Below are positions 1 to 64,000 of a stretch of 64,000 bases of DNA, piece after piece. The notes below the pieces were generated by a model. That model was not told the DNA's origin. It ran no database searches and saw only the letters and a program-made list of their open reading frames with translations. The stretch comes from Salibacteraceae bacterium (GTDB lineage Bacteria; Bacteroidota; Bacteroidia; Flavobacteriales_G; Salibacteraceae): contig JAGYJZ010000004.1 in assembly GCA_018401875.1 (NCBI GenBank), positions 62,001 through 126,000 on the forward strand, written 5' to 3'. Numbering within the stretch: the stretch's first letter is position 1; every line of letters begins with the position of its first letter. The position numbers and the translations under genes are program-made.

Positions 1-2
1 CT

Positions 3-602
3 GACAACACATCAGATATCTATACTGTAGATGGGGACTATGCTAGCTCAGCTAACATGACTTACACCTTCAACAGTGACGGTACGTTTACTGCTACCTC
101 AAGCATGAGTCAGTCATATACGCGTTCTGAAACAGAAACGGGATATACACTTGACTACACTTCTACTGAATCAAGCACTAGCACTATTTCTGGTACATGG
201 TCTTTCATCGATGGTAACAAGTCAGATGAATTCAAAAACAAGGAGCGTATTGCTCTTTGGTACAAGAGTGTAAGCGAAGTGTATGTTTCTGAAGCAGAGT
301 GGGATTTTACGGATACCGATGCCACCGACTTCTGGAACTACAACAATTCAGATGAATCTGAAAGCGATACCTCAGAAGACACGTATACTTACGATGACAC
401 TGATTCGGATGAAATGTGGGAACTTGTAATGCTTTCCAACAAAGAAATGCAGGTAACCGGCCGTTATTCATATTCTGGAACTGGATCGTATACTTCAGAG
501 CAGACGTATTACGATGGTTCAAGCACCATCACCTCACAATACGAGTCAAACTCTAACTACACCAGCACTGGTACTATTGACATGACCCTTACACAGGAGT
601 AA
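3..602 (+). CDS. 3' end of a secreted-type protein, 5' truncated by the window edge
   Basis: The reading frame is open from base 3 with no stop before TAA at 600-602, so the gene starts outside the window; the first ATG, at 57, is probably internal. The visible part is very rich in Ser, Thr, Tyr, Asp and Glu and almost free of Cys, with alternating polar and aromatic residues typical of exported beta-sheet proteins. A pattern of a glycine-rich opening followed by strands (GTWSF, WELVMLSN, TGRYSYSG) recalls lipocalin-like lipoproteins of Bacteroidota, but no family motif is decisive. It is followed 20 bp later by a strong terminator shared with tyrS. Function unknown. Confidence 0.6.
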   Translation, partial: DNTSDIYTVDGDYASSANMTYTFNSDGTFTATSSMSQSYTRSETETGYTLDYTSTESSTSTISGTWSFIDGNKSDEFKNKERIALWYKSVSEVYVSEAEWDFTDTDATDFWNYNNSDESESDTSEDTYTYDDTDSDEMWELVMLSNKEMQVTGRYSYSGTGSYTSEQTYYDGSSTITSQYESNSNYTSTGTIDMTLTQE

Positions 603-619
603 GCATCATTTTTGAAACA

Positions 620-651
620 AAAAAGCCCCAGCACTTGCTGGGGCTTTTTTT
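620..651. terminator. Bidirectional intrinsic terminator between convergent genes
   Basis: A perfect 9-bp stem AGCCCCAGC / GCTGGGGCT (624-632 and 637-645) closes a 4-base ACTT loop, with an A-run on the left and a T-run on the right. It can therefore terminate both the plus-strand gene ending at 602 and minus-strand tyrS ending at 666. Confidence 0.9.
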
Positions 652-665
652 ATACTCTAACTTTT

Positions 666-1940
666 CTATTCCGCAATTACTAAGAAATAGTTCTTCTTAC
701 CACGCTGAACCAATAGGTATTTACCTGCTATCAAATCAGCCGAAGAAGAAGTAAACTCCTCACTTATTTTGCTTTTGTTAATGGCTATCGAATTCTCTTT
801 CAGAGCCCTTCTCGCTTCACCGTTTGACGCAAGAAAACCCGTTTTGTCTGCCAACAACTCAATAATTCCCATTCCATTCTCAATTTCGGCTTTAGAAACC
901 CTTCCTTGAGGAACACCTTCGAAAACATCAAGCACCGTTGCTTCATCAAGACTCATCAGCGCTTCACTTGTTGCCTTACCAAAAAGCACCTCAGATGCAT
1001 TAATTGCATTTTCTAAATCGCCTGATGAATGAACCCTTGTTGTCAACTCTTCTGCCAGCGCACGTTGCATTGCTCTCAAATGTGGTGCTTGTAAATGTTC
1101 CGTTTCTATAGCTTCAATTTCCTCTTTATTCTTGGTTGAAAACACTCGCATGTAATTCCCCACATCGCCATCAGCTGTATTAAGTAAAAATTGATAAAAC
1201 TTATACGGTGATGTTCTATTAGGGTCTAACCATACGTTTCCACCTTCTGTTTTACCAAACTTGGTTCCATCTGCTTTTTTAATGAGTGGCGTTGTGAGAG
1301 CATAAGCCTCGCCTCCTTCCATTCTTCGTATGAGCTCGGTGCCGGTGGTAATATTTCCCCATTGATCACTGCCTCCCATTTGAATGTTGCAGCCATAATG
1401 CTTCCATAAATGGTAAAAATCATAGCCCTGAATGAGTTGATAGCTGAACTCTGTAAAAGACATTCCATTTTCAAGCCTGTTTTTCACAGAGTCTTTGGCA
1501 AGCATGTAATTGATGGGAATGTGTTTCCCAACATCTCGAATAAACCCCAGAAAATCAAAGTCTTTGAACCAGTCGTAATTGTTGACAATCTGAGCGGCAT
1601 ATTTTCCTTCAAAATCGAGGAACTTCTCAAGTTGTTTTCGCTGACAATCAAGGTTGTGCTGCAACAAGTCTACACTCAATAAATTTCTCTCTGCTGATTT
1701 GCCGCTTGGATCGCCAACCATTCCAGTAGCGCCACCAACTAAGGCAATTGGATTATTGCCTGTTCTTTGAAAATGAGTTAAAGTCATGACTTGCACCATG
1801 TTGCCAATTCCAAGTGAATCAGCCGTTGGATCAAATCCAATATAACCAGTGGCTCCACCCTTCGACACTAAATCTTCTGTCCCCGGAACCATGTCTTGCA
1901 ACATGCCCCTCCATCTCAATTCTTCAACAAAATTGTTCAT
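666..1940 (-). CDS. tyrS: Tyrosyl-tRNA synthetase
   Basis: This cytoplasmic class I synthetase charges tRNA-Tyr with tyrosine. At 424 residues it has the usual bacterial length. The class I HIGH element appears as LGIGN (about residues 43-47) after [11 protein letters not shown], and the KMSKS element appears as KFGKT (about 227-231), both normal variants for bacterial TyrRS. The tyrosine-binding segment [12 protein letters not shown] (about 189-200) is intact, and the C-terminal 70 residues look like an S4 RNA-binding domain. The start ATG lies 21 bp downstream of a TAnnTTTG promoter box. It is a single-gene unit closed by the shared terminator at 620-651. Confidence 0.97.
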
Positions 1941-1960
1941 TCTTCCCTCGTTTGAGCGGC

Positions 1961-1968
1961 AAAAATAA
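1961..1968 (-). promoter_or_regulatory. Predicted -7 box of tyrS
   Basis: The minus strand reads TATTTTTG, a perfect match to the Bacteroidota -7 consensus TAnnTTTG, ending 20 bp before the tyrS ATG. No clear -33 element was identified. Confidence 0.5.
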
Positions 1969-2002
1969 GCTTATATCTAAGTAACTTCTAGAACCTTATA
2001 CC

Positions 2003-2998
2003 TTACTCGTTGATGATCTCGAAGAGTTTATCAAGGTTTGGCGTTAAGATGATTTCAATTCTGCGGTTTTTTGCCTTGCCTTCTGCTGTGCTATTATCTG
2101 CTACAGGGATAAACTCTCCGCGGCCTGCGGCAGTCAACATAGTGTTATTAACTCCACCATCATTGGTCATTATCTTAACGACTGACGTTGCCCGCATCAC
2201 CGATAAATCCCAATTGTCTTTTATTGCGCCAGATCCATTAAACGGGTCGGTATCCGTGTGACCTTCTACCAAAATGGTAATTTCTTTTTCATTCTTAATT
2301 ACGGCTGAAAGATCGAGCAAAGCTTTCTTTCCATCTGCGTTTACAATGGTGCTTCCGCTCGGAAACAGGAGCTTAGCTTCAAGGCTTACATATATTTTAC
2401 CGTTTCGTTGCTCAACAGTTAATCCCTTGTCGGCAAAGCCTGTTAATGCGGCAGAGATTCGATCTTTTAATGCTCGAAAGGCTGCATCCTTTTCAGCAAT
2501 AATGTTCTCAAGCTCTTTTACCCGAGCTTCTCTTTTCTCTAATTCAGATTGTACATCATTCAACCTTTGCTCCTTGAGACCAAGTTCTCTTTCTAACTCT
2601 CTTAGGTCATCTTCTCTGCGCTGAAGGTCAAGCTGAGTTTCTCTTAATTCTTCTAATAATTTACGGTTTTCTTTATCGCCCTCGTTGCGAGATTTACTCA
2701 ATCTTTCCGTTAAATCTTCATTGAGTTTATCGAGCGATTGATATTTAGATTGAAGCTTCCTGTAGTATTTGCCATCAGACGCAGTATCAATTTTAATTTG
2801 ATTAATCTCCTTGGTCATCTTGGCGATGCTGGCTTTCATTTCCTCATTATCTGCGAGCAATTTTCTGTTGCTATTGGTCAGAGACTCGCGTTCATTCTCG
2901 CATGTCTCTTGTTTTGTTTTCAACTCCTCATACTGACGAGAAGGAACACACGATGATGCAACAATAGCTATAGCAGCTAAAAACAATGGAAATTTCAT
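2003..2998 (-). CDS. OmpA-family lipoprotein with long coiled coil
   Basis: This is a predicted outer-membrane lipoprotein that binds peptidoglycan. The start was set at the ATG beginning MKFPLFLAAIAIVASSC, because this gives a proper signal peptide with lipobox VASSC; an in-frame start 13 codons upstream would spoil it. Residues of about 25-175 are a charged heptad-rich coiled coil (many Glu, Leu, Lys, Arg), followed by an OmpA_C domain with the motifs VEGHTDTDPF and GRGEFIPVADN and the ending NRRIEIILTP. The asparagine and arginine of NRR match the diaminopimelate-contacting region of the family. Architecture resembles spacers that tether the outer membrane to the wall. It appears monocistronic. 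Confidence 0.85.
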   Translation of the reverse strand: MKFPLFLAAIAIVASSCVPSRQYEELKTKQETCENERESLTNSNRKLLADNEEMKASIAKMTKEINQIKIDTASDGKYYRKLQSKYQSLDKLNEDLTERLSKSRNEGDKENRKLLEELRETQLDLQRREDDLRELERELGLKEQRLNDVQSELEKREARVKELENIIAEKDAAFRALKDRISAALTGFADKGLTVEQRNGKIYVSLEAKLLFPSGSTIVNADGKKALLDLSAVIKNEKEITILVEGHTDTDPFNGSGAIKDNWDLSVMRATSVVKIMTNDGGVNNTMLTAAGRGEFIPVADNSTAEGKAKNRRIEIILTPNLDKLFEIINE

Positions 2999-3108
2999 AC
3001 CTAAATAACTTTGATTATTAAGCAAAGCTACTGGCAAGAAGATAAAGGAAAATCAACGCGTGGAGGAATTATGAACAGTGGTGTTTTCGTTAAGCTGAGA
3101 CGATCCGA

Positions 3109-4833
3109 CTATTTATCCAATTTCAGGCTTTCATCAATCCAAACTTTTCGGAAATCACGATACTCAATACTATTTTGAGGCAGTCCTTTCACGTATTTAG
3201 GAAGTAACCTGGTAAACTCTTCATAATAAAGGGGCATCACGACTGCATCATCAATTAGCATTTGATCAAGGCTGCTAAAAATTCTATACCGTGTGGTTTC
3301 ATCAAGCTCACGAATGCCCATATGGTATAGGCTGTCATACAAGCCACTATGGTAATTTACAGTATTGAGTTAGGTAGCTGACGCATCTTTCATATCATCC
3401 CCTAAAAAGAGGCACAGAAAATTCTCAGGATCGGGATAATCTGCCAACCATCCTGTTCTCCAAAAGGCTGCTTCACCATTTTCAGCATTATCCGATTGTT
3501 GGGCCATGCTTAGCACCTTAATTTCAATATTTACGTTTAAGTTTTCCTTAAGCATTTGCTGAATTACCTGAGCAATTACCTCATAGTTCTGACCACCACT
3601 TGTGGTTTCAAGAGTAACAGAAGGAAATCCTTCCCCATTTGGATAACCTGCTTGCTGAAGCAATTCACGAGCCTTCTCTGGATTGAACTCATTTCCGCGA
3701 ATGGTTTCGTGAGGATAGTTATTAAGTACTGGCGGAACGATTCCATAAATTCCCGGTGTACCTTCCCCCTGAAGTGTGTACTCAATTAAAGCTCTTCGAT
3801 CAACGGCCAGATTAAAGGCTTTTCTGATTCTAACATCTTTGAAAAGCTCGTTTGAATGCTGAAAAGCATAGTAATGAACGCTTAGAGACGGCATAACCTG
3901 AGGGCGATAGGACATGACTTCTTTTCCAGTAGTCTCATCGAGGCTTCCCATGACATCTCCGTACATGTCAATAGGAAGTGTAAAAATCATGTCCAAGTCA
4001 CCATTCTTAAAATTAAGCAACTCACTTTTTTTGTCTTTAACAAATGACATTTGCAGTGCGTCCAAATAGGGTAATGCATTTCCAAATTCATCAACGCCCC
4101 AGTAGTTTTCGTTTCGTTCTAAAACAACCAACTCGTCCCTTTGGAACACCTTTAAGAAAAACGGCCCAGTTCCAACAGCTTTGCTTGCCATTTGATCTCC
4201 GTAAGCTTCTACAGCTTCCTTTGGAAAAATATAAAACGCATTATGTCCCATCAACCTCAAGAATGAAGCAAAAGGAAAATTGAGTTTTATTTTAACTGTA
4301 TAATCGTCAACTACTTCAATACAATCGAGGGGTGAAGGATTCTCGCCATTCGATTTAGCGCTATAATATTCTTTTGCACCTTTGAGTCGCTCTCTAACCA
4401 GCCAGAACATCTGATTGTTTGCGCTTGGCGTACATAATTGCTCAAAGCAATATTGAACATCTGCAGCCTTCACTTCACGACCTTCACCGCCACTAAAACA
4501 AGCATCATCATGAAACTTCACTCCTTTTCTTAAGCGAAACGTCCATTCGGTTGCGTCTTCATTAGACTCCCAACTTTCAGCAAGACAAGGAATAGGTTCG
4601 AGCGTGGATTGATCAAATTGAACCAATCCTTCATAGACTTGGCTGGCTACTCTAAAACCCGCAACCTCAGTGATTTCAAGAGGAAAGAGGCTGCGGATAT
4701 CCATAACCTCGTTTACTCTAAAAACGCCACCAATTTGGACACCTCCCTTACCCTCACGAAAGGTGCTTTTTTGATCATTCGCACATCCAATCAAAAACAA
4801 TGCGATGACAACGGAAGTAAGTAGTCTTGTCAT
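3109..4833 (-). pseudogene. Peptide ABC-transporter substrate-binding lipoprotein (SBP_bac_5), interrupted by in-frame TAA
   Basis: The gene encodes a family 5 extracellular solute-binding protein (peptide, nickel or similar ligands). MTRLLTSVVIALFLIGC is a lipoprotein signal with Cys17 as lipidation site; upstream in-frame starts lack this. Family features include EVKAADVQYCFEQL, AVGTGPFFLKVF and RIRKAFNLAVDRRALI. Reading stops at TAA (3372-3370, codon 488), yet the same frame continues without shift as LNTVNYHSGLYDSLYHMG and on to DK at 3109, which is the expected C-terminal lobe. One substitution (for example a Tyr codon to TAA) explains it. No permease or ATPase genes are nearby. A sequencing error, decay or readthrough cannot be told apart here. 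Confidence 0.8.
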
Positions 4834-4970
4834 AGTAAGTAGTTCTACGCGAATATATAAGAAGAGTTCTAAGAAATGCCATAATACAATCAGAGTCATG
4901 TTTCTGGAAAGATAATTATGACGAACAACAAGTTTTCTACTCAGGTAAGCGTTAATTTGAAGGATTTTCA

Positions 4971-7900
4971 ATGAAGCCCCTTACCCGAATATTTTGCTTG
5001 GTACTAAGACCAAAGCTGCTGCTAATTTTGCTGGCGTTGGTTGCTGTGCAAAAGGGCAGCGCGCAAGATGATGTGAGGCAATTAACAATTGATGAGCGCC
5101 AAACAATACTGGACACGAATAGTATTATCCCTGAAAGTTTCGAGCTAAAAGGTCTAGAGCTACAGCAGTACAGCATCGATTTTGCAAAGGCTGAACTCAG
5201 CATTATCGACAGCTCGGTGCCTCTTCCCATCGAAATAATTGTAAGTTTCCGAACATTTCCATTCAACTTCTCGAAACCGTATCAGCACAAAGACGAGTCG
5301 TTGATCATCGCAAGACAGCGCGTTTACAATCCTTTCCGATCAACCGGTGATGCTCAAAACCAAAGCCTTCTGGATTTTGGTGACATTGAAAAACGGGGAA
5401 GTATTTCGCGTGGAATCAGTTCTGGAAACAACCAAAATTTATCGGTCAATTCAAGTTTAAACCTTCAACTTTCTGGTCGGTTAAACGAGCGCTTTAGCCT
5501 TGTAGCGGCCATTGCCGATCAAAATATACCGATTCAGCCCGAAGGCAACACCCAGCAACTTCAAGATTTTGACCAAGTTTATATCCAAATATTTGACGCT
5601 AACACGCGCATCACAGCAGGCGATTTTCAAACGGTGCGCAACGAAGGCTATTTCATGCAATTCAATAAACGGTTGCAAGGTGGTCGCATAGAAAGCACGA
5701 TCATTCCTTTCAATGAAGACACAACGCGGGTGCTACAAGTGGAAGCAAGTGGCGCGGTTTCACGCGGAAAATTTGCGCGAAAAACCATCCAAGGCGTAGA
5801 GGGAAACCAAGGTCCATACAGGCTCACCGGAGCCGATGGCGAACCATTTATTGTGGTACTTTCAGGCACCGAACGTCTTTACATTGACGGCAGACTTTTG
5901 CTGCGCGGACAAGAAAACGACTACGTCATCAATTACAACACTTCTGAAATCACCTTCACTGCGAAAACCTTGATCACAAAAGACCGCAGAATTGTGGCTG
6001 AATACCAGTATTCTGACCGCAATTATGCCCGATCTCTCATCTACAGCTCGGCCAATTATAAAGGCCAACGAATGAAGCTAGATTTGGCTTTCTATACCGA
6101 GCAAGACGCCAAAAATCAGCCGTTGCAACAAACGCTCACTGACCAACAAAAAGATGTGCTGCGAGGCGCAGGCGATAACACTGCACGCACGCTTGCTCCG
6201 AGCTTAGACTCCGTGGGTTTTAGCGAAAATCAGCTGTTGTATGACTTGGTTGACACTTCGTACATCGATGCCGTACTCAACCTCGAAATTGAAGCGAGAG
6301 GAGTGCTCGTCTATTCCACTGACCCTGAAAAAGCGGTTTATCAAGCCGTGTTTTCAAATGTTGGTGCAGGAAATGGAAACTATGTTTTTTCAGAGCAATT
6401 GGCTTTTGGCCGTGTGTATGCGTGGGTGCCACCTATTGATGGCACGCCTCAAGGCTCATACGAACCCGTGATTCAACTCGTAACGCCTAAGCAACGGCAA
6501 ATGATTACGGCAAGGGCTGAATACGCCCTCACCGAAAGCATCAACGCCACGGTTGAATGGGCAGGAAGCAATAATGATATCAATACCTTCAGCACGTTAG
6601 ACGGGCAAGATGATTTGGGCATGGGAACCAAAGTCACCATTGATGGCAGTCAAAAAATGACTGAAAAATGGCGGGCTCTGGCCAAAGTCGACTATGAATT
6701 TCTACAGCAGAACTTTTCACAAATAGAGCGTTTTCGCGATGTGGAGTTTGACCGCGACTGGAACATCCGTGACCTTATCATTCCTGACAATCAAAATGTG
6801 ATAGGCGCAGAAATCGGTGCCCAACACAAAGAAAGTTTTAGGACGTTGTATGGCGTTAAATCATTCACTGCTGGCAATTCATTCCGAGGAATTCAAAATT
6901 CAGCAGCTGTTTTTTCCGACTTTAAACACCTGAAAGGAAACTATGCTGCCAGTATCACCAATCAAGAGGGAGAACTCATCAGAAGCGATTATTTTCAGCA
7001 CAACACCGCTGTCACCATTCCATTCTGGAAGCTTCAATTGGGATTTAAGGACGACTTAGAGGAAAACAGACGCTACGACCCTAGCGCTGACACGTTGAAC
7101 AACCTTTCCTTCAAATGGTGGGAATGGGAAGCTTCTATCGCCACGCCCGACAGCGCAAAAAACAGGCACAAACTCTCTTACTCAGAGCGCACCGACTGGT
7201 TGAAAGATAATGCCGACTTGGGAAAAGCCACGTTTGCCCGAATTTATGGCTACGAAATGGGGTTGACGAAAATGTCGAACTCGAGTTTGAACGTCCGCGT
7301 AAACTACCGCACATTGGATATTCTAAACAATGAACTCACGGCTCAAAAACAAGAAAACACCCTGCTCTCGCGGGCCGAATATCAATTTCGAATTTTCAAG
7401 GGCGCCATCAGTTCTTCTACGTTTTATGAAATTGGCTCAGGACTGGAAAACAGACGCGAGTTTGTGTACATTGAAACCACGCCCGGACAGGGAACACACA
7501 TCCACATCGACTACAACAAAAATGACGTGAAAGAACTGGACGAATTTGAACTGGCCATTCAAGCTGACCAAGTAGCCTCTGCTAATTACCTCAAAGTATT
7601 CGTGCCCACAAACGATTACATCAAGGTGTTTCGAAACCAGTTTACGCAGTCAATATTTTTCAGACCAGCCAGCATATGGCGCAGCAAAGAAGGCGTGCGC
7701 AATATTGTGAGTTATTTTTCAGACCAGTTTTCATTCTCTGCCGACCGTAAAAATTTGGAGTTGGATCTGTTGGACCAGTTCAATCCATTCATCTTCGACC
7801 TCGCTGACTCGGTGTTGCAATCGACCAACTCTAACCTGCGAAATATCTTCTATTTCAATCAGTCGCATCCCATTTTTGGTGCCGACATTACCTATCAGCG

Positions 7901-8492
7901 TCTCGATGCGCGAAACTTATTGACCAGTGGATTTGAGTCACGCGAAAACGAAAAAACAAGTGCTGGGTTTCGTTGGAATTTTACATCGATACTCGGACTT
8001 GAGTCACGGGCAGAGCAGGGCCGAAAAACATCCAAATCGGATGCGGGAATCTTAAGTTCGAGGAACTATAACATCCACTACCAGCAGGTTGAGCCAACCT
8101 TGGTGCTGCAACCCGGCACAAAGTGGCGCTTGAGCTTTTCATTCAACTACAAAGAGCAAGAAAACAAGCTGAATGTAGAAGGCGCCTTCAGCGGGGGCGA
8201 AAAATCAATCGCACGGAGAAGTGCCCTCGAATTTAACCTCAGTTCTCCTGAAAAAGGGAGTTTATTGATGACTGGAAGCCTCGTGCAAATCAATTACTCC
8301 GGTGCGGCCGGAAGTGCCGTTGGGTTTGAAATGTTGGATGGTTTACAACCCGGACTCAACGGTACGTGGGGCATTTCTTACCAACGCACCTTGGCCAATA
8401 ATTTACAAATCAACCTGACCTATAACGGTCGTCAATCACCAGGCCTGCGCACCATTCACACGGGTGGAGTGGAAGCCCGAGCCTTTTTCTAA
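4971..8492 (+). CDS. Very large predicted outer-membrane beta-barrel protein of unknown function
   Basis: The 1173-residue product has an N-terminal signal peptide (about residues 1-31, ending GSAQ). The rest is strand-rich, with alternating hydrophobic and polar residues, many aromatics and few Cys. A glycine/serine-rich block (about 140-175, GSISRGISSGNN then SSLNLQLSGRL) is followed by recurrent strand-turn units to the C-terminus, which ends in aromatic FF as in many outer-membrane barrels. No TonB box, plug domain or T9SS sorting domain was recognised. It is transcribed divergently from the broken solute-binding gene and convergently to the next gene, 4 bp away. I recall similar uncharacterised long proteins in Bacteroidota, but assign no function. 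Confidence 0.75.
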   Translation: MKPLTRIFCLVLRPKLLLILLALVAVQKGSAQDDVRQLTIDERQTILDTNSIIPESFELKGLELQQYSIDFAKAELSIIDSSVPLPIEIIVSFRTFPFNFSKPYQHKDESLIIARQRVYNPFRSTGDAQNQSLLDFGDIEKRGSISRGISSGNNQNLSVNSSLNLQLSGRLNERFSLVAAIADQNIPIQPEGNTQQLQDFDQVYIQIFDANTRITAGDFQTVRNEGYFMQFNKRLQGGRIESTIIPFNEDTTRVLQVEASGAVSRGKFARKTIQGVEGNQGPYRLTGADGEPFIVVLSGTERLYIDGRLLLRGQENDYVINYNTSEITFTAKTLITKDRRIVAEYQYSDRNYARSLIYSSANYKGQRMKLDLAFYTEQDAKNQPLQQTLTDQQKDVLRGAGDNTARTLAPSLDSVGFSENQLLYDLVDTSYIDAVLNLEIEARGVLVYSTDPEKAVYQAVFSNVGAGNGNYVFSEQLAFGRVYAWVPPIDGTPQGSYEPVIQLVTPKQRQMITARAEYALTESINATVEWAGSNNDINTFSTLDGQDDLGMGTKVTIDGSQKMTEKWRALAKVDYEFLQQNFSQIERFRDVEFDRDWNIRDLIIPDNQNVIGAEIGAQHKESFRTLYGVKSFTAGNSFRGIQNSAAVFSDFKHLKGNYAASITNQEGELIRSDYFQHNTAVTIPFWKLQLGFKDDLEENRRYDPSADTLNNLSFKWWEWEASIATPDSAKNRHKLSYSERTDWLKDNADLGKATFARIYGYEMGLTKMSNSSLNVRVNYRTLDILNNELTAQKQENTLLSRAEYQFRIFKGAISSSTFYEIGSGLENRREFVYIETTPGQGTHIHIDYNKNDVKELDEFELAIQADQVASANYLKVFVPTNDYIKVFRNQFTQSIFFRPASIWRSKEGVRNIVSYFSDQFSFSADRKNLELDLLDQFNPFIFDLADSVLQSTNSNLRNIFYFNQSHPIFGADITYQRLDARNLLTSGFESRENEKTSAGFRWNFTSILGLESRAEQGRKTSKSDAGILSSRNYNIHYQQVEPTLVLQPGTKWRLSFSFNYKEQENKLNVEGAFSGGEKSIARRSALEFNLSSPEKGSLLMTGSLVQINYSGAAGSAVGFEMLDGLQPGLNGTWGISYQRTLANNLQINLTYNGRQSPGLRTIHTGGVEARAFF

Positions 8493-8496
8493 GCCA

Positions 8497-9402
8497 TTAT
8501 TTCAGCTCGAAACCAGTGGTGCCCATCAGGTAGTCTTCAGCGTACATCTCAACAATGTATTTACCTTCGAGTGCTTCTTCCATCATGTCCCAGTACAAGC
8601 AAAGGTCCATTTCTTCGCCTTCATATACGATCTCTTCTTTGCGCGAATAAAGGCCTTCTTTACCGTCATAGGTAAACATGTATTCCTTCGATTGATCGAA
8701 CGAAAGCACTTCGCCATCAGGACCAACAATGCGTAAATAAATCACCTTTTTGCCGGGCTTTGTCACTTCATTTTTATCGATCGTAAAGCACGTTTTAATC
8801 TTGTCGGTGCGCTTCGCGCGGTCTGTTTCGCGGTGCACGGTGCTGTTTTTCACCCGCTGACCAAATGAAACCAAATCAACCGCTTTGAGTTTCGAACCCA
8901 ACTTCACCTTCTCGGCCAACTGCTGGTTTTTATCACTCAGCTCAAGGTTTTGATCTTTTTGTTCACTCAGCTTATTCTCTACCTCAGCCTTTTGAACAAT
9001 CAACTCTTGATTCGCGGTATTCAACGAATCGATGGTTACCAAATAATTCTTCATCACATCGCGCAGTGTTGACGCTTCTTTGCGCAATTTGTAAATGACC
9101 CACGCATCGTCTTTGTGCTTCTCTGCCTCTTTCAGCATTTTCTCAATTTGCTCTTTTTGCTCTTCAATTTGAGCGAGCATTTCGGCATTGTCGGTCGTCA
9201 CAGAATCGTAACGTGCAAGCATGTCTTCCAATTCCTTGGTCAGGTTACTTTTCTCAGTAGTGAGGTCAGTATTGTCTGTAACCAACTGCACATTCTCTTG
9301 CCGCTCGTTGTAAAAAAGATACAGTGTAGCTATGTTGGTAATCAACAAAAGCAGCACCAATACCGTTAAATTTCTACTCTTCTTGTTTTCGTTCTCGGCC
9401 AT
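8497..9402 (-). CDS. Inner-membrane anchored coiled-coil protein, function unknown
   Basis: The 301-residue protein has a short basic N-terminus, one membrane segment (about residues 13-31, LTVLVLLLLITNIATLYLF) and a coiled coil to about residue 175 dominated by Glu, Lys, Asn and Leu. It ends in a compact beta-rich domain (about 180-301) including DKIKTCFTIDKNEVTKPGKK and a acidic YEGEEMDLCLYWD segment. The topology suggests a cytoplasmic tip anchored N-terminally with the body outside, or the reverse; the sequence does not decide. I do not recognise a named family. Its C-terminus converges on the barrel gene with 4 bp between stop codons, and it has its own promoter-like box upstream. Confidence 0.8.
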   Translation of the reverse strand: MAENENKKSRNLTVLVLLLLITNIATLYLFYNERQENVQLVTDNTDLTTEKSNLTKELEDMLARYDSVTTDNAEMLAQIEEQKEQIEKMLKEAEKHKDDAWVIYKLRKEASTLRDVMKNYLVTIDSLNTANQELIVQKAEVENKLSEQKDQNLELSDKNQQLAEKVKLGSKLKAVDLVSFGQRVKNSTVHRETDRAKRTDKIKTCFTIDKNEVTKPGKKVIYLRIVGPDGEVLSFDQSKEYMFTYDGKEGLYSRKEEIVYEGEEMDLCLYWDMMEEALEGKYIVEMYAEDYLMGTTGFELK

Positions 9403-9425
9403 TACGCGATCGTATTTGTTTAATG

Positions 9426-9433
9426 CAAAGCTA
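9426..9433 (-). promoter_or_regulatory. Predicted -7 box of the coiled-coil gene
   Basis: TAGCTTTG on the minus strand is a perfect TAnnTTTG match 23 bp before the ATG at 9402. Confidence 0.45.
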
Positions 9434-9549
9434 TTAAGGTTGAAGAGCTAACGATGGGTGTTGAAAATGATTTTTGGGCAAGCGGTTGTTAGCACAGAAT
9501 ATTTGTCGTTGTGGGCGATTCATCTTGGCGTCAGGCTTACTTTTGACGC

Positions 9550-9807
9550 ATGCATCGTGTATTCAACATCGCCATTGGGTTTGTAAGTGTTATTCCTGGA
9601 ATCATTATGGCGCTTGGCGTATGGCAGTATTTTCAAGAACTCCCGATGGTGGATGTGTTGATTGGCCGAACGGTTGGAGCCTTCGCCATCATTTCGGTGG
9701 TGGCTGCCATTCAACCAAAGAAAGAACTGAAAAAAGTTTCGCAATTGGGCATCAGCATTGGCTTTTTGTGGATGCTCACCGCCATGATTTTGGAGCTTGA
9801 ACTATGA
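9550..9807 (+). CDS. Small integral membrane protein upstream of the helicase
   Basis: An 85-residue hydrophobic protein with about three membrane segments (residues 6-26, 35-57 and 66-85), the middle ones separated by a short basic loop QPKKELKK. No family motif was recognised. It overlaps the following helicase gene by 4 bp (ATGA), so the two are probably translationally coupled and this protein is made at the head of the helicase-kinase-PdeM transcript. A link to the repair function of its neighbours is possible but has no support other than position. Confidence 0.75.
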   Translation: MHRVFNIAIGFVSVIPGIIMALGVWQYFQELPMVDVLIGRTVGAFAIISVVAAIQPKKELKKVSQLGISIGFLWMLTAMILELEL

Positions 9808-12212
9808 GCGATGCCCGCGCAGAAAAATGGTTTGCCTCGAATCAATGGAAGGTTTTTCCGTTTCAATATTCTGCTTGGGAGCATTTTAACACCGGATTCA
9901 ATGGCATCGTGAACGCGCCCACAGGAAGCGGAAAGACCTATTCGCTTATGCTTCCGATTCTCGAACACATCGAGCCACAAAAAGGCCTTCAAGCGATTTG
10001 GATTACGCCCATTCGCGCGCTTTCAAAAGAAATTCTGCAATCAACCGAAAAAGCAGCTGCCGGACTCGGACTCGACATTCGCGTGGCCATCAGAACGGGC
10101 GACACGAGCACCAAAGACAAAACACGGCTCAAGAAATCGCCCCCACACATCCTCATCACTACACCAGAAACCATTCATTTGCTGCTTGCGCAGAAAGGCT
10201 ACGCTGCGTATTTCAAACACCTCAAAGCCATCGTGATGGATGAGTGGCACGAACTGATGGGGTCCAAAAGGGGCGTGCAAATTGAGCTTGCATTATCGCG
10301 GTTTAAACGTGTTTCGCCACAATTGCGCATTTGGGGCATTTCTGCCACCATTGGAAATATGGATGAATCCCTTCAAGTGCTGCTAGGAAGCTGGTACGAA
10401 ACGAAGCCTAAAGTGATCATTAAGAGCGAAATCAAAAAAAAATACATCGTAAAATCAATATTCCCCGATGAGCTCGACACCTTGCCCTGGACAGGCCACT
10501 TGGGCATTCGATTGATCGATAAAATCATCCCTATTTTACTGCACAGCGAGAGCACCTTGATTTTCTTGAATACCCGCGGACAAGCAGAAATTTGGTATCA
10601 AAAACTCTTAGAACACTCGCCTGACTTTGCGGGTGTTGTGGCGCTGCACCACGGATCTATGAGCAGAGAAACAAGGCACTGGGTGGAGGACGCACTTTAT
10701 GAAGGGCGATTGAAGGTGGTGATTTGCACTTCGAGTTTAGACTTGGGCGTAGATTTTCGTCCCGTAGACACGATCATTCAAGTGGGCGGACCAAAAGGCG
10801 TGTCGCGGTTTATGCAGCGGGCAGGCCGCAGCGGCCACCAACCTGGCGCCACCAGCACGATCTATTTTTTACCCACACATTCGCTCGAACTGATCGAAGC
10901 AGCTGCGCTGCGCGAAGCGGTTGATCAGGAACTTACCGAAAGCCGCTTGCCATACATCCGCTCGTTTGATGTGCTGATTCAATACTTGGTAACGTTGGCT
11001 GTTTCTGATGGTTTCCGGCCCCATGAAATCTTCAAAGAAGTACAAAATACGTTTTGCTACAATTCCATTTCAGAAGACGAGTGGCGTTGGTGCTTAAACT
11101 TCATTGTGCATGGTGGAAATTCACTGCACGGTTACGATGAGTTTCACAAAGTGGTAATTGAAGATGGGGTGTATAAAGTAACCAGCCGAAAAGTAGCCAT
11201 GCGCCACCGCTTGAGCATGGGAACCATCGTGAGCGATGCCATGCTGAAAGTAAAACTGCAACGCGGTGGTTACTTGGGCAACATCGAAGAGTACTTTGTG
11301 GCCAAGCTCAATCCAGGAGACAACTTCTGGTTTTCTGGCAGAAGTTTGGAATTGATCCGCATCAAAGACATGACGGTGCAGGTGCGCAAGTCAAACAAAC
11401 AAACCGGTCCTATTCCGAGTTGGATGGGCGGCCGCATGCCGCTGAGTTCGCAGATGTCGAAAATGCTCAGAAAAAAGCTCAACGAAGCGGTGATGGAAAC
11501 TTCGGATGACGAAGAAATACACTTCCTCAAACCCTTGATAGAGCGACAGCAAGCCACTTCCATTGTGCCGAAAGAAAACCAATTTTTGATCGAACAATAC
11601 GAGAGTAAAGATGGTCACCACGTGCTCATGTTTCCGTTTGAAGGCCGCTTTGTGCACGAGGGCATCGGTGCGCTGATCGCCTACCGCATTTCACTGTTGC
11701 AGCCCATTTCGTTCAGCATCGCGATGAACGATTACGGGTTTGAACTGCTTTCAGACCAACCCATTCCGATTCAAGACGCCATTGACTCTAATGTGTTTTC
11801 TACCGATCATCTGATGGATGATATTTTGGCAAGTATTAATTCAGTGGAAATGGCCAAGCGCAGGTTTCGCGACATCGCCAGCATCAGTGGACTGGTGTTT
11901 CAAGGATATCCGCATAAGCAAAAGAAAGAGCGCCATTTGCAGGCGAGTTCGCAGCTGTTTTTCAGCGTGTTTCAAGACTATGAAAAAGACAACCTTTTGC
12001 TGCGCCAAGCATTTGACGAAGTGATGGATTTTCAGTTGGAAGAAGTGCGCATGCGGGCTGCGTTAAGCAGAATCAACTCCCAAGAAATCGTGATCACCAA
12101 CCCGGGTTCGTTCACCCCATTTGCATTTCCGATTATTGTAGATCGACTGCGCGAAAAACTGACATCCGAAAGCCTGCAAGACCGAATAAAAAAGATGAAG
12201 ATTCAACGTTGA
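9804..12212 (+). CDS. Ligase-associated DNA damage response DEXH-box helicase (Lhr-like)
   Basis: This is an ATP-dependent superfamily 2 DNA helicase of the Lhr type, 802 residues, the length usual for the ligase-associated subgroup. Walker A is APTGSGKT (about residues 38-45), Walker B/DEXH is DEWH (146-149), motif III is SATIGN, and motif VI is QRAGRSGHQ (about 338-346). A C-terminal Lhr-specific region follows. In many bacteria this helicase is encoded beside an ATP-dependent DNA ligase, an MBL-fold exonuclease and PdeM; here PdeM is present 2 kb downstream but ligase and exonuclease are not in the window. It overlaps the upstream gene by 4 bp and is followed 31 bp later by a histidine kinase. 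Confidence 0.92.
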   Translation: MSDARAEKWFASNQWKVFPFQYSAWEHFNTGFNGIVNAPTGSGKTYSLMLPILEHIEPQKGLQAIWITPIRALSKEILQSTEKAAAGLGLDIRVAIRTGDTSTKDKTRLKKSPPHILITTPETIHLLLAQKGYAAYFKHLKAIVMDEWHELMGSKRGVQIELALSRFKRVSPQLRIWGISATIGNMDESLQVLLGSWYETKPKVIIKSEIKKKYIVKSIFPDELDTLPWTGHLGIRLIDKIIPILLHSESTLIFLNTRGQAEIWYQKLLEHSPDFAGVVALHHGSMSRETRHWVEDALYEGRLKVVICTSSLDLGVDFRPVDTIIQVGGPKGVSRFMQRAGRSGHQPGATSTIYFLPTHSLELIEAAALREAVDQELTESRLPYIRSFDVLIQYLVTLAVSDGFRPHEIFKEVQNTFCYNSISEDEWRWCLNFIVHGGNSLHGYDEFHKVVIEDGVYKVTSRKVAMRHRLSMGTIVSDAMLKVKLQRGGYLGNIEEYFVAKLNPGDNFWFSGRSLELIRIKDMTVQVRKSNKQTGPIPSWMGGRMPLSSQMSKMLRKKLNEAVMETSDDEEIHFLKPLIERQQATSIVPKENQFLIEQYESKDGHHVLMFPFEGRFVHEGIGALIAYRISLLQPISFSIAMNDYGFELLSDQPIPIQDAIDSNVFSTDHLMDDILASINSVEMAKRRFRDIASISGLVFQGYPHKQKKERHLQASSQLFFSVFQDYEKDNLLLRQAFDEVMDFQLEEVRMRAALSRINSQEIVITNPGSFTPFAFPIIVDRLREKLTSESLQDRIKKMKIQR

Positions 12213-12243
12213 TGGCGATGTCAAATGCAAGATATTTGAGCAG

Positions 12244-14247
12244 ATGAAGAAACTCGCATTCATACTTTTCGTTTTCTTCCACTTTGGCGCGCAAGCTAGC
12301 AGTGTTGATAGCCTATTTCAAGCGTTGAAATACCGATCGTCTGACATTCAGCTCAAGGCGTTAGACAGCGCTTATAAGTCATTGCGCTATGCTGATTCAG
12401 CTTCGTTTGTGGCTTTTCACCTCAAGGCAATGCAAGTAGATCTCGACTGGCAAGAAAAACACCAACTGCTCTACAAAGGACGCTACCATCTCGGCCGATG
12501 GATGATTGCCCACGATGGAGTGGCCGAAGGCGTCATGCTTCTCACCGCCCTTGGCAATGAAATCAGCGCAGAACGCTACCCAGAAATTAAAGCCCATGTA
12601 CACATTTCACTGAGTGGCGTTTACCACGATATGGGTTCGATTGATAATGCTTTAAAACACTCGTTGCTCGCACTTGAAAGCATGCAATTTGCCAGCGACT
12701 CCTCTTTTTTCCCCACGGTGTTTAACTCCATCGGTGAAGACTACCGCACCTTAAATAACTACGAGGAGGCTATCACTTATTTCGACCGCGGATTATCTGC
12801 CGCTGAATCTCAGCGCGATTCGTTTCACATCGCCATGATTTCGAGCAATAAAGGACTTGCCCTCACCCAACTCAACCGTTTTGACGAAGCCGAAGAAACA
12901 CTCAACCGCGGCTACGATGTGGCAGTAAACATTGGAAATGCATTCGGACAAGCAATACTGCTCACCAATGCTGGCTTTAGCGCCAAAGAAAAAGGAGATT
13001 ATCGAAAAGCATTGGAATATTATCAGCGTTCACTCGACATTAAACAAACGTTGGGAAACAAGCGCAGCATTGCGTACACACTCAACGACATTGGCGAAAC
13101 GTATTACCTATTGGGCCAATACACAAAGAGCTTAACGCATTCGCTGCGGGCTTTGCGTATGATTGATGTTTCTGACTCACCTTATTATGTGCGAGATATC
13201 AACCTAACCCTTGCACGCACCTATGCGGCCAACAAGCAACACGATAGCGCTTATTTTCACTTAGACGCCTCGCGCGAATTGCAAGAAAAAATCCTCAGCG
13301 AAGACAACCTGAAAGAAGTTGCCCGCATTGAGCAAATCCACGCATTGCGCGAAAAAGACTTAGAAAATGCCTTGCTCAAAGCAGAAAATCGGAGCAGCCA
13401 AGCAACGTTGCAACGCGGGCGATGGTTGTTGGCATTTGTCATTTTATTTAGCCTTGCCGCAGTGGCACTCGGAATCATGTATTACCGAAACAACCGCACG
13501 CGTAAAAAATTCAACGCCAAACTTGAAGCACAAAACAGGGCCCTTAAGGCTACCAATCAACAGCTCAACCAATTACTCAACGAACAAAATTCGCTGTTCA
13601 ACATTGTGACCCACGACTTAAAAGGTCCGCTAATGAACAGCGCCCAACTGCTTAGTTTGGAATCTGAAGCGGAAACATCGGCCGAAAAAGAAAAATTGAA
13701 AACGATGCTTCACCGTTCAGTGCATGGCGCGTTGGGATTTATCTCAGAGTTCAATGCGTTGCGCGAATTGGAAGAAAAAAACGAACTGCCTAAAAAAGAG
13801 CTTTTTGACCTTGCTGCGCTGATCAAAGAAGTATTATCTCATTATGAACATGAGTTAAACGCCCGAAAAATTCACGTCCATTTCAACGAAAATCAACGCG
13901 TAGAAATTAACAGTGTGCCATCTTATGTGCGGCATATTTTGCTAAACCTTCTTTCCAATGCAGTGAAGTTTTCGCCCGATAAGGGCAGTATTTTCATCAC
14001 TATTTCGCAATCTGGAAGCACAAGAATATCCATCGAAGACCAAGGCATGGGCATCAAACCTGAAAATCTAGAACGCATTTTCGAACGTTTTTTTCGTGCT
14101 CCTGCGGGCTTAGTAAGCGCAAAGTCTAACGGGCTCGGACTTTCTTTGGTGAAGTTACTCGTAGAGAAGCTCAACGGAAAAATCACCGTAAAAAGTACCG
14201 TAAACCAAGGCAGCGAATTCATCGTTCATATTCCTGAATCGCGTTGA
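12244..14247 (+). CDS. TPR-containing sensor histidine kinase
   Basis: The 667-residue protein has a signal peptide (MKKLAFILFVFFHFGAQAS), then a periplasmic array of TPR units (about residues 95-345, for example NNYEEAITYFDRGLS and GDYRKALEYYQRSLD), a coiled linker, one membrane helix (about 394-412) and a cytoplasmic kinase. The HisKA box THDLKGPL holds the phospho-acceptor His457. HATPase_c elements are clear: N box LNLLSNAVKFSP, G1 DQGMGI, F box FERFFRAP and G2 GLGLSLV. No receiver domain or partner regulator is adjacent. Its position between two ligase-associated repair genes, 31 bp after one and overlapping the other, is unusual and implies co-transcription. Confidence 0.93.
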   Translation: MKKLAFILFVFFHFGAQASSVDSLFQALKYRSSDIQLKALDSAYKSLRYADSASFVAFHLKAMQVDLDWQEKHQLLYKGRYHLGRWMIAHDGVAEGVMLLTALGNEISAERYPEIKAHVHISLSGVYHDMGSIDNALKHSLLALESMQFASDSSFFPTVFNSIGEDYRTLNNYEEAITYFDRGLSAAESQRDSFHIAMISSNKGLALTQLNRFDEAEETLNRGYDVAVNIGNAFGQAILLTNAGFSAKEKGDYRKALEYYQRSLDIKQTLGNKRSIAYTLNDIGETYYLLGQYTKSLTHSLRALRMIDVSDSPYYVRDINLTLARTYAANKQHDSAYFHLDASRELQEKILSEDNLKEVARIEQIHALREKDLENALLKAENRSSQATLQRGRWLLAFVILFSLAAVALGIMYYRNNRTRKKFNAKLEAQNRALKATNQQLNQLLNEQNSLFNIVTHDLKGPLMNSAQLLSLESEAETSAEKEKLKTMLHRSVHGALGFISEFNALRELEEKNELPKKELFDLAALIKEVLSHYEHELNARKIHVHFNENQRVEINSVPSYVRHILLNLLSNAVKFSPDKGSIFITISQSGSTRISIEDQGMGIKPENLERIFERFFRAPAGLVSAKSNGLGLSLVKLLVEKLNGKITVKSTVNQGSEFIVHIPESR

Positions 14248-14891
14248 TGAACGATTCATTGCTTTCAGTAGATGTTGAAGGACACGAAGTGCTGCTTGGC
14301 GATCGCTTTTTGAAGATTGAAAATACCGTTGTGATCTCCGATGTGCACTTAGGTAAAACCATGCATTTCAGAAAAGCGGGATTACCGATTCCATCCACTG
14401 CCCGCGAAGCCGACCAGCGCGCTTTGCTTAAATTGCTCAACACCCAACAACCAGAACGGCTCATCGTTTTGGGCGATCTTTTTCACAGCGTGCACAACTC
14501 TGAAGCCGAAGAGTTGGCCATGATTACCAGTCAGTTTACAGCGGTAGAGTTTACGTTGGTTATGGGCAATCACGATGTTATGGCCGCTTCCCATTACCGG
14601 TCGATTGATTTTGAAACCTGTCATGCACTCGATCTCGGTCCTTTTACCTTAACGCATGAGCCACTGCAAGATGCCGAATTAAACAAAGTCAACCTACACG
14701 GACACCTTCATCCGGGGGTTTTGTTGCGCGGCAAGGGTCGGCAATCGGTGGTTGTTCCTTGCTTTCATTTTCAAAAAACACACTGTTGCATGCCCGCATT
14801 TGGGGCGCTCACTGGGTTGATGAAAGTAAAGCCGAAAAGAACCGACCGCATTTTTGGGGTGATCGACAAGCAGGTGGTTGGGCTTTTGTGA
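14247..14891 (+). CDS. pdeM: Ligase-associated DNA damage response endonuclease PdeM
   Basis: A calcineurin-like metallophosphoesterase acting as a DNA endonuclease in the ligase-associated repair set. The metal-binding motifs are all present: SDVHLGK near residue 30, LGDLFHS, MGNHD, and LHGHLHPG near the C-terminus. I chose the ATG at 14247 (MNDSLL) rather than the in-frame TTG one codon earlier, because the ATG overlaps the TGA of the kinase gene (TGATG), typical of coupled translation. Length, about 214 residues, fits the family. The gene ends the operon started by the small membrane protein and helicase; no intrinsic terminator was seen. Confidence 0.92.
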   Translation: MNDSLLSVDVEGHEVLLGDRFLKIENTVVISDVHLGKTMHFRKAGLPIPSTAREADQRALLKLLNTQQPERLIVLGDLFHSVHNSEAEELAMITSQFTAVEFTLVMGNHDVMAASHYRSIDFETCHALDLGPFTLTHEPLQDAELNKVNLHGHLHPGVLLRGKGRQSVVVPCFHFQKTHCCMPAFGALTGLMKVKPKRTDRIFGVIDKQVVGLL

Positions 14892-14920
14892 ACCGGTTGT
14901 GCGCCCAAGGGCTATGCTCA

Positions 14921-14955
14921 ATGTCCGTCTACCGATAGAAATCGGGTTCGAGTGA
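14921..14955 (+). repeat. Dispersed repeat copy at the left edge of an AT-rich island
   Basis: The 14 bases GTCTACCGATAGAA at 14927-14940 recur exactly at 16736-16749, and the flanks are similar on both sides (TGTCCG/TGTCTG before, TCGAGT after). The two copies bracket the orphan genes at 15.1 and 16.1 kb. A short hairpin TTAGCCT / AGGCTAA lies just downstream at 14980-15000 without a T-tract. Confidence 0.6.
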
Positions 14956-15073
14956 ATTTGAATCACTGGAGGAGCTTTATTAGCCTTAATTCGAGGCTAA
15001 TACTCGTTATTCGTTCGTCAAATGAAATGAGTAAGCATTAAATATTCTAAAGGTTTCTAAATTCTAAAAGAAC

Positions 15074-15081
15074 TAACTTTG
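15074..15081 (+). promoter_or_regulatory. Predicted -7 box of the PKD lipoprotein gene
   Basis: TAACTTTG matches TAnnTTTG exactly and ends 20 bp before the ATG at 15102. The preceding 60 bp are AT-rich. Confidence 0.5.
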
Positions 15082-15101
15082 TTATGAACTAAAACAAAAT
15101 T

Positions 15102-15899
15102 ATGATGAAGCAAATTGTTTTAAAACTGGTTATTTTATTACTGTTATCGTCATGCGGAAAACACAAGGATCCGAAGGCATCTTTTTCTGTTGACATTTTA
15201 CAGACAGTAGATTCTACGTATAATTTTAGCTTTCAAAATAACTCAGAGAATGCAGTAAACTACGAATGGGATTTCGGGGATGGCAGCACTTCTTCGCAAA
15301 CCAATCCTAAACATATTTACGGAAAGAAAGGTGTGTTTGAAGTTCAGCTTACAGTCACTAACGAAAAAGGAGATTTTGAAAGTTCATCACAAAAAATCAT
15401 TATTGGAGATTGGTACCTAGCTTCTTTTGAAGCCGATATAAGTGGTTTGAATTGGAGTTTAGTAGAACACTATGCTGACTGCAATAACAATAACACAACA
15501 ATTGATGGAAATTTTTTAGAATACAGAATAGACGGTGGCGGCAGGCTTGAAAGTCGTCCAAATACTTCGACAGACTTTCTTTCGTATCAATTCGACTACG
15601 ACAATAGAGACTTATTTATAGACAGGAACTTATTAAATGCTATTGCTACTGAAGTTCCATATAGATTGACATTTTATTATGAGATTTATTCCCCAGGAAC
15701 AGCATTTGGTAATCCCAACTGCAGAGTTCGTTTTACCTCAGTCTATCCAAGCCAAAGTACTTTGTCACCCCTAGCTTATTCTGCCTTGTTATTGCAAGAA
15801 GAGAACCAACCTTTTGAAATCGAACACGAATTTTGGGATGATGATCGTGAAGTTATGTTTAAAGGCATTTCAAAGTTAGGAATACAGTTTTTTGAATAA
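15102..15899 (+). CDS. PKD-domain lipoprotein, orphan
   Basis: The protein begins with a lipoprotein signal (MMKQIVLKLVILLLLSSCGK; either of the first two ATGs could serve). Residues of about 28-105 form a PKD domain, shown by NYEWDFGDGSTSSQTNPKHIY and the closing VQLTVTNEKG strand. The remaining 160 residues are beta-rich, contain paired Cys (ADCNNNN and NPNCRVRF) and match no family I know. PKD domains in surface lipoproteins usually mediate protein or glycan contacts. The gene is clearly more AT-rich than its neighbours and lies in an island bounded by repeats, suggesting acquisition. Product certain as a lipoprotein, role unknown. Confidence 0.8.
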   Translation: MMKQIVLKLVILLLLSSCGKHKDPKASFSVDILQTVDSTYNFSFQNNSENAVNYEWDFGDGSTSSQTNPKHIYGKKGVFEVQLTVTNEKGDFESSSQKIIIGDWYLASFEADISGLNWSLVEHYADCNNNNTTIDGNFLEYRIDGGGRLESRPNTSTDFLSYQFDYDNRDLFIDRNLLNAIATEVPYRLTFYYEIYSPGTAFGNPNCRVRFTSVYPSQSTLSPLAYSALLLQEENQPFEIEHEFWDDDREVMFKGISKLGIQFFE

Positions 15900-16114
15900 C
15901 TGACCTTCTTGTTTTGACATGGATCAGAATAAACCATTGTATAAACCTAGAGTAAACTTAAGCTAACGCGAAAGTGTTGTCTTTGCCCAATGCATTATGG
16001 GTTTTCACGACACTTATGCCAAAGCATGATGCAGCAGGTGTTACTCGGGTTTCAAGCCAATATTTGTGTGATTCACGTATAATACTAAGCCAGTTTTTAG
16101 AAAAATCATAAGCC

Positions 16115-16447
16115 ATGATAAAAGATCAGAATTCTATTGAAGCCTGCAACAGGGAACACAGCTTAAAAGTATATGGTCCGTATATAAAAAAAGGTCAAAT
16201 TATCATTGATTCATCTCAGGGCAACGAAGTACTTTCTTGTATGTATAATTTTTGGGTGATTCAGATTAATGAAAATAAGGTTGAGTTTCACCCATATAAA
16301 AAAGGGGATCTTTTAGTTACGAGAAATTATACACTTGATGACAAAATAACTGACCACACTATTCTGGGGAGCCATTCTAAACTTGAGGATGCTCAGGAAG
16401 AAGCTAAAAAATTTCAAAGACAACCTTTACAAAATCTGAATTACTGA
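16115..16447 (+). CDS. Small hypothetical protein in the AT-rich island
   Basis: A 110-residue, probably cytoplasmic protein with no signal peptide or membrane segment. It is mixed alpha/beta with a strand-rich middle (GQIIIDSS, NFWVIQINENKVEFHPY) and a charged helical tail (SKLEDAQEEAKKFQ). I recognise no family. Base composition is AT-rich like the PKD gene 215 bp upstream; the gap between them holds no further ORF that I could support. Coding status rests on ORF length, codon pattern and plausible start ATG, so is moderate. Confidence 0.55.
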   Translation: MIKDQNSIEACNREHSLKVYGPYIKKGQIIIDSSQGNEVLSCMYNFWVIQINENKVEFHPYKKGDLLVTRNYTLDDKITDHTILGSHSKLEDAQEEAKKFQRQPLQNLNY

Positions 16448-16520
16448 TGGTTTAGAATAGTTAGTCAATTCCAAAAGGTTACTCCATTGAAATACATTTT
16501 TGGTTCATTGGAATATTGTC

Positions 16521-16680
16521 AAAGCGCCCCCGATAGGCATCGGGATGCAACGCGTGCGAGTTGTATCCTGAAATTAACTTTTTTCCTTTTGTCTTGACAC
16601 AAAAAGAAACGGCAACCGATCGAAGGGAGCTCACGAACACCAATCAACAAAAGCCTTTTGAGTAAAAGTCAAGGCTGTAA
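16521..16680. repeat. Cluster of intergenic hairpins, dispersed-repeat type
   Basis: The 447 bases between the small orphan gene and ridA hold no supported gene. In this part there is CCCGAT-AGGC-ATCGGG (16529-16544), then an adjoining imperfect hairpin GATGCAAC / GTTGTATC (16544-16567), then TTTTGT-CTTGAC-ACAAAA (16587-16604), whose GTCTTGAC can also pair with GTCAAGGC at 16668-16675. Such elements resemble dispersed intergenic repeats I recall from Bacteroidota genomes; copy number elsewhere could not be checked. Confidence 0.5.
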
Positions 16681-16730
16681 ATTCACAAAGTAACCTGCTC
16701 TACTTCATAACCACTGTCTGAGATGTCCAC

Positions 16731-16802
16731 TGTCTGTCTACCGATAGAAGTCTGTATCGAGTGTCCCGCCAAAAGCGGGATGTATCGAGAATCAGACAGA
16801 CA
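16731..16802. repeat. Nested inverted repeat at the right edge of the island
   Basis: Outer arms TGTCTGTCT (16731-16739) and AGACAGACA (16794-16802) enclose a hairpin TCCCGC-CAAAA-GCGGGA (16764-16780) and two direct copies of GTATCGAG. The segment includes the 14-bp repeat shared with 14927-14940. Confidence 0.6.
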
Positions 16803-16894
16803 TAAAACTATTTCCTGGTCGTTCTCGATACAAAACACCGTATTTCCCCTTCCTTCGCATTTCTTTCCTTTTTTTGCATTCTAAATCAAAGACC

Positions 16895-17323
16895 ATGAGC
16901 GATAAGATCAATGCAGACAAAGCACCAAAACCCGTAGGACTGTATCCACACGCCAGACGCGTTGGTAACTTGCTATTCTTGTCGGGCGTTGGTCCGCGCA
17001 CTGCTGGCTCTGATGCCAACGACAGTGGAGTTCCTGGCTTGAAACTCGATCACAACGGCAACTTTCTAGAATTTGATTTTGAAGCCCAATGCCGTTCGGT
17101 TTTCGACAATGTGCGCGCAGTGCTTGAGGCTTCTGGAAGCTCTTGGAATAACCTTGTGGACGTAACTGTGTTTTTGGTGAACATGAAGCGCGATTTCGCC
17201 ACCTACAACCGCGTTTATGCCGAATATTTCAAAGAAGCACAACCGTGCAGAACTACCGTTGAAATCAATTCATTGCCTACGCCCATCGCCATTGAATTGA
17301 AGTGCATTGCCACGATAGATTGA
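16895..17323 (+). CDS. RidA (YjgF/UK114) family protein, 2-aminomuconate deaminase-like
   Basis: RidA-family enzymes hydrolyse reactive enamine/imine intermediates. MSDKINADKAPKPVGLYPHA was taken as the start; an in-frame ATG seven codons upstream adds only polar residues. Within 142 residues the core elements appear: LFLSGVGPR, FEAQCRSVFDNVRAVLEASG, NLVDVTVFLVNM, FKEAQPCRTTVEI and the ending PIAIELKCIA. The wording KPVGLYPHARRVGNLLFLSGVG resembles the subgroup annotated as 2-aminomuconate deaminase (aminophenol/kynurenine catabolism), but no other gene of that pathway is nearby, so the substrate is uncertain. It appears monocistronic. Confidence 0.85.
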   Translation: MSDKINADKAPKPVGLYPHARRVGNLLFLSGVGPRTAGSDANDSGVPGLKLDHNGNFLEFDFEAQCRSVFDNVRAVLEASGSSWNNLVDVTVFLVNMKRDFATYNRVYAEYFKEAQPCRTTVEINSLPTPIAIELKCIATID

Positions 17324-17329
17324 TTGAAC

Positions 17330-17830
17330 TCAACGCAACCTATTTCGGTTGTAGTTGATCGCTGCTTTCTTCAACGCACCCTTCTTGAAATAAGGTATAA
17401 TGATGTACATGGTGGTGGGCACTGCTCCTGCTAGCACTAACGCAATTTGCGAAGGCGAAGAAACATCATCATAGGTCCACGCATTATAGGCAAAAACACC
17501 AAATAAGGGCAGTGCCGTGCCGAGCGAAACTTGCCTGGCGATGGCCCAATTTCTGAACCGATTCATGTACTTTTTACTCTCGGGGTCGAAGTCGAAATCG
17601 CGCCTAAGATTTCCACCATAAATACCTACCCAACGCGAATCAGACTCGGAAGCCTTTCTGTACGTATGCCAATAAAAAAACGAGCGGCTATCAGCTCCAG
17701 TGCTCGTGAATGTATAGCTCCTTATCATGATAGAACGCACCACTAAACTGTCGCTGGTAGATTCGATTTGAGCAATGAGCTTTGAATAGGAAAAGGTCAG
17801 AAGGATGATGAAAAATAGGCAGTGTTTCAT
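17330..17830 (-). CDS. Secreted or membrane-associated protein of unknown function
   Basis: The start was placed at MKHCLFFIILLTFSYSKLIAQ, which gives a signal peptide; the longer ORF upstream lacks one. The mature part (about 145 residues) has a beta-rich beginning (RSIMIRSYTFTST), a basic middle with RFRNWAIARQVS, and two hydrophobic stretches near the C-terminus (LALPLFGVFAYNAW-like and IALVLAGAVPTTMYIIIPYF) that may be membrane helices. It ends in a basic tail KKAAINYNRNRLR. No family recognised. It is convergent with the RidA gene with 6 bp between stops. Confidence 0.65.
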   Translation of the reverse strand: MKHCLFFIILLTFSYSKLIAQIESTSDSLVVRSIMIRSYTFTSTGADSRSFFYWHTYRKASESDSRWVGIYGGNLRRDFDFDPESKKYMNRFRNWAIARQVSLGTALPLFGVFAYNAWTYDDVSSPSQIALVLAGAVPTTMYIIIPYFKKGALKKAAINYNRNRLR

Positions 17831-17960
17831 AGGTAAAACAAACGTGAGAAATATTTTAATGTAAGCGGACTTCTGGTTGGCAAAAATGAACTTCTCGCAT
17901 TGAATCAAAATGCCGGGTCTTTTCGCAATTGTTTTCAACTTCCAAGTCGAAACTAGATTT

Positions 17961-17968
17961 TACCTTTG
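17961..17968 (+). promoter_or_regulatory. Predicted -7 box of ileS operon
   Basis: TACCTTTG matches TAnnTTTG exactly, 33 bp before the ileS ATG, giving a short leader for the ileS-dksA-like-lspA transcript. Confidence 0.5.
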
Positions 17969-18001
17969 CCGCCTTTTGTAAGAATTGGCTAGAACGTTGA
18001 C

Positions 18002-21000
18002 ATGAAAGGATTTAAAGAACATGATGGGCTGAACCTGCCAAACATCGCTGAACAGGTGCTGGAAAAGTGGAAGAACGAGAAGACGTTTGAGGCGAGTATT
18101 GCAACCCGTGAAGGCGGCCCAAGCTTCGTTTTTTATGAAGGTCCACCCTCGGCAAACGGCATGCCTGGCATTCACCATGTGATGGGACGAACCATCAAAG
18201 ATTTATTTTGTCGGTATAAGACACAACGCGGTTTCCAAGTCAACAGAAAAGCCGGTTGGGATACCCACGGACTGCCTGTTGAATTAGGCGTTGAGAAAGA
18301 ACTCGGCATCACCAAAGAAGACATCGGCAAAAAAATCACCATCGAAGAATACAACAAAGCGTGCCGCGAAGCAGTGATGCGCTATACCGATGTGTGGAAC
18401 GACCTCACCGAAAAAATGGGGTATTGGGTCGACATGAGCGACCCGTATGTGACCTATGAAAACAACTACATCGAGAGCGTGTGGTGGTTGCTCAGCCAAT
18501 TGTATGAGAAGAACATGCTCTACAAAGGCTACACCATTCAACCCTACTCGCCTGCTGCCGGAACAGGACTGAGCTCGCACGAACTCAACCTGCCAGGAAC
18601 GTATAAAGATGTGAAGGATACGAGCGCTACGGCATTGTTTAAAGTAACGAGTAGTGAGTTACAAGTAGTGAGTGATGCTACTGAAAAAGGAAACTTGTTC
18701 TTCATGGCGTGGACAACTACACCGTGGACATTGCCTTCGAATACAGCCTTAACCGTTGGCGCAAACATTGACTACGTTCTTATTGACACATTTAATCCAT
18801 ATACGGCTGAAAATCAAAAAGTAATTCTGGCCAAAGCCCTTCTTACTAAGTACTTTAAAACAGACGGTTTAGAGGCAGAAATGTCTTACACACCATCTGA
18901 TAAAATGCTTCCATATCGTGTTTTGGCTTCTTTCAAAGGCTTCGAATTGGTAGGCTCTCGCTATGAACAACTGTTGCCCTACGCCCAACCTATGCGCGAT
19001 GCCGACAAAGCTTTTCAAGTGATTGCGGGCGATTTTGTGACCACCGAAGACGGAACAGGAATAGTGCACACCGCGCCAACCTTTGGTGCTGACGATATGC
19101 AAGTGGCAAAAGCTGCAGGTGTTCCACCCATGCTTGTAGAAAATGAAAATGGCGACCCTGTGCCGTTAGTTGACCTGCAGGGTCGATTTGTAATGAACGT
19201 AAACGATCCTGTGTGGGGATTGGCGGGTGAACCCGTAAAAGCGGAATATTTGAGCGATGCTGAACGCGAAGCCGCCTTTGAAAAACAGAAAGTGAGCCTC
19301 AAAGAGCACATTCCAAACCTGAGCAATTACCTCAGCGTTGACGAGCGCATCGCCTTAAAACTAAAGCTCGAGGGCAAGGCATTTAAGGTAGAGAAATACC
19401 AGCACAACTATCCGCATTGCTGGCGTACCGACAAGCCGATATTGTATTATCCGCTCGATTCGTGGTTCATTAAAGCTTCATCAGCACGGGATAAGATGAT
19501 TGCGTTGAACAACACCATCAATTGGAAACCCGAAAGCACAGGAACAGGTCGTTTTGGCAACTGGCTGGAAAACGTAAACGACTGGAACTTAAGCCGCTCG
19601 AGGTATTGGGGAACACCGCTTCCGATTTGGCGCACTGGGCCTTATGGTCCGCTGATGGAAGAGTGCGTTGGTGCCATCGCTGAATTCACCGAAAAAAATG
19701 CCTACTATATCTCTGAAGAATGCTTGGACGAAAAAGGAAACCGCTTTGATGGTCAGTCGTTGCGCAAGTATTTGGGTGAAAAACGCATGATGGGCGAAAA
19801 TGTCAACACCATTTGGAACGACCTCATCAGATCGCGAAAAATCAAAACATTCGCCTCGCTTCCTGAGGAGATGATTGACTTGCACCGACCAATGGTTGAT
19901 TATGTCATCTTTTTTAGAAACGGCCTTGTATTGGCCCGCGAACTCGATTTGATCGATGTTTGGTTTGACAGCGGTGCGATGCCGTATGCGCAATGGCATT
20001 ATCCATTTGAAGCAGGACATAAAATGCCGGATGGAAGTGTGCATCCAGCAGCTCAAGCTGCCAATGAAACCAAAGGTATGTTCGACAGCGCTTCCCCTCT
20101 TGGGAGGGGATCGAGGGGTGGGTTAGATTGGAAAGAAAAAGTCATCCCTTATGACAAAGAGTTGACAGAACGCGCACGTCAAATGCGAAACAACCCAACT
20201 GAAGGAGAACGAAATGTTTGGCAACACCTAAAAGGAAAGCAAATCGGTGGTTATGATTTTGATCGTCAAAAACCGCTTAACTCATTCATTGCAGACTTTT
20301 ATTGTCAAGAATTAAGCTTAATTGTGGAAATAGACGGGAAGTCGCACTTGAGCGAAGCACAACAGAAAAAGGACGCTGCCCGTGACAAGAAACTAGGTGC
20401 GTTAGGATTAAATACTTTGAGATTCAGTGGAGATCTGGTTCATAACAAAATAGACGAAGTTGTAGGTTGGATTCAAACCTATGTTTCTTGTTTTGAGAAA
20501 GACGATTGGAACGCATTCGAAAAAGATGGAATTAATTTTCTGAATAAATATGCTGGAAAAAACTGGAAGCCTGTTTCTGATGCTGGAAAAAACCCACCCC
20601 CTAGCCCCCTCCCTAGAGGGGGTAGCTCAACCCACCCCCTGACCCCCTCCCAAGAGGGGGAGTTAGGAATTCCATTTCCAGCCGACTTTATCGCTGAAGG
20701 CGTTGACCAAACACGCGGTTGGTTCTATACACTGCACGCCATTTCATCCATGATCAAAGGCTCGGTGGCCTTTAAAAATGTGGTGAGCAATGGGTTGGTG
20801 CTCGACAAAAACGGACTGAAAATGTCAAAACGTTTGGGGAATGGAATTGACCCATTCGAAACGCTTGGAAAGTTCGGTCCTGACGCCACACGCTGGTATA
20901 TGATTACCAATGCCATGCCTTGGGATAATTTGAAATTTGACTTGGATGGTATTATCGAGGTTCAGCGCAAATATTTCAGAGCGCTGCACAACAGTTATTC

Positions 21001-22189
21001 CTTCTTTGCGCTGTATGCCAACGTTGATAAATTCACACACGCAGAAGCTGAAATTCCGTTGGCCAATCGTCCGGAAATAGACCGTTGGGTGATTTCGCGC
21101 TTAAACAGTTTGGTAAAAGAAGTGGAAGAAGCTTTTGACAACTACGAACCCACGCGCGCTGGCCGAGCCATCCAAGATTTCGTGGTAGACGAGCTTAGCA
21201 ACTGGTATGTGCGCTTGTGCAGAAGGCGTTTTTGGAAAGGCGATTATTCTGACGACAAGATTGCCGCCTATCAAACACTATATCGTTGTCTGATTAATGT
21301 GGCAAAACTGAGTGCTCCAATCGCTCCGTTCTATTCCGATTCATTGTTCTGTGATTTGAATAACATCACAAGAAAGGATTCTGCGAATTCCGTGCATATT
21401 TCAGGGTGGCCAGCGATCAACGAATCTGAAATTGATAATGATTTGGAACAACGAATGGCCTTGGCGCAAACAGCTTCTTCACTTGCACTTTCCTTGCGCA
21501 AGAAAGAAAACATCCGTGTGCGTCAACCGCTTCAAAAAATTATGATCCCTGTGATCAGTGCGGAATTTGAAAAGCATTTGAAGCAGGTAGAAGACCTCAT
21601 ATTGAGTGAAATCAATGTAAAGGAGCTTGAATACATCAAAGATGATGGCGTTTTTGTAAAAAGCATCAAGCCGAATTTTAAAGCACTCGGACCGAAAGTG
21701 GGTAAAAATATGAAGGTGCTCGCAGGGAAAGTTGCTCAGTTTGGACAAGCAGAAATTCAACAACTTGAAACAGAAGGAAGTATTCAGCTGGACCTCGATG
21801 GTGAGCCATTTGAGCTCATCAAAGATGACGTTGAGATCAGCACCAAAGACATTCCGGGGTGGAGTGTTGCCAGCGAAGGTGCTATGACTGTGGCGTTGGA
21901 TATCACCATAAGTGATGTATTACGCTCAGAAGGCATCGCTCGAGAGTTGGTGAATCGCATCCAAAATATGCGAAAAGAGAGTGGTTTAGAGGTTACTGAC
22001 AAAATCATTCTGATGGTTGAAAAGCAAGCAGAGGTGACACGTGCAGTCGAATCCAATAAGAATTATATTTGTGACGAAACACTAGCCTCCGAGCTTTCGC
22101 TTGAAGAGGCCATCACGAACGACAAAGCAATTAACGTTGAAGTAGAGGACGGGATCTCTACTAGAATTTTTTTACAGAAAGCAGAATAA
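18002..22189 (+). CDS. ileS: Isoleucyl-tRNA synthetase carrying an in-frame DUF559 endonuclease insertion
   Basis: This class I enzyme charges tRNA-Ile and edits Val. The HIGH element is GIHH (residues 56-59) in PPSANGMPGIHHVMG, and KMSKS is KMSKR (941-944 after K940), as in Bacteroidota enzymes. The editing domain and anticodon-binding C-terminal half are intact. At 1395 residues it is some 200-250 longer than relatives, in which WHYPFE is followed after only about 10-20 residues by FPADFIAEGVDQTRGW. Here these blocks are separated by a DUF559 domain (about residues 712-830) and proline-rich segments encoded by G/C-rich palindromes. The frame stays open throughout, so the fusion is presumably translated. 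It leads an operon with a DksA-like gene (9 bp) and lspA. Confidence 0.95.
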   Translation: MKGFKEHDGLNLPNIAEQVLEKWKNEKTFEASIATREGGPSFVFYEGPPSANGMPGIHHVMGRTIKDLFCRYKTQRGFQVNRKAGWDTHGLPVELGVEKELGITKEDIGKKITIEEYNKACREAVMRYTDVWNDLTEKMGYWVDMSDPYVTYENNYIESVWWLLSQLYEKNMLYKGYTIQPYSPAAGTGLSSHELNLPGTYKDVKDTSATALFKVTSSELQVVSDATEKGNLFFMAWTTTPWTLPSNTALTVGANIDYVLIDTFNPYTAENQKVILAKALLTKYFKTDGLEAEMSYTPSDKMLPYRVLASFKGFELVGSRYEQLLPYAQPMRDADKAFQVIAGDFVTTEDGTGIVHTAPTFGADDMQVAKAAGVPPMLVENENGDPVPLVDLQGRFVMNVNDPVWGLAGEPVKAEYLSDAEREAAFEKQKVSLKEHIPNLSNYLSVDERIALKLKLEGKAFKVEKYQHNYPHCWRTDKPILYYPLDSWFIKASSARDKMIALNNTINWKPESTGTGRFGNWLENVNDWNLSRSRYWGTPLPIWRTGPYGPLMEECVGAIAEFTEKNAYYISEECLDEKGNRFDGQSLRKYLGEKRMMGENVNTIWNDLIRSRKIKTFASLPEEMIDLHRPMVDYVIFFRNGLVLARELDLIDVWFDSGAMPYAQWHYPFEAGHKMPDGSVHPAAQAANETKGMFDSASPLGRGSRGGLDWKEKVIPYDKELTERARQMRNNPTEGERNVWQHLKGKQIGGYDFDRQKPLNSFIADFYCQELSLIVEIDGKSHLSEAQQKKDAARDKKLGALGLNTLRFSGDLVHNKIDEVVGWIQTYVSCFEKDDWNAFEKDGINFLNKYAGKNWKPVSDAGKNPPPSPLPRGGSSTHPLTPSQEGELGIPFPADFIAEGVDQTRGWFYTLHAISSMIKGSVAFKNVVSNGLVLDKNGLKMSKRLGNGIDPFETLGKFGPDATRWYMITNAMPWDNLKFDLDGIIEVQRKYFRALHNSYSFFALYANVDKFTHAEAEIPLANRPEIDRWVISRLNSLVKEVEEAFDNYEPTRAGRAIQDFVVDELSNWYVRLCRRRFWKGDYSDDKIAAYQTLYRCLINVAKLSAPIAPFYSDSLFCDLNNITRKDSANSVHISGWPAINESEIDNDLEQRMALAQTASSLALSLRKKENIRVRQPLQKIMIPVISAEFEKHLKQVEDLILSEINVKELEYIKDDGVFVKSIKPNFKALGPKVGKNMKVLAGKVAQFGQAEIQQLETEGSIQLDLDGEPFELIKDDVEISTKDIPGWSVASEGAMTVALDITISDVLRSEGIARELVNRIQNMRKESGLEVTDKIILMVEKQAEVTRAVESNKNYICDETLASELSLEEAITNDKAINVEVEDGISTRIFLQKAE
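20094..20124 (+). repeat. Left palindromic end of the ileS insertion
   Basis: CCCCTC-TTGG-GAGGGG (20094-20109) forms a perfect hairpin and is followed by ATCGAGGGGTGGGTT. The reverse complement of the whole segment matches each right-hand copy at 20591-20666 with a few differences. It is translated as part of IleS (SPLGRGSRGG). Confidence 0.8.
20591..20666 (+). repeat. Right end of the ileS insertion: two tandem 38-bp palindromic repeats
   Basis: Copies at 20591-20628 and 20629-20666 both begin AACCCACCCCCT and both contain a CCCCCTC...GAGGGGG hairpin. They are inverted relative to the left end. Just upstream, ATGCTGGAAAAAAC occurs twice (20550-20563 and 20580-20593), 30 bp apart and in frame. 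Translation gives a Pro/Gly/Ser-rich linker (PPPSPLPRGG, HPLTPSQEGE). Confidence 0.8.
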
Positions 22190-22198
22190 CAGGAAGCT

Positions 22199-22582
22199 AT
22201 GGCAGAATCAGAAAAAACACGGTATTCAGACGCGGAACTACAGGAGTTTCGTGAAATAATCAATGCGAAGTTGGTAGAGGCGAAGTCAGATCTTGATCTT
22301 TTGAATTCTACCATGTCGCTCAGAGACAACAATGGTACAGACGATACTTCACCCACATTTAAGTTGATTGAAGATGGTTCTGACGTGCTTTCAAGGGAAG
22401 AAACTTCTCAGCTTGCTGCAAGACAAGAGAAGTTTATCAAGCACCTCAACGATGCCTTAGTGCGCATTGAAAATAAGACGTACGGCATTTGCAGACAAAC
22501 GGGAAAACTCATCTCGAAAGAGCGTTTGCGCATCGTTCCTCATGCTACATTGAGCATTGAAGCTAAGAACCTTCAACCTTAA
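22199..22582 (+). CDS. DksA/TraR-family protein with degenerate zinc finger
   Basis: A 127-residue cytoplasmic protein related to DksA/TraR regulators, which bind RNA polymerase in the secondary channel. It has the helical hairpin (about residues 12-95) and the C-terminal element YGICRQTGKLISKERLRIVPH, where classic family members have a four-Cys finger. Here only one Cys remains in the whole protein, so zinc binding by the usual motif is not possible; relatives in Bacteroidota share this loss as far as I recall. It lies 9 bp after ileS and 24 bp before lspA in the same transcript. Confidence 0.85.
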   Translation: MAESEKTRYSDAELQEFREIINAKLVEAKSDLDLLNSTMSLRDNNGTDDTSPTFKLIEDGSDVLSREETSQLAARQEKFIKHLNDALVRIENKTYGICRQTGKLISKERLRIVPHATLSIEAKNLQP

Positions 22583-22606
22583 TAAACCCTTTAAATTCAG
22601 GAGCTT

Positions 22607-23239
22607 TTGAAAAAAGCCCTTCTTATTTCGCTGGCGGTATTGTTTGCCGATCAAGCCGTTAAACTCTGGATCAAATCAAACATGTATTTGGGCCAAGAAT
22701 TTGCTGTGGTTGGCAATTGGTTTATCATTCACTTCACCGAAAACAATGGCATGGCCTTCGGTATGGAGTTTGGCGGTGACACAGGCAAAATTGCCCTTTC
22801 CATTTTCAGAATTGTAGCTGTTTCATTTATCGGTTACTACCTTTTCACGACCGCTAAAAAAGGCGCCAAAACGGGCCTTATTGTCGCTGGTTCTCTGATT
22901 TTTGCCGGTGCATTGGGGAACATTATCGATTCGATGTTTTACGGCCTTATCTTCAACGATAGCTACCATCAAATAGCTGAGTTTATGCCTGAAGAAGGTG
23001 GATACGCTCCGTTTCTTTTCGGTCGTGTGGTTGACATGCTTTACTTTCCGCTGATTTCAGGCACTTTTCCTGATTGGATGCCTATTTGGGGCGGAGAACG
23101 CTTCATGTTTTTCAGGCCAGTATTCAACATCGCTGATACTGCTATCTCCACCGGTATTGGGATGATCATCGTTTTTCAAAAGCGCTATTTCCCTGAAGAA
23201 AAGAAAGCATCGGAAGAGTCATTCTCAGCCGAAGCTTAG
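22607..23239 (+). CDS. lspA: Lipoprotein signal peptidase (signal peptidase II)
   Basis: This inner-membrane aspartyl protease cleaves signal peptides of prolipoproteins, of which this window encodes many. The start is TTG at 22607, supported by a Shine-Dalgarno CAGGAG at 22598-22603 three bases upstream of the codon spacing and by the signal-anchor sequence MKKALLISLAVLFADQAVK beginning there; no ATG fits. Family motifs are all seen: ADQAVKLWI, ENNGMAFG, GALGNIIDS, GRVVDMLYF and FNIADTAIS, giving the two catalytic Asp residues. At 210 residues it is longer than Escherichia LspA because of a loop before GRVVDM, common in Bacteroidota. Its stop overlaps the convergent peptidase gene by 4 bp. 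Confidence 0.95.
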   Translation: MKKALLISLAVLFADQAVKLWIKSNMYLGQEFAVVGNWFIIHFTENNGMAFGMEFGGDTGKIALSIFRIVAVSFIGYYLFTTAKKGAKTGLIVAGSLIFAGALGNIIDSMFYGLIFNDSYHQIAEFMPEEGGYAPFLFGRVVDMLYFPLISGTFPDWMPIWGGERFMFFRPVFNIADTAISTGIGMIIVFQKRYFPEEKKASEESFSAEA

Positions 23240-24987
23240 TAGGCCACAAACACTATTTTCTTCGAGTCGATCACTTGCCCATCAATGACAAGGTTGTAGA
23301 CATAGGTTCCCACTTTGCCGTATCCGTGATCATACTGCACTTCGTTTATTCCCAATTGAATCGGTGTTTTCATTTGCTCAAGCACCTTGCCTTGAATATC
23401 CGAAATGGTGATCAGCGCATCGCGATTGCTGGGCATATCGTGCACGATAAAGCTGATCATCGTGCTTTCGTCAAACGGATTGGGCTTGTTTTGCAAAAGC
23501 TCTATTCCTCTCTTCGCGGCCGTTTCGTTGACACTCAAAATTTGAATCACCTTTTCTTGTGAAAACAAACTTTCAACTCCACCTTTATTAACCCTACACA
23601 CCGAAAAAAAGTGGTTGAATCCGGGAATAATTTTCACCTCGGCAGTGCTTTCATTTACTGTGACCACGGTATCCCAATCGTTGGTTTCAGTGCGGTAGGC
23701 AATTTTGTATGGCGGAGCGCCACAAAAATCGCCCGTTATGGCGACCTTGGCCTTACTCCATGTGCTTTGCTCCACTTCAAAACTCAAATCTGAGCATACA
23801 TTTTGGGCGATCATCGTTGCAGCATTCGCGTTGATGGCGGCATTTCGCGCCAAATAATTGAAGTCAACAAAAAAGCTGTCTAGCTGTCCATCGGCATCGG
23901 TGTCAATGCCCAGCACATCATCGCTCGTATGCTGGCGATCGTCATAGTTTGGTCCGTTCGATGCATCACCGTGTTCGTTTGCCGAGGTGAAACGCATGGC
24001 AGGATAGCCGGCTGCACGAAAAGGAATATGATCGCCCCCGCGGCCGGTTCGATCTTCAGCCGTCATGATGGTGAGAAGCTGCGGCACCTTCACGTGCTGC
24101 TCTAATTCCTCATGGTACTGCAGTTTGATGTAACGCGCCAATTGTTTGCTGGATGAATTGAAACTACCCCATGAAAAAAGGCGCACTTGCGTGCTATCGA
24201 TGTTGTTTTCACTAGGACAAGAAGGCGGAGAACTTGTCTCGCCACAAATCACACCTCCAATAACGTCATTATTCAAAACTACGGCCACAGGAATGTTATT
24301 GTTTGTGCAATAAGTAGCCATCGCATCGGCACCGTGTAAGCCCTGTTCTTCGCCTGTTGTGAGCATAAAAACGATGGTTCGATTGTATTGATATTTTGCC
24401 ATCACGCGAGCGAGCTCCATTACCAAAGCGCTTCCGCTGCCATTGTCTTCCATTCCTTCAGCGAGGCATGCGGTGTCGCACGAAGTGTTACAACGGCTAT
24501 CGAGGTGCCCTTCAATGATAATAACTCCCGTTTGACTGCCATCATCGTCCTGTGTTTGCATTCCTGGCAGCACAGCAACTACATTTTTATGCTGCGTCAC
24601 GCCACAAATGTTTAAGTCAAATTGAAGGAATGAAACCTGAAGTCTATTCTCATTCTCAGCGCTGAACTTTTCAAACATGTGGTGCGCCCATCGCCTTGCG
24701 GCACCAATTCCACGTGTATTCGACACGGTATCAGAACCGGTATTTCTGGTTTCAAAAGCACTCATCCGCCTGAGGTAACTGTGCAGCGAATCAGGGTTTA
24801 TTCGATCTGTGAGTTCTGCGGCAATGGCATGCGGAACGTCAAACACCACCGAAGGTTCATAATTGGAAGGCGCGTAATTTCCTGAAAGAATATCGGTCAC
24901 TTCCCCATTGGTAAAGTGAATGTTGGTTTGTGCTTGCATTGCGAATGCAAGACTCAACACAGTCAGAAACGTAACGAATTTTTTCAT
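23236..24987 (-). CDS. Secreted M28-family metallopeptidase with T9SS sorting domain
   Basis: A zinc-dependent exopeptidase of the M28 aminopeptidase type. The start MKKFVTFLTVLSLAFAMQAQ gives a signal peptide; the 17-residue extension upstream was rejected. Metal and catalytic motifs are EGHLDSRCN (His, Asp), EDNGSGSALV (Asp), TTGEEQGLHG (Glu pair) and GGDHIPFRAAGYPAM (His region). The last 85 residues, from QNKPNPFDESTMISF to SKKIVFVAY, form a type A T9SS C-terminal domain, so the enzyme is expected to be exported and attached to the cell surface or released. Paired Cys near the active site suggest disulfides. It is a single-gene unit. Confidence 0.92.
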   Translation of the reverse strand: MKKFVTFLTVLSLAFAMQAQTNIHFTNGEVTDILSGNYAPSNYEPSVVFDVPHAIAAELTDRINPDSLHSYLRRMSAFETRNTGSDTVSNTRGIGAARRWAHHMFEKFSAENENRLQVSFLQFDLNICGVTQHKNVVAVLPGMQTQDDDGSQTGVIIIEGHLDSRCNTSCDTACLAEGMEDNGSGSALVMELARVMAKYQYNRTIVFMLTTGEEQGLHGADAMATYCTNNNIPVAVVLNNDVIGGVICGETSSPPSCPSENNIDSTQVRLFSWGSFNSSSKQLARYIKLQYHEELEQHVKVPQLLTIMTAEDRTGRGGDHIPFRAAGYPAMRFTSANEHGDASNGPNYDDRQHTSDDVLGIDTDADGQLDSFFVDFNYLARNAAINANAATMIAQNVCSDLSFEVEQSTWSKAKVAITGDFCGAPPYKIAYRTETNDWDTVVTVNESTAEVKIIPGFNHFFSVCRVNKGGVESLFSQEKVIQILSVNETAAKRGIELLQNKPNPFDESTMISFIVHDMPSNRDALITISDIQGKVLEQMKTPIQLGINEVQYDHGYGKVGTYVYNLVIDGQVIDSKKIVFVAY

Positions 24988-25114
24988 GAGAATAAATTGA
25001 AGATGAAAGGTAATGAAATCCCCCAAGGAGCTGTGCAAAACTGAAAATGACAGCGACCAAACGATTCATTATCATTCGTTAAAAGATAAATTCTTCAGTT
25101 TCAGTGAGAGCAGT

Positions 25115-25122
25115 TACTTTTG
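25115..25122 (+). promoter_or_regulatory. Predicted -7 box of fic
   Basis: TACTTTTG matches TAnnTTTG exactly. A transcript would start about 5-7 bp downstream, inside the palindrome at 25121-25144. Confidence 0.55.
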
Positions 25123-25144
25123 ATAGTGTCATATGATACTATCA
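25121..25144 (+). promoter_or_regulatory. 24-bp near-perfect palindrome, operator candidate for fic
   Basis: TGATAGTGTCAT is followed by ATGATACTATCA: 11 of 12 base pairs match, the exception being a G/T pair. It overlaps the end of the -7 box and lies 11 bp before the fic ATG, so a bound dimer would block transcription. The Fic protein has a C-terminal winged-helix-like region that could be the ligand. Confidence 0.6.
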
Positions 25145-25155
25145 CTGTCTAAAAA

Positions 25156-26112
25156 ATGAAGCCTCAATATAATATATCAGGAAAAATCTTATCGCTTGTA
25201 GCGGCTATTTCTGAGTCTATTGGCGAAGTTAACGCTACACACTTAAACAAACCTCCTGCGGCACTCAGAAAGAAAAATAGGATCAAGACCATCCATGCAT
25301 CGCTGGAAATTGAAGGCAACACCCTGACCCTTGATCAAATATCTGCGATCATGGACAACCAAAACGTGATAGGACCAAAAAACGACATCTTAGAAGTCAC
25401 CAATGCGATTGCCGTTTATGAACATCTTGACAAACTCAACCCCTTCAGTTTTGAGTCGTTTTGTGATGCACATAGTAAATTAATGAACGGATTAATTGAT
25501 TCTGCTGGACGACTCAGAAGCACTTCGGTGGGAATAGCCCAAGGAACTGAAGTAAAGCACATTGCTCCTCCAAGCACCATGCTCAAACCACTCATGAATG
25601 ACTTGTTTGACTATCTCAATCACGATGATGACTTAATGTTGATCAAAAGCTGTGTGTTTCATTATGAATTAGAATTTATCCATCCCTTCATTGATGGAAA
25701 TGGAAGAATGGGCAGACTTTGGCAAACGTTGCTCTTAGGAGATGCTTATCCTGTCTTTGAATTTTTACCCATCGAAACCATTATCAAAGACCGACAAGAA
25801 GAGTATTATGAAGCACTAGCAAGGTCAGATAATTCAGGAGAATCAACCATTTTCATTGAGTTTACACTTGCAGTAATTCGCGAGTCGTTGGATGGGTTAT
25901 TGAACATCCAAAACATCAACTTGTCAAATGCAGATCGAATTAACCTATTCAAGACAAGCGCAAAATCAAACTATTTCACGCGAAAAGACTACTTGAAAAA
26001 CTTCAGAGAAATATCATCTGCTACCGCTAGTCGCGATTTGAAATTTGCTGTTGAAAATGGATTGATCGAAAAAAAGGGCGTTAAAAACACCGCACGGTAT
26101 CGTTTCAAATAA
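25156..26112 (+). CDS. Fic-domain AMP-transferase with N-terminal inhibitory motif and C-terminal winged helix
   Basis: Fic enzymes transfer AMP (or another nucleotide moiety) to hydroxyl groups of target proteins. The catalytic loop HPFIDGNGRMGR (residues 176-187) matches the canonical HPFx[D/E]GNGRxxR motif with the catalytic His176. An inhibitory motif SLEIEG (49-54) fits [S/T]xxxE[G/N], so this is a self-inhibited class II Fic with Glu53 expected to clash with ATP gamma-phosphate. Residues of about 265-318, including YLKNFREISSATASRDLKFAVENGLIEK (a helix-turn-helix pattern), resemble a winged helix. No toxin/antitoxin partner gene adjoins it. The palindrome at the promoter suggests autoregulation. 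Confidence 0.93.
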   Translation: MKPQYNISGKILSLVAAISESIGEVNATHLNKPPAALRKKNRIKTIHASLEIEGNTLTLDQISAIMDNQNVIGPKNDILEVTNAIAVYEHLDKLNPFSFESFCDAHSKLMNGLIDSAGRLRSTSVGIAQGTEVKHIAPPSTMLKPLMNDLFDYLNHDDDLMLIKSCVFHYELEFIHPFIDGNGRMGRLWQTLLLGDAYPVFEFLPIETIIKDRQEEYYEALARSDNSGESTIFIEFTLAVIRESLDGLLNIQNINLSNADRINLFKTSAKSNYFTRKDYLKNFREISSATASRDLKFAVENGLIEKKGVKNTARYRFK

Positions 26113-26194
26113 ATCCTTACCATCACTCTGAATTCGCTCTTTCCCGTTCACTTTTTCCATGAACTTCATACGTTGTCCGCTTTAATTCTGCGCT

Positions 26195-26202
26195 TACTTT
26201 CG
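26195..26202 (+). promoter_or_regulatory. Predicted -7 box of the DUF3817 gene, almost at the start codon
   Basis: TACTTTCG differs from TAnnTTTG at one base and ends only 4 bp before ATG (26207), so the mRNA may be leaderless. The same TTTCGCGGCATG string occurs before pheS. Confidence 0.4.
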
Positions 26203-26206
26203 CGGC

Positions 26207-26506
26207 ATGAGCGCAACCAGCAAAAACGATACTCAACTCCACCGATTTATACTTATTAGCCGAGCAGAAGGTATTTCATTCCTCTTATTGGTGTTGATCG
26301 CCATGCCTTTAAAATACATGGCTGGATTGCCGCTGATGGTGAAATACATGGGTTGGGCACACGGTGTGCTGTTTATTGCCTACATTGCTCAATTGCTTTA
26401 TGTTGCCTACCTCTTAAAATGGGACCTCCTCAGAATCATCTATGGATTTATCGCTGCGCTGCTTCCGTTTGGGCCATTTATTTTTGAACGCAGCTTGAAC
26501 CGCTAG
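26207..26506 (+). CDS. DUF3817 integral membrane protein
   Basis: A 99-residue protein with three membrane segments (about residues 17-35, 46-68 and 75-92) and the conserved DUF3817 pattern ISRAEGISFLLLV, MPLKY and GWAHGVLFIAYIA. Proteins with this domain are widespread small membrane proteins without a known role; some are fused to transporters. It ends 8 bp before the convergent adhesin operon. Identification as DUF3817 is firm, function unknown. Confidence 0.88.
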   Translation: MSATSKNDTQLHRFILISRAEGISFLLLVLIAMPLKYMAGLPLMVKYMGWAHGVLFIAYIAQLLYVAYLLKWDLLRIIYGFIAALLPFGPFIFERSLNR

Positions 26507-26513
26507 CTCAAAT

Positions 26514-27539
26514 CTACTGAACCACAACCCTTTTCAAGAAGGTGGAGCCTTGAACCAGAATAGACAATATATATGTACCCGCAGCTATTGACGTCACATT
26601 AAGCTCGTCAACATTTTCTGTTTCTAGAACCATGTTACCGGCCAAATCATAAAGTGATATCCTTTCTGGCGCCTCATTATTACTTAGCTGAATGTGCAAG
26701 TAATCACGCGTAGGGTTTGGGAATATTTTTAAGCTTACCGACTCCAAATTCTCTTGACCTATAATCAGCATGGCAAAAACTGTATCAATAAATGAACACC
26801 CTGCTTCGTTAAACACGGTCAGAGTATAGCTTCCAGAGGCATCAACCGCAGTGGTCGAATCAGTAGAACCTGTTGACCATAAATACTGATCATAAGTTCC
26901 AGGTGAACCAATTAGCGGTGAACTCCAAACAAATAATGTGTCCTCCTCAAAGGACATAACTGGACTTTCATTATTTGACTGCACCACGAACGAAGATGTA
27001 AAAGAGCAGCCCGCCTGATCTGTGACCGTAAGGTCATAAACTCCGACAGCTAGATCAGTAATGCTAGATAAACTATCGCCATTGCTCCAAGCAAAAGAAT
27101 AATTTCCTGCTCCTCCAATTACGGTAAGGCTCAGTGAACCATCATTTCTATCTGGACAAGTAGTGTTTTCAATATCAACTTGGTTTGTGTCAAGCTCGTC
27201 ATAAACCATTATCATAACCTCATTTGAATACGCCTCTTCTAGACAAACCAGAGACATAGATTTCCTTCTAAAATAAGTGTCTTCGGTAAGCGCAACTGAT
27301 TGATAGGAAGTATCTGTATTTACACCTTGAGCACTCTGCCAAGAACCTAAGGCTGTTGAATCTTGCCACTCATAAGTATATACCCCATTCGATCCCTCCG
27401 GCAAGGAATTATTCAAAACCGCTGGAGGATAAGAATTAAAACAGACCGTATCAACAACTTGAGCTTGAACGGCCACAGCAAACCATAGAAGTGCAAAAAC
27501 AGCCAAAATTAATCCTCGTATGTTGCTTCTTTTTAACAT
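26514..27539 (-). CDS. Third chain of the split adhesin operon, with T9SS sorting domain
   Basis: The start MLKRSNIRGLILAVFALLWF gives a signal peptide predicted to be cut after AVQA, leaving a mature N-terminus QVVDTVCFNSYPP. The first module (to about residue 120, YEWQDS, TYFRRK, EAYSNEV) is an Ig-like domain paralogous to that at the start of the upstream gene. One SprB-type repeat follows (about 125-195, GSLSLTVIGGAGNYSFAWSN). The last 75 residues (LKIFPNPTRDYLHIQL to TFLKRVVVQ) are a type A T9SS sorting domain. It starts one base after the stop codon of the preceding gene. It is the only chain of the three that carries a sorting domain. Confidence 0.88.
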   Translation of the reverse strand: MLKRSNIRGLILAVFALLWFAVAVQAQVVDTVCFNSYPPAVLNNSLPEGSNGVYTYEWQDSTALGSWQSAQGVNTDTSYQSVALTEDTYFRRKSMSLVCLEEAYSNEVMIMVYDELDTNQVDIENTTCPDRNDGSLSLTVIGGAGNYSFAWSNGDSLSSITDLAVGVYDLTVTDQAGCSFTSSFVVQSNNESPVMSFEEDTLFVWSSPLIGSPGTYDQYLWSTGSTDSTTAVDASGSYTLTVFNEAGCSFIDTVFAMLIIGQENLESVSLKIFPNPTRDYLHIQLSNNEAPERISLYDLAGNMVLETENVDELNVTSIAAGTYILSILVQGSTFLKRVVVQ

Positions 27540-27540
27540 T

Positions 27541-28707
27541 CTAGTTTCCAATAATAATTGATCCACCTATAAGAACTGCTGGCTCGCTTAATGTTTCTGA
27601 TGTATTGTCACTGCACCCATTCGCATCGGTTACAGTCACCGTGTATGTACCTGCTGAAATTGAATTGATATCCTCAGTTACCGCGCCATTACTCCAACTA
27701 AAGGTATATGATGTCGTTCCTCCAGAAACAGTAAGGTCAATCGCACCGTCTAAGCCACCATTACATGTAACATTTACAGCAGATGTGCTTAAAACAAGAA
27801 GAGTTGGTTCAGTTACAGTAGCGCTCTCAGTATCGGAACATCCATTAGCGTCTGCAATAGTCACAGTATAAGTTCCGGCTGATAACCCAGCGGCTATTAC
27901 CGCGGTTGATCCGTCGCTCCATAAATACGTATATGCTGTTGTGCCGCCTGTTGCTGAAGCGGTGAGAGATCCGTTTGCGCCTCCATTACAAGAAACATTG
28001 ACGTTTCCGGAAATTGAAGCCACTAGTATAGCGGGCTCGGTAATAGTAACTACATCAGTATCTGTGCATCCATTAGCGTCTGTTACCGTAACAGTATAAC
28101 TGCCTGCCAAAAGGCCTGTTGCCCCAGCTGTGCCAGCTCCATTACTCCATAAAAACGAGTAAGGTGCCGTTCCTCCAGCACCTGATGCTGTGGCTGAACC
28201 ATCATTTGATCCATTACATGAGGCGTTATTAGATGAAGCAACATTTGCAACCAATGCCGTAGGCTCTGAAATTATCACGGCATCGGTATCCGTACATCCA
28301 TTAGCGTCTGTTACCGTAACAGTATATGTTCCGGCTAATAAACCTGTTGCTGTTGCAGAACTGGCTCCATTACTCCAAGCATATGTATACGCTCCTGTTC
28401 CACCTGTTGCATTAGCGATAGCAGAGCCCGTGTTTCCTCCATTACAAACAACATTAATAGTCGAGCCAATTGATGCAACCAATGCCGTTGGTTCACTAAT
28501 AGTGAACGAGTAGTTTAATGTGCCACATCCAGCAGCGTCCGATACGGTTACTGTATATGTACCCGCTGTCAATCCTGTTGCTGAAGAAGCGCTTCCTCCG
28601 TTAGACCAAGAATATATATACGGTGTATTTCCACCTGTAATGGTCAGAGAAATCGACCCGGTGCTTGCGCCATTACACGTAACATTAGTAACTGATGTTG
28701 AAATCGT
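27541..28707 (-). repeat. Five tandem SprB-type coding repeats
   Basis: Each unit is about 230 bp. Stretches such as CCATTAGCGTCTGTTACCGT (plus-strand sense) recur exactly in adjacent units, so the array is prone to recombination and to assembly collapse. Confidence 0.85.
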
Positions 28708-29055
28708 GTCAAATACATCGAATACGTGTATTTGAACCGGGTTGGAATAGGCAGTTCCGCAACTCGTAGAAGTGACTTTTCTTCTGAAATAAGTAGATTG
28801 GATCAATGAGCTTGGCTGAAAATCTAAATTATTTGAAGCTGCAATTGAAGCCCATGATCCTCCGGAAACTGAATCCTGCCATTCATAGGTAAAAGCACCA
28901 TCACCGCCTGTAGCGGGTGCAGTACTTGTCAACGAATCTGGAATTCCATTAAAACAAACACTATCAATAGTTTGTGCATTCAATATCATTGGAGCAAAGA
29001 ATACTGCCACAATGCTCATTTTAGCTAGGCGAGAAAGAAGTCCTTTAATCATCAT
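27541..29055 (-). CDS. Second chain of the split adhesin operon: Ig-like module plus five SprB repeats
   Basis: A signal peptide (residues 1-27, ending MILNA) precedes mature QTIDSVCFNGIPDSL, an Ig-like module with YEWQDSVSGGSW and TYFRRKVTSTSCGTAYSNPV. Five SprB-type repeats of 75-78 residues follow, each with CNG..G.....TGG...Y.WSNG, AGTYTVTVTDANGC and a closing EP. SprB repeats occur in mobile cell-surface adhesins of gliding bacteria. The chain stops right after SEPAVLIGGSIIIGN, with no T9SS sorting domain. That tail looks like the first strand of the Ig-like module found at the start of the next chain. The ATG overlaps the stop of the upstream gene by one base (TAATG). Confidence 0.87.
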   Translation of the reverse strand: MMIKGLLSRLAKMSIVAVFFAPMILNAQTIDSVCFNGIPDSLTSTAPATGGDGAFTYEWQDSVSGGSWASIAASNNLDFQPSSLIQSTYFRRKVTSTSCGTAYSNPVQIHVFDVFDTISTSVTNVTCNGASTGSISLTITGGNTPYIYSWSNGGSASSATGLTAGTYTVTVSDAAGCGTLNYSFTISEPTALVASIGSTINVVCNGGNTGSAIANATGGTGAYTYAWSNGASSATATGLLAGTYTVTVTDANGCTDTDAVIISEPTALVANVASSNNASCNGSNDGSATASGAGGTAPYSFLWSNGAGTAGATGLLAGSYTVTVTDANGCTDTDVVTITEPAILVASISGNVNVSCNGGANGSLTASATGGTTAYTYLWSDGSTAVIAAGLSAGTYTVTIADANGCSDTESATVTEPTLLVLSTSAVNVTCNGGLDGAIDLTVSGGTTSYTFSWSNGAVTEDINSISAGTYTVTVTDANGCSDNTSETLSEPAVLIGGSIIIGN

Positions 29056-32000
29056 TAGTTCGTAGAAATTATTCCCCCATCTAAAAGGGCTGGTTCTGTA
29101 ATTGTATCATTCGCTGATTCAGTGCATCCTGTATTATCAATTACAGTAACTGAATATATACCCGCACTTACGTTTGTAATATCCTCTGTGGCCTGGCCGC
29201 TATTCCAATTAAAACTCAAAGGGGCGACACCGCCAGTTACTGTTAAGTCTATTGCACCATCACTATTTCCAGTGCATGAAACTGCTGTTGCAGTTGTGCT
29301 AAGGGAAAGTGTATTACCGGTAATGGTCAAATTCAGTGTTGCTACTGAATCACAACCTGATGCATTTGTAAAAGTCGTGGTGTAGGTTCCTGAAGTTGTA
29401 TAAGCATTGCTATTAGCAGGCCAAGTATACGCAGCACACGCTGTGATCGTTTCTGATCCCGAACTGCTATTGTTTATGGTAAGGTTTAGAGTAACAACAG
29501 AGTCGCAACCACCTGTGCTTGTCACAGTAGTAACATATAACCCCGAAACCGTGTAAGCACTGCTATTGAGCGGCCACGTGTGTGTGTCGCACTCGACCAC
29601 CGTCTCAGAGCTAGAGAGGCCGCTTGTAATGGTGAGATTCAATGTAGCAATAGAGTCACAACCAGAGGTATTCGTCAATGTGTCCATATATGAACCTGAT
29701 GCCGTGTAGGTCTGCCCATTCGTTGCCCAAGTATATGTATCGCAAGCAGTAACAGCCTCTGAGCCTGAATTGCTGCTATTTATAGTCAAGTTTAAGGTGA
29801 CGATGGAATCACAGCCGGCAGCCGAAATGTTGGAGTCTATGAAATTACCGCCTGAACTATAGGATAACCCTGTATTGTTCCACAAATAGCTATCGCATGC
29901 CGTTACAGGAATACTTGTATTTATTACTGAGCAAGGTGCGTCAATGACCACATCATCAATGTAAAGCAACCATTCGTCCGTGGTATTGGAATAAATAGAA
30001 ACATAAATCGCTTGGCCATCGAAAGCAGACAAGTCGAAAGAATAGTCTGTGTAGCTTCCTGTTGATGGGAATATATCTTGGGCAATGATATTCGTGAAAT
30101 TAACTGCGGCATTTCCTGATGTTGAAACATAAACATCAAAGTCTTCGGGATATGCTAAGCTCTGGTTTTTAGCAGAAAAACTGAATCGGTTTGAAACTCC
30201 ATTGGTTACTGTAAATTGAGGTGTAACCAGATGATCGTCATGTGCTGCAGGACTAAAGGTAATGTTCGCGCTAAACCCTCCGCCTACACCTTGACCAGAA
30301 GTCAAGACCCAAGTGTTAGCATCGCCACCATTAATTACTGTCCAGCAAGGAGATCCTGCCTCAAAATCCATGGTATAGGGAAATGCAGTAATAGGTCCGC
30401 ACATTGTTGAGAAAGAATAAGGGCCTGCCCAAGCACTAGTGGAACCCCCACCGCAATCGGCCTGAACATAAAAATCATATGTAAATCCGGTAGCTAGGCC
30501 CGAAAGACTGCAGGGGTTGGAAGTTGTAGCTACTGAAGTGCCCGTGCCTTGCGTAAAACCAGATAAGCCATACTCTATATTCCAAGCCGTTTCAGTTGCC
30601 CCAGCTGTCCAAGAAAGATCTGCAGTGCTGGAGCCAATATTAGTGGCTGCTACACTTGTAGGATAAGAACATGCAGAACTCAAGTAGGAAGATGAAAACA
30701 AGCCTCTACCGTGGGTGGAGGCAATAACTTCTGAGTCACTAGTGCGCGTTTGAAGCATATCTACACGAACATTAGCTAAGCCTGAGTTGGATGGAATCCA
30801 TGTTGGACTAACGCTTAGAAAATTATTGGTTGACCAGACTCCAACCTCGGTTGCTAAAATCACTTCATTACTGTCCGTTGGATTCATAAGCGACCATCTC
30901 ACGGGCATGTCCGGCAAGTTTCCTTCTTTCGAAGTCCAGGTTGTCCCTCCGTTTGACGTATACCAAACACTATTAACTCCGTAATTAAAGAATGTTACGA
31001 TGATTTCATCATCTGATGCTCCAAATTCTACAGAAGAAATTGTTGCGTTTGGAAACGATGCTCCAGCAATATTGACTACTGTAGGGCTCACTCCAATATT
31101 GGCGCTGGTAACCTTATATAAATTACCACCACCCGTTCCAATAAACAGTTTCGTTGAAACGGTAGTGTATGGCGATACTTTAATGTGAGTGGCTTTTGAG
31201 AACATGCCACTAATAGTAACCGTAGAAGTGATGGGCGAGGTTCCTATTCCGCTTATTCGATAAATTGAATTAACGTCTTTGCAAGAATAAAGTATGTTCT
31301 GATTATCGTCATAATCTGCAGGATTGATAAAAGAACCAGTAGTTTGATCTGCAATTAAAGTTGTTCCGAATGATGCTCCACCGTTGGAGGAATAATAAAA
31401 ACTATTGAAAACATAGGATGCAATAGCTTGATTACCATTTGTTTGGTCAATAAAACAAAATGCTCCGTCACCACCAAATACCTGAGATGTGGAGTTAACA
31501 CCAATAGAAGTATAACGCTGCGTGCCGTTATCTTGTGCGCCAGCCAAAAACACATTAGAACCAGTCGTTGGGTTCATGGCACAAGCGTAGTATTGAGTGA
31601 CATTGTAATATGAAACTTGGTGTGAAATAGCGCTCGGTGAACTACCCGCGGTAGATAATGAAGATGCGTAATAAACCCCACCATCATTGCCAATTACAGC
31701 CTCATTCGCTGCTCCTGGTCTAAATACGAATGCATGTTGGTCTGCATGAACCAGCGGACATGATAAAGCTGCTAGGTTATTATTATTGCTCCATTTCGAG
31801 ATTTGCGACCAAGTTAACCCTGCATTCGAAGATCTAAATAGATCTATTCCGCCAACATATAATGTGTTAGCATCAGTCGGGTCAACTTCGCAGACAAGAT
31901 CGTACCACGCTTGACCTCTGGTAAAGTCAGTATTGGGAATTCCGTTATCGACATCCGCGGGTTCAGTTATAGTCATCGATGTCGATGAACTTGTCCATGC

Positions 32001-33137
32001 CGTTCCAGCATTCGTGGTTTTAATAACTTCATCTACTGCGCTAGAAGCTTCAACTACAGCATAAACTACATTGCTGTTACTTGGTGCGCAAGCAATCTCA
32101 ACCCGCCTATTTGATCCTCTAACGGTTGATACAGTCCAGGTCGTTCCATTATCAGAATACAAAATCGTACCACCTCCATTACCATAGGAATTTGCTCTTG
32201 TTCCGACCCAAATGCGATTGTTTGCAGCTATTTCAATATCGGCTGGTGCGTAGAAGCTATTGGCCACTCCTGTTGTAGGCATTACTTGTGTGAATGTTGT
32301 ACCGCCATTTGTAGAGCGAAACATACCTTGTGAGGTGTTAGCAAATCCTTGCCAAGCACCTTGATAGTACATTTGACTAGTTCCAACGTACAATGCGCTG
32401 ACCCCACTCTCGTCTCTTACAACAAGGTCGTTCACATAATAATAATCATCTGTAGCAGAAAGTTGGGTAAAAGACGTTCCTCCGTTTGTGCTTTTCCAAA
32501 CACCGGCTCCACGACTGCTTCCTGTTCCAAAACCTTCTCCAGTTCCTACATAAATGATTTGACTGTTATTTGGATCAAACGCTATTGCAGTAACCGCAAG
32601 ATTGTCCCAAAAATCATTTACAGCTATCCACTGTGATGCCGCATTTGTAATGTCAGAATTATACCACAATCCACCCGTAACAGCACCAGCCCAGACTTTT
32701 TTATTGGTTAGGTCGTTTGGGTCAAACACAATAGCCCTTGTTCTACCACCGACATTGTTTGGGCCACGTTCAATCCAAGGAATGGTAACAGACCCTGGGA
32801 TTCCCGCTTGACTTGCTTGATAAGCATCTACTGCATTGTGTGCATTAATAAGCCGTTCGTTAGCTGGCCTTCCCAACACGGGGTCCATCGTTCTTAAAAA
32901 ATCCTGCTCCCATCCCAAGTCTGGGCGATCTTCTTTCGGAATTGCTTTTAACTCTTCCATGGTGTAATGTTTTCGTTTCGAAAATGGATGATTCTCTAAA
33001 TACTGCTCATACTTTACCCTGTTAGCGGGATCAGTCGCGTCAAAATCAGGCGTAATTACAACTGAAGTTCTTTGCGCAAAAAGCGAAAAACTTTGAATGA
33101 ATATAGCAATAAATAGTATCGATTTACGACACATCAT
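29055..33137 (-). CDS. First chain of the split adhesin operon: beta-propeller, FnIII-like, Cys-repeat and SprB modules
   Basis: The 1360-residue protein starts with a signal peptide (to LFAQ, about residue 22). Residues of about 110-800 hold repeated BNR/VPS10-like propeller motifs (WIERGPNNVGGRTRA, VWKSTNGGTSF, SRGAGVWKS, VWYTSNGGTTW), a fold seen in sialidases and in surface proteins; no catalytic residues were assigned. A fibronectin III-like unit (about 820-905) and a jelly-roll-like region (about 910-1070) follow. Four repeats of about 51 residues (CD.YTW..........SGCDS...LNLTI) precede a final SprB repeat. It ends TEPALLDGGIISTN and lacks a T9SS sorting domain. It is promoter-proximal in a three-gene operon. 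Confidence 0.87.
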   Translation of the reverse strand: MMCRKSILFIAIFIQSFSLFAQRTSVVITPDFDATDPANRVKYEQYLENHPFSKRKHYTMEELKAIPKEDRPDLGWEQDFLRTMDPVLGRPANERLINAHNAVDAYQASQAGIPGSVTIPWIERGPNNVGGRTRAIVFDPNDLTNKKVWAGAVTGGLWYNSDITNAASQWIAVNDFWDNLAVTAIAFDPNNSQIIYVGTGEGFGTGSSRGAGVWKSTNGGTSFTQLSATDDYYYVNDLVVRDESGVSALYVGTSQMYYQGAWQGFANTSQGMFRSTNGGTTFTQVMPTTGVANSFYAPADIEIAANNRIWVGTRANSYGNGGGTILYSDNGTTWTVSTVRGSNRRVEIACAPSNSNVVYAVVEASSAVDEVIKTTNAGTAWTSSSTSMTITEPADVDNGIPNTDFTRGQAWYDLVCEVDPTDANTLYVGGIDLFRSSNAGLTWSQISKWSNNNNLAALSCPLVHADQHAFVFRPGAANEAVIGNDGGVYYASSLSTAGSSPSAISHQVSYYNVTQYYACAMNPTTGSNVFLAGAQDNGTQRYTSIGVNSTSQVFGGDGAFCFIDQTNGNQAIASYVFNSFYYSSNGGASFGTTLIADQTTGSFINPADYDDNQNILYSCKDVNSIYRISGIGTSPITSTVTISGMFSKATHIKVSPYTTVSTKLFIGTGGGNLYKVTSANIGVSPTVVNIAGASFPNATISSVEFGASDDEIIVTFFNYGVNSVWYTSNGGTTWTSKEGNLPDMPVRWSLMNPTDSNEVILATEVGVWSTNNFLSVSPTWIPSNSGLANVRVDMLQTRTSDSEVIASTHGRGLFSSSYLSSACSYPTSVAATNIGSSTADLSWTAGATETAWNIEYGLSGFTQGTGTSVATTSNPCSLSGLATGFTYDFYVQADCGGGSTSAWAGPYSFSTMCGPITAFPYTMDFEAGSPCWTVINGGDANTWVLTSGQGVGGGFSANITFSPAAHDDHLVTPQFTVTNGVSNRFSFSAKNQSLAYPEDFDVYVSTSGNAAVNFTNIIAQDIFPSTGSYTDYSFDLSAFDGQAIYVSIYSNTTDEWLLYIDDVVIDAPCSVINTSIPVTACDSYLWNNTGLSYSSGGNFIDSNISAAGCDSIVTLNLTINSSNSGSEAVTACDTYTWATNGQTYTASGSYMDTLTNTSGCDSIATLNLTITSGLSSSETVVECDTHTWPLNSSAYTVSGLYVTTVTSTGGCDSVVTLNLTINNSSSGSETITACAAYTWPANSNAYTTSGTYTTTFTNASGCDSVATLNLTITGNTLSLSTTATAVSCTGNSDGAIDLTVTGGVAPLSFNWNSGQATEDITNVSAGIYSVTVIDNTGCTESANDTITEPALLDGGIISTN
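29316..29906 (-). repeat. Four tandem coding repeats of about 150 bp
   Basis: Each unit encodes the pattern [V/I]xxC[D/A]xYxW, then SGxY, then SGCDS[I/V][A/V]TLNLTI. They diverge more at DNA level than the SprB units downstream. Confidence 0.8.
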
Positions 33138-33155
33138 CAGGCTTGGTGTTTGGTT

Positions 33156-33172
33156 AGCTAGCGCTGCTAGCT
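33156..33172. promoter_or_regulatory. Hairpin in the leader of the adhesin operon
   Basis: AGCTAGC-GCT-GCTAGCT is a perfect 7-bp inverted repeat with a 3-base loop, 19 bp before the ATG at 33137 and inside the predicted 5' leader. It could affect translation start or mRNA stability. Confidence 0.4.
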
Positions 33173-33203
33173 TTCAATTTCAACGAATGACTGTAAAAAA
33201 CAT

Positions 33204-33812
33204 TTAATTCCAGTGTACAAACTTAGCCAAATATTCTAGAGCAAGCGAATTGCAGATCAATCTAATTCCGCCTATTCGCAGCAAAAATTTTACCTCTTCT
33301 TTAGAGGGTTGAATAGTTACCCAGTTTGATGGATAGTCTCTCTCATTAAATACCACCTTACCGTAAGAAGAAATGAGTTCCTTTCCTTCTTCAAAATAGA
33401 GTTTATAAGCTCTTTTGTCAACTACACCCCCCTATCGATTCAACCGCAGAGCTTCACTTTCGAGAAGGAATAACTCTCCCTTGTTATCCCAAAAATGCTG
33501 ATGTTTTTCCATTCTAGAGATCTTTGATAATGTAACGTACATTAGGAAGGTGTCGCGGCCCGAGAGTTTAAACCGCACCTTTCCTGAAACCCCATTGCTG
33601 TCAAAATCATACGATGACTCGAACAAACTTTGATCATTTTCGATAATATGCCGAATGTCATCCATGGACGCTTCGAGGGGTTTCAACAAAAACTCACGGT
33701 CTTGCGCAGGCAGGTTACGGGTAATTTTCTCATGCTTTTGTGGGATGCCTTTGCCTTGGGGTTCGCACGAAATGGCAAGCGCAGCAACAAAACATAAGAC
33801 TACAATCCGCAT
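33204..33812 (-). pseudogene. Lipoprotein gene interrupted by an in-frame TAG
   Basis: The gene starts at ATG 33812, overlapping the asd stop (TGATG); a GTG one codon earlier is less likely. MRIVVLCFVAALAISC is a lipoprotein signal. The frame meets TAG at 33434-33432 after EALRLNR, but continues unshifted for 75 more codons as GGVVDKRAYKLYFEEG, KELISSYGKVVFNERDYP and on to TAA at 33204. That continuation has no good start codon of its own and keeps the alternating strand pattern of the part before the stop (FWDNKGELFLLESEAL), so both parts look like one about 202-residue protein. Function unknown. Sequencing error, recent nonsense mutation or readthrough are all possible. Confidence 0.65.
33218..33225 (-). 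promoter_or_regulatory. Predicted -7 box of the adhesin operon
   Basis: TAAGTTTG on the minus strand matches TAnnTTTG exactly, about 80 bp before the ATG at 33137. It overlaps the 3' end of the interrupted lipoprotein frame. Confidence 0.45.
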
Positions 33813-34792
33813 CACAAATCCTTCACTATTTCTGCAATTTGCACTGCGTTGGTAGCCGCGCCTTTTCGCAAATTATCGGCTACAATCCACATATTCATGG
33901 CATTCGGTCGGGATGTGTCGCGTCTGATCCTTCCCACGAAAACTGCGTCTTTGCCCTCGGCATACAAGGGCATGGGATAGGTATTGGTTTCAGGAAAATC
34001 TTGAACTATGATGCCCGGAGTTCCGCCAATAAGTCTGCGCACTTCTGAAAGTTCAAACGGTTTTTTGGTCTCAATATTTACTGCTTCGCTGTGGCCGCCT
34101 TTTACTGGCACGCGCACAACTGTAGCTGTAATTTGAATGGAGTCATCGCCCAAAATCTTGCGCGTTTCGTGCACCAATTTTAGCTCTTCGGTGGTGTTTC
34201 CGTCATCGTCAAAATCGCCCCCATGAGGCAAGCAATTCATGTCGATGGGATACGGGTAGGCCATTTCACCTTGCTTGCCATTGCGCTCGTTTTTCAATTG
34301 CTCCAACGCCTTCACGCCCGTGCCAGAGACACTTTGATAGGTGGAAATAACCAATCGTTCGATGCCATAAGCCGCGTGAATTTCCTTCAACGCCAACACC
34401 ATTTGAATCGTGCTGCAATTTGGATTCGCGATGATCTTATCGGCTTTGGTAAGCAAGTGGCCGTTGATTTCTGGGACGATCAATTTCTTGTCGGCCATCA
34501 TGCGCCAAGCCGAAGAATTGTCAACCACAGTGGTGCCTACTTGCGCAAACTTTGGCGCCCATTCGAGGCTGGTTGACCCACCGGCCGAAAAGATGGCGAT
34601 GTCTGGTTTCAGAGAAACTGCTTGCGTCAAACCAATGACTTTATGCACACTTCCACCAAAAGCAATTTCACTGCCTATCGATTTTTCGCTCGCTACAAGA
34701 TACAATGCTGAAATCGGGAAACTGCGCTCAGCGAGCACCTTCAACATCACTTGGCCCACCATTCCTGTGGCTCCTACAACCGCTATTCTCAT
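33812..34792 (-). CDS. asd: Aspartate-semialdehyde dehydrogenase
   Basis: This cytoplasmic enzyme reduces aspartyl phosphate to aspartate semialdehyde with NADPH, the branch point to Lys/diaminopimelate, Thr and Met. The Rossmann motif GATGMVG opens the protein. The catalytic Cys126 is in NPNCSTIQ, the phosphate-binding SAGGSTS is at about residues 70-76, and VPVKGGHSEAVNIE carries the active-site His region. At 326 residues it has the family length. The following lipoprotein gene overlaps its stop codon (TGATG), so both are probably co-expressed. A TACTTTTG box lies 28 bp upstream. Confidence 0.96.
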   Translation of the reverse strand: MRIAVVGATGMVGQVMLKVLAERSFPISALYLVASEKSIGSEIAFGGSVHKVIGLTQAVSLKPDIAIFSAGGSTSLEWAPKFAQVGTTVVDNSSAWRMMADKKLIVPEINGHLLTKADKIIANPNCSTIQMVLALKEIHAAYGIERLVISTYQSVSGTGVKALEQLKNERNGKQGEMAYPYPIDMNCLPHGGDFDDDGNTTEELKLVHETRKILGDDSIQITATVVRVPVKGGHSEAVNIETKKPFELSEVRRLIGGTPGIIVQDFPETNTYPMPLYAEGKDAVFVGRIRRDTSRPNAMNMWIVADNLRKGAATNAVQIAEIVKDL

Positions 34793-34819
34793 GTTTTTAA
34801 CGCTAACTTAATTCGCGGC

Positions 34820-34827
34820 CAAAAGTA
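34820..34827 (-). promoter_or_regulatory. Predicted -7 box of asd
   Basis: TACTTTTG on the minus strand matches TAnnTTTG exactly. It lies 8 bp from a plus-strand box, forming a back-to-back divergent promoter region. Confidence 0.5.
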
Positions 34828-34834
34828 GGATAAT

Positions 34835-34842
34835 TACATTTG
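34835..34842 (+). promoter_or_regulatory. Predicted -7 box of the lamin-tail protein gene
   Basis: TACATTTG matches TAnnTTTG exactly and ends 25 bp before the TTG start at 34868. Confidence 0.45.
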
Positions 34843-34867
34843 TTTAAATCTCTGTAACCTGCGGCCG

Positions 34868-37800
34868 TTGAAGCACTTATTAACCATTCTTGTTTTCCTT
34901 CCATTGGTCGCTTTGGGTCAATTCACTGACGCATTTACAGATGGCGATTTTAGTAACAATCCCACATGGCAAGGCGAAGAAGCAAATTTTGAGGTGGATG
35001 CAAACGATGCTTTACGCCTCAACGCACCGGCTGTTACCGACAAATCATTTCTCTATACTTCGTCCATCGCCATTGATACCGCAAGCTGGCAATGCTATGT
35101 AAGAATGGAATTTAATCCTTCGGCAAGCAACAAAGCCAGAATCTACCTTGTGAGTGATCAGCCAAATTTAGAGGCCGCACTCAATGGCTACTTTATCCAA
35201 CTTGGAAACACCGAAGACGAGGTGAGCTTGTATCGCCAATCAGGAACTTCAACAACAAAAATCATCGATGGCGAAGATGGAATCTTGAATGAAGCTGTTG
35301 TTGAAGTATTGGTTCGAGCCACACGCGATACGGATGGAAACTGGGAGCTATTTGCTGATACAAGTTTGACTGCAAATTATATCTCGCAAGGCGTTGTGCA
35401 AGACACCACGCATCAAACCTCAGCCTACTTTGGCGTGCTTTGCGACTACACCAGTACGCGATCAGATAAGTTTTATTTTGACGATTTCGTGGTGACAGGA
35501 AACGCATATTTAGACCTCAATCCACCGGTGATTTCAAGTGTGATAGCCACGAATGCAAACAGCCTTCAGCTTACATTCAACGAAGCGCTTGACCAATCCA
35601 GTGCAGAAACTGTGGGAAATTATTCGGTAAACAATGGCATTGGATCGCCCAGCATAGCTGTATTGATTCAGCCAACGGTAGTAGACTTAACCTTCGGATC
35701 TGCTTTCCCAGTTGGAACGGAATTGACCCTCACCACAAATCAAGTAAGCGATGTGAGCGGAAACCCGATCGTGAATTCAAGCAACGTATTCATTTATTTC
35801 GAATTTGGATCGCCTGCCTTTAAAGACATAATAATCAACGAGTTTATGGCTGACCCCACGCCACCAATGGGATTGCCCGAACTCGAATACGTTGAACTAT
35901 ACAACGTGAGCAGCAGCTACTTCAACGTGAGCGACTTGGTTTTTTCTGATGCCGCTAGTTCAGGTTCAGTGACGACATTCGAAGTGCTGGCGCCTGGAGA
36001 ATATGTGATCTTGTGTGCCGCAGCAAACACCGCGGCATTCGCTCCATTTGGACGCACCATCGCGCTGACTTCACTTCCTGCGCTCAATAATTCAGGTGAC
36101 GAAATTTCGATTTCGATCGACAGTGTTATCATTGACCAACTGTCTTACGATTTGAGTTGGTACAACGACCCGATAAAAGACGATGGCGGTTATTCCTTGG
36201 AGCTCATCAACCCTACCAATCCGTGTAGCGGTAAAAACAACTGGACGGCTTCAACTAGCGCACAAGGCGGCACACCGGGCCAATTGAACAGTGTATTCAA
36301 CAACGACCCCGATATTACTTCGCCAACGGCCGAACGCATTGAAATTTTGAGCCTCACTGAACTCGAAGTTGTTTTTGACGAAGTGATGGACAGCGCATCG
36401 TTGGCACTGGGAAACTACACAATCAACAATAGCATAGCCATACAATCAGTTCAGCTTGATGCGTATTTTGAACGAGTAATACTGAACCTCACTCCTGCGT
36501 TGGATTCGAGTGTCGCCTATACGCTCACCATTTCAGGGCAAAGTGATTGCTCAGGAAACAGCATCGAAGCAACGAGTTTTGAGTTCGGCATTGGTTCGTC
36601 ACCGAAGCCTTACGACCTTATCATCAATGAAATTTACCCTGTTCCTTCTGAAACTTCGAGCATGCCAAATGCCGAATACGTAGAAATTTATAACCGGAGT
36701 GACAAGCTGATTTCAACCGCTGGATTGAGGTTTGCAGACGCCACTTCTTCTTCTGCTTTATTTACGCGGTCGATCCTTCCTGAAGAATACGTGATCGTTT
36801 GTGACGATGCATATGAAGCCTTGTTCAGCGCCTTTGGCAAGGTAATTCCTTGCGCTACCTTACCGAGTTTAAACAATAGAGGCGATCAACTTTCCCTCAC
36901 GTTTGAAGGAATAGAGATTGATGCTGTTTCCTATTCAGAATCGTGGTATGAAGATGAAAAAAAGGCGGATGGAGGATGGAGTTTGGAGCGCATCTCCCCC
37001 AACGACCTTTGCGGCACCGCAAGCAATTGGACGGAAAGTGAAGCATCGATTGGTGGAAGTCCTGGCGCTGAAAACTCCATTTTTAAGGACCTTTCCATGC
37101 CTACCATCACGATTGAATCCGCACAATTCACAAGCTTAAATTCAATCGAATTGAATTTTAGTGGGCGCCTTGATTCCCTTTTCAATCCTGCAGCACGTTT
37201 AAATGGAGACCTACTCAGCATGACATTTTCTGCGTCTGGTGATGGCAGCGTGGTGCTTTCAGAAAACCAATTTAAAGACGGACAGCTCTATTTCATTGAA
37301 ATCGATTCGTTGCTCAATTGTGCTGGATTTGCCAGTTATGATTTGAGCGTTGAGCTCTATTTACACGACTCAGGCGATGTGGTGATCAATGAAGTGCTGT
37401 CGAATCCGCGAGGTTCGGGAAGTGATTTCGTGGAATTATTCAATTCCGCCCAATATGCGATCAACCTCAACGGATGGTCGCTGGCTTACTTCGATTCAAG
37501 AGACAGTTTGAGGTTTAACCTCATTCCATCAAAAACATTGGGCACGCAAGGCTATGTTGCTTTGTGTGAAGACGCCAATAACATACTTGTCAATTATCCA
37601 TTCGCAGTGGAAGACAATCTGCATTTGACTGACTTACCGAGCTACCCCAACAGTGAAGGGTCGGTGATTCTTTACGATCCACTCTCGCGACAAATGGACC
37701 GTTTAGATTATACCGAAGAGTTGCATTTTGCTTTGTTGGATGATTTAGACGGTGTGTCGCTTGAGCGTTTAAGTCCTTCAAGGCCGAGCAGCGATGCTGG

Positions 37801-38203
37801 CAATTGGCATTCAGCATCATCAACAGAAAATTACGCGACTCCGGGTTACCGAAATTCGCAAGACTATCAAACTTCAAATCAGGCAGCAGGAGTAACACTC
37901 AGCGGTGAATTTATTTCTCCCGATAACGATGGCTACCAAGATGTGGTAAACATCAACTACAATTTTCCTTCGGCCGGCTACTCCATGACTGTGCGCGTAT
38001 TTAACGACCGCGGAGTAGAAATTAAAACCGTAGCCAGCAATCAATTGATCGGTGCTGATGGAAGTTTTACGTGGGACGGCACCAACGACAATGGCGAAAA
38101 AGCCGCTACCGGCATCCACATCATATTGGTAGAAGCCTTTAACCTGAAAAATGAAAAGTTAAGGTTTCGTTTACCCGTTGTCGTAGCTTCAAGACTCAAG
38201 TAG
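34868..38203 (+). CDS. Large secreted protein with three lamin-tail domains and a FlgD-like C-terminal module
   Basis: The 1111-residue product starts at TTG (34868), the only start that gives the signal peptide MKHLLTILVFLPLVALGQ. A laminin-G/concanavalin-like region (about 20-215) is followed by Ig-like units (SVIATNANSLQLTFNEALDQ; EILSLTELEVVFDEVMD) alternating with three lamin-tail domains, recognised by IINEFMADPTPP, IINEIYPVPSE and VINEVLSNPRG, each with YVELYN or FVELFN. The C-terminal 90 residues (ISPDNDGYQDVVNINYNF, VRVFNDRGVEI, FTWDGTNDNGEKAATG) form a FlgD-Ig-like or gliding-motility-associated (type B-like) terminal module, which may serve in T9SS export. Surface localisation is expected; ligand unknown. 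Confidence 0.88.
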   Translation: MKHLLTILVFLPLVALGQFTDAFTDGDFSNNPTWQGEEANFEVDANDALRLNAPAVTDKSFLYTSSIAIDTASWQCYVRMEFNPSASNKARIYLVSDQPNLEAALNGYFIQLGNTEDEVSLYRQSGTSTTKIIDGEDGILNEAVVEVLVRATRDTDGNWELFADTSLTANYISQGVVQDTTHQTSAYFGVLCDYTSTRSDKFYFDDFVVTGNAYLDLNPPVISSVIATNANSLQLTFNEALDQSSAETVGNYSVNNGIGSPSIAVLIQPTVVDLTFGSAFPVGTELTLTTNQVSDVSGNPIVNSSNVFIYFEFGSPAFKDIIINEFMADPTPPMGLPELEYVELYNVSSSYFNVSDLVFSDAASSGSVTTFEVLAPGEYVILCAAANTAAFAPFGRTIALTSLPALNNSGDEISISIDSVIIDQLSYDLSWYNDPIKDDGGYSLELINPTNPCSGKNNWTASTSAQGGTPGQLNSVFNNDPDITSPTAERIEILSLTELEVVFDEVMDSASLALGNYTINNSIAIQSVQLDAYFERVILNLTPALDSSVAYTLTISGQSDCSGNSIEATSFEFGIGSSPKPYDLIINEIYPVPSETSSMPNAEYVEIYNRSDKLISTAGLRFADATSSSALFTRSILPEEYVIVCDDAYEALFSAFGKVIPCATLPSLNNRGDQLSLTFEGIEIDAVSYSESWYEDEKKADGGWSLERISPNDLCGTASNWTESEASIGGSPGAENSIFKDLSMPTITIESAQFTSLNSIELNFSGRLDSLFNPAARLNGDLLSMTFSASGDGSVVLSENQFKDGQLYFIEIDSLLNCAGFASYDLSVELYLHDSGDVVINEVLSNPRGSGSDFVELFNSAQYAINLNGWSLAYFDSRDSLRFNLIPSKTLGTQGYVALCEDANNILVNYPFAVEDNLHLTDLPSYPNSEGSVILYDPLSRQMDRLDYTEELHFALLDDLDGVSLERLSPSRPSSDAGNWHSASSTENYATPGYRNSQDYQTSNQAAGVTLSGEFISPDNDGYQDVVNINYNFPSAGYSMTVRVFNDRGVEIKTVASNQLIGADGSFTWDGTNDNGEKAATGIHIILVEAFNLKNEKLRFRLPVVVASRLK

Positions 38204-38284
38204 TTAAAAAGACGAGTTAATTAATCTTTAATTAATATTCACGCAAGCAAGTCTTTCCACCTTTGCACAAATAAAAATTTAGAC

Positions 38285-41158
38285 ATGAAAAAACTTTTAC
38301 TTTCTCTCTTATTTGTAGGTGGTGCTTCGTTGATTACGAAAGCTCAACTATTGGTAGAGAATTTCGATTACACAGCCGGCACATTATTGACGGCAAACGG
38401 ATGGACAGCGCACAGCGGTGCTGGCCAAACACCTATTACTGTTGGCTCTTCAAGCCTCACTTTTCCAACGTATTCACCGGTTGGTGTTGGCGGATTAGCA
38501 GTAAGCTCTAACACTGGTGAAGACGTTAACCTTTCGTTCACGGAAGTAACATCTGGCAGTACTTATGCCAGCTTCTTGATGACTGTTGACACCATTGGTG
38601 GGAGCGGCTATTTTTTCCATTTCATGGAAACAGCTGCTTCTTTCAACTACAGAGGAAGAGTGTTTTTCCAAGAAGATGGTACAAACCCTAATGCTATGAA
38701 CTTCGGTTTGTCAAATGGATCTGGAACCGGAACATACGACACCACTCCTTTCTTGAAAGGCGATACAGTTTTAGTTGTTTTAAAATACACCATCGTAGCT
38801 GGTGCCTCAAATGACGAAGTGAGTCTCTTTGTGTTTGATCCTTCTGGCTCATTTGCCACTGAACCTGCCACCCCGCTTATTGGGCCTTTGACCTCTGCTA
38901 GCGTAAGCGATATTAATCCTGGCAGAATTGCTTTGAGACAGTTTAACAGCTCTACCCATTTTACAGTTGATGCCATCCAAGTTAATACTGTGTGGAATAT
39001 GCAACCTCCAGGGCTTGCTCAAATCGACCTTCCTATTACTTGGGACGACACGGCAAATGTTGATTACACCACCGTTCCTTTTGGTGGAACAAACTCTGCA
39101 CTTGGGCTCGACCCGATGAACGCTACAAACAATGTACTTGAAGTAGTTAAGACCACTGGGGCTCAAACTTGGGCAGGTGTTACACTTAGTACAACTGCTG
39201 GATTGGCTTCAACAATTCCTTTCACAGCAAACGATAATTTAATCTCTGTAGACGTGTATTCGCCTGCAGCAGGAATGACTATAAAGCTAAAAGCCGAAGT
39301 AGTAGGATCGCCAGCTCAAAGTGTTGAAACAGATATGACCACAACGGTTGCTAACGCTTGGGAAACATTGGTGTTTGACTTTACAAATAACACACCTTCA
39401 ACTCCTGCTATCAACTACGCCTTCAACTACAACATGCTATCTGCTTTCTTCGACTTTGGTGTAGTGGGAGCCAACGATACGTTTTACTGTGATAGCGTTT
39501 ATTTTGGTGGTAGTGTTCCTACTCCTGAGTTCAACATTACCAGCGCAAGCAGCATCGTAACAGAAGAGGCTGATGCAATGAGTTATGACATTATCTACAA
39601 CTGCAACAACCTTACAGGCAATACTGCAACAGTAGAGTTTGCAATGGATGCTGCTTCAACGGCTAATATGAATGATTTCACCATCAATGGCTCATTACCA
39701 CTTACGTTGGTGGCGTTACCTTTCCAAAACACGACTGATACAATAACTGTAACCATCGTGAACGACATCGCACGAGAACAGCCTGAAGATTTAATTTTTG
39801 TTCTACAAAACTCTGTAAACGCGAATATTGGAACTGCTAACCAAGTGGAAATCACTATCAATGATGATGACAATTTCTATCCTATAGCCGATATCAACAA
39901 CGATGATGCAAATGGAGTACCTGATTCTATCGGCAATGTATACTGGACAAAAGGCGTGGTTCTTGGAATCGACTTTGACGGAAACGCGGGTCTATCTTTC
40001 ACCCTATGGGACAATGAAGGAATCAACATCTTCAACTTCATTGATGTTAGCGACTACGTAGTTACCGAGGGTGACTCATTGATGGTGCGCGGAGAAATTG
40101 ACTTCTTCAATGGTCTAACCGAAGTTTTTGTTGATTCGATTAAGGTAATCAATTCTGGAAATCCACTTCCATCTCCAATGCTTGTTGCCGCCCCAAGTCA
40201 AATGACAGAATCTGAGCCAATCAAAATTAACAATGTTCAAGTGATCGATGCTGGCCAGTGGCCAAGTGGAGGATCAAGCAATGTTCGTTTACTTACTTGC
40301 CTCGGAGATACGATTGTGATGCGCATCGATTCTGACACAGACATTAACGATAATTGGCCAACTGCACCAACCGGCTTGTTCAATGTAACTGGAATTGGAG
40401 GTCAATTTGACAACTCTGCTCCTTACTTGGACAACTATCAAATCTTCCCTGTCTATTTTACGGACATCGACACTACTTCCATGCCTACTCCAAGCTTGTT
40501 GATCAATGAATTGATGGCCGAGAATGACACGTCTTACCAAGATGAGAATGGCGACTATGACGATTGGATCGAGCTTTACAACCCAGGTACTTCCGATGTT
40601 TCGCTTGCTGGTTTATTCGTTACAAATGACGACCTTGACATCACGAAGTTTCAAATAGATATGGCTTCTACTGAGATGGTTCCTGCCGGTGGCTATGCCA
40701 TCATTTGGGCTGATAATGAAACCACACAAGGTGACCTTCACACCAACTTTGAGTTGGATGCAGCTGGCGGTTATGTTGGCTTAGCTTACATGAATGGATG
40801 TGCTGTTGAAATGATTGATGATATAGAATACGTGGCACTTGAGGCCAACCAATCCTATGGACGTGAGTCTGACGGTGGAACTCCTTGGGTGATTTTTGAT
40901 ATTGCTACGCCAAACGCGATGAACCAATACTTATCTGTGGAAGAGTTCAGCAACTCAAGCCTTAAAGCTTGGCCTAATCCAAACAATGGTGAGGCGCTTT
41001 TCTTCAATGAAAAAGTATCATTTAGCTTGTATAACTTGACTGGTCAGTTGATCATGACTGAAAACAACGTTACATCGACTAATCTTTCTGACTTGACAGA
41101 GGGCTTATACATAATCGAAACAACTTCTGGAGAAGCCTTCAGAGTGATCGTGAAATAA
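38285..41158 (+). CDS. T9SS-sorted surface protein with Calx-beta-like, OB-like and lamin-tail domains
   Basis: A 957-residue protein with signal peptide (MKKLLLSLLFVGGASLITKA). The N-terminal half has two jelly-roll-like regions (to about residue 410). Residues of about 415-535 resemble a Calx-beta domain (VEFAMDAASTANMNDFTING, TVTIVNDIAREQPEDLIFVL, VEITINDDD). A nucleic-acid-binding-like OB region (about 545-735) is followed by a lamin-tail domain (LLINELMAENDTS, DDWIELYNPG). The last 70 residues (LKAWPNPNNGEALFF to AFRVIVK) are a type A T9SS sorting domain. A strong terminator follows. Similar composites occur among secreted nucleases, but no nuclease domain was recognised here. Confidence 0.88.
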   Translation: MKKLLLSLLFVGGASLITKAQLLVENFDYTAGTLLTANGWTAHSGAGQTPITVGSSSLTFPTYSPVGVGGLAVSSNTGEDVNLSFTEVTSGSTYASFLMTVDTIGGSGYFFHFMETAASFNYRGRVFFQEDGTNPNAMNFGLSNGSGTGTYDTTPFLKGDTVLVVLKYTIVAGASNDEVSLFVFDPSGSFATEPATPLIGPLTSASVSDINPGRIALRQFNSSTHFTVDAIQVNTVWNMQPPGLAQIDLPITWDDTANVDYTTVPFGGTNSALGLDPMNATNNVLEVVKTTGAQTWAGVTLSTTAGLASTIPFTANDNLISVDVYSPAAGMTIKLKAEVVGSPAQSVETDMTTTVANAWETLVFDFTNNTPSTPAINYAFNYNMLSAFFDFGVVGANDTFYCDSVYFGGSVPTPEFNITSASSIVTEEADAMSYDIIYNCNNLTGNTATVEFAMDAASTANMNDFTINGSLPLTLVALPFQNTTDTITVTIVNDIAREQPEDLIFVLQNSVNANIGTANQVEITINDDDNFYPIADINNDDANGVPDSIGNVYWTKGVVLGIDFDGNAGLSFTLWDNEGINIFNFIDVSDYVVTEGDSLMVRGEIDFFNGLTEVFVDSIKVINSGNPLPSPMLVAAPSQMTESEPIKINNVQVIDAGQWPSGGSSNVRLLTCLGDTIVMRIDSDTDINDNWPTAPTGLFNVTGIGGQFDNSAPYLDNYQIFPVYFTDIDTTSMPTPSLLINELMAENDTSYQDENGDYDDWIELYNPGTSDVSLAGLFVTNDDLDITKFQIDMASTEMVPAGGYAIIWADNETTQGDLHTNFELDAAGGYVGLAYMNGCAVEMIDDIEYVALEANQSYGRESDGGTPWVIFDIATPNAMNQYLSVEEFSNSSLKAWPNPNNGEALFFNEKVSFSLYNLTGQLIMTENNVTSTNLSDLTEGLYIIETTSGEAFRVIVK

Positions 41159-41177
41159 GGATCGAACTTCAAAACCA

Positions 41178-41211
41178 AAAAAGCCCCGCGAATTATCGCG
41201 GGGCTTTTTTT
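41178..41211 (+). terminator. Intrinsic terminator after the T9SS surface protein gene
   Basis: A perfect 9-bp stem AGCCCCGCG / CGCGGGGCT (41182-41190, 41197-41205) with a 6-base AATTAT loop is followed by a T-run to 41211, 20 bp after the stop codon. Confidence 0.93.
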
Positions 41212-41247
41212 GTGTCAACTTTCGGCTGCCAACATTGTTTTAATAGT

Positions 41248-41637
41248 ATGAAAAGCATTTCACGTGACGTTGTTGTAAAATCAATCAGACCTGAGCTTAA
41301 TCTCATTTCAGCCTCAGGTGACATTGAGCTTTTTCAAAACAGCGTTCTTCGCCCCATATTGAAATTTCAAAACGAGTTTTTGCTGGCTACCGCGAGGCAA
41401 TACATTAAAAAGTACCACAAGAGTTTCAATGCATTGAAGAAGGTCAATCAAGAATCAATTCTCGTGCAAGCTTCAAAACAAGACCCTGAATTTAGATCGT
41501 TCGTAGTTTGGCCTGTTGTAGGAATGATGACCACGACTGAACTGGATTTCTACCATCAGCACCGAGGCGAACTAAACAAGCGCATCAGCACGATGGCATT
41601 GCAACGCATACTGAGCCAAATGGAGCGCCTGTATTAA
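41248..41637 (+). CDS. Conserved-type hypothetical protein
   Basis: The start at ATG 41248 (MKSISRDVVVKSIRPELN) was preferred; the longer frame begins inside the upstream terminator. The 129-residue product is helical and basic, without signal peptide or membrane helix, with RPILKFQNEFLLATARQYIKKYH and a central VVWPVVGMMTTTELDFY. I have the impression of similar short proteins in flavobacterial genomes, but can name no function. Its stop codon directly abuts that of the convergent serine hydrolase gene. Confidence 0.7.
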   Translation: MKSISRDVVVKSIRPELNLISASGDIELFQNSVLRPILKFQNEFLLATARQYIKKYHKSFNALKKVNQESILVQASKQDPEFRSFVVWPVVGMMTTTELDFYHQHRGELNKRISTMALQRILSQMERLY

Positions 41638-43137
41638 TTATTGCTTTACGAAATAGAGCTTGTCGAAATGAAAGTCGTAGTTGGGCAGGTCAATGGTAAA
41701 CCCTTTAATGATGTCTTCTTTCACATCAAACGTTGCTACACCAAAGGGTAAGAATGGATCGTTGACATTAAACTTATAGGCATGATCGTTCCACGGCTCC
41801 ATTTTTCCCGTAAAGAGCTCTTTAGCGGGCAGCAATGATAAAATCAGCCCATCTTCACCCATGCTCACCTCAGCCTTGCCGTACATTGCATCTTCGTAAA
41901 TCCCTAAATAATCTGTGTTGGGCAACATCATTGGATCTTCCTTTCTTGTTTCTAGTCGTTTTACTTCCTTCTCCTGCTCGCGCTGATTACCAGCAAGTTT
42001 AAACTCATAAAACATATCGAGCCATTTCGTGTAATCCCTTCCATTCGCCCAATCGATTACTGCATACATCAGAAAGTTGGGCACTGAAGTCATATCATTG
42101 GTCAATGTGATGATTCCTAAATTATCTTCTGGCACAAGGGCTAATTTTGAAATATAACCTGGTAGACCGCCACCATGATGGATCACTTTTTTACCGTCAT
42201 AGTCCATCAAAAACCAACCGAGACCGTAGCCCTTAAAATGCGTTCCATTGCGCTGGTCAAAAGCTCCTACTGCTAATGGCGTATGCAATGACCACAATTT
42301 GTTTATCGTCTGTGGAGAAAGTAAGGTGTCGCCTTTCACAATGCCGTTATCCAACCAAAAGTCAATCCACTTACTCATGTCAGCCGTGCTTGAGTTGAGT
42401 GCGGCCGTGGCCCCACTGTTGTCATAGCTGAGCATAAAAATTTCATTGCCCTTCAGATGGGGTTTAGCCGTGTTTAAATCAGTTGAAAATGTTTGAAACG
42501 ATGATGTTGTGCGCACCATGCCCAACGGCTTCAAGATGCGCGATTCAACGAATGCATCCCACGACATGCCCGATACACTTTCGATCACCTCTCCTGCTGT
42601 CATAAACATCAAGTTTTGGTAGCCAAACTCTTCCCTAAAACCATGCGTCAATGGTCGCGCGCGCAAGCGTTCTATAGCCTCTTTTCGAGTGTATGTACTA
42701 CCATACCACAATAAATCTCCGTCAAAAGTGATCAATCCGCTTCGATGGCAGAGCAAATCTTCGATCGTCATATTGGCCGTAACATAGGGGTCGTATAAAG
42801 CAAACCACGGCAGGTGGTCTATTACTTTGTCGTCCCATTTGAGTTTTCCCTCGTCAACCAACATACCAATGCCTGCTGAAGTAAACGCTTTTGAAAGTGA
42901 CGCAATACCATAAAGTGTGTTTTCATCAGGAGGTCCCGTTTTGGCCTTTTCACTCTTTTCACCGAAGTTGGCATTGAGCACAACGAGTCCGTCCTTGACT
43001 ACCGAAACCGACATGGCGGGCAATTCAAACTTTTCGTAGCACGATTGTAAAAATGTATTGAACTCTTCGGGATTGGGTTGTGCAATTGTTTGAACAGACC
43101 ATGCTATGGAAAGGGAAATGAGGAATAATTTCTTCAT
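41638..43137 (-). CDS. Serine hydrolase of the class C beta-lactamase/PBP fold
   Basis: A secreted or periplasmic serine hydrolase (Beta-lactamase family PF00144-type) of 499 residues with signal peptide MKKLFLISLSIAWSVQTIAQ. The active-site SxxK is SLSK in YGIASLSKAFTSAGIG, the second motif YxN is YQN in GYQNLMFMTAGEV, and the third is HHGG in VIHHGGGLPGYI, replacing KTG as in many esterase/peptidase relatives. The C-terminal 130 residues form an extra domain (DUF3471-like). The HHGG variant points to a D-aminopeptidase or esterase rather than a true beta-lactamase; substrate unknown. Monocistronic. Confidence 0.9.
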   Translation of the reverse strand: MKKLFLISLSIAWSVQTIAQPNPEEFNTFLQSCYEKFELPAMSVSVVKDGLVVLNANFGEKSEKAKTGPPDENTLYGIASLSKAFTSAGIGMLVDEGKLKWDDKVIDHLPWFALYDPYVTANMTIEDLLCHRSGLITFDGDLLWYGSTYTRKEAIERLRARPLTHGFREEFGYQNLMFMTAGEVIESVSGMSWDAFVESRILKPLGMVRTTSSFQTFSTDLNTAKPHLKGNEIFMLSYDNSGATAALNSSTADMSKWIDFWLDNGIVKGDTLLSPQTINKLWSLHTPLAVGAFDQRNGTHFKGYGLGWFLMDYDGKKVIHHGGGLPGYISKLALVPEDNLGIITLTNDMTSVPNFLMYAVIDWANGRDYTKWLDMFYEFKLAGNQREQEKEVKRLETRKEDPMMLPNTDYLGIYEDAMYGKAEVSMGEDGLILSLLPAKELFTGKMEPWNDHAYKFNVNDPFLPFGVATFDVKEDIIKGFTIDLPNYDFHFDKLYFVKQ

Positions 43138-43189
43138 GGTAATGTTTGCTTATAAGTGCTTTGTGAGCCGCCTCAAAGTTAATCGGATT

Positions 43190-43225
43190 TAAAAACAACG
43201 GGCAGCCCAAATGAGCTGCCCGTTG
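43190..43225 (-). terminator. Intrinsic terminator of the Ig-repeat surface protein gene
   Basis: On the minus strand CAACGGGCAGC / GCTGCCCGTTG (arms 43196-43206 and 43215-43225) is followed by GTTTTTAAA, 28 bp after the stop codon of the gene at 43253. Confidence 0.8.
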
Positions 43226-43252
43226 TAGGTAGGTAGATATAGGTTTCGTTTG

Positions 43253-45004
43253 TTATTCAGTCACGATCAGTGAGGTATTTCCGACACCCTCGGGTGAGTT
43301 AAACTGAATTAAATAAACTCCGTTACTCATTTGATCTAGATTGAGTGAATGGTTACTCGAATTAACAGTAAAGCTTTGTACAGTTCTTCCTTGCGTATCG
43401 AAAAGTGTTACTGATGCATTATTTATCCACGTATCAGGAAAAGTAAACGACACCATGTCTTTAGCAGGATTTGGATACACAGTAACTTGTTGGGCAACGG
43501 GGTCTTCAATACCAACTGTTGAAACAGTAGTTGCAGCGGAGCCTTCGCAGCCAAACTCATCGATGACGGTAACCGTATAGGTGCCATTTTGAGTTACGGT
43601 GATGGAAGATGCTGTGCTACCGTTAGACCACTCGTAACTCGTGTAAGATCCTGAAATAAAAAGTTGAATGTTAAACCCTGCCGCGATCTGACTTTGAATG
43701 GCTGGATTTGGAACCGGTCGCTCGATCACGGCCAACTCTGCTGTTCCAGTGCACCCATCAGGAGCGGTTACGCGAATCACATATACACCGCCTGCAGAAA
43801 TTTCGAGCGAATCAGATGTACTAATTGTTACCGAATCCAGCATCCAATCGTATTCATTGTAAGACCCGATTACACCTGCGGTAAAAGACTCTCCAAAGCA
43901 TAAATCTATCGGGCCAACTGGATCTGTAACAGGCTCTAAGTCCTCAATGGTTAATGTCATTTGATCTGACCCAACACAGCCGTTGTTTCCATTGTATGTC
44001 GCGGTGTATGTTCCTGCTTGACTCACAAATCGAACAGGGCCTGTACTGCCATCTTCCCAAACTACGCTGGCGTTTGGAACATTGGCAAACAAAGCATAAG
44101 GTAAAGCGTCAGAACAAGTTGTTACGTCTGGTATATCAAATGATGGTGTAGTTAAAACATTGACGGTTTTACTCTCCACAACAGCACATTGCGTTAATGC
44201 GTCAGAAACTGTCACCGTGTAAGTTCCCGTTGAGTCAACGAAAATAGATGATGCAGTAGCGCCTGTATTCCAGAGATAATCAACTCCTGTTGAGGTTGAC
44301 GTTCCGTCTATGGTAATACCACCATTTCCACTGCAAAACGTAGTATCACTTCCTAAATCAACACCTGCTGGTTTAGGTCCATAGCAGCCAAACATTCTAA
44401 ACGCATAGCCCGAGTCATATGCATTAATTATTGGTCCGATGCAAGAATAAAGAGGAGCCCATGTCGTGCATCCGGTACCAAAACCATCGTTTGGATTAGT
44501 CCACATTCCCGCTTCACCAACTAGGTTAGAGTCTCTCAACCAATACCACTGCCCCCCTGTGCCTCCTGCGGGAAGAATGAAGTCTTTTCTTGCCTGAGCA
44601 ACCAGCCAATAACTTCCCGATGTTAGAACTATAGGATTATCAACCCAATCAGGCGTTAACCAAGCGTCTTGGTTGTAATCTACATCTGAAGTTATACTAT
44701 CTGAAAAAACCAACGGACCAAATGTTCCGCCCACATTCTCATATATTTTTACAACCATTCCTGCCTCAAGAACAGTTGCTGTGGGAGAATAAGTCCCATA
44801 AAAAATAATAGAATCCACATACCAAGTTTCACCAGCGGGTACTACAAAATCATCAGCACCAAAGCAATCTATAGCATTATTCGCGGTTTCAAAGTCCTGC
44901 GCGGCCATTCCCCCAGCCGGAGCTTGTATAGGGTCAAACAATAGAACTTGAGCAGACGATCCGAGAGAAATTAAGCAAAACAGTAAGAATAATAATTTTT
45001 TCAT
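43253..45004 (-). CDS. T9SS-sorted surface protein with Ig/SprB-like repeats
   Basis: The 583-residue product starts with a signal peptide (MKKLLFLLFCLISLGSSAQ). An N-terminal jelly-roll-like region (about 20-215) includes DCFGADDFVVPAGETWYVDS and three Cys. Ig-like units follow, with the recurring LWNTGATASSIFVDSTGTYTVTV, TCSDALPY and YEWSNGSTASSITVTQNGTY pattern. The last 80 residues (VTVYPNPAKDMVSFTF to TSLIVTE) are a type A T9SS sorting domain. It is likely anchored on the cell surface. A terminator follows the gene. No enzymatic motif was seen. Confidence 0.88.
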   Translation of the reverse strand: MKKLLFLLFCLISLGSSAQVLLFDPIQAPAGGMAAQDFETANNAIDCFGADDFVVPAGETWYVDSIIFYGTYSPTATVLEAGMVVKIYENVGGTFGPLVFSDSITSDVDYNQDAWLTPDWVDNPIVLTSGSYWLVAQARKDFILPAGGTGGQWYWLRDSNLVGEAGMWTNPNDGFGTGCTTWAPLYSCIGPIINAYDSGYAFRMFGCYGPKPAGVDLGSDTTFCSGNGGITIDGTSTSTGVDYLWNTGATASSIFVDSTGTYTVTVSDALTQCAVVESKTVNVLTTPSFDIPDVTTCSDALPYALFANVPNASVVWEDGSTGPVRFVSQAGTYTATYNGNNGCVGSDQMTLTIEDLEPVTDPVGPIDLCFGESFTAGVIGSYNEYDWMLDSVTISTSDSLEISAGGVYVIRVTAPDGCTGTAELAVIERPVPNPAIQSQIAAGFNIQLFISGSYTSYEWSNGSTASSITVTQNGTYTVTVIDEFGCEGSAATTVSTVGIEDPVAQQVTVYPNPAKDMVSFTFPDTWINNASVTLFDTQGRTVQSFTVNSSNHSLNLDQMSNGVYLIQFNSPEGVGNTSLIVTE

Positions 45005-45191
45005 AGTGTTAATATTATGGTTTCTCGATGAAATTAATGCTTTTATCGAAACAACACCTTTTTATGACAAATAATTTCAATTTCAATTTTGTCAAAAGCT
45101 GCCAATAATTGTAAAAAAGTGGAAGAATCGAGCCCAGAAAATGACGATCTAACTTTTCAAACTATCTTCGCCAGCATTGCATTTTTATGAC

Positions 45192-45902
45192 ATGTCAGAG
45201 GCCTTAGTAATCATACCAACCTACAACGAAAAAGAGAACATTGAAAAAATGGTTCACAAGGTATTTTCGTTGCCAGCAGATTTTCATTTATTGATCGTTG
45301 ATGATGGTTCGCCTGATGGCACGGCTGCCATCGTTAAAGCGCTGCAAAAAGACTACGAAGGAAAGCTTCACATTTCTGAACGAACAGGAAAGCTTGGATT
45401 AGGCACGGCATACATCCATGGGTTTAAATGGGGTTTAGCCCGCGACTACCAGTTTTTCTTTGAAATGGATTGTGATTTTTCACACGATCCTGACGACCTG
45501 CTTCGCCTCTATGACGCAACAAAAAACAAAGGAGCGGACGTGGCCATTGGTTCACGGTATGTAAAAGGCGGGCGCGTTGCCAACTGGCCGATTGGCCGTG
45601 TATTGATGTCATACTACGCATCGGTGTATGTGCGTTTGGTGCTGTGGATGAACATAAAAGACACCACTGCCGGATTTAAGTGCTACAAACGAGCCGTGCT
45701 CGAAGCAATACACTTAGACGAGGTAAAGTTTATCGGATATGCCTTTCAAATTGAAATGAAATACCGCGCTTGGAAAAAGAAATTTAAACTGGTTGAAGTG
45801 CCTATTGTGTTTACCGATAGGATAGCTGGAACATCAAAAATGAGTTCTGGTATTTTCAAGGAAGCGTTTTGGGGTGTGCTTCAAATGCGTTTTACGATAT
45901 GA
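45192..45902 (+). CDS. Family 2 glycosyltransferase, polyprenol monophosphomannose synthase type
   Basis: A cytoplasmic-face GT2 enzyme of the Dpm1 subgroup, which transfers a sugar from a nucleotide donor to polyprenyl phosphate. The start ATG at 45192 (MSEALVIIPTYNEKENI) was chosen over a TTG five codons earlier. Core motifs are PTYNEKENI, VDDGSPDGT, the DxD-like MDCDFSHDP, and GSRYVKGG; the acceptor region is TAGFKCYKRAVL. There is no C-terminal membrane domain, as in the short Dpm1 form. It overlaps the dihydroorotase gene by 4 bp (ATGA). Confidence 0.92.
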   Translation: MSEALVIIPTYNEKENIEKMVHKVFSLPADFHLLIVDDGSPDGTAAIVKALQKDYEGKLHISERTGKLGLGTAYIHGFKWGLARDYQFFFEMDCDFSHDPDDLLRLYDATKNKGADVAIGSRYVKGGRVANWPIGRVLMSYYASVYVRLVLWMNIKDTTAGFKCYKRAVLEAIHLDEVKFIGYAFQIEMKYRAWKKKFKLVEVPIVFTDRIAGTSKMSSGIFKEAFWGVLQMRFTI

Positions 45903-47245
45903 AACAAACATTAATTACCAACGCGACCATAGTTAACGAAGGAAAATCATTCGTTGGCAGCGTGTTAATTGAAGGCCAACTCATAAAAGAAGTCTTTACC
46001 GGCTCTGCTCCGAGCGGTCTTTCAGAGAATATTAAAGTAATAGACGCCACTGGCCTAACGCTTATGCCTGGGATTATCGATGACCAAGTGCATTTTCGCG
46101 AACCGGGCATGCTGCACAAAGAAGAAATTTATACCGGTGCCAAAGCGGGCGTTGCTGGCGGAACTACCACCTTCATGGAGATGCCTAACACCAATCCGCA
46201 AACCACTACCCAAGAGGAACTTCAGAAAAAATTTGACCGAGCAGCAGACGTTTCTTTAGCGAATTATTCCTTCTTTTTCGGAGCCACCAATGATAACCTC
46301 GACCAAGTATTGGCAACCGATGAAAAAAATGTGTGCGGACTAAAAATATTTATGGGTTCATCAACGGGAAATATGCTCGTTGATAACACGGAAGCACTAG
46401 AAAAAATCTTTGCAAGCACCAAGCTTCTAATTGCAACGCATTGCGAAGATGAAGCAACCATCAGAAAAAACAGCGCACTTTATAAAGAGCGATTTGGTGA
46501 TCACGTGCCAATGAGCGCTCACCCTTTAATTCGCTCAGTAGAGGCGTGCTATCTATCTTCGAGCATGGCCGCTGCATTGGCCAAGAAACACGACACGCGC
46601 TTGCATATTTTACACATCAGCTCTGCGCGCGAAACGGAATTGTTTAGAAACGATATACCACTCAAAGACAAGCGCCTGACCGCTGAAGCGTGCATACACC
46701 ATTTGTGGTTTACAGATGCTGACTACGATCAAAAAGGAACCTACATCAAATGGAATCCTGCCGTTAAAACCGCTGCCGATCGTGAAGGCATTTGGAAGGC
46801 ATTGCTCGATGATCGAATCGACATTATTGCTACCGACCACGCTCCGCACACGATCGAAGAAAAATCAAAGAATTATTGGTCGGCTCCTTCTGGCGGACCA
46901 CTCATCCAACATTCATTGCAAGCCATGATAGATTTTGTGAAGCAAGGAAGAATTACCATTGAGCGGGCCGTTGAAAAACTTTCGCATGCTCCGGCCATAT
47001 GCTTTCAAATCCACAAACGCGGTTTTATCCGTGCTGGTTATTTCGCAGACTTGGTGCTTGTTGATTTAAACGCACATCAAACGGTTGAAAAATCTAATTT
47101 GCTGTACAAATGTGGCTGGTCGCCCTTTGAAGGACACACCTTTAAGTCTGTGATTGACTCAACATTTGTAAACGGGAATCGCGTATATTATCGCGGGGTG
47201 TTTGACGAAAAACTGCGCGGAAACGCCATTACGTTCGAGCGATGA
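45899..47245 (+). CDS. pyrC: Dihydroorotase
   Basis: This amidohydrolase converts carbamoyl aspartate to dihydroorotate in pyrimidine synthesis. The start ATG at 45899 overlaps the preceding stop (ATGA), giving 448 residues. The metal-binding HxR motif is VHFREPGMLHKE, the carboxylated-Lys region is CGLKIFMGSSTG, and further His ligands are in IATHCEDE and LHILHISSA; the catalytic Asp is in ATDHAPHT. Family-typical GVAGGTTTFMEMPNTNP is present. An inactive paralogue or another cyclic amidase is unlikely given complete motifs. The gene sits in a three-gene overlap chain. Confidence 0.93.
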   Translation: MKQTLITNATIVNEGKSFVGSVLIEGQLIKEVFTGSAPSGLSENIKVIDATGLTLMPGIIDDQVHFREPGMLHKEEIYTGAKAGVAGGTTTFMEMPNTNPQTTTQEELQKKFDRAADVSLANYSFFFGATNDNLDQVLATDEKNVCGLKIFMGSSTGNMLVDNTEALEKIFASTKLLIATHCEDEATIRKNSALYKERFGDHVPMSAHPLIRSVEACYLSSSMAAALAKKHDTRLHILHISSARETELFRNDIPLKDKRLTAEACIHHLWFTDADYDQKGTYIKWNPAVKTAADREGIWKALLDDRIDIIATDHAPHTIEEKSKNYWSAPSGGPLIQHSLQAMIDFVKQGRITIERAVEKLSHAPAICFQIHKRGFIRAGYFADLVLVDLNAHQTVEKSNLLYKCGWSPFEGHTFKSVIDSTFVNGNRVYYRGVFDEKLRGNAITFER

Positions 47246-47658
47246 TCCGGATCTTTGCTGCGGTTTGTCTCTTACTTATTATTATGGCGAGTTGCGGTAA
47301 TAAGAAAAAAGAATTGACCCCTAAACCTGAAGGCGTCCTTTCAAAAGACAGCTTAGCTTTTTACCTCAGCGAGGTGCACATTATTGACGCGGCCATGCGC
47401 CATCGAGAGGTGCGTAAAAAAAGTCTGCAAAAGCAAGCCCGTGAAGGATTTCAACACTATTTTGATACGGCTGGCGTGTCGCAAGACCGCTTTGTAAAAA
47501 GCTTAGATTATTGGAAAGATAACTATTCAGAAATGGAAGAAATCTACGACCTATCGATGGAGATACTAAGTACAAAACTGGCGAAATTGAAAGAAGTAGA
47601 ATCCAACGACTCCATCCGCAATGACACACTCAATAATGCTCAACCCAAACAGCGCTGA
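47242..47658 (+). CDS. DUF4296-type lipoprotein
   Basis: A 138-residue predicted lipoprotein: MIRIFAAVCLLLIIMASCGN has lipobox MASC. The mature part is helical, with SKDSLAFYLSEVHIIDAAM and FVKSLDYWKDNYSEMEEIYD, the pattern of the DUF4296 domain found in Bacteroidota lipoproteins of unknown function. It overlaps dihydroorotase by 4 bp (ATGA), so it is probably coupled in translation. The stop abuts the stop of the convergent SDR gene. Confidence 0.82.
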   Translation: MIRIFAAVCLLLIIMASCGNKKKELTPKPEGVLSKDSLAFYLSEVHIIDAAMRHREVRKKSLQKQAREGFQHYFDTAGVSQDRFVKSLDYWKDNYSEMEEIYDLSMEILSTKLAKLKEVESNDSIRNDTLNNAQPKQR

Positions 47659-48651
47659 TCATGCGCCATCACGAAGTTTGTAAACTTGATGAGTATACTG
47701 CAGCGCGTCTTCTACCGACCTGAATTCGTAACCCAAGTTTTTCATTTTTTGATTGGAGTAGACCACCTTTCGATACGCTGATTTCAAGTTTTCAGAGGTC
47801 AGCTTCAACGGACTCAGTTTCAATTTTTCTAAGATTGATAATACACCCACGATGGCGAATACAGGCTTTTTAGGCACGGCCACCGATGGTTTTTTTCCTC
47901 CAAACTGTTTGTGAAACGTCAAGAACAGTTCCTTGAACGGCATGTTTTCACCAATCAACAAATGCTTTCCTTGAACGTCTGTCTTGCTCGACATAGAAAT
48001 CGCCATCTCGGCCACGTCTCTGGCATCTACAAAACCATTGCTTCCAGATGGATAAAACTTCAAGCCTTTCAACCCTGAAAGAAAAATAGTCGTGCTGCTA
48101 TTGCCCCAATTTCCTGGGCCTAAAATCACGCCTGGGTTCACTACCACAGCATCTAAACCTTCTTGCACCCCTCTGAACACTTCCAATTCGGCATAGCGCT
48201 TTGTAAGCGTGTAATCAGACTTCCCTTTATCAGAGACCCACACACTTTCTTCGTCTCGTTGTCCATTCAACTCAACATCGCCAATAGTGGCGGTGGAGCT
48301 TATATAAATAAGCTTTGCCTTACTTTTTAAACACGCGTTCACAACGTTTTCGGTTCCAAGCACGTTTATTTCGTGTAAAAGTTTTGCGTCATAAGGATCG
48401 AATGACACCATGGCCGCACAATGATATACTTGATCACATCCCCTTATCGCTTCATCCAGAACAACAGGGTCAGTGATATCTCCTTCAAAATAATGTGCAG
48501 TGTTTTCGAGACTATGAAACCTAAACAATTGGTTGAGCGCTACCTTATTCGATGAAGGGCGATGAAGAATACGCACCTCTTGTCCTGCTTTAATCAGCGC
48601 AATAGCAATATGCGAACCTACGATGCCTGTGGCTCCAGTTATGAGAATCAT
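47659..48651 (-). CDS. NAD(P)-dependent epimerase/reductase of the extended SDR family
   Basis: A 330-residue cytoplasmic Rossmann-fold enzyme. The cofactor motif is GATGIVG (residues 6-12), FEGDITDP marks the second acidic contact, and the catalytic Ser and YxxxK appear as ISSTATIG and YTLTKRYAE. The overall plan resembles dihydroflavonol reductase or nucleoside-diphosphate-sugar epimerase relatives. The substrate cannot be told; no pathway partner lies nearby. It is transcribed separately from the CoA-transferase genes, 42 bp away on the same strand, and could be the last gene of that operon. Confidence 0.87.
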   Translation of the reverse strand: MILITGATGIVGSHIAIALIKAGQEVRILHRPSSNKVALNQLFRFHSLENTAHYFEGDITDPVVLDEAIRGCDQVYHCAAMVSFDPYDAKLLHEINVLGTENVVNACLKSKAKLIYISSTATIGDVELNGQRDEESVWVSDKGKSDYTLTKRYAELEVFRGVQEGLDAVVVNPGVILGPGNWGNSSTTIFLSGLKGLKFYPSGSNGFVDARDVAEMAISMSSKTDVQGKHLLIGENMPFKELFLTFHKQFGGKKPSVAVPKKPVFAIVGVLSILEKLKLSPLKLTSENLKSAYRKVVYSNQKMKNLGYEFRSVEDALQYTHQVYKLRDGA

Positions 48652-48693
48652 ATCACCTTAAGATGCTTTGGTGGTAATTTGTTCATCGTGCGC

Positions 48694-49350
48694 TTACAGC
48701 TTCATTTCAGGAATGTCGCCTTCAATGATCAATCGACCTTCGGTAGCGGCTTTGATTTCATCAACCGAAACACCCGGTGCTCTTTCGATCAGTTTAAAGC
48801 CTTTTTCGGTAATGTCTAACACGGCTAAATTACTGACCACTCTTGTGACGCATTTTACTCCTGTCAACGGCAAAGTGCACTGCCGAAGCAATTTTGATTC
48901 TCCCTGTTTATTGGTGTGCATCATCGCCACAATAATGTTTTTTGCGGATGCCACTAAATCCATTGCACCACCCATTCCTTTTACCATCATACCTGGGATT
49001 TTCCAGTTGGCAATATCACCTTGCTCACTCACTTCCATGGCTCCTAAAACCGTGAGGTCAACGTGCTGACCGCGAATCATGGCAAAGCTGGTTGAAGAAT
49101 CAAAATACACTGCCCCAGGCAGGGCTGTAATTGTTTGCTTGCCCGCATTAATCAAGTCGGCATCTTCTTCCCCTTCAAAAGGAAAAGGGCCCATTCCAAG
49201 CATTCCATTCTCCGATTGAAACTCGACATCGATACCAGACGGAATGTAGTTGGCAACAAGCGTTGGAATTCCTATTCCAAGGTTTACATAGTATCCATCC
49301 CGCAGCTCCTGAGCAATTCTTTGAGCGATTCCGTTTTTGTCTAATGCCAT
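48694..49350 (-). CDS. scoB: 3-oxoacid CoA-transferase subunit B
   Basis: Subunit B of succinyl-CoA:3-ketoacid CoA-transferase, which activates acetoacetate with CoA from succinyl-CoA. The 218-residue protein contains VNLGIGIPTLVANY, the catalytic Glu in QSENGMLGMGP, and GAMEVSEQGDIANW. The partner scoA lies upstream in the same operon, but separated by a 1.8-kb membrane protein gene. The spacing to that gene is 9 bp, so co-transcription is likely. Confidence 0.95.
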   Translation of the reverse strand: MALDKNGIAQRIAQELRDGYYVNLGIGIPTLVANYIPSGIDVEFQSENGMLGMGPFPFEGEEDADLINAGKQTITALPGAVYFDSSTSFAMIRGQHVDLTVLGAMEVSEQGDIANWKIPGMMVKGMGGAMDLVASAKNIIVAMMHTNKQGESKLLRQCTLPLTGVKCVTRVVSNLAVLDITEKGFKLIERAPGVSVDEIKAATEGRLIIEGDIPEMKL

Positions 49351-49359
49351 GGTTCGAAT

Positions 49360-51135
49360 TTATAGTTTATTGTGCTTAACCGACTCTGTTTCTAACGCAA
49401 CTGTGCAGTTTTTAATGTTCATTTTCACTCGTTCAACATTCCAAAAATAAACCAAGACCGATGTCTCGCCTTCTTGGCTAAAGGGAATTCGAATATCAAT
49501 GGGTAAGTCGCTTTCTTGGTCTCGATGATCAATAAAGTGATTCAGTTTAAATGCGGTCCTCTTTGATCCATGTTTCGATTCTTCTGAAATGACCAACTGG
49601 AGTTCATTGTTGTATTTCAATAGTTCAATGTTTGCTTTAATTCTCAGCGTTTTCAGCGCTGTATCTGCGGTTGTAACATTGGATTTAAAAACGTTATAAA
49701 ACTCTTGTCTTTCATCCATCGCTTGAGGGCAGGGTTGTGCGTCAATTGTTCTGATAGGCGTTACTTTCGAACGTTCTAACAAAACATAATCAGCCTCTTT
49801 TTCGCAGATGACCGTATCAAAGGCGTTGATGGTAAAATCAAAGGCAGTATTCTTCTTTAGAAACAGAAAGTCAGCAGTTAGTATGGTTCTTTTATTTTCA
49901 ACTCCCTCGAAGTAAATGAGGTCTACATTCTCTCGATAGCTCAAGTATTCCCAATTGCTGAGTGCTTTATAATTTGACACAATTATCGGTGGGCCTTGTG
50001 ATTGCTGAAATTTATACAGATACTGATGCACTCCTTTAGGTATAAGTTCGTCCGGCCAGAGGACAGAGCGCTTGGGAGAAAAACTCAAAAATAAACCGGC
50101 TATAAAAAATGCAGAAAAGGCCACTGAAATCCACGGTGCACGTCTTGACCACTTATCACATTGATATACAAATGCCACCATCAAAAGCAGAAAGGCATGC
50201 GTAAACGTTCGTTCCACGGGAAACGGTGACTGAAGAATTAAATTTTGAGCAACAGGTGCTAAGAACGCAGTAAGAAAAAATAAATAAAGCGCAGATACAA
50301 CATTCCATTGCAGCAATGCTTTAACGTTGAAAATCCCAAAGAAAATAAGCAGTAAAACAACGGGCACATAGAGCCACCAAAACCCAACTAAGCCCGTAAA
50401 TAATTCACTTGTGACACCCAAACTTATGGCGATATAATTATCTGTGCCTAAATACAAAAGACCTCGCCTTTTTAACTCAAACCCATACCATACGAAGCCA
50501 ATAATTGCAAACAACCAAGCAGCGATTTCAGCGTTGCGAAGCGATTTCAGCGCTGCCAATAGTACTCCTATAAAAACAACAGCTGCCGCAAATAGAGGCA
50601 ATAAATTTAAGTTAGCGGAAACCATTAAAACTCCAGACAGCATCACTTTCCATAGCCTACTCTCAGGGTGGCGGATGAAATAAAGCACTTCATTGACGAA
50701 AAGCAGCAAGAGTGCAAACGAAATACCGTACCCCCTGCACAGACTAAAGAGGTCTAATACGATGGTTGAGAACATAAGCATAATGGATAAAGCAATTGCC
50801 GATAGTAAATGCTTTAAGTTATGCCGAGCAAACCTCGCAATTTGTGCTATGAAAAGCCCAAATGAAAGCACGTTCGGTAGCCTTAACGAAAACGTACTAT
50901 CGCCAAATACATTCGCGGACAGGTAGGTAAGGAAGGAATTTAGAACGTGATTATTTGCCTCCCAAAGCGAAAACCAAGGGATAAAACTTCGTGTGCGTAT
51001 AAAGTTTATAAAGGTTGAAGCTTCATCAATAGTAATGGGTGTTGCTATTGCTTTTTGCACTACTATGAGCCATGCAATAAAACCAATTGCGTACACACTG
51101 ATTTCATTTCGCTCAGGAGCACGAAAACCAAACAT
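49360..51135 (-). CDS. Polytopic membrane protein, GT-C/family 39-like, between scoA and scoB
   Basis: The 591-residue protein has about ten membrane segments in its first 380 residues and a soluble C-terminal domain (about 390-591) with beta-rich sequence. The first loop carries TIDEASTFINFIR, where acidic residues lie at the position of the catalytic Asp of GT-C glycosyltransferases (family 39/PMT), and a large hydrophobic repeat pattern follows. It is probably a lipid-linked-sugar glycosyltransferase, but the assignment is weak. It lies 6 bp after scoA and 9 bp before scoB, so it has been placed inside a CoA-transferase operon whose subunits are usually adjacent. Confidence 0.75.
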   Translation of the reverse strand: MFGFRAPERNEISVYAIGFIAWLIVVQKAIATPITIDEASTFINFIRTRSFIPWFSLWEANNHVLNSFLTYLSANVFGDSTFSLRLPNVLSFGLFIAQIARFARHNLKHLLSAIALSIMLMFSTIVLDLFSLCRGYGISFALLLLFVNEVLYFIRHPESRLWKVMLSGVLMVSANLNLLPLFAAAVVFIGVLLAALKSLRNAEIAAWLFAIIGFVWYGFELKRRGLLYLGTDNYIAISLGVTSELFTGLVGFWWLYVPVVLLLIFFGIFNVKALLQWNVVSALYLFFLTAFLAPVAQNLILQSPFPVERTFTHAFLLLMVAFVYQCDKWSRRAPWISVAFSAFFIAGLFLSFSPKRSVLWPDELIPKGVHQYLYKFQQSQGPPIIVSNYKALSNWEYLSYRENVDLIYFEGVENKRTILTADFLFLKKNTAFDFTINAFDTVICEKEADYVLLERSKVTPIRTIDAQPCPQAMDERQEFYNVFKSNVTTADTALKTLRIKANIELLKYNNELQLVISEESKHGSKRTAFKLNHFIDHRDQESDLPIDIRIPFSQEGETSVLVYFWNVERVKMNIKNCTVALETESVKHNKL

Positions 51136-51141
51136 AAACGC

Positions 51142-51846
51142 TTATGATTTAGACCTTACAGTCCTTTGCTCTATCCGCTTTTCAAATTTTTCTCCTTTAA
51201 AGATGCGCTGAACAAAAATCCCTGGAGTATGAATTTCATTTGGGTCTAACTCACCCACAGGAACCAGCTCCTCAACTTCTGCCACAGTAATTTTTCCGGC
51301 CATGGCCATCGCGTGGTTAAAGTTTCTGGCTGTGGCATTGAAAATTAAATTTCCTGCTGTGTCGCCTTTATCGGCTTTCACAAACGCAAAGGGTGCGTTG
51401 AATGCTAACTCCAACAAGTGCGGTTTATCGTTAAACCAACGCACTTCTTTACCCAACGCAACCTCGGTTCCGTATCCTGCAGGAGTGAAAAAAGCAGGAA
51501 TTCCGGCACCAGCCGCACGGCATCGCTCAGCAAGTGTTCCTTGAGGAATTAACTCAACTTCCAACTCACCGGAAAGCATTTGACGCTCAAATTCATCGTT
51601 TTCACCGACATAGGATGAGATCATTTTTGAAACTTGACGCGATTCAAGTAAAACACCCAAACCAAAGCCATCTACTCCTGCATTGTTTGAAATGCACGTG
51701 AGGCCCTTGGTGCCTTTTTCGCGAATAGCAGCAATTGCGTTCTCTGGAATACCGCACAGACCAAACCCGCCAAACATAACGGTCATATTGTCTTTTAGCC
51801 CTTCAATGGCTTCTTGTGCGTTTTGCACTACTTTGTTGATTGCCAT
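51142..51846 (-). CDS. scoA: 3-oxoacid CoA-transferase subunit A
   Basis: Subunit A of the acetoacetate/succinyl-CoA transferase. The 234-residue protein contains the family elements [27 protein letters not shown] and [11 protein letters not shown], and ends with the dimer-contact region [18 protein letters not shown]. Together with scoB it forms the active enzyme, used for ketone-body or branched-chain metabolism. It begins 9 bp after the mrcA stop, so it belongs to the long holB operon. Confidence 0.95.
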
Positions 51847-51855
51847 AACTAATCT

Positions 51856-54276
51856 TTATTCAAATAATCCTCCTGCGTCAATTTCTCCTTGATTGAATCC
51901 TTGTCCATCAGAAGTAGTGTTGCTGCAATCGAATTTATAATTTTTCAATGTTTCGGGCACTTCAAACGGGCGTACATCGACACCTAACGTAGAATCGGCC
52001 CACACTTTCTTCATGTAGTAGCACCAAATTGGTAAGGCCGTATTTGCTCCTTGACCAAGTGATGTGCGCGTAAAACGCACGCTACGATCATCAGCCCCCA
52101 CCCATACTCCGGTGACTAAATCTGGCACAGTACCCATAAACCAACCATCTGAATTTCCTTGCGTTGTTCCTGTTTTACCTGCAATTTTATAATCCCAAGG
52201 AATTCCATCGTATCCGCGATCGGGACTGTCATAGTGCATTCGCATGGCTGTGCCTGTTTTCTTGCCTTCGGGTCCACCGCGTTCACCTTCTGTAACTCCC
52301 ATCATAATATCGAGCATTTTATAGGCCTGCTCTTCACTCATCACTTCCACTATATCCTGTGTTTTTTCGTAGATTACCGTGCCAGCATTGTCTTCGATAC
52401 GCAATAGATAAATGGGCTCCATGCGCATTCCTCGGTTCGCAAATGTGCTGTAAGCGGTCACCATTTCATGTAAGGTTAAATCGGCCACACCAAGCGCCAA
52501 AGATGGTACAGGGTCAATGTGCGACTGGATACCGCATTTCCGAGCGAAAGCTACCGCTGCTTGCGGTGTAAACCTTTTCATCACCCAAGTAGTTATCGTA
52601 TTCATGGAGTTTGCCAGCCCATATTTCAACGTTACTTCATACCCATATTCGTCTCCCTCGTTTTTTGGTGTCCAATCTTTGAGTAAGCCGAACTCACCCT
52701 TTTTAAACGTGTAGGGGATATTAGGCACAAGATGGCATGCTGAAAGCCCCGCCTCGAGCGCCAATGCATATACAAACGGCTTAAACGTTGATCCTACTTG
52801 CCGTTTCGCTGACCCAACATGGTCGTATTCAAAATACTTATGGTCAATGCCTCCCACCCACGCTTTGATATGTCCAGTGTGCGGATCTAAACTCATCAAG
52901 CCCGACTGCAAAAAACTCTTGTAATATCGAATGGAGTCGTTGGGAGTCATCATCGTGTCTATTTCCCCATTCCATGAAAAAACTTTCATTCTAGTAGGGA
53001 CGTCAAATATTACTGAAATAGAATCTTCTGGAACGATGCGTTTTTGCTCGCCACAATCTTCAGCCGAGCACACCCAATATTCAACGCCATTTATTTTTTC
53101 ACGCTGCACAAAATCACCCCTGCGATGGCAGTTGTGGCATTCTTGACCTACTAAAACACGGTAGCGAGAAGTGCGTTTTCTTGCCGTATTCATCACTTGA
53201 GCCACCTCCTTTTCGGTCAAGCTTGCAAACGGAAAGTTGGAGCGTTTTTTTAATTCTCGAGAAAATGTTGGTTGAAGGTATTCGCTCAAATACTGCCGCA
53301 CCGACCATTCGGCATACTGTTGCATTTTACTATTAATCGTAGTGAAAATGCGCAAACCATCACTGTAAATATTATAAGGCTCTCCATTCTCTTTGGCGAT
53401 GATATAATCACCCGTTTCTGGATTTCTTTCGCGTAGAAGATCTTTGAGTTTGCTGCGCAGTTCTTCTCTAAAATAAGTGGCTGTTCCTTCGCTGTGGTCT
53501 ACGGTGGTGTAACTTAAATCGAGCGGTAGCTGACTAAGAGAGTCAAATTCAACAGCGGTGATAAAGTCATTGCGCAGCATTTGCCCAAGCACCACGTTTC
53601 GTCTTAATAGCACCGTATCTTTTCGGTACTCTTTCACAGGATTAAACAATGACGGGTTTTTCGCCATTCCTACCAGCATGGCTGCTTGATGAATTTTTAG
53701 GGAATCGGGCGAGGTATTAAAATAAACTTGAGAAGCCGACTTTATGCCTACGGCATTATTCACAAAATCAAACCGGTTGAAATACATGGTGATGATCTCT
53801 TCTTTGGTATAAAACCGTTCCAGTTTTGCTGAAATAATCCATTCTTGAATCTTTTGCACAATTCGTTCGAGCGTATTGATTGACCGCTGCTCTGTGAAGA
53901 GCATTTTTGCGAGTTGCTGCGTAATTGTGCTTGCTCCACCCTTCGATCCGAGGTACAAAACCGCGCGAAACGTTCCCTTTAAGTCGATGCCCGGATGTTC
54001 CAAAAACCGCTCATCTTCTGTAGAAATAAGCGCGTTTATCAAGTGGGGTGATAAATCGCGGTAGTAGATGTTGGTTCTGTTTTGGTAGAAATATTTTCCC
54101 AAAATCTTGCCGTCAGCGCTGTAAACTTCGCTGGCTAAATCACTTCTTGGATTCTGTAAGTCTTCTACGGTAGGCATTTTACCCAACACGCCTTTCTCTG
54201 CAAGGTAAAACATCGAAAAAAACGCCAGCAGTCCCAAAAGAACTATGACCCAAAAAATGATGATATATTTCTTCAT
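51856..54276 (-). CDS. mrcA: Bifunctional penicillin-binding protein 1A with zinc-ribbon-like insertion
   Basis: A class A PBP that polymerises and cross-links peptidoglycan in the periplasm; residues 5-28 are the membrane anchor. The glycosyltransferase domain (about 55-235) shows EDERFLEHPGID and GGASTITQQLAK. The transpeptidase domain has SxxK in GSTFKPF (about 490-500), the SMN motif and KTGTTQ. Between them, C380-x2-C383 and C403-x4-C408 (ECHNCHRRG and WVCSAEDCG) form a zinc-ribbon-like hairpin in the linker; in relatives I remember this region lacks Cys. The gene follows gldH at 18 bp. Confidence 0.94.
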   Translation of the reverse strand: MKKYIIIFWVIVLLGLLAFFSMFYLAEKGVLGKMPTVEDLQNPRSDLASEVYSADGKILGKYFYQNRTNIYYRDLSPHLINALISTEDERFLEHPGIDLKGTFRAVLYLGSKGGASTITQQLAKMLFTEQRSINTLERIVQKIQEWIISAKLERFYTKEEIITMYFNRFDFVNNAVGIKSASQVYFNTSPDSLKIHQAAMLVGMAKNPSLFNPVKEYRKDTVLLRRNVVLGQMLRNDFITAVEFDSLSQLPLDLSYTTVDHSEGTATYFREELRSKLKDLLRERNPETGDYIIAKENGEPYNIYSDGLRIFTTINSKMQQYAEWSVRQYLSEYLQPTFSRELKKRSNFPFASLTEKEVAQVMNTARKRTSRYRVLVGQECHNCHRRGDFVQREKINGVEYWVCSAEDCGEQKRIVPEDSISVIFDVPTRMKVFSWNGEIDTMMTPNDSIRYYKSFLQSGLMSLDPHTGHIKAWVGGIDHKYFEYDHVGSAKRQVGSTFKPFVYALALEAGLSACHLVPNIPYTFKKGEFGLLKDWTPKNEGDEYGYEVTLKYGLANSMNTITTWVMKRFTPQAAVAFARKCGIQSHIDPVPSLALGVADLTLHEMVTAYSTFANRGMRMEPIYLLRIEDNAGTVIYEKTQDIVEVMSEEQAYKMLDIMMGVTEGERGGPEGKKTGTAMRMHYDSPDRGYDGIPWDYKIAGKTGTTQGNSDGWFMGTVPDLVTGVWVGADDRSVRFTRTSLGQGANTALPIWCYYMKKVWADSTLGVDVRPFEVPETLKNYKFDCSNTTSDGQGFNQGEIDAGGLFE

Positions 54277-54294
54277 AAATCGCTGCTTCGCAAT

Positions 54295-54759
54295 TTAGTA
54301 ACTTGCTTTTTCTATGCGCAGTCCAATATCATAAATTTCGTCAACGGTATCAGAGCGCATTGCGTGCTGAAGTTCGAACTTGTAGTTCCCGGCTTGTGGC
54401 AACTGAAGGTTTCTTTTAAACATGATCTGGTTATCTAACAAATCGCCCAACCCTGAGCCAAACCAACGCCCTGATTTCTCGGCCAGCGGACAGTCAACGG
54501 TATCAACCCGATAAGTGTTATTCGGATAGTAGGTTTTAAAATACAAAATCAGGTTTTGATACTTGTAATTAGACCCATGCCTAACCAAGATGAAAAAATT
54601 CATCGGTGCCAAGGTGTCGCTAAGCTCTGTTTCCATCGCATAGGTGTCTTCAAATGCCCACTTTCCAGCTTCAATAGACGCTGTTTCGCTGAGTATTACA
54701 TTTTGATCACAAGCGCCCAACGCCATACCAAGTATGAATAACCAAATGCTCAGCTTCAT
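54295..54759 (-). CDS. gldH: Gliding motility lipoprotein GldH
   Basis: GldH is one of the lipoproteins required for gliding in Flavobacterium, acting at the cell envelope beside the T9SS/motility machine. The 154-residue protein has lipoprotein signal MKLSIWLFILGMALGAC and the family pattern WAFEDTYAMETELSDTLAPMNFF, LVRHGSNYKYQNLILYF, and RSGRWFGSGLGDLLDNQIMF-like KSGRWFGSGLGDLLDN. It overlaps ricT by 4 bp (ATGA) and precedes mrcA by 18 bp, an order also known in other Flavobacteriia as I recall. Gliding itself is not proven, since other gld genes are outside the window. Confidence 0.93.
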   Translation of the reverse strand: MKLSIWLFILGMALGACDQNVILSETASIEAGKWAFEDTYAMETELSDTLAPMNFFILVRHGSNYKYQNLILYFKTYYPNNTYRVDTVDCPLAEKSGRWFGSGLGDLLDNQIMFKRNLQLPQAGNYKFELQHAMRSDTVDEIYDIGLRIEKASY

Positions 54760-56048
54760 GAATTATCCTTTGGTGAAGGGCCTTTTTCATTACCCTTATT
54801 TCGGTTGGGTCTGGGTTTTTTATTCCTGTTTGGTCTTCCTTCGCGCGATTGATTCGGTTGTCCCTCTTTTGCGTTGGCTTGCTGAGGGTCTTTTTGTGGA
54901 TTACCACCACCCGTATTTGGCTTTCTGCGCTTTTTATTTTTCTTGTTTGATTTGGGTTTGTCAAACCGGGTGAGTTCTTCTTGGCCCACCACATTATCAA
55001 ATTTTAGTTCAACCGTTGTTACCTCTTCAACAAAAGAAAAGGCAGATAAGTCGTCTACAATTTTCCCACTTGCATTCAAGGCAATCACCTCTTTCACACG
55101 ATCAACTTCAAGTGGGATGAACTCGCTGAAATTATCCTCATAGGCATACCACATCATGCCTTTAAAAATGTCACTTTTTTGATGAAACGCTGTTCCTTTT
55201 TTCGTTTTCAACTTTATTTTATGGTCGGGGAAGTCTTTAATGGCATCCATATATGAGTCGAGCTCATAGTTCAAACAGCACTTCAGTTTGCCGCACTGTC
55301 CGGCCATTTTCATGGGGTTAATACTCAGTTGTTGATAACGCGCTGCAGATGTTGAGACCGTTCTAAAATCCGTTAACCAAGTGCTGCAACACAATTCTCT
55401 TCCGCATGAGCCAATACCTCCGAGTCGCCCCGCTTCTTGCCTCGAACCAATTTGTCGCATTTCAATACGCACCCTAAACATGTCTGCCAATACCTTAATC
55501 AACTCACGAAAATCAACGCGTTCTTCTGAGATGTAGTAGAAGGTAACCCTGTTTTTATCTCCTTGATATTCAGCGTCAGAGATTTTCATGTTGAGGTTCA
55601 TGTCTCTTACCACCTTTCGGGTTTTGAGCATCGCCTCATCTTCCATGCTGCGCGCCTCACGATATACTTCTAAGTCGCCATCGTGTGCTTTTCGATATAT
55701 CTTTTTCAAGTCGCGGCTGTTAGAAGAAATTCCAGCTTTTTTCATCTGAAATTTCACCAATTCGCCCGTCAATGAAACCATTCCGATATCATGACCTGTT
55801 GGCGCTTCTACTGCCACGGCCTCACCTACAATCAGAGAAATGTGCTCTGTATTTCTGAAAATTTCTTTTCGGGTATTCTTAAACCGCACTTCCACAAACT
55901 CTGATTCACCAGAGGCAGTACGCTCCATTCCTGTCAACCAATCAAAAACGTCCAATTTGTTGCAGCCACTTGTCCCGCAATTTCCATTGTTTTTGCACCC
56001 CGCTGGTGTAGTTCCACATCCGCCACTTCCACAATTTCCACATCCCAT
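54756..56048 (-). CDS. ricT: PSP1/RicT-family protein with Cys-rich head and basic tail
   Basis: A 430-residue cytoplasmic protein of the PSP1 family (RicT/YaaT). In Bacillus the relative works in an RNase Y-associated complex; its role in Bacteroidota is not known to me. The core (about 50-320) includes GKVRFKNTRKE-like VEVRFKNTRKEIF, EERVDFRELIKVLADMF and SCGRELCCSTWL, with conserved Cys that bind a metal cluster in the family. The N-terminus is Cys/Gly-rich (GNCGSGGCG) and the tail is Lys/Arg/Asn/Pro-rich (RPNRNKKPRPNRNKG), probably disordered and nucleic-acid binding. It overlaps gldH by 4 bp. Confidence 0.92.
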   Translation of the reverse strand: MGCGNCGSGGCGTTPAGCKNNGNCGTSGCNKLDVFDWLTGMERTASGESEFVEVRFKNTRKEIFRNTEHISLIVGEAVAVEAPTGHDIGMVSLTGELVKFQMKKAGISSNSRDLKKIYRKAHDGDLEVYREARSMEDEAMLKTRKVVRDMNLNMKISDAEYQGDKNRVTFYYISEERVDFRELIKVLADMFRVRIEMRQIGSRQEAGRLGGIGSCGRELCCSTWLTDFRTVSTSAARYQQLSINPMKMAGQCGKLKCCLNYELDSYMDAIKDFPDHKIKLKTKKGTAFHQKSDIFKGMMWYAYEDNFSEFIPLEVDRVKEVIALNASGKIVDDLSAFSFVEEVTTVELKFDNVVGQEELTRFDKPKSNKKNKKRRKPNTGGGNPQKDPQQANAKEGQPNQSREGRPNRNKKPRPNRNKGNEKGPSPKDNS

Positions 56049-56089
56049 ATTATTCTAAATTCATTGTTACAAATCTACTTTGAATTAAG

Positions 56090-57238
56090 CTAAGAATTAG
56101 CCGCGAGCTTTTTCCCTTGATGAATGAGTCTTACTGATTTTATACTTGTGTCATACCATGTAATTCTTGGGTTCACATTACGGTCAATGTGAAATGCCGA
56201 CTCTTCTAACAGCTCCATAAACGACTTTATATTTGAGGTATTAATAAATGGTGAGAAATTCTTGTAGAAATCGGCTTCTTCTCCTTCCATCGGAATATGA
56301 ATGTCAAGCCACCCCAAACGAAAACATCGGTCGAGTACTTTTAGTGCCGATTCGATGAAAATAAGTTGTGTTTCACGCGTGTTTCTTGCCATGGCCTCAG
56401 ACCAATCATACAGACCAACCATGTCTCTTCGGTAAGAAAGCCTCATCCAATTTCTAAATACTTCAAGCCAAGGGTCTTCTTTATCATTTGCTTCTTTCAC
56501 TGCGATTTGAAGATTGCCTTCTGCGCGAAACGCCAAATTCATCGCTTGATTATAGTCGGTTTGATACTTATGCTCAATAAAACGAGCTATTTCAGCATCA
56601 GAATAGTGTTGTTCTTGAAACCGTTGAGTTCGTGAAAGTATCGTGCTTAAAAGCTTTGAGGGCGACTCGGTGATGAGAAGAAAAATGGTGTTTGAACTGG
56701 GCTCTTCAAAATGTTTGAGCATTTTATTCCCAAAGTCTGGATTCATCCGATCGGCATGCCATATAACAAACACTCTGAACTTTCCTTCATAGGCGCGCAA
56801 GGCGAGTTTGCTGCGCAGCGACTTACTTTCTCCCGCTCCAATAAAGCCTTGCTTTTTCTCAATATCGATGACATTGTACCAATCTTGCAAAGACAAAAAT
56901 GGGTTTTCAGAAACCGTTTGACGCCAAAATTCACCAAAGTCTTCAGACTTTAAATCTTTGCCACTTTTTACAAGTTTACTTGTGTTAATGGGCAATACGT
57001 AGTGCACATCAGGGTGCGTAAAGTTTTGGTTTTTCACACACGATGAACATTCACCGCAAACATCGCCCTGCTGCCTATTGTCGCACATCAAGTATTGTGT
57101 GAGAAACAGCGCAATGGGTAAGCTTGCACCTCCCTTCACTCCCTGCAAAAGCAATGCGTGCGGTACCCGTTCATCATCTACAAGCCTTGTAATGACCGCC
57201 TTTAATTCGTCCTGACCCGGAATTTCATTTCTCCTCAT
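56090..57238 (-). CDS. holB: DNA polymerase III clamp-loader subunit delta prime
   Basis: A 382-residue AAA+ family clamp-loader subunit. The N-terminal part has a degenerate P-loop (LLLQGVKGGASLP) as expected for delta prime, which does not hydrolyse ATP. A zinc-module pattern CDNRQQGDVCGECSSC lies at about residues 52-67. VIWHADRMNPDFGNKMLKHFEEP, ITESPSKLLSTILSRTQRF are typical of the family sensor regions. It is the first gene of the minus-strand operon to ricT, gldH, mrcA, scoA and scoB, and starts back-to-back with pgk at 57.3 kb. Confidence 0.93.
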   Translation of the reverse strand: MRRNEIPGQDELKAVITRLVDDERVPHALLLQGVKGGASLPIALFLTQYLMCDNRQQGDVCGECSSCVKNQNFTHPDVHYVLPINTSKLVKSGKDLKSEDFGEFWRQTVSENPFLSLQDWYNVIDIEKKQGFIGAGESKSLRSKLALRAYEGKFRVFVIWHADRMNPDFGNKMLKHFEEPSSNTIFLLITESPSKLLSTILSRTQRFQEQHYSDAEIARFIEHKYQTDYNQAMNLAFRAEGNLQIAVKEANDKEDPWLEVFRNWMRLSYRRDMVGLYDWSEAMARNTRETQLIFIESALKVLDRCFRLGWLDIHIPMEGEEADFYKNFSPFINTSNIKSFMELLEESAFHIDRNVNPRITWYDTSIKSVRLIHQGKKLAANS

Positions 57239-57269
57239 GTGCTTTGCTTTCTTCTTTCGGGCTTAAAGT

Positions 57270-57277
57270 TAATTTTG
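57270..57277 (+). promoter_or_regulatory. Predicted -7 box of pgk
   Basis: TAATTTTG matches TAnnTTTG exactly, 17 bp before the ATG at 57295. A TTTG at 57243-57246 is a weak -33 candidate. Confidence 0.5.
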
Positions 57278-57294
57278 CTGCCCAAACTAGCGCT

Positions 57295-58470
57295 ATGTCA
57301 TCAATGGATTCTTTTAATTTTAAGGGTAAAAGGGCTTTAATTCGGGTAGATTTCAATGTTCCACTCAACGATCAACTCGAAGTTACCGATGCAACCCGCA
57401 TTTCTGCCGCCTCATCAACTATAAAAAAAATACTGAACGATGGTGGGTCGGTTGTGCTTATGTCGCATTTGGGTCGCCCGAAAAATGGACCCGAAGACAC
57501 GTTTTCGTTAAGGCATATTGTTAAGGCATTAGAGGCTGAGATCGAAACCACGGTTATTTTCACTGATAACTGTATTGGCGAAAAAGCATTAACAGCATCT
57601 TCAAGCTTAAAGCCGGGAGAAGTGCTCTTATTAGAAAATTTACGATTCCATAAAGAAGAAACAGCCGGTGATGAGGGTTTCGCAAAAGAATTAAGTAAGC
57701 ACGGAGATGTGTATGTGAACGATGCATTTGGAACGGCTCACCGCGCTCATGCATCTACCACCATTGTTGCAAAGTTTATGAAGAATAAACTCTTTGGATA
57801 CCTCATGGATGCCGAAGTGGCCAACGGTCAACGTGTTTTAAAAAGTGCTGAGCATCCCTACACCGCCATCATTGGCGGAGCTAAAGTGAGCAGTAAGATT
57901 GATGTGATCACGCATCTTTTAGACCGCATTGATAATCTAATAATTGGAGGCGGAATGGCGTACACCTTTTTCAAAGCGCAAGGCGGAGCGATTGGAAATT
58001 CATTGGTTGAGCTCGATTACCTAGAAACCGCAAAAAATATTCTTACCCAAGCAAAAGAGAAAAATGTGCGCGTCTTGCTGCCAGAAGACAGCGTTGTAGC
58101 CGACTCTTTTAGCAATGAAGCCAATACAAACGTGGTTTCATCAATGCAGATTGAAGATGGTTGGATGGGGCTAGATGTTGGGCCAAAGGCCATTGAGACC
58201 TATCGTTCAGTTATTGCCGCGAGTAAAACTATCCTATGGAATGGGCCGCTTGGTGTATTTGAAATGGATCGCTTTTCAACCGGAACAAAAGCGCTCGGTG
58301 AAATGATCGCAACTTCAGACGCGTACAGTTTAGTAGGCGGTGGTGATTCTGTGGCGGCAGTGAAAAAATTTAACCTCACTGATAAAATGAGTTATGTATC
58401 AACAGGAGGTGGCGCCCTGCTAGAACTACTGGAAGGTAAAACACTGCCCGGGGTAGCGGCAATTCAATAA
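57295..58470 (+). CDS. pgk: Phosphoglycerate kinase
   Basis: This glycolytic enzyme interconverts 1,3-bisphosphoglycerate/ADP and 3-phosphoglycerate/ATP. The start ATG at 57295 (MSSMDSFNF) is preferred; a second ATG follows three codons later, and the longer frame from 57244 overlaps the promoter. Substrate motifs RVDFNVPL, MSHLGRPKNGPED and LENLRFHKEETAG, and nucleotide motifs GGAKVSSKI, NGPLGVFE and GGGDSVAAV are all intact. At about 391 residues it has the normal length. Its stop is 4 bp from that of the convergent CvpA gene. Confidence 0.97.
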   Translation: MSSMDSFNFKGKRALIRVDFNVPLNDQLEVTDATRISAASSTIKKILNDGGSVVLMSHLGRPKNGPEDTFSLRHIVKALEAEIETTVIFTDNCIGEKALTASSSLKPGEVLLLENLRFHKEETAGDEGFAKELSKHGDVYVNDAFGTAHRAHASTTIVAKFMKNKLFGYLMDAEVANGQRVLKSAEHPYTAIIGGAKVSSKIDVITHLLDRIDNLIIGGGMAYTFFKAQGGAIGNSLVELDYLETAKNILTQAKEKNVRVLLPEDSVVADSFSNEANTNVVSSMQIEDGWMGLDVGPKAIETYRSVIAASKTILWNGPLGVFEMDRFSTGTKALGEMIATSDAYSLVGGGDSVAAVKKFNLTDKMSYVSTGGGALLELLEGKTLPGVAAIQ

Positions 58471-58474
58471 AAAA

Positions 58475-59014
58475 TTACGATTCTTCTGTTTCAGGAGCAA
58501 GCATTTCTTCTGCGCTTGACAACCACTCAGAATCCATTAATACCGGTAACACGATTGGAGCAATGGACTTTACCGGATTAAACAGTAAGCTTTTGTTGGG
58601 TTCTGATTTAGACAGCACAGGAATGTGACGATCTAACCAACCTAGTAAATTAAGGACAATAGAGATTATCAGCGCCACTTTAAGCGTTCCAAACACAAGC
58701 CCAGCTAGTTTATTGATAAGCTTAAGTGCCACCATATTCACCGCTTTTTCCACCACTTTAGCCAAGGCATACACCCCAAAGACAACCGCCACAAACGTTA
58801 CTATAAACGAAAGGTAACCCAACCAAGAACCTTCAATCTCGAACCATGTTTTGAGTTTTTCAGCTGTGCTTTCTGAAAAATTTGCCGAGACATAAATACC
58901 CGCGATCAATGCTGCAATAGACGCCAATTCTATGATGAGCCCTTTTCGAAACCCTTTCCAAGCTGCAAAAACAAGTGGGATAAACAAGATAATGTCCCAG
59001 TGGTTAAAATCCAT
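58475..59014 (-). CDS. CvpA-family membrane protein
   Basis: The 179-residue protein has four membrane helices and the CvpA features DIILFIPLVFAAWKGFRKGLIIELAS (about residues 7-32), YLSFIVTFVAVVFGVYALAKVV and LAGLVFGTLKVALIISIVLN. CvpA family members were first linked to colicin V production and are now connected with envelope stress and cell-surface functions. The C-terminal 45 residues are polar. The gene is monocistronic and convergent with pgk. Confidence 0.9.
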   Translation of the reverse strand: MDFNHWDIILFIPLVFAAWKGFRKGLIIELASIAALIAGIYVSANFSESTAEKLKTWFEIEGSWLGYLSFIVTFVAVVFGVYALAKVVEKAVNMVALKLINKLAGLVFGTLKVALIISIVLNLLGWLDRHIPVLSKSEPNKSLLFNPVKSIAPIVLPVLMDSEWLSSAEEMLAPETEES

Positions 59015-59050
59015 GCATCAAATGTAGGCTGAGAGTTCGCTGGCCTGCTA

Positions 59051-59058
59051 TACTTTTG
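59051..59058 (+). promoter_or_regulatory. Predicted -7 box 5 bp before a start codon
   Basis: TACTTTTG matches TAnnTTTG exactly and ends 5 bp before ATG 59064, implying a leaderless or nearly leaderless transcript. Confidence 0.5.
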
Positions 59059-59063
59059 AAGCG

Positions 59064-59399
59064 ATGAATGAACAGGATTTTGAACAAGGTTGGAAAGTGG
59101 CGATGGATAAATTAGAAAAACGCTTTAATCAGCCCATCGACTTGCAGGCGGCACTCTTCCTTATTGGCTTAAATGAACTCGGACAAGGGCCAAGAAAGCT
59201 TAATAAAGATCAAAAAATTGACGTAATACACATTGCGGTGTGCTCACTGTTAGAGCCGTTTGGGTATTATGTGTTTGAAGGAAACGATAAAGACGGTTGG
59301 CCGCATTTCTCGCGCAGCGCCACCTTACCTAAACTGAACGCTCAAGAACAAGAGCACATCATGAAAGAATCTATTATCAATTACATTCAAGAATGGTGA
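59064..59399 (+). CDS. Conserved-type hypothetical protein, 111 residues
   Basis: A small, probably cytoplasmic protein with helical sequence: WKVAMDKLEKRFNQPIDLQAALFLIGLNELGQGPRK is followed by KIDVIHIAVCSLLEPFGYY. I recall similar proteins in Flavobacteriia but no function. The promoter box lies only 5 bp upstream. Its 3' end overlaps the convergent lipoprotein gene by 23 bp, so the two transcripts are antisense to each other at their ends. Confidence 0.78.
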   Translation: MNEQDFEQGWKVAMDKLEKRFNQPIDLQAALFLIGLNELGQGPRKLNKDQKIDVIHIAVCSLLEPFGYYVFEGNDKDGWPHFSRSATLPKLNAQEQEHIMKESIINYIQEW

Positions 59400-59781
59400 T
59401 CGACTCTGAAGTTATCTCATCGTTTTCTACTTGAACAAAGCCTTCACCACAAAGTGAATCTACAGAAATGGTTGTAATTACGTTTTGCTGAAGCCCTGTG
59501 GTCCTTACCGTTGTATCATAACGAACGGCACGAACCCGCAAAACTACAGGTAACTCAAACTCTTGGGTGTAAACCCCAACGCTATTCGTTTTTCCTTCTC
59601 TTCTTACGATGCATCCCGGTTCGGTGCAAAACATCGTTACTTTTACTCCGCTTTGAGCGAGGTTGTTTTCATCGTAAACCTTCACTTCAGCTATGCCAGG
59701 ATCTGGCGTATTGTTGCATGCTGTGAACAAAACCGCGCAAATGGCAACAAAAACTAGTGATGCTTGAAAAATTCTCTTCAT
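59377..59781 (-). CDS. Lipoprotein with CarboxypepD regulatory-like domain
   Basis: The 134-residue protein has a lipoprotein signal MKRIFQASLVFVAICAVLFTAC with lipobox LFTAC. The mature part is a small beta-sandwich: IAEVKVYDENNLAQSGVKVTMF and GKTNSVGVYTQEFELPVVLRVRA are the pattern of carboxypeptidase-regulatory-like (CnaB-like) domains, and three further Cys may form disulfides. Role unknown. It overlaps the opposing gene by 23 bp. Confidence 0.8.
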   Translation of the reverse strand: MKRIFQASLVFVAICAVLFTACNNTPDPGIAEVKVYDENNLAQSGVKVTMFCTEPGCIVRREGKTNSVGVYTQEFELPVVLRVRAVRYDTTVRTTGLQQNVITTISVDSLCGEGFVQVENDEITSESITILECN

Positions 59782-59875
59782 GTGATTTATTCTAAAAGGC
59801 TGTCAAAAATAACATAATTATAAGTCGCAATTTTCGCTAAACTTTGTGATTCTTAGAATAAAAGAAAAATTCGCT

Positions 59876-60688
59876 ATGAAAATCACCCTGATTTCGTCCA
59901 TTTTACTCGTTGTTTCGCAGTTGTCAATGTCCCAAGAAAACCGCACGCGCGTTGTTATTGAGACCGATTCTGGAAACATGGTTATAGAACTCTACAATGA
60001 AACCCCAGCGCACAGAGATAACTTCATAAAATTGACGAAAGAGGGATTCTACAACGGCACTTCTTTTCATCGTGTGATTGAAAACTTCATGATTCAGGGT
60101 GGCGACCCAAACACAAAAGAAGGCGCTGAAGGTGCAGCAGGCAGTGGTGGACCAGGATATACTATCCCAGCTGAAATTCTCCCTCAATTTTGTCATCAAA
60201 AGGGAGCCCTTTCTGCAGCGCGAAAAGGCGACAATGTGAACCCTTCCAGAGAAAGTTCTGGAAGCCAATTTTATATTGTTCAAGGCAAAAAAACTTCTCC
60301 AACTGAACTTAAGAAATTTGAAGAGCGCTACAATTTTGACCATAAAAACGCCATTTCTAAGCTGTTTTTCTCAGAACCTGAAAATGCAGATTACGTTGCG
60401 CGCATCAGAGAAGCACAAGCATCAGGTAATCAAGATGAAATTAAGGCCGTCATGGATGAAGTAAGTCCTCTTATTGATGCGCGCTTTGAAAACAAGACAT
60501 TCAGTTATACCGAAGCTCAAATTGAAATGTATAATACTGTTGGCGGAACTCCTTTCTTAGACCAGCAATACACCGTATTTGGACAAGTGGTGGAAGGCTT
60601 AGACGTAATCGACAAACTGGCTTCGATCAAAAAGATTGGTGAAAGCCCTGTAGTGCCGCACAGAATGACCGTTAAGGTGGTTGAATAA
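59876..60688 (+). CDS. Periplasmic or secreted cyclophilin-type peptidyl-prolyl isomerase
   Basis: This enzyme catalyses cis-trans isomerisation of proline bonds. The start ATG at 59876 gives a signal peptide (MKITLISSILLVVSQLSMSQ); the longer frame does not. Cyclophilin motifs are FYNGTSFHRVIENFMIQGGD (catalytic Arg in FHRV), GALSAARKGDNVNPSRESSGSQFYIV-type and QYTVFGQVVEGLDVID. Between them lies an about 75-residue charged insertion (about residues 140-215, PTELKKFEERYNFD and on), common in the Bacteroidota secreted cyclophilins I recall. It appears to be transcribed from its own promoter. Confidence 0.93.
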   Translation: MKITLISSILLVVSQLSMSQENRTRVVIETDSGNMVIELYNETPAHRDNFIKLTKEGFYNGTSFHRVIENFMIQGGDPNTKEGAEGAAGSGGPGYTIPAEILPQFCHQKGALSAARKGDNVNPSRESSGSQFYIVQGKKTSPTELKKFEERYNFDHKNAISKLFFSEPENADYVARIREAQASGNQDEIKAVMDEVSPLIDARFENKTFSYTEAQIEMYNTVGGTPFLDQQYTVFGQVVEGLDVIDKLASIKKIGESPVVPHRMTVKVVE

Positions 60689-60691
60689 GTT

Positions 60692-60699
60692 TATTTTCG
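60692..60699 (+). promoter_or_regulatory. Predicted -7 box of pheS, 4 bp before the start codon
   Basis: TATTTTCG differs from TAnnTTTG at one base and ends 4 bp before ATG 60704. The string TTTCGCGGCATG is identical to that before the DUF3817 gene. Confidence 0.4.
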
Positions 60700-60703
60700 C
60701 GGC

Positions 60704-61738
60704 ATGAATTTTTCAGAAAAACTACAGCAATTGGTGGCTGACCTTGATCAAGAAAAAGCCTCAACCGCTGAAGAAACTGAGCAGTTTAGAATTAAATACT
60801 TGGGTTCTAAAGGTGTGTTTAAGGCTTTGTTTGAAGACTTTAAAACGGTTTCTTCCGATGAGAAGCGAGCGTTTGGGAAACAGCTCAATCAACTTAAATC
60901 AACTGCTGAAGCTAAGTTTGAAGAGATGAAGGCTTCTTTGAACGCCTCCACCACTGCAACCAAACCACACCTCGATCTTACGCGCCCAGGCTCACTGTTT
61001 GATATTGGAGCTGAGCACCCCATTTCTATCATAAAGCGCGAAATCATCGACATCTTTCATGGCATTGGTTTTTCTGTAGCCGAAGGGCCCGAAATAGAAG
61101 ACGATTGGCATAATTTCTCTGCGCTGAACTTCCCTCCAGAACACCCGGCTCGTGACATGCAAGATACCTTCTTCGTTAAAAACCCAAACGGATCTGACGA
61201 TTTCGTGCTAAGAACGCATACATCATCTGTTCAAGTGCGCACAATGACCGAGCAAAAACCCCCTATACGCATCATTGCTCCGGGCAGGGTTTTTAGAAAC
61301 GAAGCTGTTTCTGCGCGCTCGCATTGTATTTTTCACCAGATCGAAGGATTATACATTGATGAAGGAGTAACATTTGCTGATTTAAAACAAACACTTGAAT
61401 ACTTCGCCAAAGAGTTTTTTGGAAAAAGTAAAATTCGCCTCCGCCCTTCTTATTTCCCGTTCACGGAGCCCAGTGCAGAAGTAGATGTTTACTGGGGATT
61501 GGAAAATGAATTGGACCATCGCATTACAAAAGGCACGGGTTGGTTAGAAGTAATGGGCTGTGGCATGGTTGATCCCGCTGTTTTGGCAAGTTCAAACATT
61601 GATCCTGAAAAATATTCCGGGTTTGCTTTTGGTATGGGCTTAGAACGAAGCGCTATGCAACGCTTTCAGATTCCTGATATACGCATGATCTTTGAGAATG
61701 ATGTTCGGTTTTTAAAACAATTTCAATCTGCGCTTTGA
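60704..61738 (+). CDS. pheS: Phenylalanyl-tRNA synthetase alpha subunit
   Basis: The catalytic alpha subunit of the heterotetrameric PheRS, a class II aminoacyl-tRNA synthetase. The N-terminal coiled coil (about residues 1-85) and the class II motif 2 (VFRNEAVSARSHCIFHQIEG) and motif 3 (GFAFGMGLERSAM) are clear, with TGPEIEDDWHNFSALNFP-type EGPEIEDDWHNFSAL marking motif 1. At 344 residues it has the family length. pheT is not adjacent; the next gene, overlapping the stop codon, is an unrelated thioredoxin-fold lipoprotein. Confidence 0.96.
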   Translation: MNFSEKLQQLVADLDQEKASTAEETEQFRIKYLGSKGVFKALFEDFKTVSSDEKRAFGKQLNQLKSTAEAKFEEMKASLNASTTATKPHLDLTRPGSLFDIGAEHPISIIKREIIDIFHGIGFSVAEGPEIEDDWHNFSALNFPPEHPARDMQDTFFVKNPNGSDDFVLRTHTSSVQVRTMTEQKPPIRIIAPGRVFRNEAVSARSHCIFHQIEGLYIDEGVTFADLKQTLEYFAKEFFGKSKIRLRPSYFPFTEPSAEVDVYWGLENELDHRITKGTGWLEVMGCGMVDPAVLASSNIDPEKYSGFAFGMGLERSAMQRFQIPDIRMIFENDVRFLKQFQSAL

Positions 61739-63411
61739 GTTTAAAACACCTTCTTTTCGCGCTACTATCACTCGTCATCATTGGCTGCGAAAAACTTCCC
61801 AGCGCACAAGACCCGGTAATCCTTGAGAACGTCCCCACCATGGCCGATGTGGCTGATAGTTTGAACCGCGTTTCAGCAAATGCCAGCAAATGGTCTGTGA
61901 TTGGCGACTCCATTGTTCACTCACAATCCTACACCATTGATTGGGTAAAAGAATTTCAAGCTTTTTTAAAAGACAACGTAAATAAAAACCGTTTTGCCGA
62001 TGCTTACACGATCACCGATTCTTCGCGTTCAAGCATTAGAACCATTGAATTTCAAGCACTCGATGAAACGCAAGAAATTAGATCTGTAAAAATCATAATA
62101 AACAATGGTAAGGTTATCCATTACTCCATCCATAAGGAGCGCGCTAACCTACTTTCTAGTTCGTCACAACACTTCAAATTCAATGGAACGAGCTATGAAC
62201 TAAGCATAAAACAATCGATTAAGTGGTTTTTCAACAACGAACAATTTGTTCATGGCACTATACTGCCTCAAGGTCAGTTGTGGCATGCTGATTTTGAACA
62301 CCGCAATGCGCGCATACCAATTGAATTTATCATCAACGCTGACAATGAGTTAATTGTAAAAAATGACAAAGAGTTTTTAACGTTTCTTCCCGCCAGCAGC
62401 GAAGGTGATTCTTCCATTTATGAGTCGGCCTTTTTTCGTTCTTATTTCAAACTGAAGTTGTTGAACGACTCTACGTTAAAAGGAAGATGGATAAATGAAA
62501 GGACTGAAATCGTAAAAAGTATCGGTGTTGCAGCTACAACCATACACCCTTATAGATTTAAACCCAGCATCGTGCCTGAGGTAAATCTATCTGGTAGCCA
62601 TAAGTTTATGTTCCTCGATCATGATGGGAATATTGAAGAAACACACGTGCTGAAGCTCGAACAAAACAAGTTTTTACTTACCGGCTCATTACTCACTGAA
62701 ACGGGTGACTATCGCTTTTTAGAGGGCGTTGTTCGCGGTGATTCTATGTTTTTAAGTACGATGGACGGCACACACCTGATGTACTTTGAAGGTCATGCGG
62801 ATGAAGGTAAAATCAAAGGCGTGTTTTTAGCAGGCCATTCCTATTCGCAAAAATGGATGGCTGAGCTCAACACGCCTCATCAACTTTCGAGTCCTGAAAG
62901 TATTACAAAAATCAACTCCGGTGAATCGTTCAGCTTTTCGTTTCCAGATGAAAACGGTAAGGAAGTTTCCATTCATGACGATCAATTCAAAAACAAGGTG
63001 CTTTTAGTGAGCATCATGGGCACCTGGTGCTCTAATTGCCTCGATGAAAGTCGTTTTCTCAAAGAAATTTATGACGAATTTCCTACTGATCAAGTGGCTA
63101 TTGTAGCATTGGACTTTGAATTGATAAACGATTCCCTGAAAGCCATCCAAAACATCTTGAAGTATAAACGAAACATCGGAATTGAATATCCTATACTTCT
63201 AGCAGGCCTTAAGTCATCGAAAGAAGTTACTGCGAAAGCGCTTCCTTCACTCAATGGAATATTCTCTTATCCAACATTGATTGTGCTTGATAAAAACCAC
63301 GATGTAATGCGTATCCACACAGGATTCAATGGTCCCGCAACCGGGCAAGAAAATTATGCAGCGTTTACAAAAAAATACAAGTCCCTAATCTCTGATTTAA
63401 TCCAACAATAA
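61735..63411 (+). CDS. Thioredoxin-fold (TlpA-like) lipoprotein
   Basis: A 558-residue envelope lipoprotein. The start is TTG at 61735, overlapping the pheS stop; it yields MSLKHLLFALLSLVIIGC, a clean lipoprotein signal, while the next in-frame ATG lies beyond it. The first 390 residues are beta-rich and unassigned. The C-terminal 170 residues are an AhpC/TlpA thioredoxin domain with redox motif WCSNC (Cys432 and Cys435) after VLLVSIMGT and a cis-Pro region SYPTLIVLDKN. It probably reduces periplasmic disulfides or acts in cytochrome maturation. It ends 2 bp from convergent ferritin. Confidence 0.88.
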   Translation: MSLKHLLFALLSLVIIGCEKLPSAQDPVILENVPTMADVADSLNRVSANASKWSVIGDSIVHSQSYTIDWVKEFQAFLKDNVNKNRFADAYTITDSSRSSIRTIEFQALDETQEIRSVKIIINNGKVIHYSIHKERANLLSSSSQHFKFNGTSYELSIKQSIKWFFNNEQFVHGTILPQGQLWHADFEHRNARIPIEFIINADNELIVKNDKEFLTFLPASSEGDSSIYESAFFRSYFKLKLLNDSTLKGRWINERTEIVKSIGVAATTIHPYRFKPSIVPEVNLSGSHKFMFLDHDGNIEETHVLKLEQNKFLLTGSLLTETGDYRFLEGVVRGDSMFLSTMDGTHLMYFEGHADEGKIKGVFLAGHSYSQKWMAELNTPHQLSSPESITKINSGESFSFSFPDENGKEVSIHDDQFKNKVLLVSIMGTWCSNCLDESRFLKEIYDEFPTDQVAIVALDFELINDSLKAIQNILKYKRNIGIEYPILLAGLKSSKEVTAKALPSLNGIFSYPTLIVLDKNHDVMRIHTGFNGPATGQENYAAFTKKYKSLISDLIQQ

Positions 63412-63413
63412 CT

Positions 63414-63932
63414 TTATTGGCCGCTTGTATCTGCAATACTGGTCGCTGTTAGTCCTGCTATATCACGATCAAAATGGTACCACGCACTTTTATCATCTGC
63501 CATTAGCTTGATCTTATCGAGCACTGTTTTTGCCAATGCTTCTTCTTCCAATTGCTCAGAAACATACCATTGGAGGAAATTTTGAGTAGTAAAGTCCTTT
63601 TCTTCTAAGCAGATTCCAACCAATTCACCAATACTTTGGGTTACTGCCACTTCATGTTGATAAAGCTCTTCGAAAAGCTGTTTCACGCTAGTGAAGTCTG
63701 ATTTTGGTTGATCAAAGGCAGGAACAATCACTTTTCCATCGCGCTCGTTGATGTATTTTACGAGTTTGAGCATGTGAAAACGCTCCTCGTCAGAATGCTT
63801 GTATAAAAATTGAGAAACACCAGCGTAGCCATTTTCCTCAGCCCAGACAGCCATTGATAAATAAAAATTACTGGAAGAGCCCTCCATTTTGATTTGCTCA
63901 TTTAAGGCGTCTTGTACTCTAGTTGATAACAT
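63414..63932 (-). CDS. ftnA: Ferritin (non-haem, FtnA type)
   Basis: A cytoplasmic 24-mer iron-storage protein. Within 172 residues the ferroxidase-centre pattern is intact: Glu17 (NEQIKMEGSS), Glu49/Glu50 and His53 (HSDEERFHM), Glu in GICLEEKDFTTQNFLQWYV, and Gln/Glu of SEQLEEE. Absence of a haem-ligating Met at the bacterioferritin position and general similarity to FtnA exclude bacterioferritin. A TAACTTCG promoter-like element lies 19 bp upstream. It is monocistronic. Confidence 0.95.
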   Translation of the reverse strand: MLSTRVQDALNEQIKMEGSSSNFYLSMAVWAEENGYAGVSQFLYKHSDEERFHMLKLVKYINERDGKVIVPAFDQPKSDFTSVKQLFEELYQHEVAVTQSIGELVGICLEEKDFTTQNFLQWYVSEQLEEEALAKTVLDKIKLMADDKSAWYHFDRDIAGLTATSIADTSGQ

Positions 63933-63951
63933 AATCTCTTTTGATTTTGTG

Positions 63952-63959
63952 CGAAGTTA
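63952..63959 (-). promoter_or_regulatory. Predicted -7 box of ferritin
   Basis: TAACTTCG on the minus strand differs from TAnnTTTG at one base and lies 20 bp before the ATG at 63932. Confidence 0.35.
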
Positions 63960-64000
63960 GGGACTGTGAGAAGAACAATACTGACGTTGGGTTCACAATA

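Follow-up and report, generated by a model that had tools for sequence, protein, structure and literature searches.

According to a review, homing nucleases occur as parts of introns and inteins or as free-standing reading frames, and it is their association with self-splicing sequences that opens highly conserved genes to their invasion (PMC3943268). In inteins that include a homing endonuclease domain, the nuclease lies in frame in conserved enzymes at recurrent sites. A DUF559 gene has been assigned to the EDxHD homing family (PMC9403480). The Caulobacter DUF559 protein VsrA is encoded by a separate gene; a DNA damage response that arises when a methyltransferase is missing is attributed to it, and a role in mismatch repair has been proposed for it (PMC12907096). 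Palindromes lying in frame in protein genes are described as Rickettsia palindromic elements and REPs. According to PMC3733652, such elements sit in tRNA synthetase and repair genes too, add inserts of 20-82 residues and have in some cases products reported as expressed, and no catalytic domain is named there. PARCEL repeats are palindromic coding elements inside ORFs for which horizontal spread is suggested; they are 25-residue amphipathic repeats without a nuclease (PMC2996958).

The window, i.e., the whole stretch of 64,000 nucleotides analysed here (Salibacteraceae bacterium, assembly GCA_018401875.1, contig JAGYJZ010000004.1), contains an ileS gene with an unusually long internal loop (Table 1). 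The ORF at 18002-22189 (+) is uninterrupted over 1395 codons and scores 916.8 bits against the ileS profile across its two halves (cut-off, 621.4). Pfam recognizes tRNA-synt_1, DUF559 (residues 720-827), Anticodon_1 and DUF5915 in its product, and the DUF559 match (PF04480) reaches 96.5 bits against a curated cut-off of 20.6, which bears out the first-pass annotation in its description of a DUF559 domain inside a stop-free ileS. The same annotation had expected a short loop after HYPFE, and this loop, up to ADFIAEG, was indeed found to be 10-12 aa long in 15 of the 16 compared genomes (12 aa in 10 genus relatives and 10-12 aa in five other family members) vs. 223 aa here, a net gain of 211 aa over the nearest relatives. 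The exception is the genus relative G004, with 35 aa and a solo hairpin; another genus relative, G008, was excluded from the empty-site count because nothing matched at the ileS site there. A second intact ileS, which the annotation had named among the findings that would undo its account, was not found by profile in the 82%-complete assembly.

Table 1. Features of the ileS gene and its insert; positions are those of the window.
Feature	Positions	Strand	Remarks
ileS with in-frame passenger	18002..22189	(+)	1395 aa; sole IleS found in the assembly
Expanded loop, HYPFE to ADFIAEG	20012..20680	(+)	223 aa
Left linker AGHKMPDGSVHPAAQAANETKGMFDS	20012..20090	(+)	Outside the repeats; start resembles the G004 loop
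Left end: palindrome CCCCTCTTGGGAGGGG plus GAGGGGTGGGTT	20091..20124	(+)	Inverted relative to the right end
DUF559 nuclease domain, residues 720-827	20159..20482	(+)	D765, E776, D778 and H782 kept
C-terminal extension (WNAFEKDGINFLNKY...)	20483..20590	(+)	Start similar to the DUF559 passenger of L039
Right end, inner hairpin copy	20591..20622	(+)	Inverted-repeat comparison
Right end, outer hairpin copy	20629..20662	(+)	88% complementary to the left end over 34 nt

Each end of the insert bears a hairpin of the type CCCCTCTTGGGAGGGG, flanked by GAGGGGTGGGTT or its complement. The stretch 20091-20124 is inverted and 88% complementary over 34 nt with respect to 20629-20662, and 20094-20124 pairs with 20591-20621 at 81%. 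These inverted palindromic ends were absent from the first-pass account, which had nevertheless made palindromes a point on which the mobility of the insert would turn. Within 20090-20666, the ileS frame is the only open one, the other five frames having 7-16 stops each, and none of 2000 shuffled versions of this stretch was open; the open frame is therefore not due to chance. The linker and hairpin stretches are likewise in frame and without stops. No ATG, GTG or TTG occurs in frame from the left hairpin to the DUF559 core, and the first in-frame start codons of the insert, TTG and ATG, both lie within the core; the window's nuclease would therefore most simply be made only as part of IleS. 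In having palindromic ends in frame inside an ORF, the insert agrees with the PARCEL repeats and with RPE/REP-type elements, and in-frame REPs and Rickettsia palindromic elements are its nearest precedent. Unlike the latter, as presented in PMC3733652, and unlike the nuclease-free PARCEL repeats of PMC2996958, it is neither short nor devoid of a protein domain, its net gain including a nuclease of a type under selection between the palindromes.

The DUF559 domain was modeled well (mean pLDDT, 86.6), and a model of IleS residues 200-1395 built with eight sequences was poor (mean pLDDT, 47.8), so that the surface loop proposed by the first-pass annotation is a putative placement. Foldseek found the nearest solved structures of the domain to be NGO0050 (3hrl) and then the homing endonuclease I-Bth0305I (3r3p_B: E 4.1e-4, probability 1.00, TMq 0.62), and a sequence profile of the domain returned the same two structures (3hrl, 3.6e-30; 3r3p, 3.2e-7). 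D765, E776 and D778, correctly singled out by the annotation as kept, are invariant together with H782 in 63 of 63 aligned DUF559 domains. The predicted structure and the profile agree with the EDxHD homing endonuclease catalytic fold, and because of these fold and profile matches and the EDxHD assignment in PMC9403480, a homing-type nuclease, EDxHD/Vsr-like, is the favored, model-based identity of the window's domain. No long DNA-binding extension of the kind found in I-Bth0305I was recognized in the passenger, in which respect the two differ. The domain is also the one found in VsrA, which, unlike the passenger, is a separate gene with a proposed mismatch repair role (PMC12907096). PADLOC models of defense nucleases gave weak partial matches only (best E, 2.7e-6).

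Empty sites, which the annotation had proposed to look for, are present in close relatives, and not every member of the genus carries the insertion. The window's gene groups in the IleS tree with those of G011 and G006 (100/100), and since these two nearest genus relatives have empty sites, the insertion looks recent. The IleS of G004 groups with empty-site G009 and G007 (95/92), and its solo hairpin matches the left end of the window's insert exactly over 24 nt; either the loop would have been hit twice within one genus or the loop was exchanged. An odd flank consisting of E-x-GH-x-x-P-x-G and LGIP is common to the loops of the window (20012-20090) and G004 (L012) and absent from the other 28 IleS loops compared. 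The two genes are not sisters despite this unusual flank, which local recombination between the two lineages, similar to co-conversion, or losses in the sisters would explain. Searches of 35 genomes of the family and 395 of the class gave no other clear carrier of this flank, and with G004 set aside, they brought up no outstanding match that could be the source of the left linker. The same architecture was found at the same IleS loop in ten other IleS genes, one from cultured Marinilabilia salmonicolor (L127). Insertion points within one loop vary by a few codons, as would be expected of a tolerant region more than of an exact homing target. The window's copy, in a quickly built tree of 132 DUF559 domains based on few columns and with 55 of 129 forks open, falls with standalone copies (SH-aLRT 97), together with the passenger of L039, a helicase-like protein from the same family as the window's genome. 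The other ten IleS-loop passengers lie apart from it, which points to colonization of the IleS loop by unrelated DUF559 lineages. One ancient IleS insertion common to all carriers was considered and rejected on the basis of the grouping with standalone copies, with the reservation that applies to so quick a tree.

Passengers of this kind are spread over many hosts in Bacteroidota. DUF559 is present in 182 of the 395 class genomes, and the frequency of embedding can be read only from the best 150 listed matches in them, 80 of which lie in frames of at least 300 aa and 66 in frames of at least 700 aa. Named genomes were scanned as well (577 relatives), and the best 80 that were kept include cultured Cellulophaga, Gillisia, Marinilabilia, Flavobacterium and Winogradskyella; Cellulophaga baltica carries its passenger in LeuS and Winogradskyella sediminis in MetH. 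The hosts scoring above their curated NCBIfam cut-offs are LeuS, MetH, IleS, acetate-CoA ligase, RecG and RecJ; an RluA-type host scored under its cut-off, and no host family was among the NCBIfam results for L059. Pfam adds a UvrD-type helicase, RdgB/Ham1, adenine deaminase, CoA-transferase and DegT aminotransferase, and by our own reading, PP2C/SpoIIE, Lhr-type helicase, HsdR, IcmF, ValS, MetG and a PKD-type protein are putative further hosts. Among 133 unique ORFs, the largest host groups are LeuS (47), MetH (16, a cluster in which L141 and L166 are not clear MetH), IleS (12 counting the window, with 11 inserted at the loop that is occupied in the window) and RecG (nine). This set is biased, its loci having been mostly picked for long frames or found by an embedded-copy query, and the figure of 122 out of 133 obtained from it should not be read as a frequency. 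In some ORFs, the domain is terminal and not internal: it precedes the other domain in L077 (RluA-type) and L155 (guanylate kinase) and follows it in L072 and L163.

The LeuS genes illustrate how occupancy varies. The 30 best-scoring LeuS genes, taken from 141 genomes with a match, include four with a passenger in the editing-domain loop and two with a different peptide there. Within one genus, a second LeuS site is occupied in G077, G116 and G180 and empty in G149. The different in-frame peptide, HPELVSGSDNEMLKQVQHD, was observed in L238 (G158) and L244 (G126), and the loop holding it is the one used by DUF559 passengers in other genomes. In one of the four passenger-bearing genes, from G096 (L247), LeuS is split into two frames near the passenger end, which may reflect a sequencing error or a decaying passenger.

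Standalone DUF559 copies were also found, comprising 27 frames at 25 loci that are apparently intergenic as judged from flanking frames and not from homology. An ATG stands near the domain start in 23 of the 27, and hairpins of the same kind were seen by eye in most of the flanks. For embedded copies, an ATG lies near the domain start in 52 of 116 and some start codon in 82 of 116; in some of them, the nuclease may also be made alone. Loss of the start codon was tried as a general mark of passengers and rejected on the latter count. The flanks of 114 embedded copies had an inverted-repeat score higher than every same-gene control in 84 cases, and in 70 cases, the score surpassed the 95th percentile of the control maxima. 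In a comparison of each copy with 20 shuffled versions, end repeats stood out in 36 of 50 embedded copies and in four of five standalone ones.

The in-frame nuclease insertion with mobile-element ends is thereby confirmed as real and as one member of a large pattern. A search of open PubMed Central papers returned no account of DUF559 passengers inside enzymes. The claim of the first-pass annotation that a mobile nuclease persists in frame in an indispensable gene is supported by the empty sites, the palindromes, the lack of fixation and the single ileS found in the 82%-complete assembly. We consider it fairly probable that the insert is a mobile element, namely, a DUF559 homing-type nuclease with REP-like hairpin ends that is lodged in a tolerant IleS loop and stays in the protein. 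At the level of sequence, the empty sites of the nearest relatives, the inverted palindromic ends, the intact catalytic residues, the same architecture in many core genes, the purifying selection on passengers of other hosts and one clear case of movement or conversion between paralogous genes argue for this reading. Its mobility would be driven by its own nuclease or by a Y1 transposase, and the insert would be kept in the protein without splicing. A hairpin-ended unit would enter DNA at tolerated sites, and in essential genes, only in-frame, stop-free copies would survive. The nuclease would then cut empty alleles or paralogues, and repair from the occupied copy would amount to homing. No intron or intein would be needed because the host loop tolerates a folded domain, and the essential host gene would protect the element from loss. 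A broader proposal is that these passengers form a homing class without intron or intein, in which an unspliced folded passenger in tolerant loops of essential enzymes across Bacteroidota cuts insert-free alleles and paralogues and mobilizes REP-like hairpins as its non-autonomous offspring; we put this forward tentatively, as possible but on the whole doubtful.

An alternative is that a RAYT/Y1 transposase inserts REP-like hairpins in coding loops and that DUF559 is a cargo entering via the hairpins and not the driver. Of the four Y1_Tnp genes of the window's genome, one shares the window's contig at a distance of approximately 118 kb, and the remaining three are on different contigs. Hairpin-rich genomes, defined by five or more hairpins, number 24 of 149; all 24 have Y1_Tnp, compared with 90 of the 125 others, so the hairpins may be moved by Y1. 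Solo hairpins would also fit such a transposase, including the one in G004 in the same IleS loop, with its identity to the window's left end, and two of the window's type that lie in frame in a single protein of the window's genome, as would the LeuS-loop peptide of two genomes, which we take to be palindrome-encoded. The DUF559 data point the other way. DUF559 is present in 23 of the 24 hairpin-rich genomes (83 of 149 overall), and within Y1-bearing genomes, it still splits hairpin-rich from hairpin-poor ones (23:1 vs. 50:40, P = 1e-4), whereas the effect of Y1 within DUF559-bearing genomes is borderline (P = 0.055); both tests are uncorrected for phylogeny and concern one hairpin pattern that is absent from the window's genome. 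Moreover, G004 with its solo hairpin has one DUF559 and no Y1_Tnp match, and selection acts on the nuclease frame of passengers. Taken with this evidence, the cargo explanation appears unlikely. The protein with two in-frame solo hairpins (L055; hairpins at 4186 and 4435 of contig C1) is 855 aa long and PKD-type by our own reading, and the hairpins occupy similar positions within its repeats.

Of 16 passenger pairs, five were saturated, and the 11 in which dS could be measured gave a passenger dN/dS of 0.06-0.14; ten of these 11 pairs are within the same host gene and one is of two paralogues, and the window's copy is in none. Host dN/dS is 0.02-0.09 where measurable, and the passengers are somewhat higher. 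Purifying selection thus acts on passengers outside the window's gene. This selection, together with the single tree group formed by the nine RecG passengers (support 77), would also be expected if the nuclease domain had been recruited for a host function, e.g., regulation or DNA/RNA quality control by fused enzymes. Such recruitment is very unlikely, as the hosts are unrelated (synthetases, MetH, helicases and adenine deaminase), presence and absence vary within genera, and the copies have mobile-element ends, the standalone ones lying near hairpins of the same kind.

Site labels on the domain tree are clustered, with 41 changes vs. 85.6 in shuffles, the labels being automatic and calling L164, a LeuS second-site case, 'other'. 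Passenger and host identities are correlated in RecG (0.70) and LeuS (0.38), so vertical inheritance is probable for many copies; the IleS correlation of 0.29 is weak and lacks significance (108 of 999). Passenger dS is lower than host dS in nine of nine pairs with both finite, most strongly in RecJ (0.45 vs. 1.30), and these values suggest that the exchange of passengers postdates the divergence of their hosts, although base composition could contribute to the difference. The clearest single case of apparent transfer, by movement or by conversion between paralogues, is that of L043 and L049, paralogues in one genome that are PP2C/SpoIIE-type by our own reading. Their elements are identical at 392 of 410 bases, and beyond the right hairpin, identity is 48 of 60 immediately past it and 236 of 407 further out; the L049 contig begins at the element, which leaves the left boundary invisible there. 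The pair is suggestive of homing into an insert-free allele. Among 155 elements, no recent jump between unlike host genes was found, the best 40 listed different-host DNA matches reaching only approximately 76% identity. Overall, the pattern would be one of within-site inheritance plus occasional moves, with some loops reused.

Pfam found no intein family in the insert, DUF559 being the only match, which agrees with the annotation's statement that intein splicing motifs are missing; splice-junction residues were judged by eye. Rfam gave no group I or group II intron match up to E 1 across 17900-22300. The further claim that the element is distinct from inteins and homing introns stands as far as their parts are concerned, which are absent, but not for the nuclease itself, whose nearest folds include a homing nuclease. 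The passenger resembles inteins with homing endonuclease domains in being a nuclease in frame in conserved enzymes at recurrent sites; unlike in inteins, a splicing domain was not found, and the product would retain the insert. It likewise differs from the homing enzymes covered by the review (PMC3943268) in that no splicing element was found here. Removal of the insert by a novel protein splicing, RNA splicing or ribosome bypass would be helped by the complementary ends, which could draw the junctions near each other in RNA, and is most improbable in view of these negative results and of linker and hairpin stretches that are in frame without stops. An assembly or chimera artifact, for which the draft state (36 contigs, 82% complete) and the lack of reads might speak, is scarcely credible, given that the sequences on the two sides make up a single gene in a shared frame and that ten other IleS genes, as well as other hosts, show this architecture, cultured strains included.

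The comparison as a whole suggests a selfish element whose survival within indispensable proteins does not depend on splicing. If the passengers are retained in the protein, they would constitute a large exception to the self-splicing rule set out in PMC3943268. If true, even the most conserved enzymes can conceal a nuclease that uses a tolerant loop. This would account for odd insertions in Bacteroidota synthetases, provide protein engineers with natural maps of loops that tolerate insertions and yield testable candidates for the mover of REP-like palindromes in Bacteroidota.

Two further loci were observed among the passengers. In L175, an RdgB/Ham1 with a DUF559 passenger runs on in frame into a PorZ-type propeller protein. 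A LeuS passenger was also found in a record named Candidatus Paceibacterota (L108), outside Bacteroidota, which would be due either to transfer or to mis-binning.
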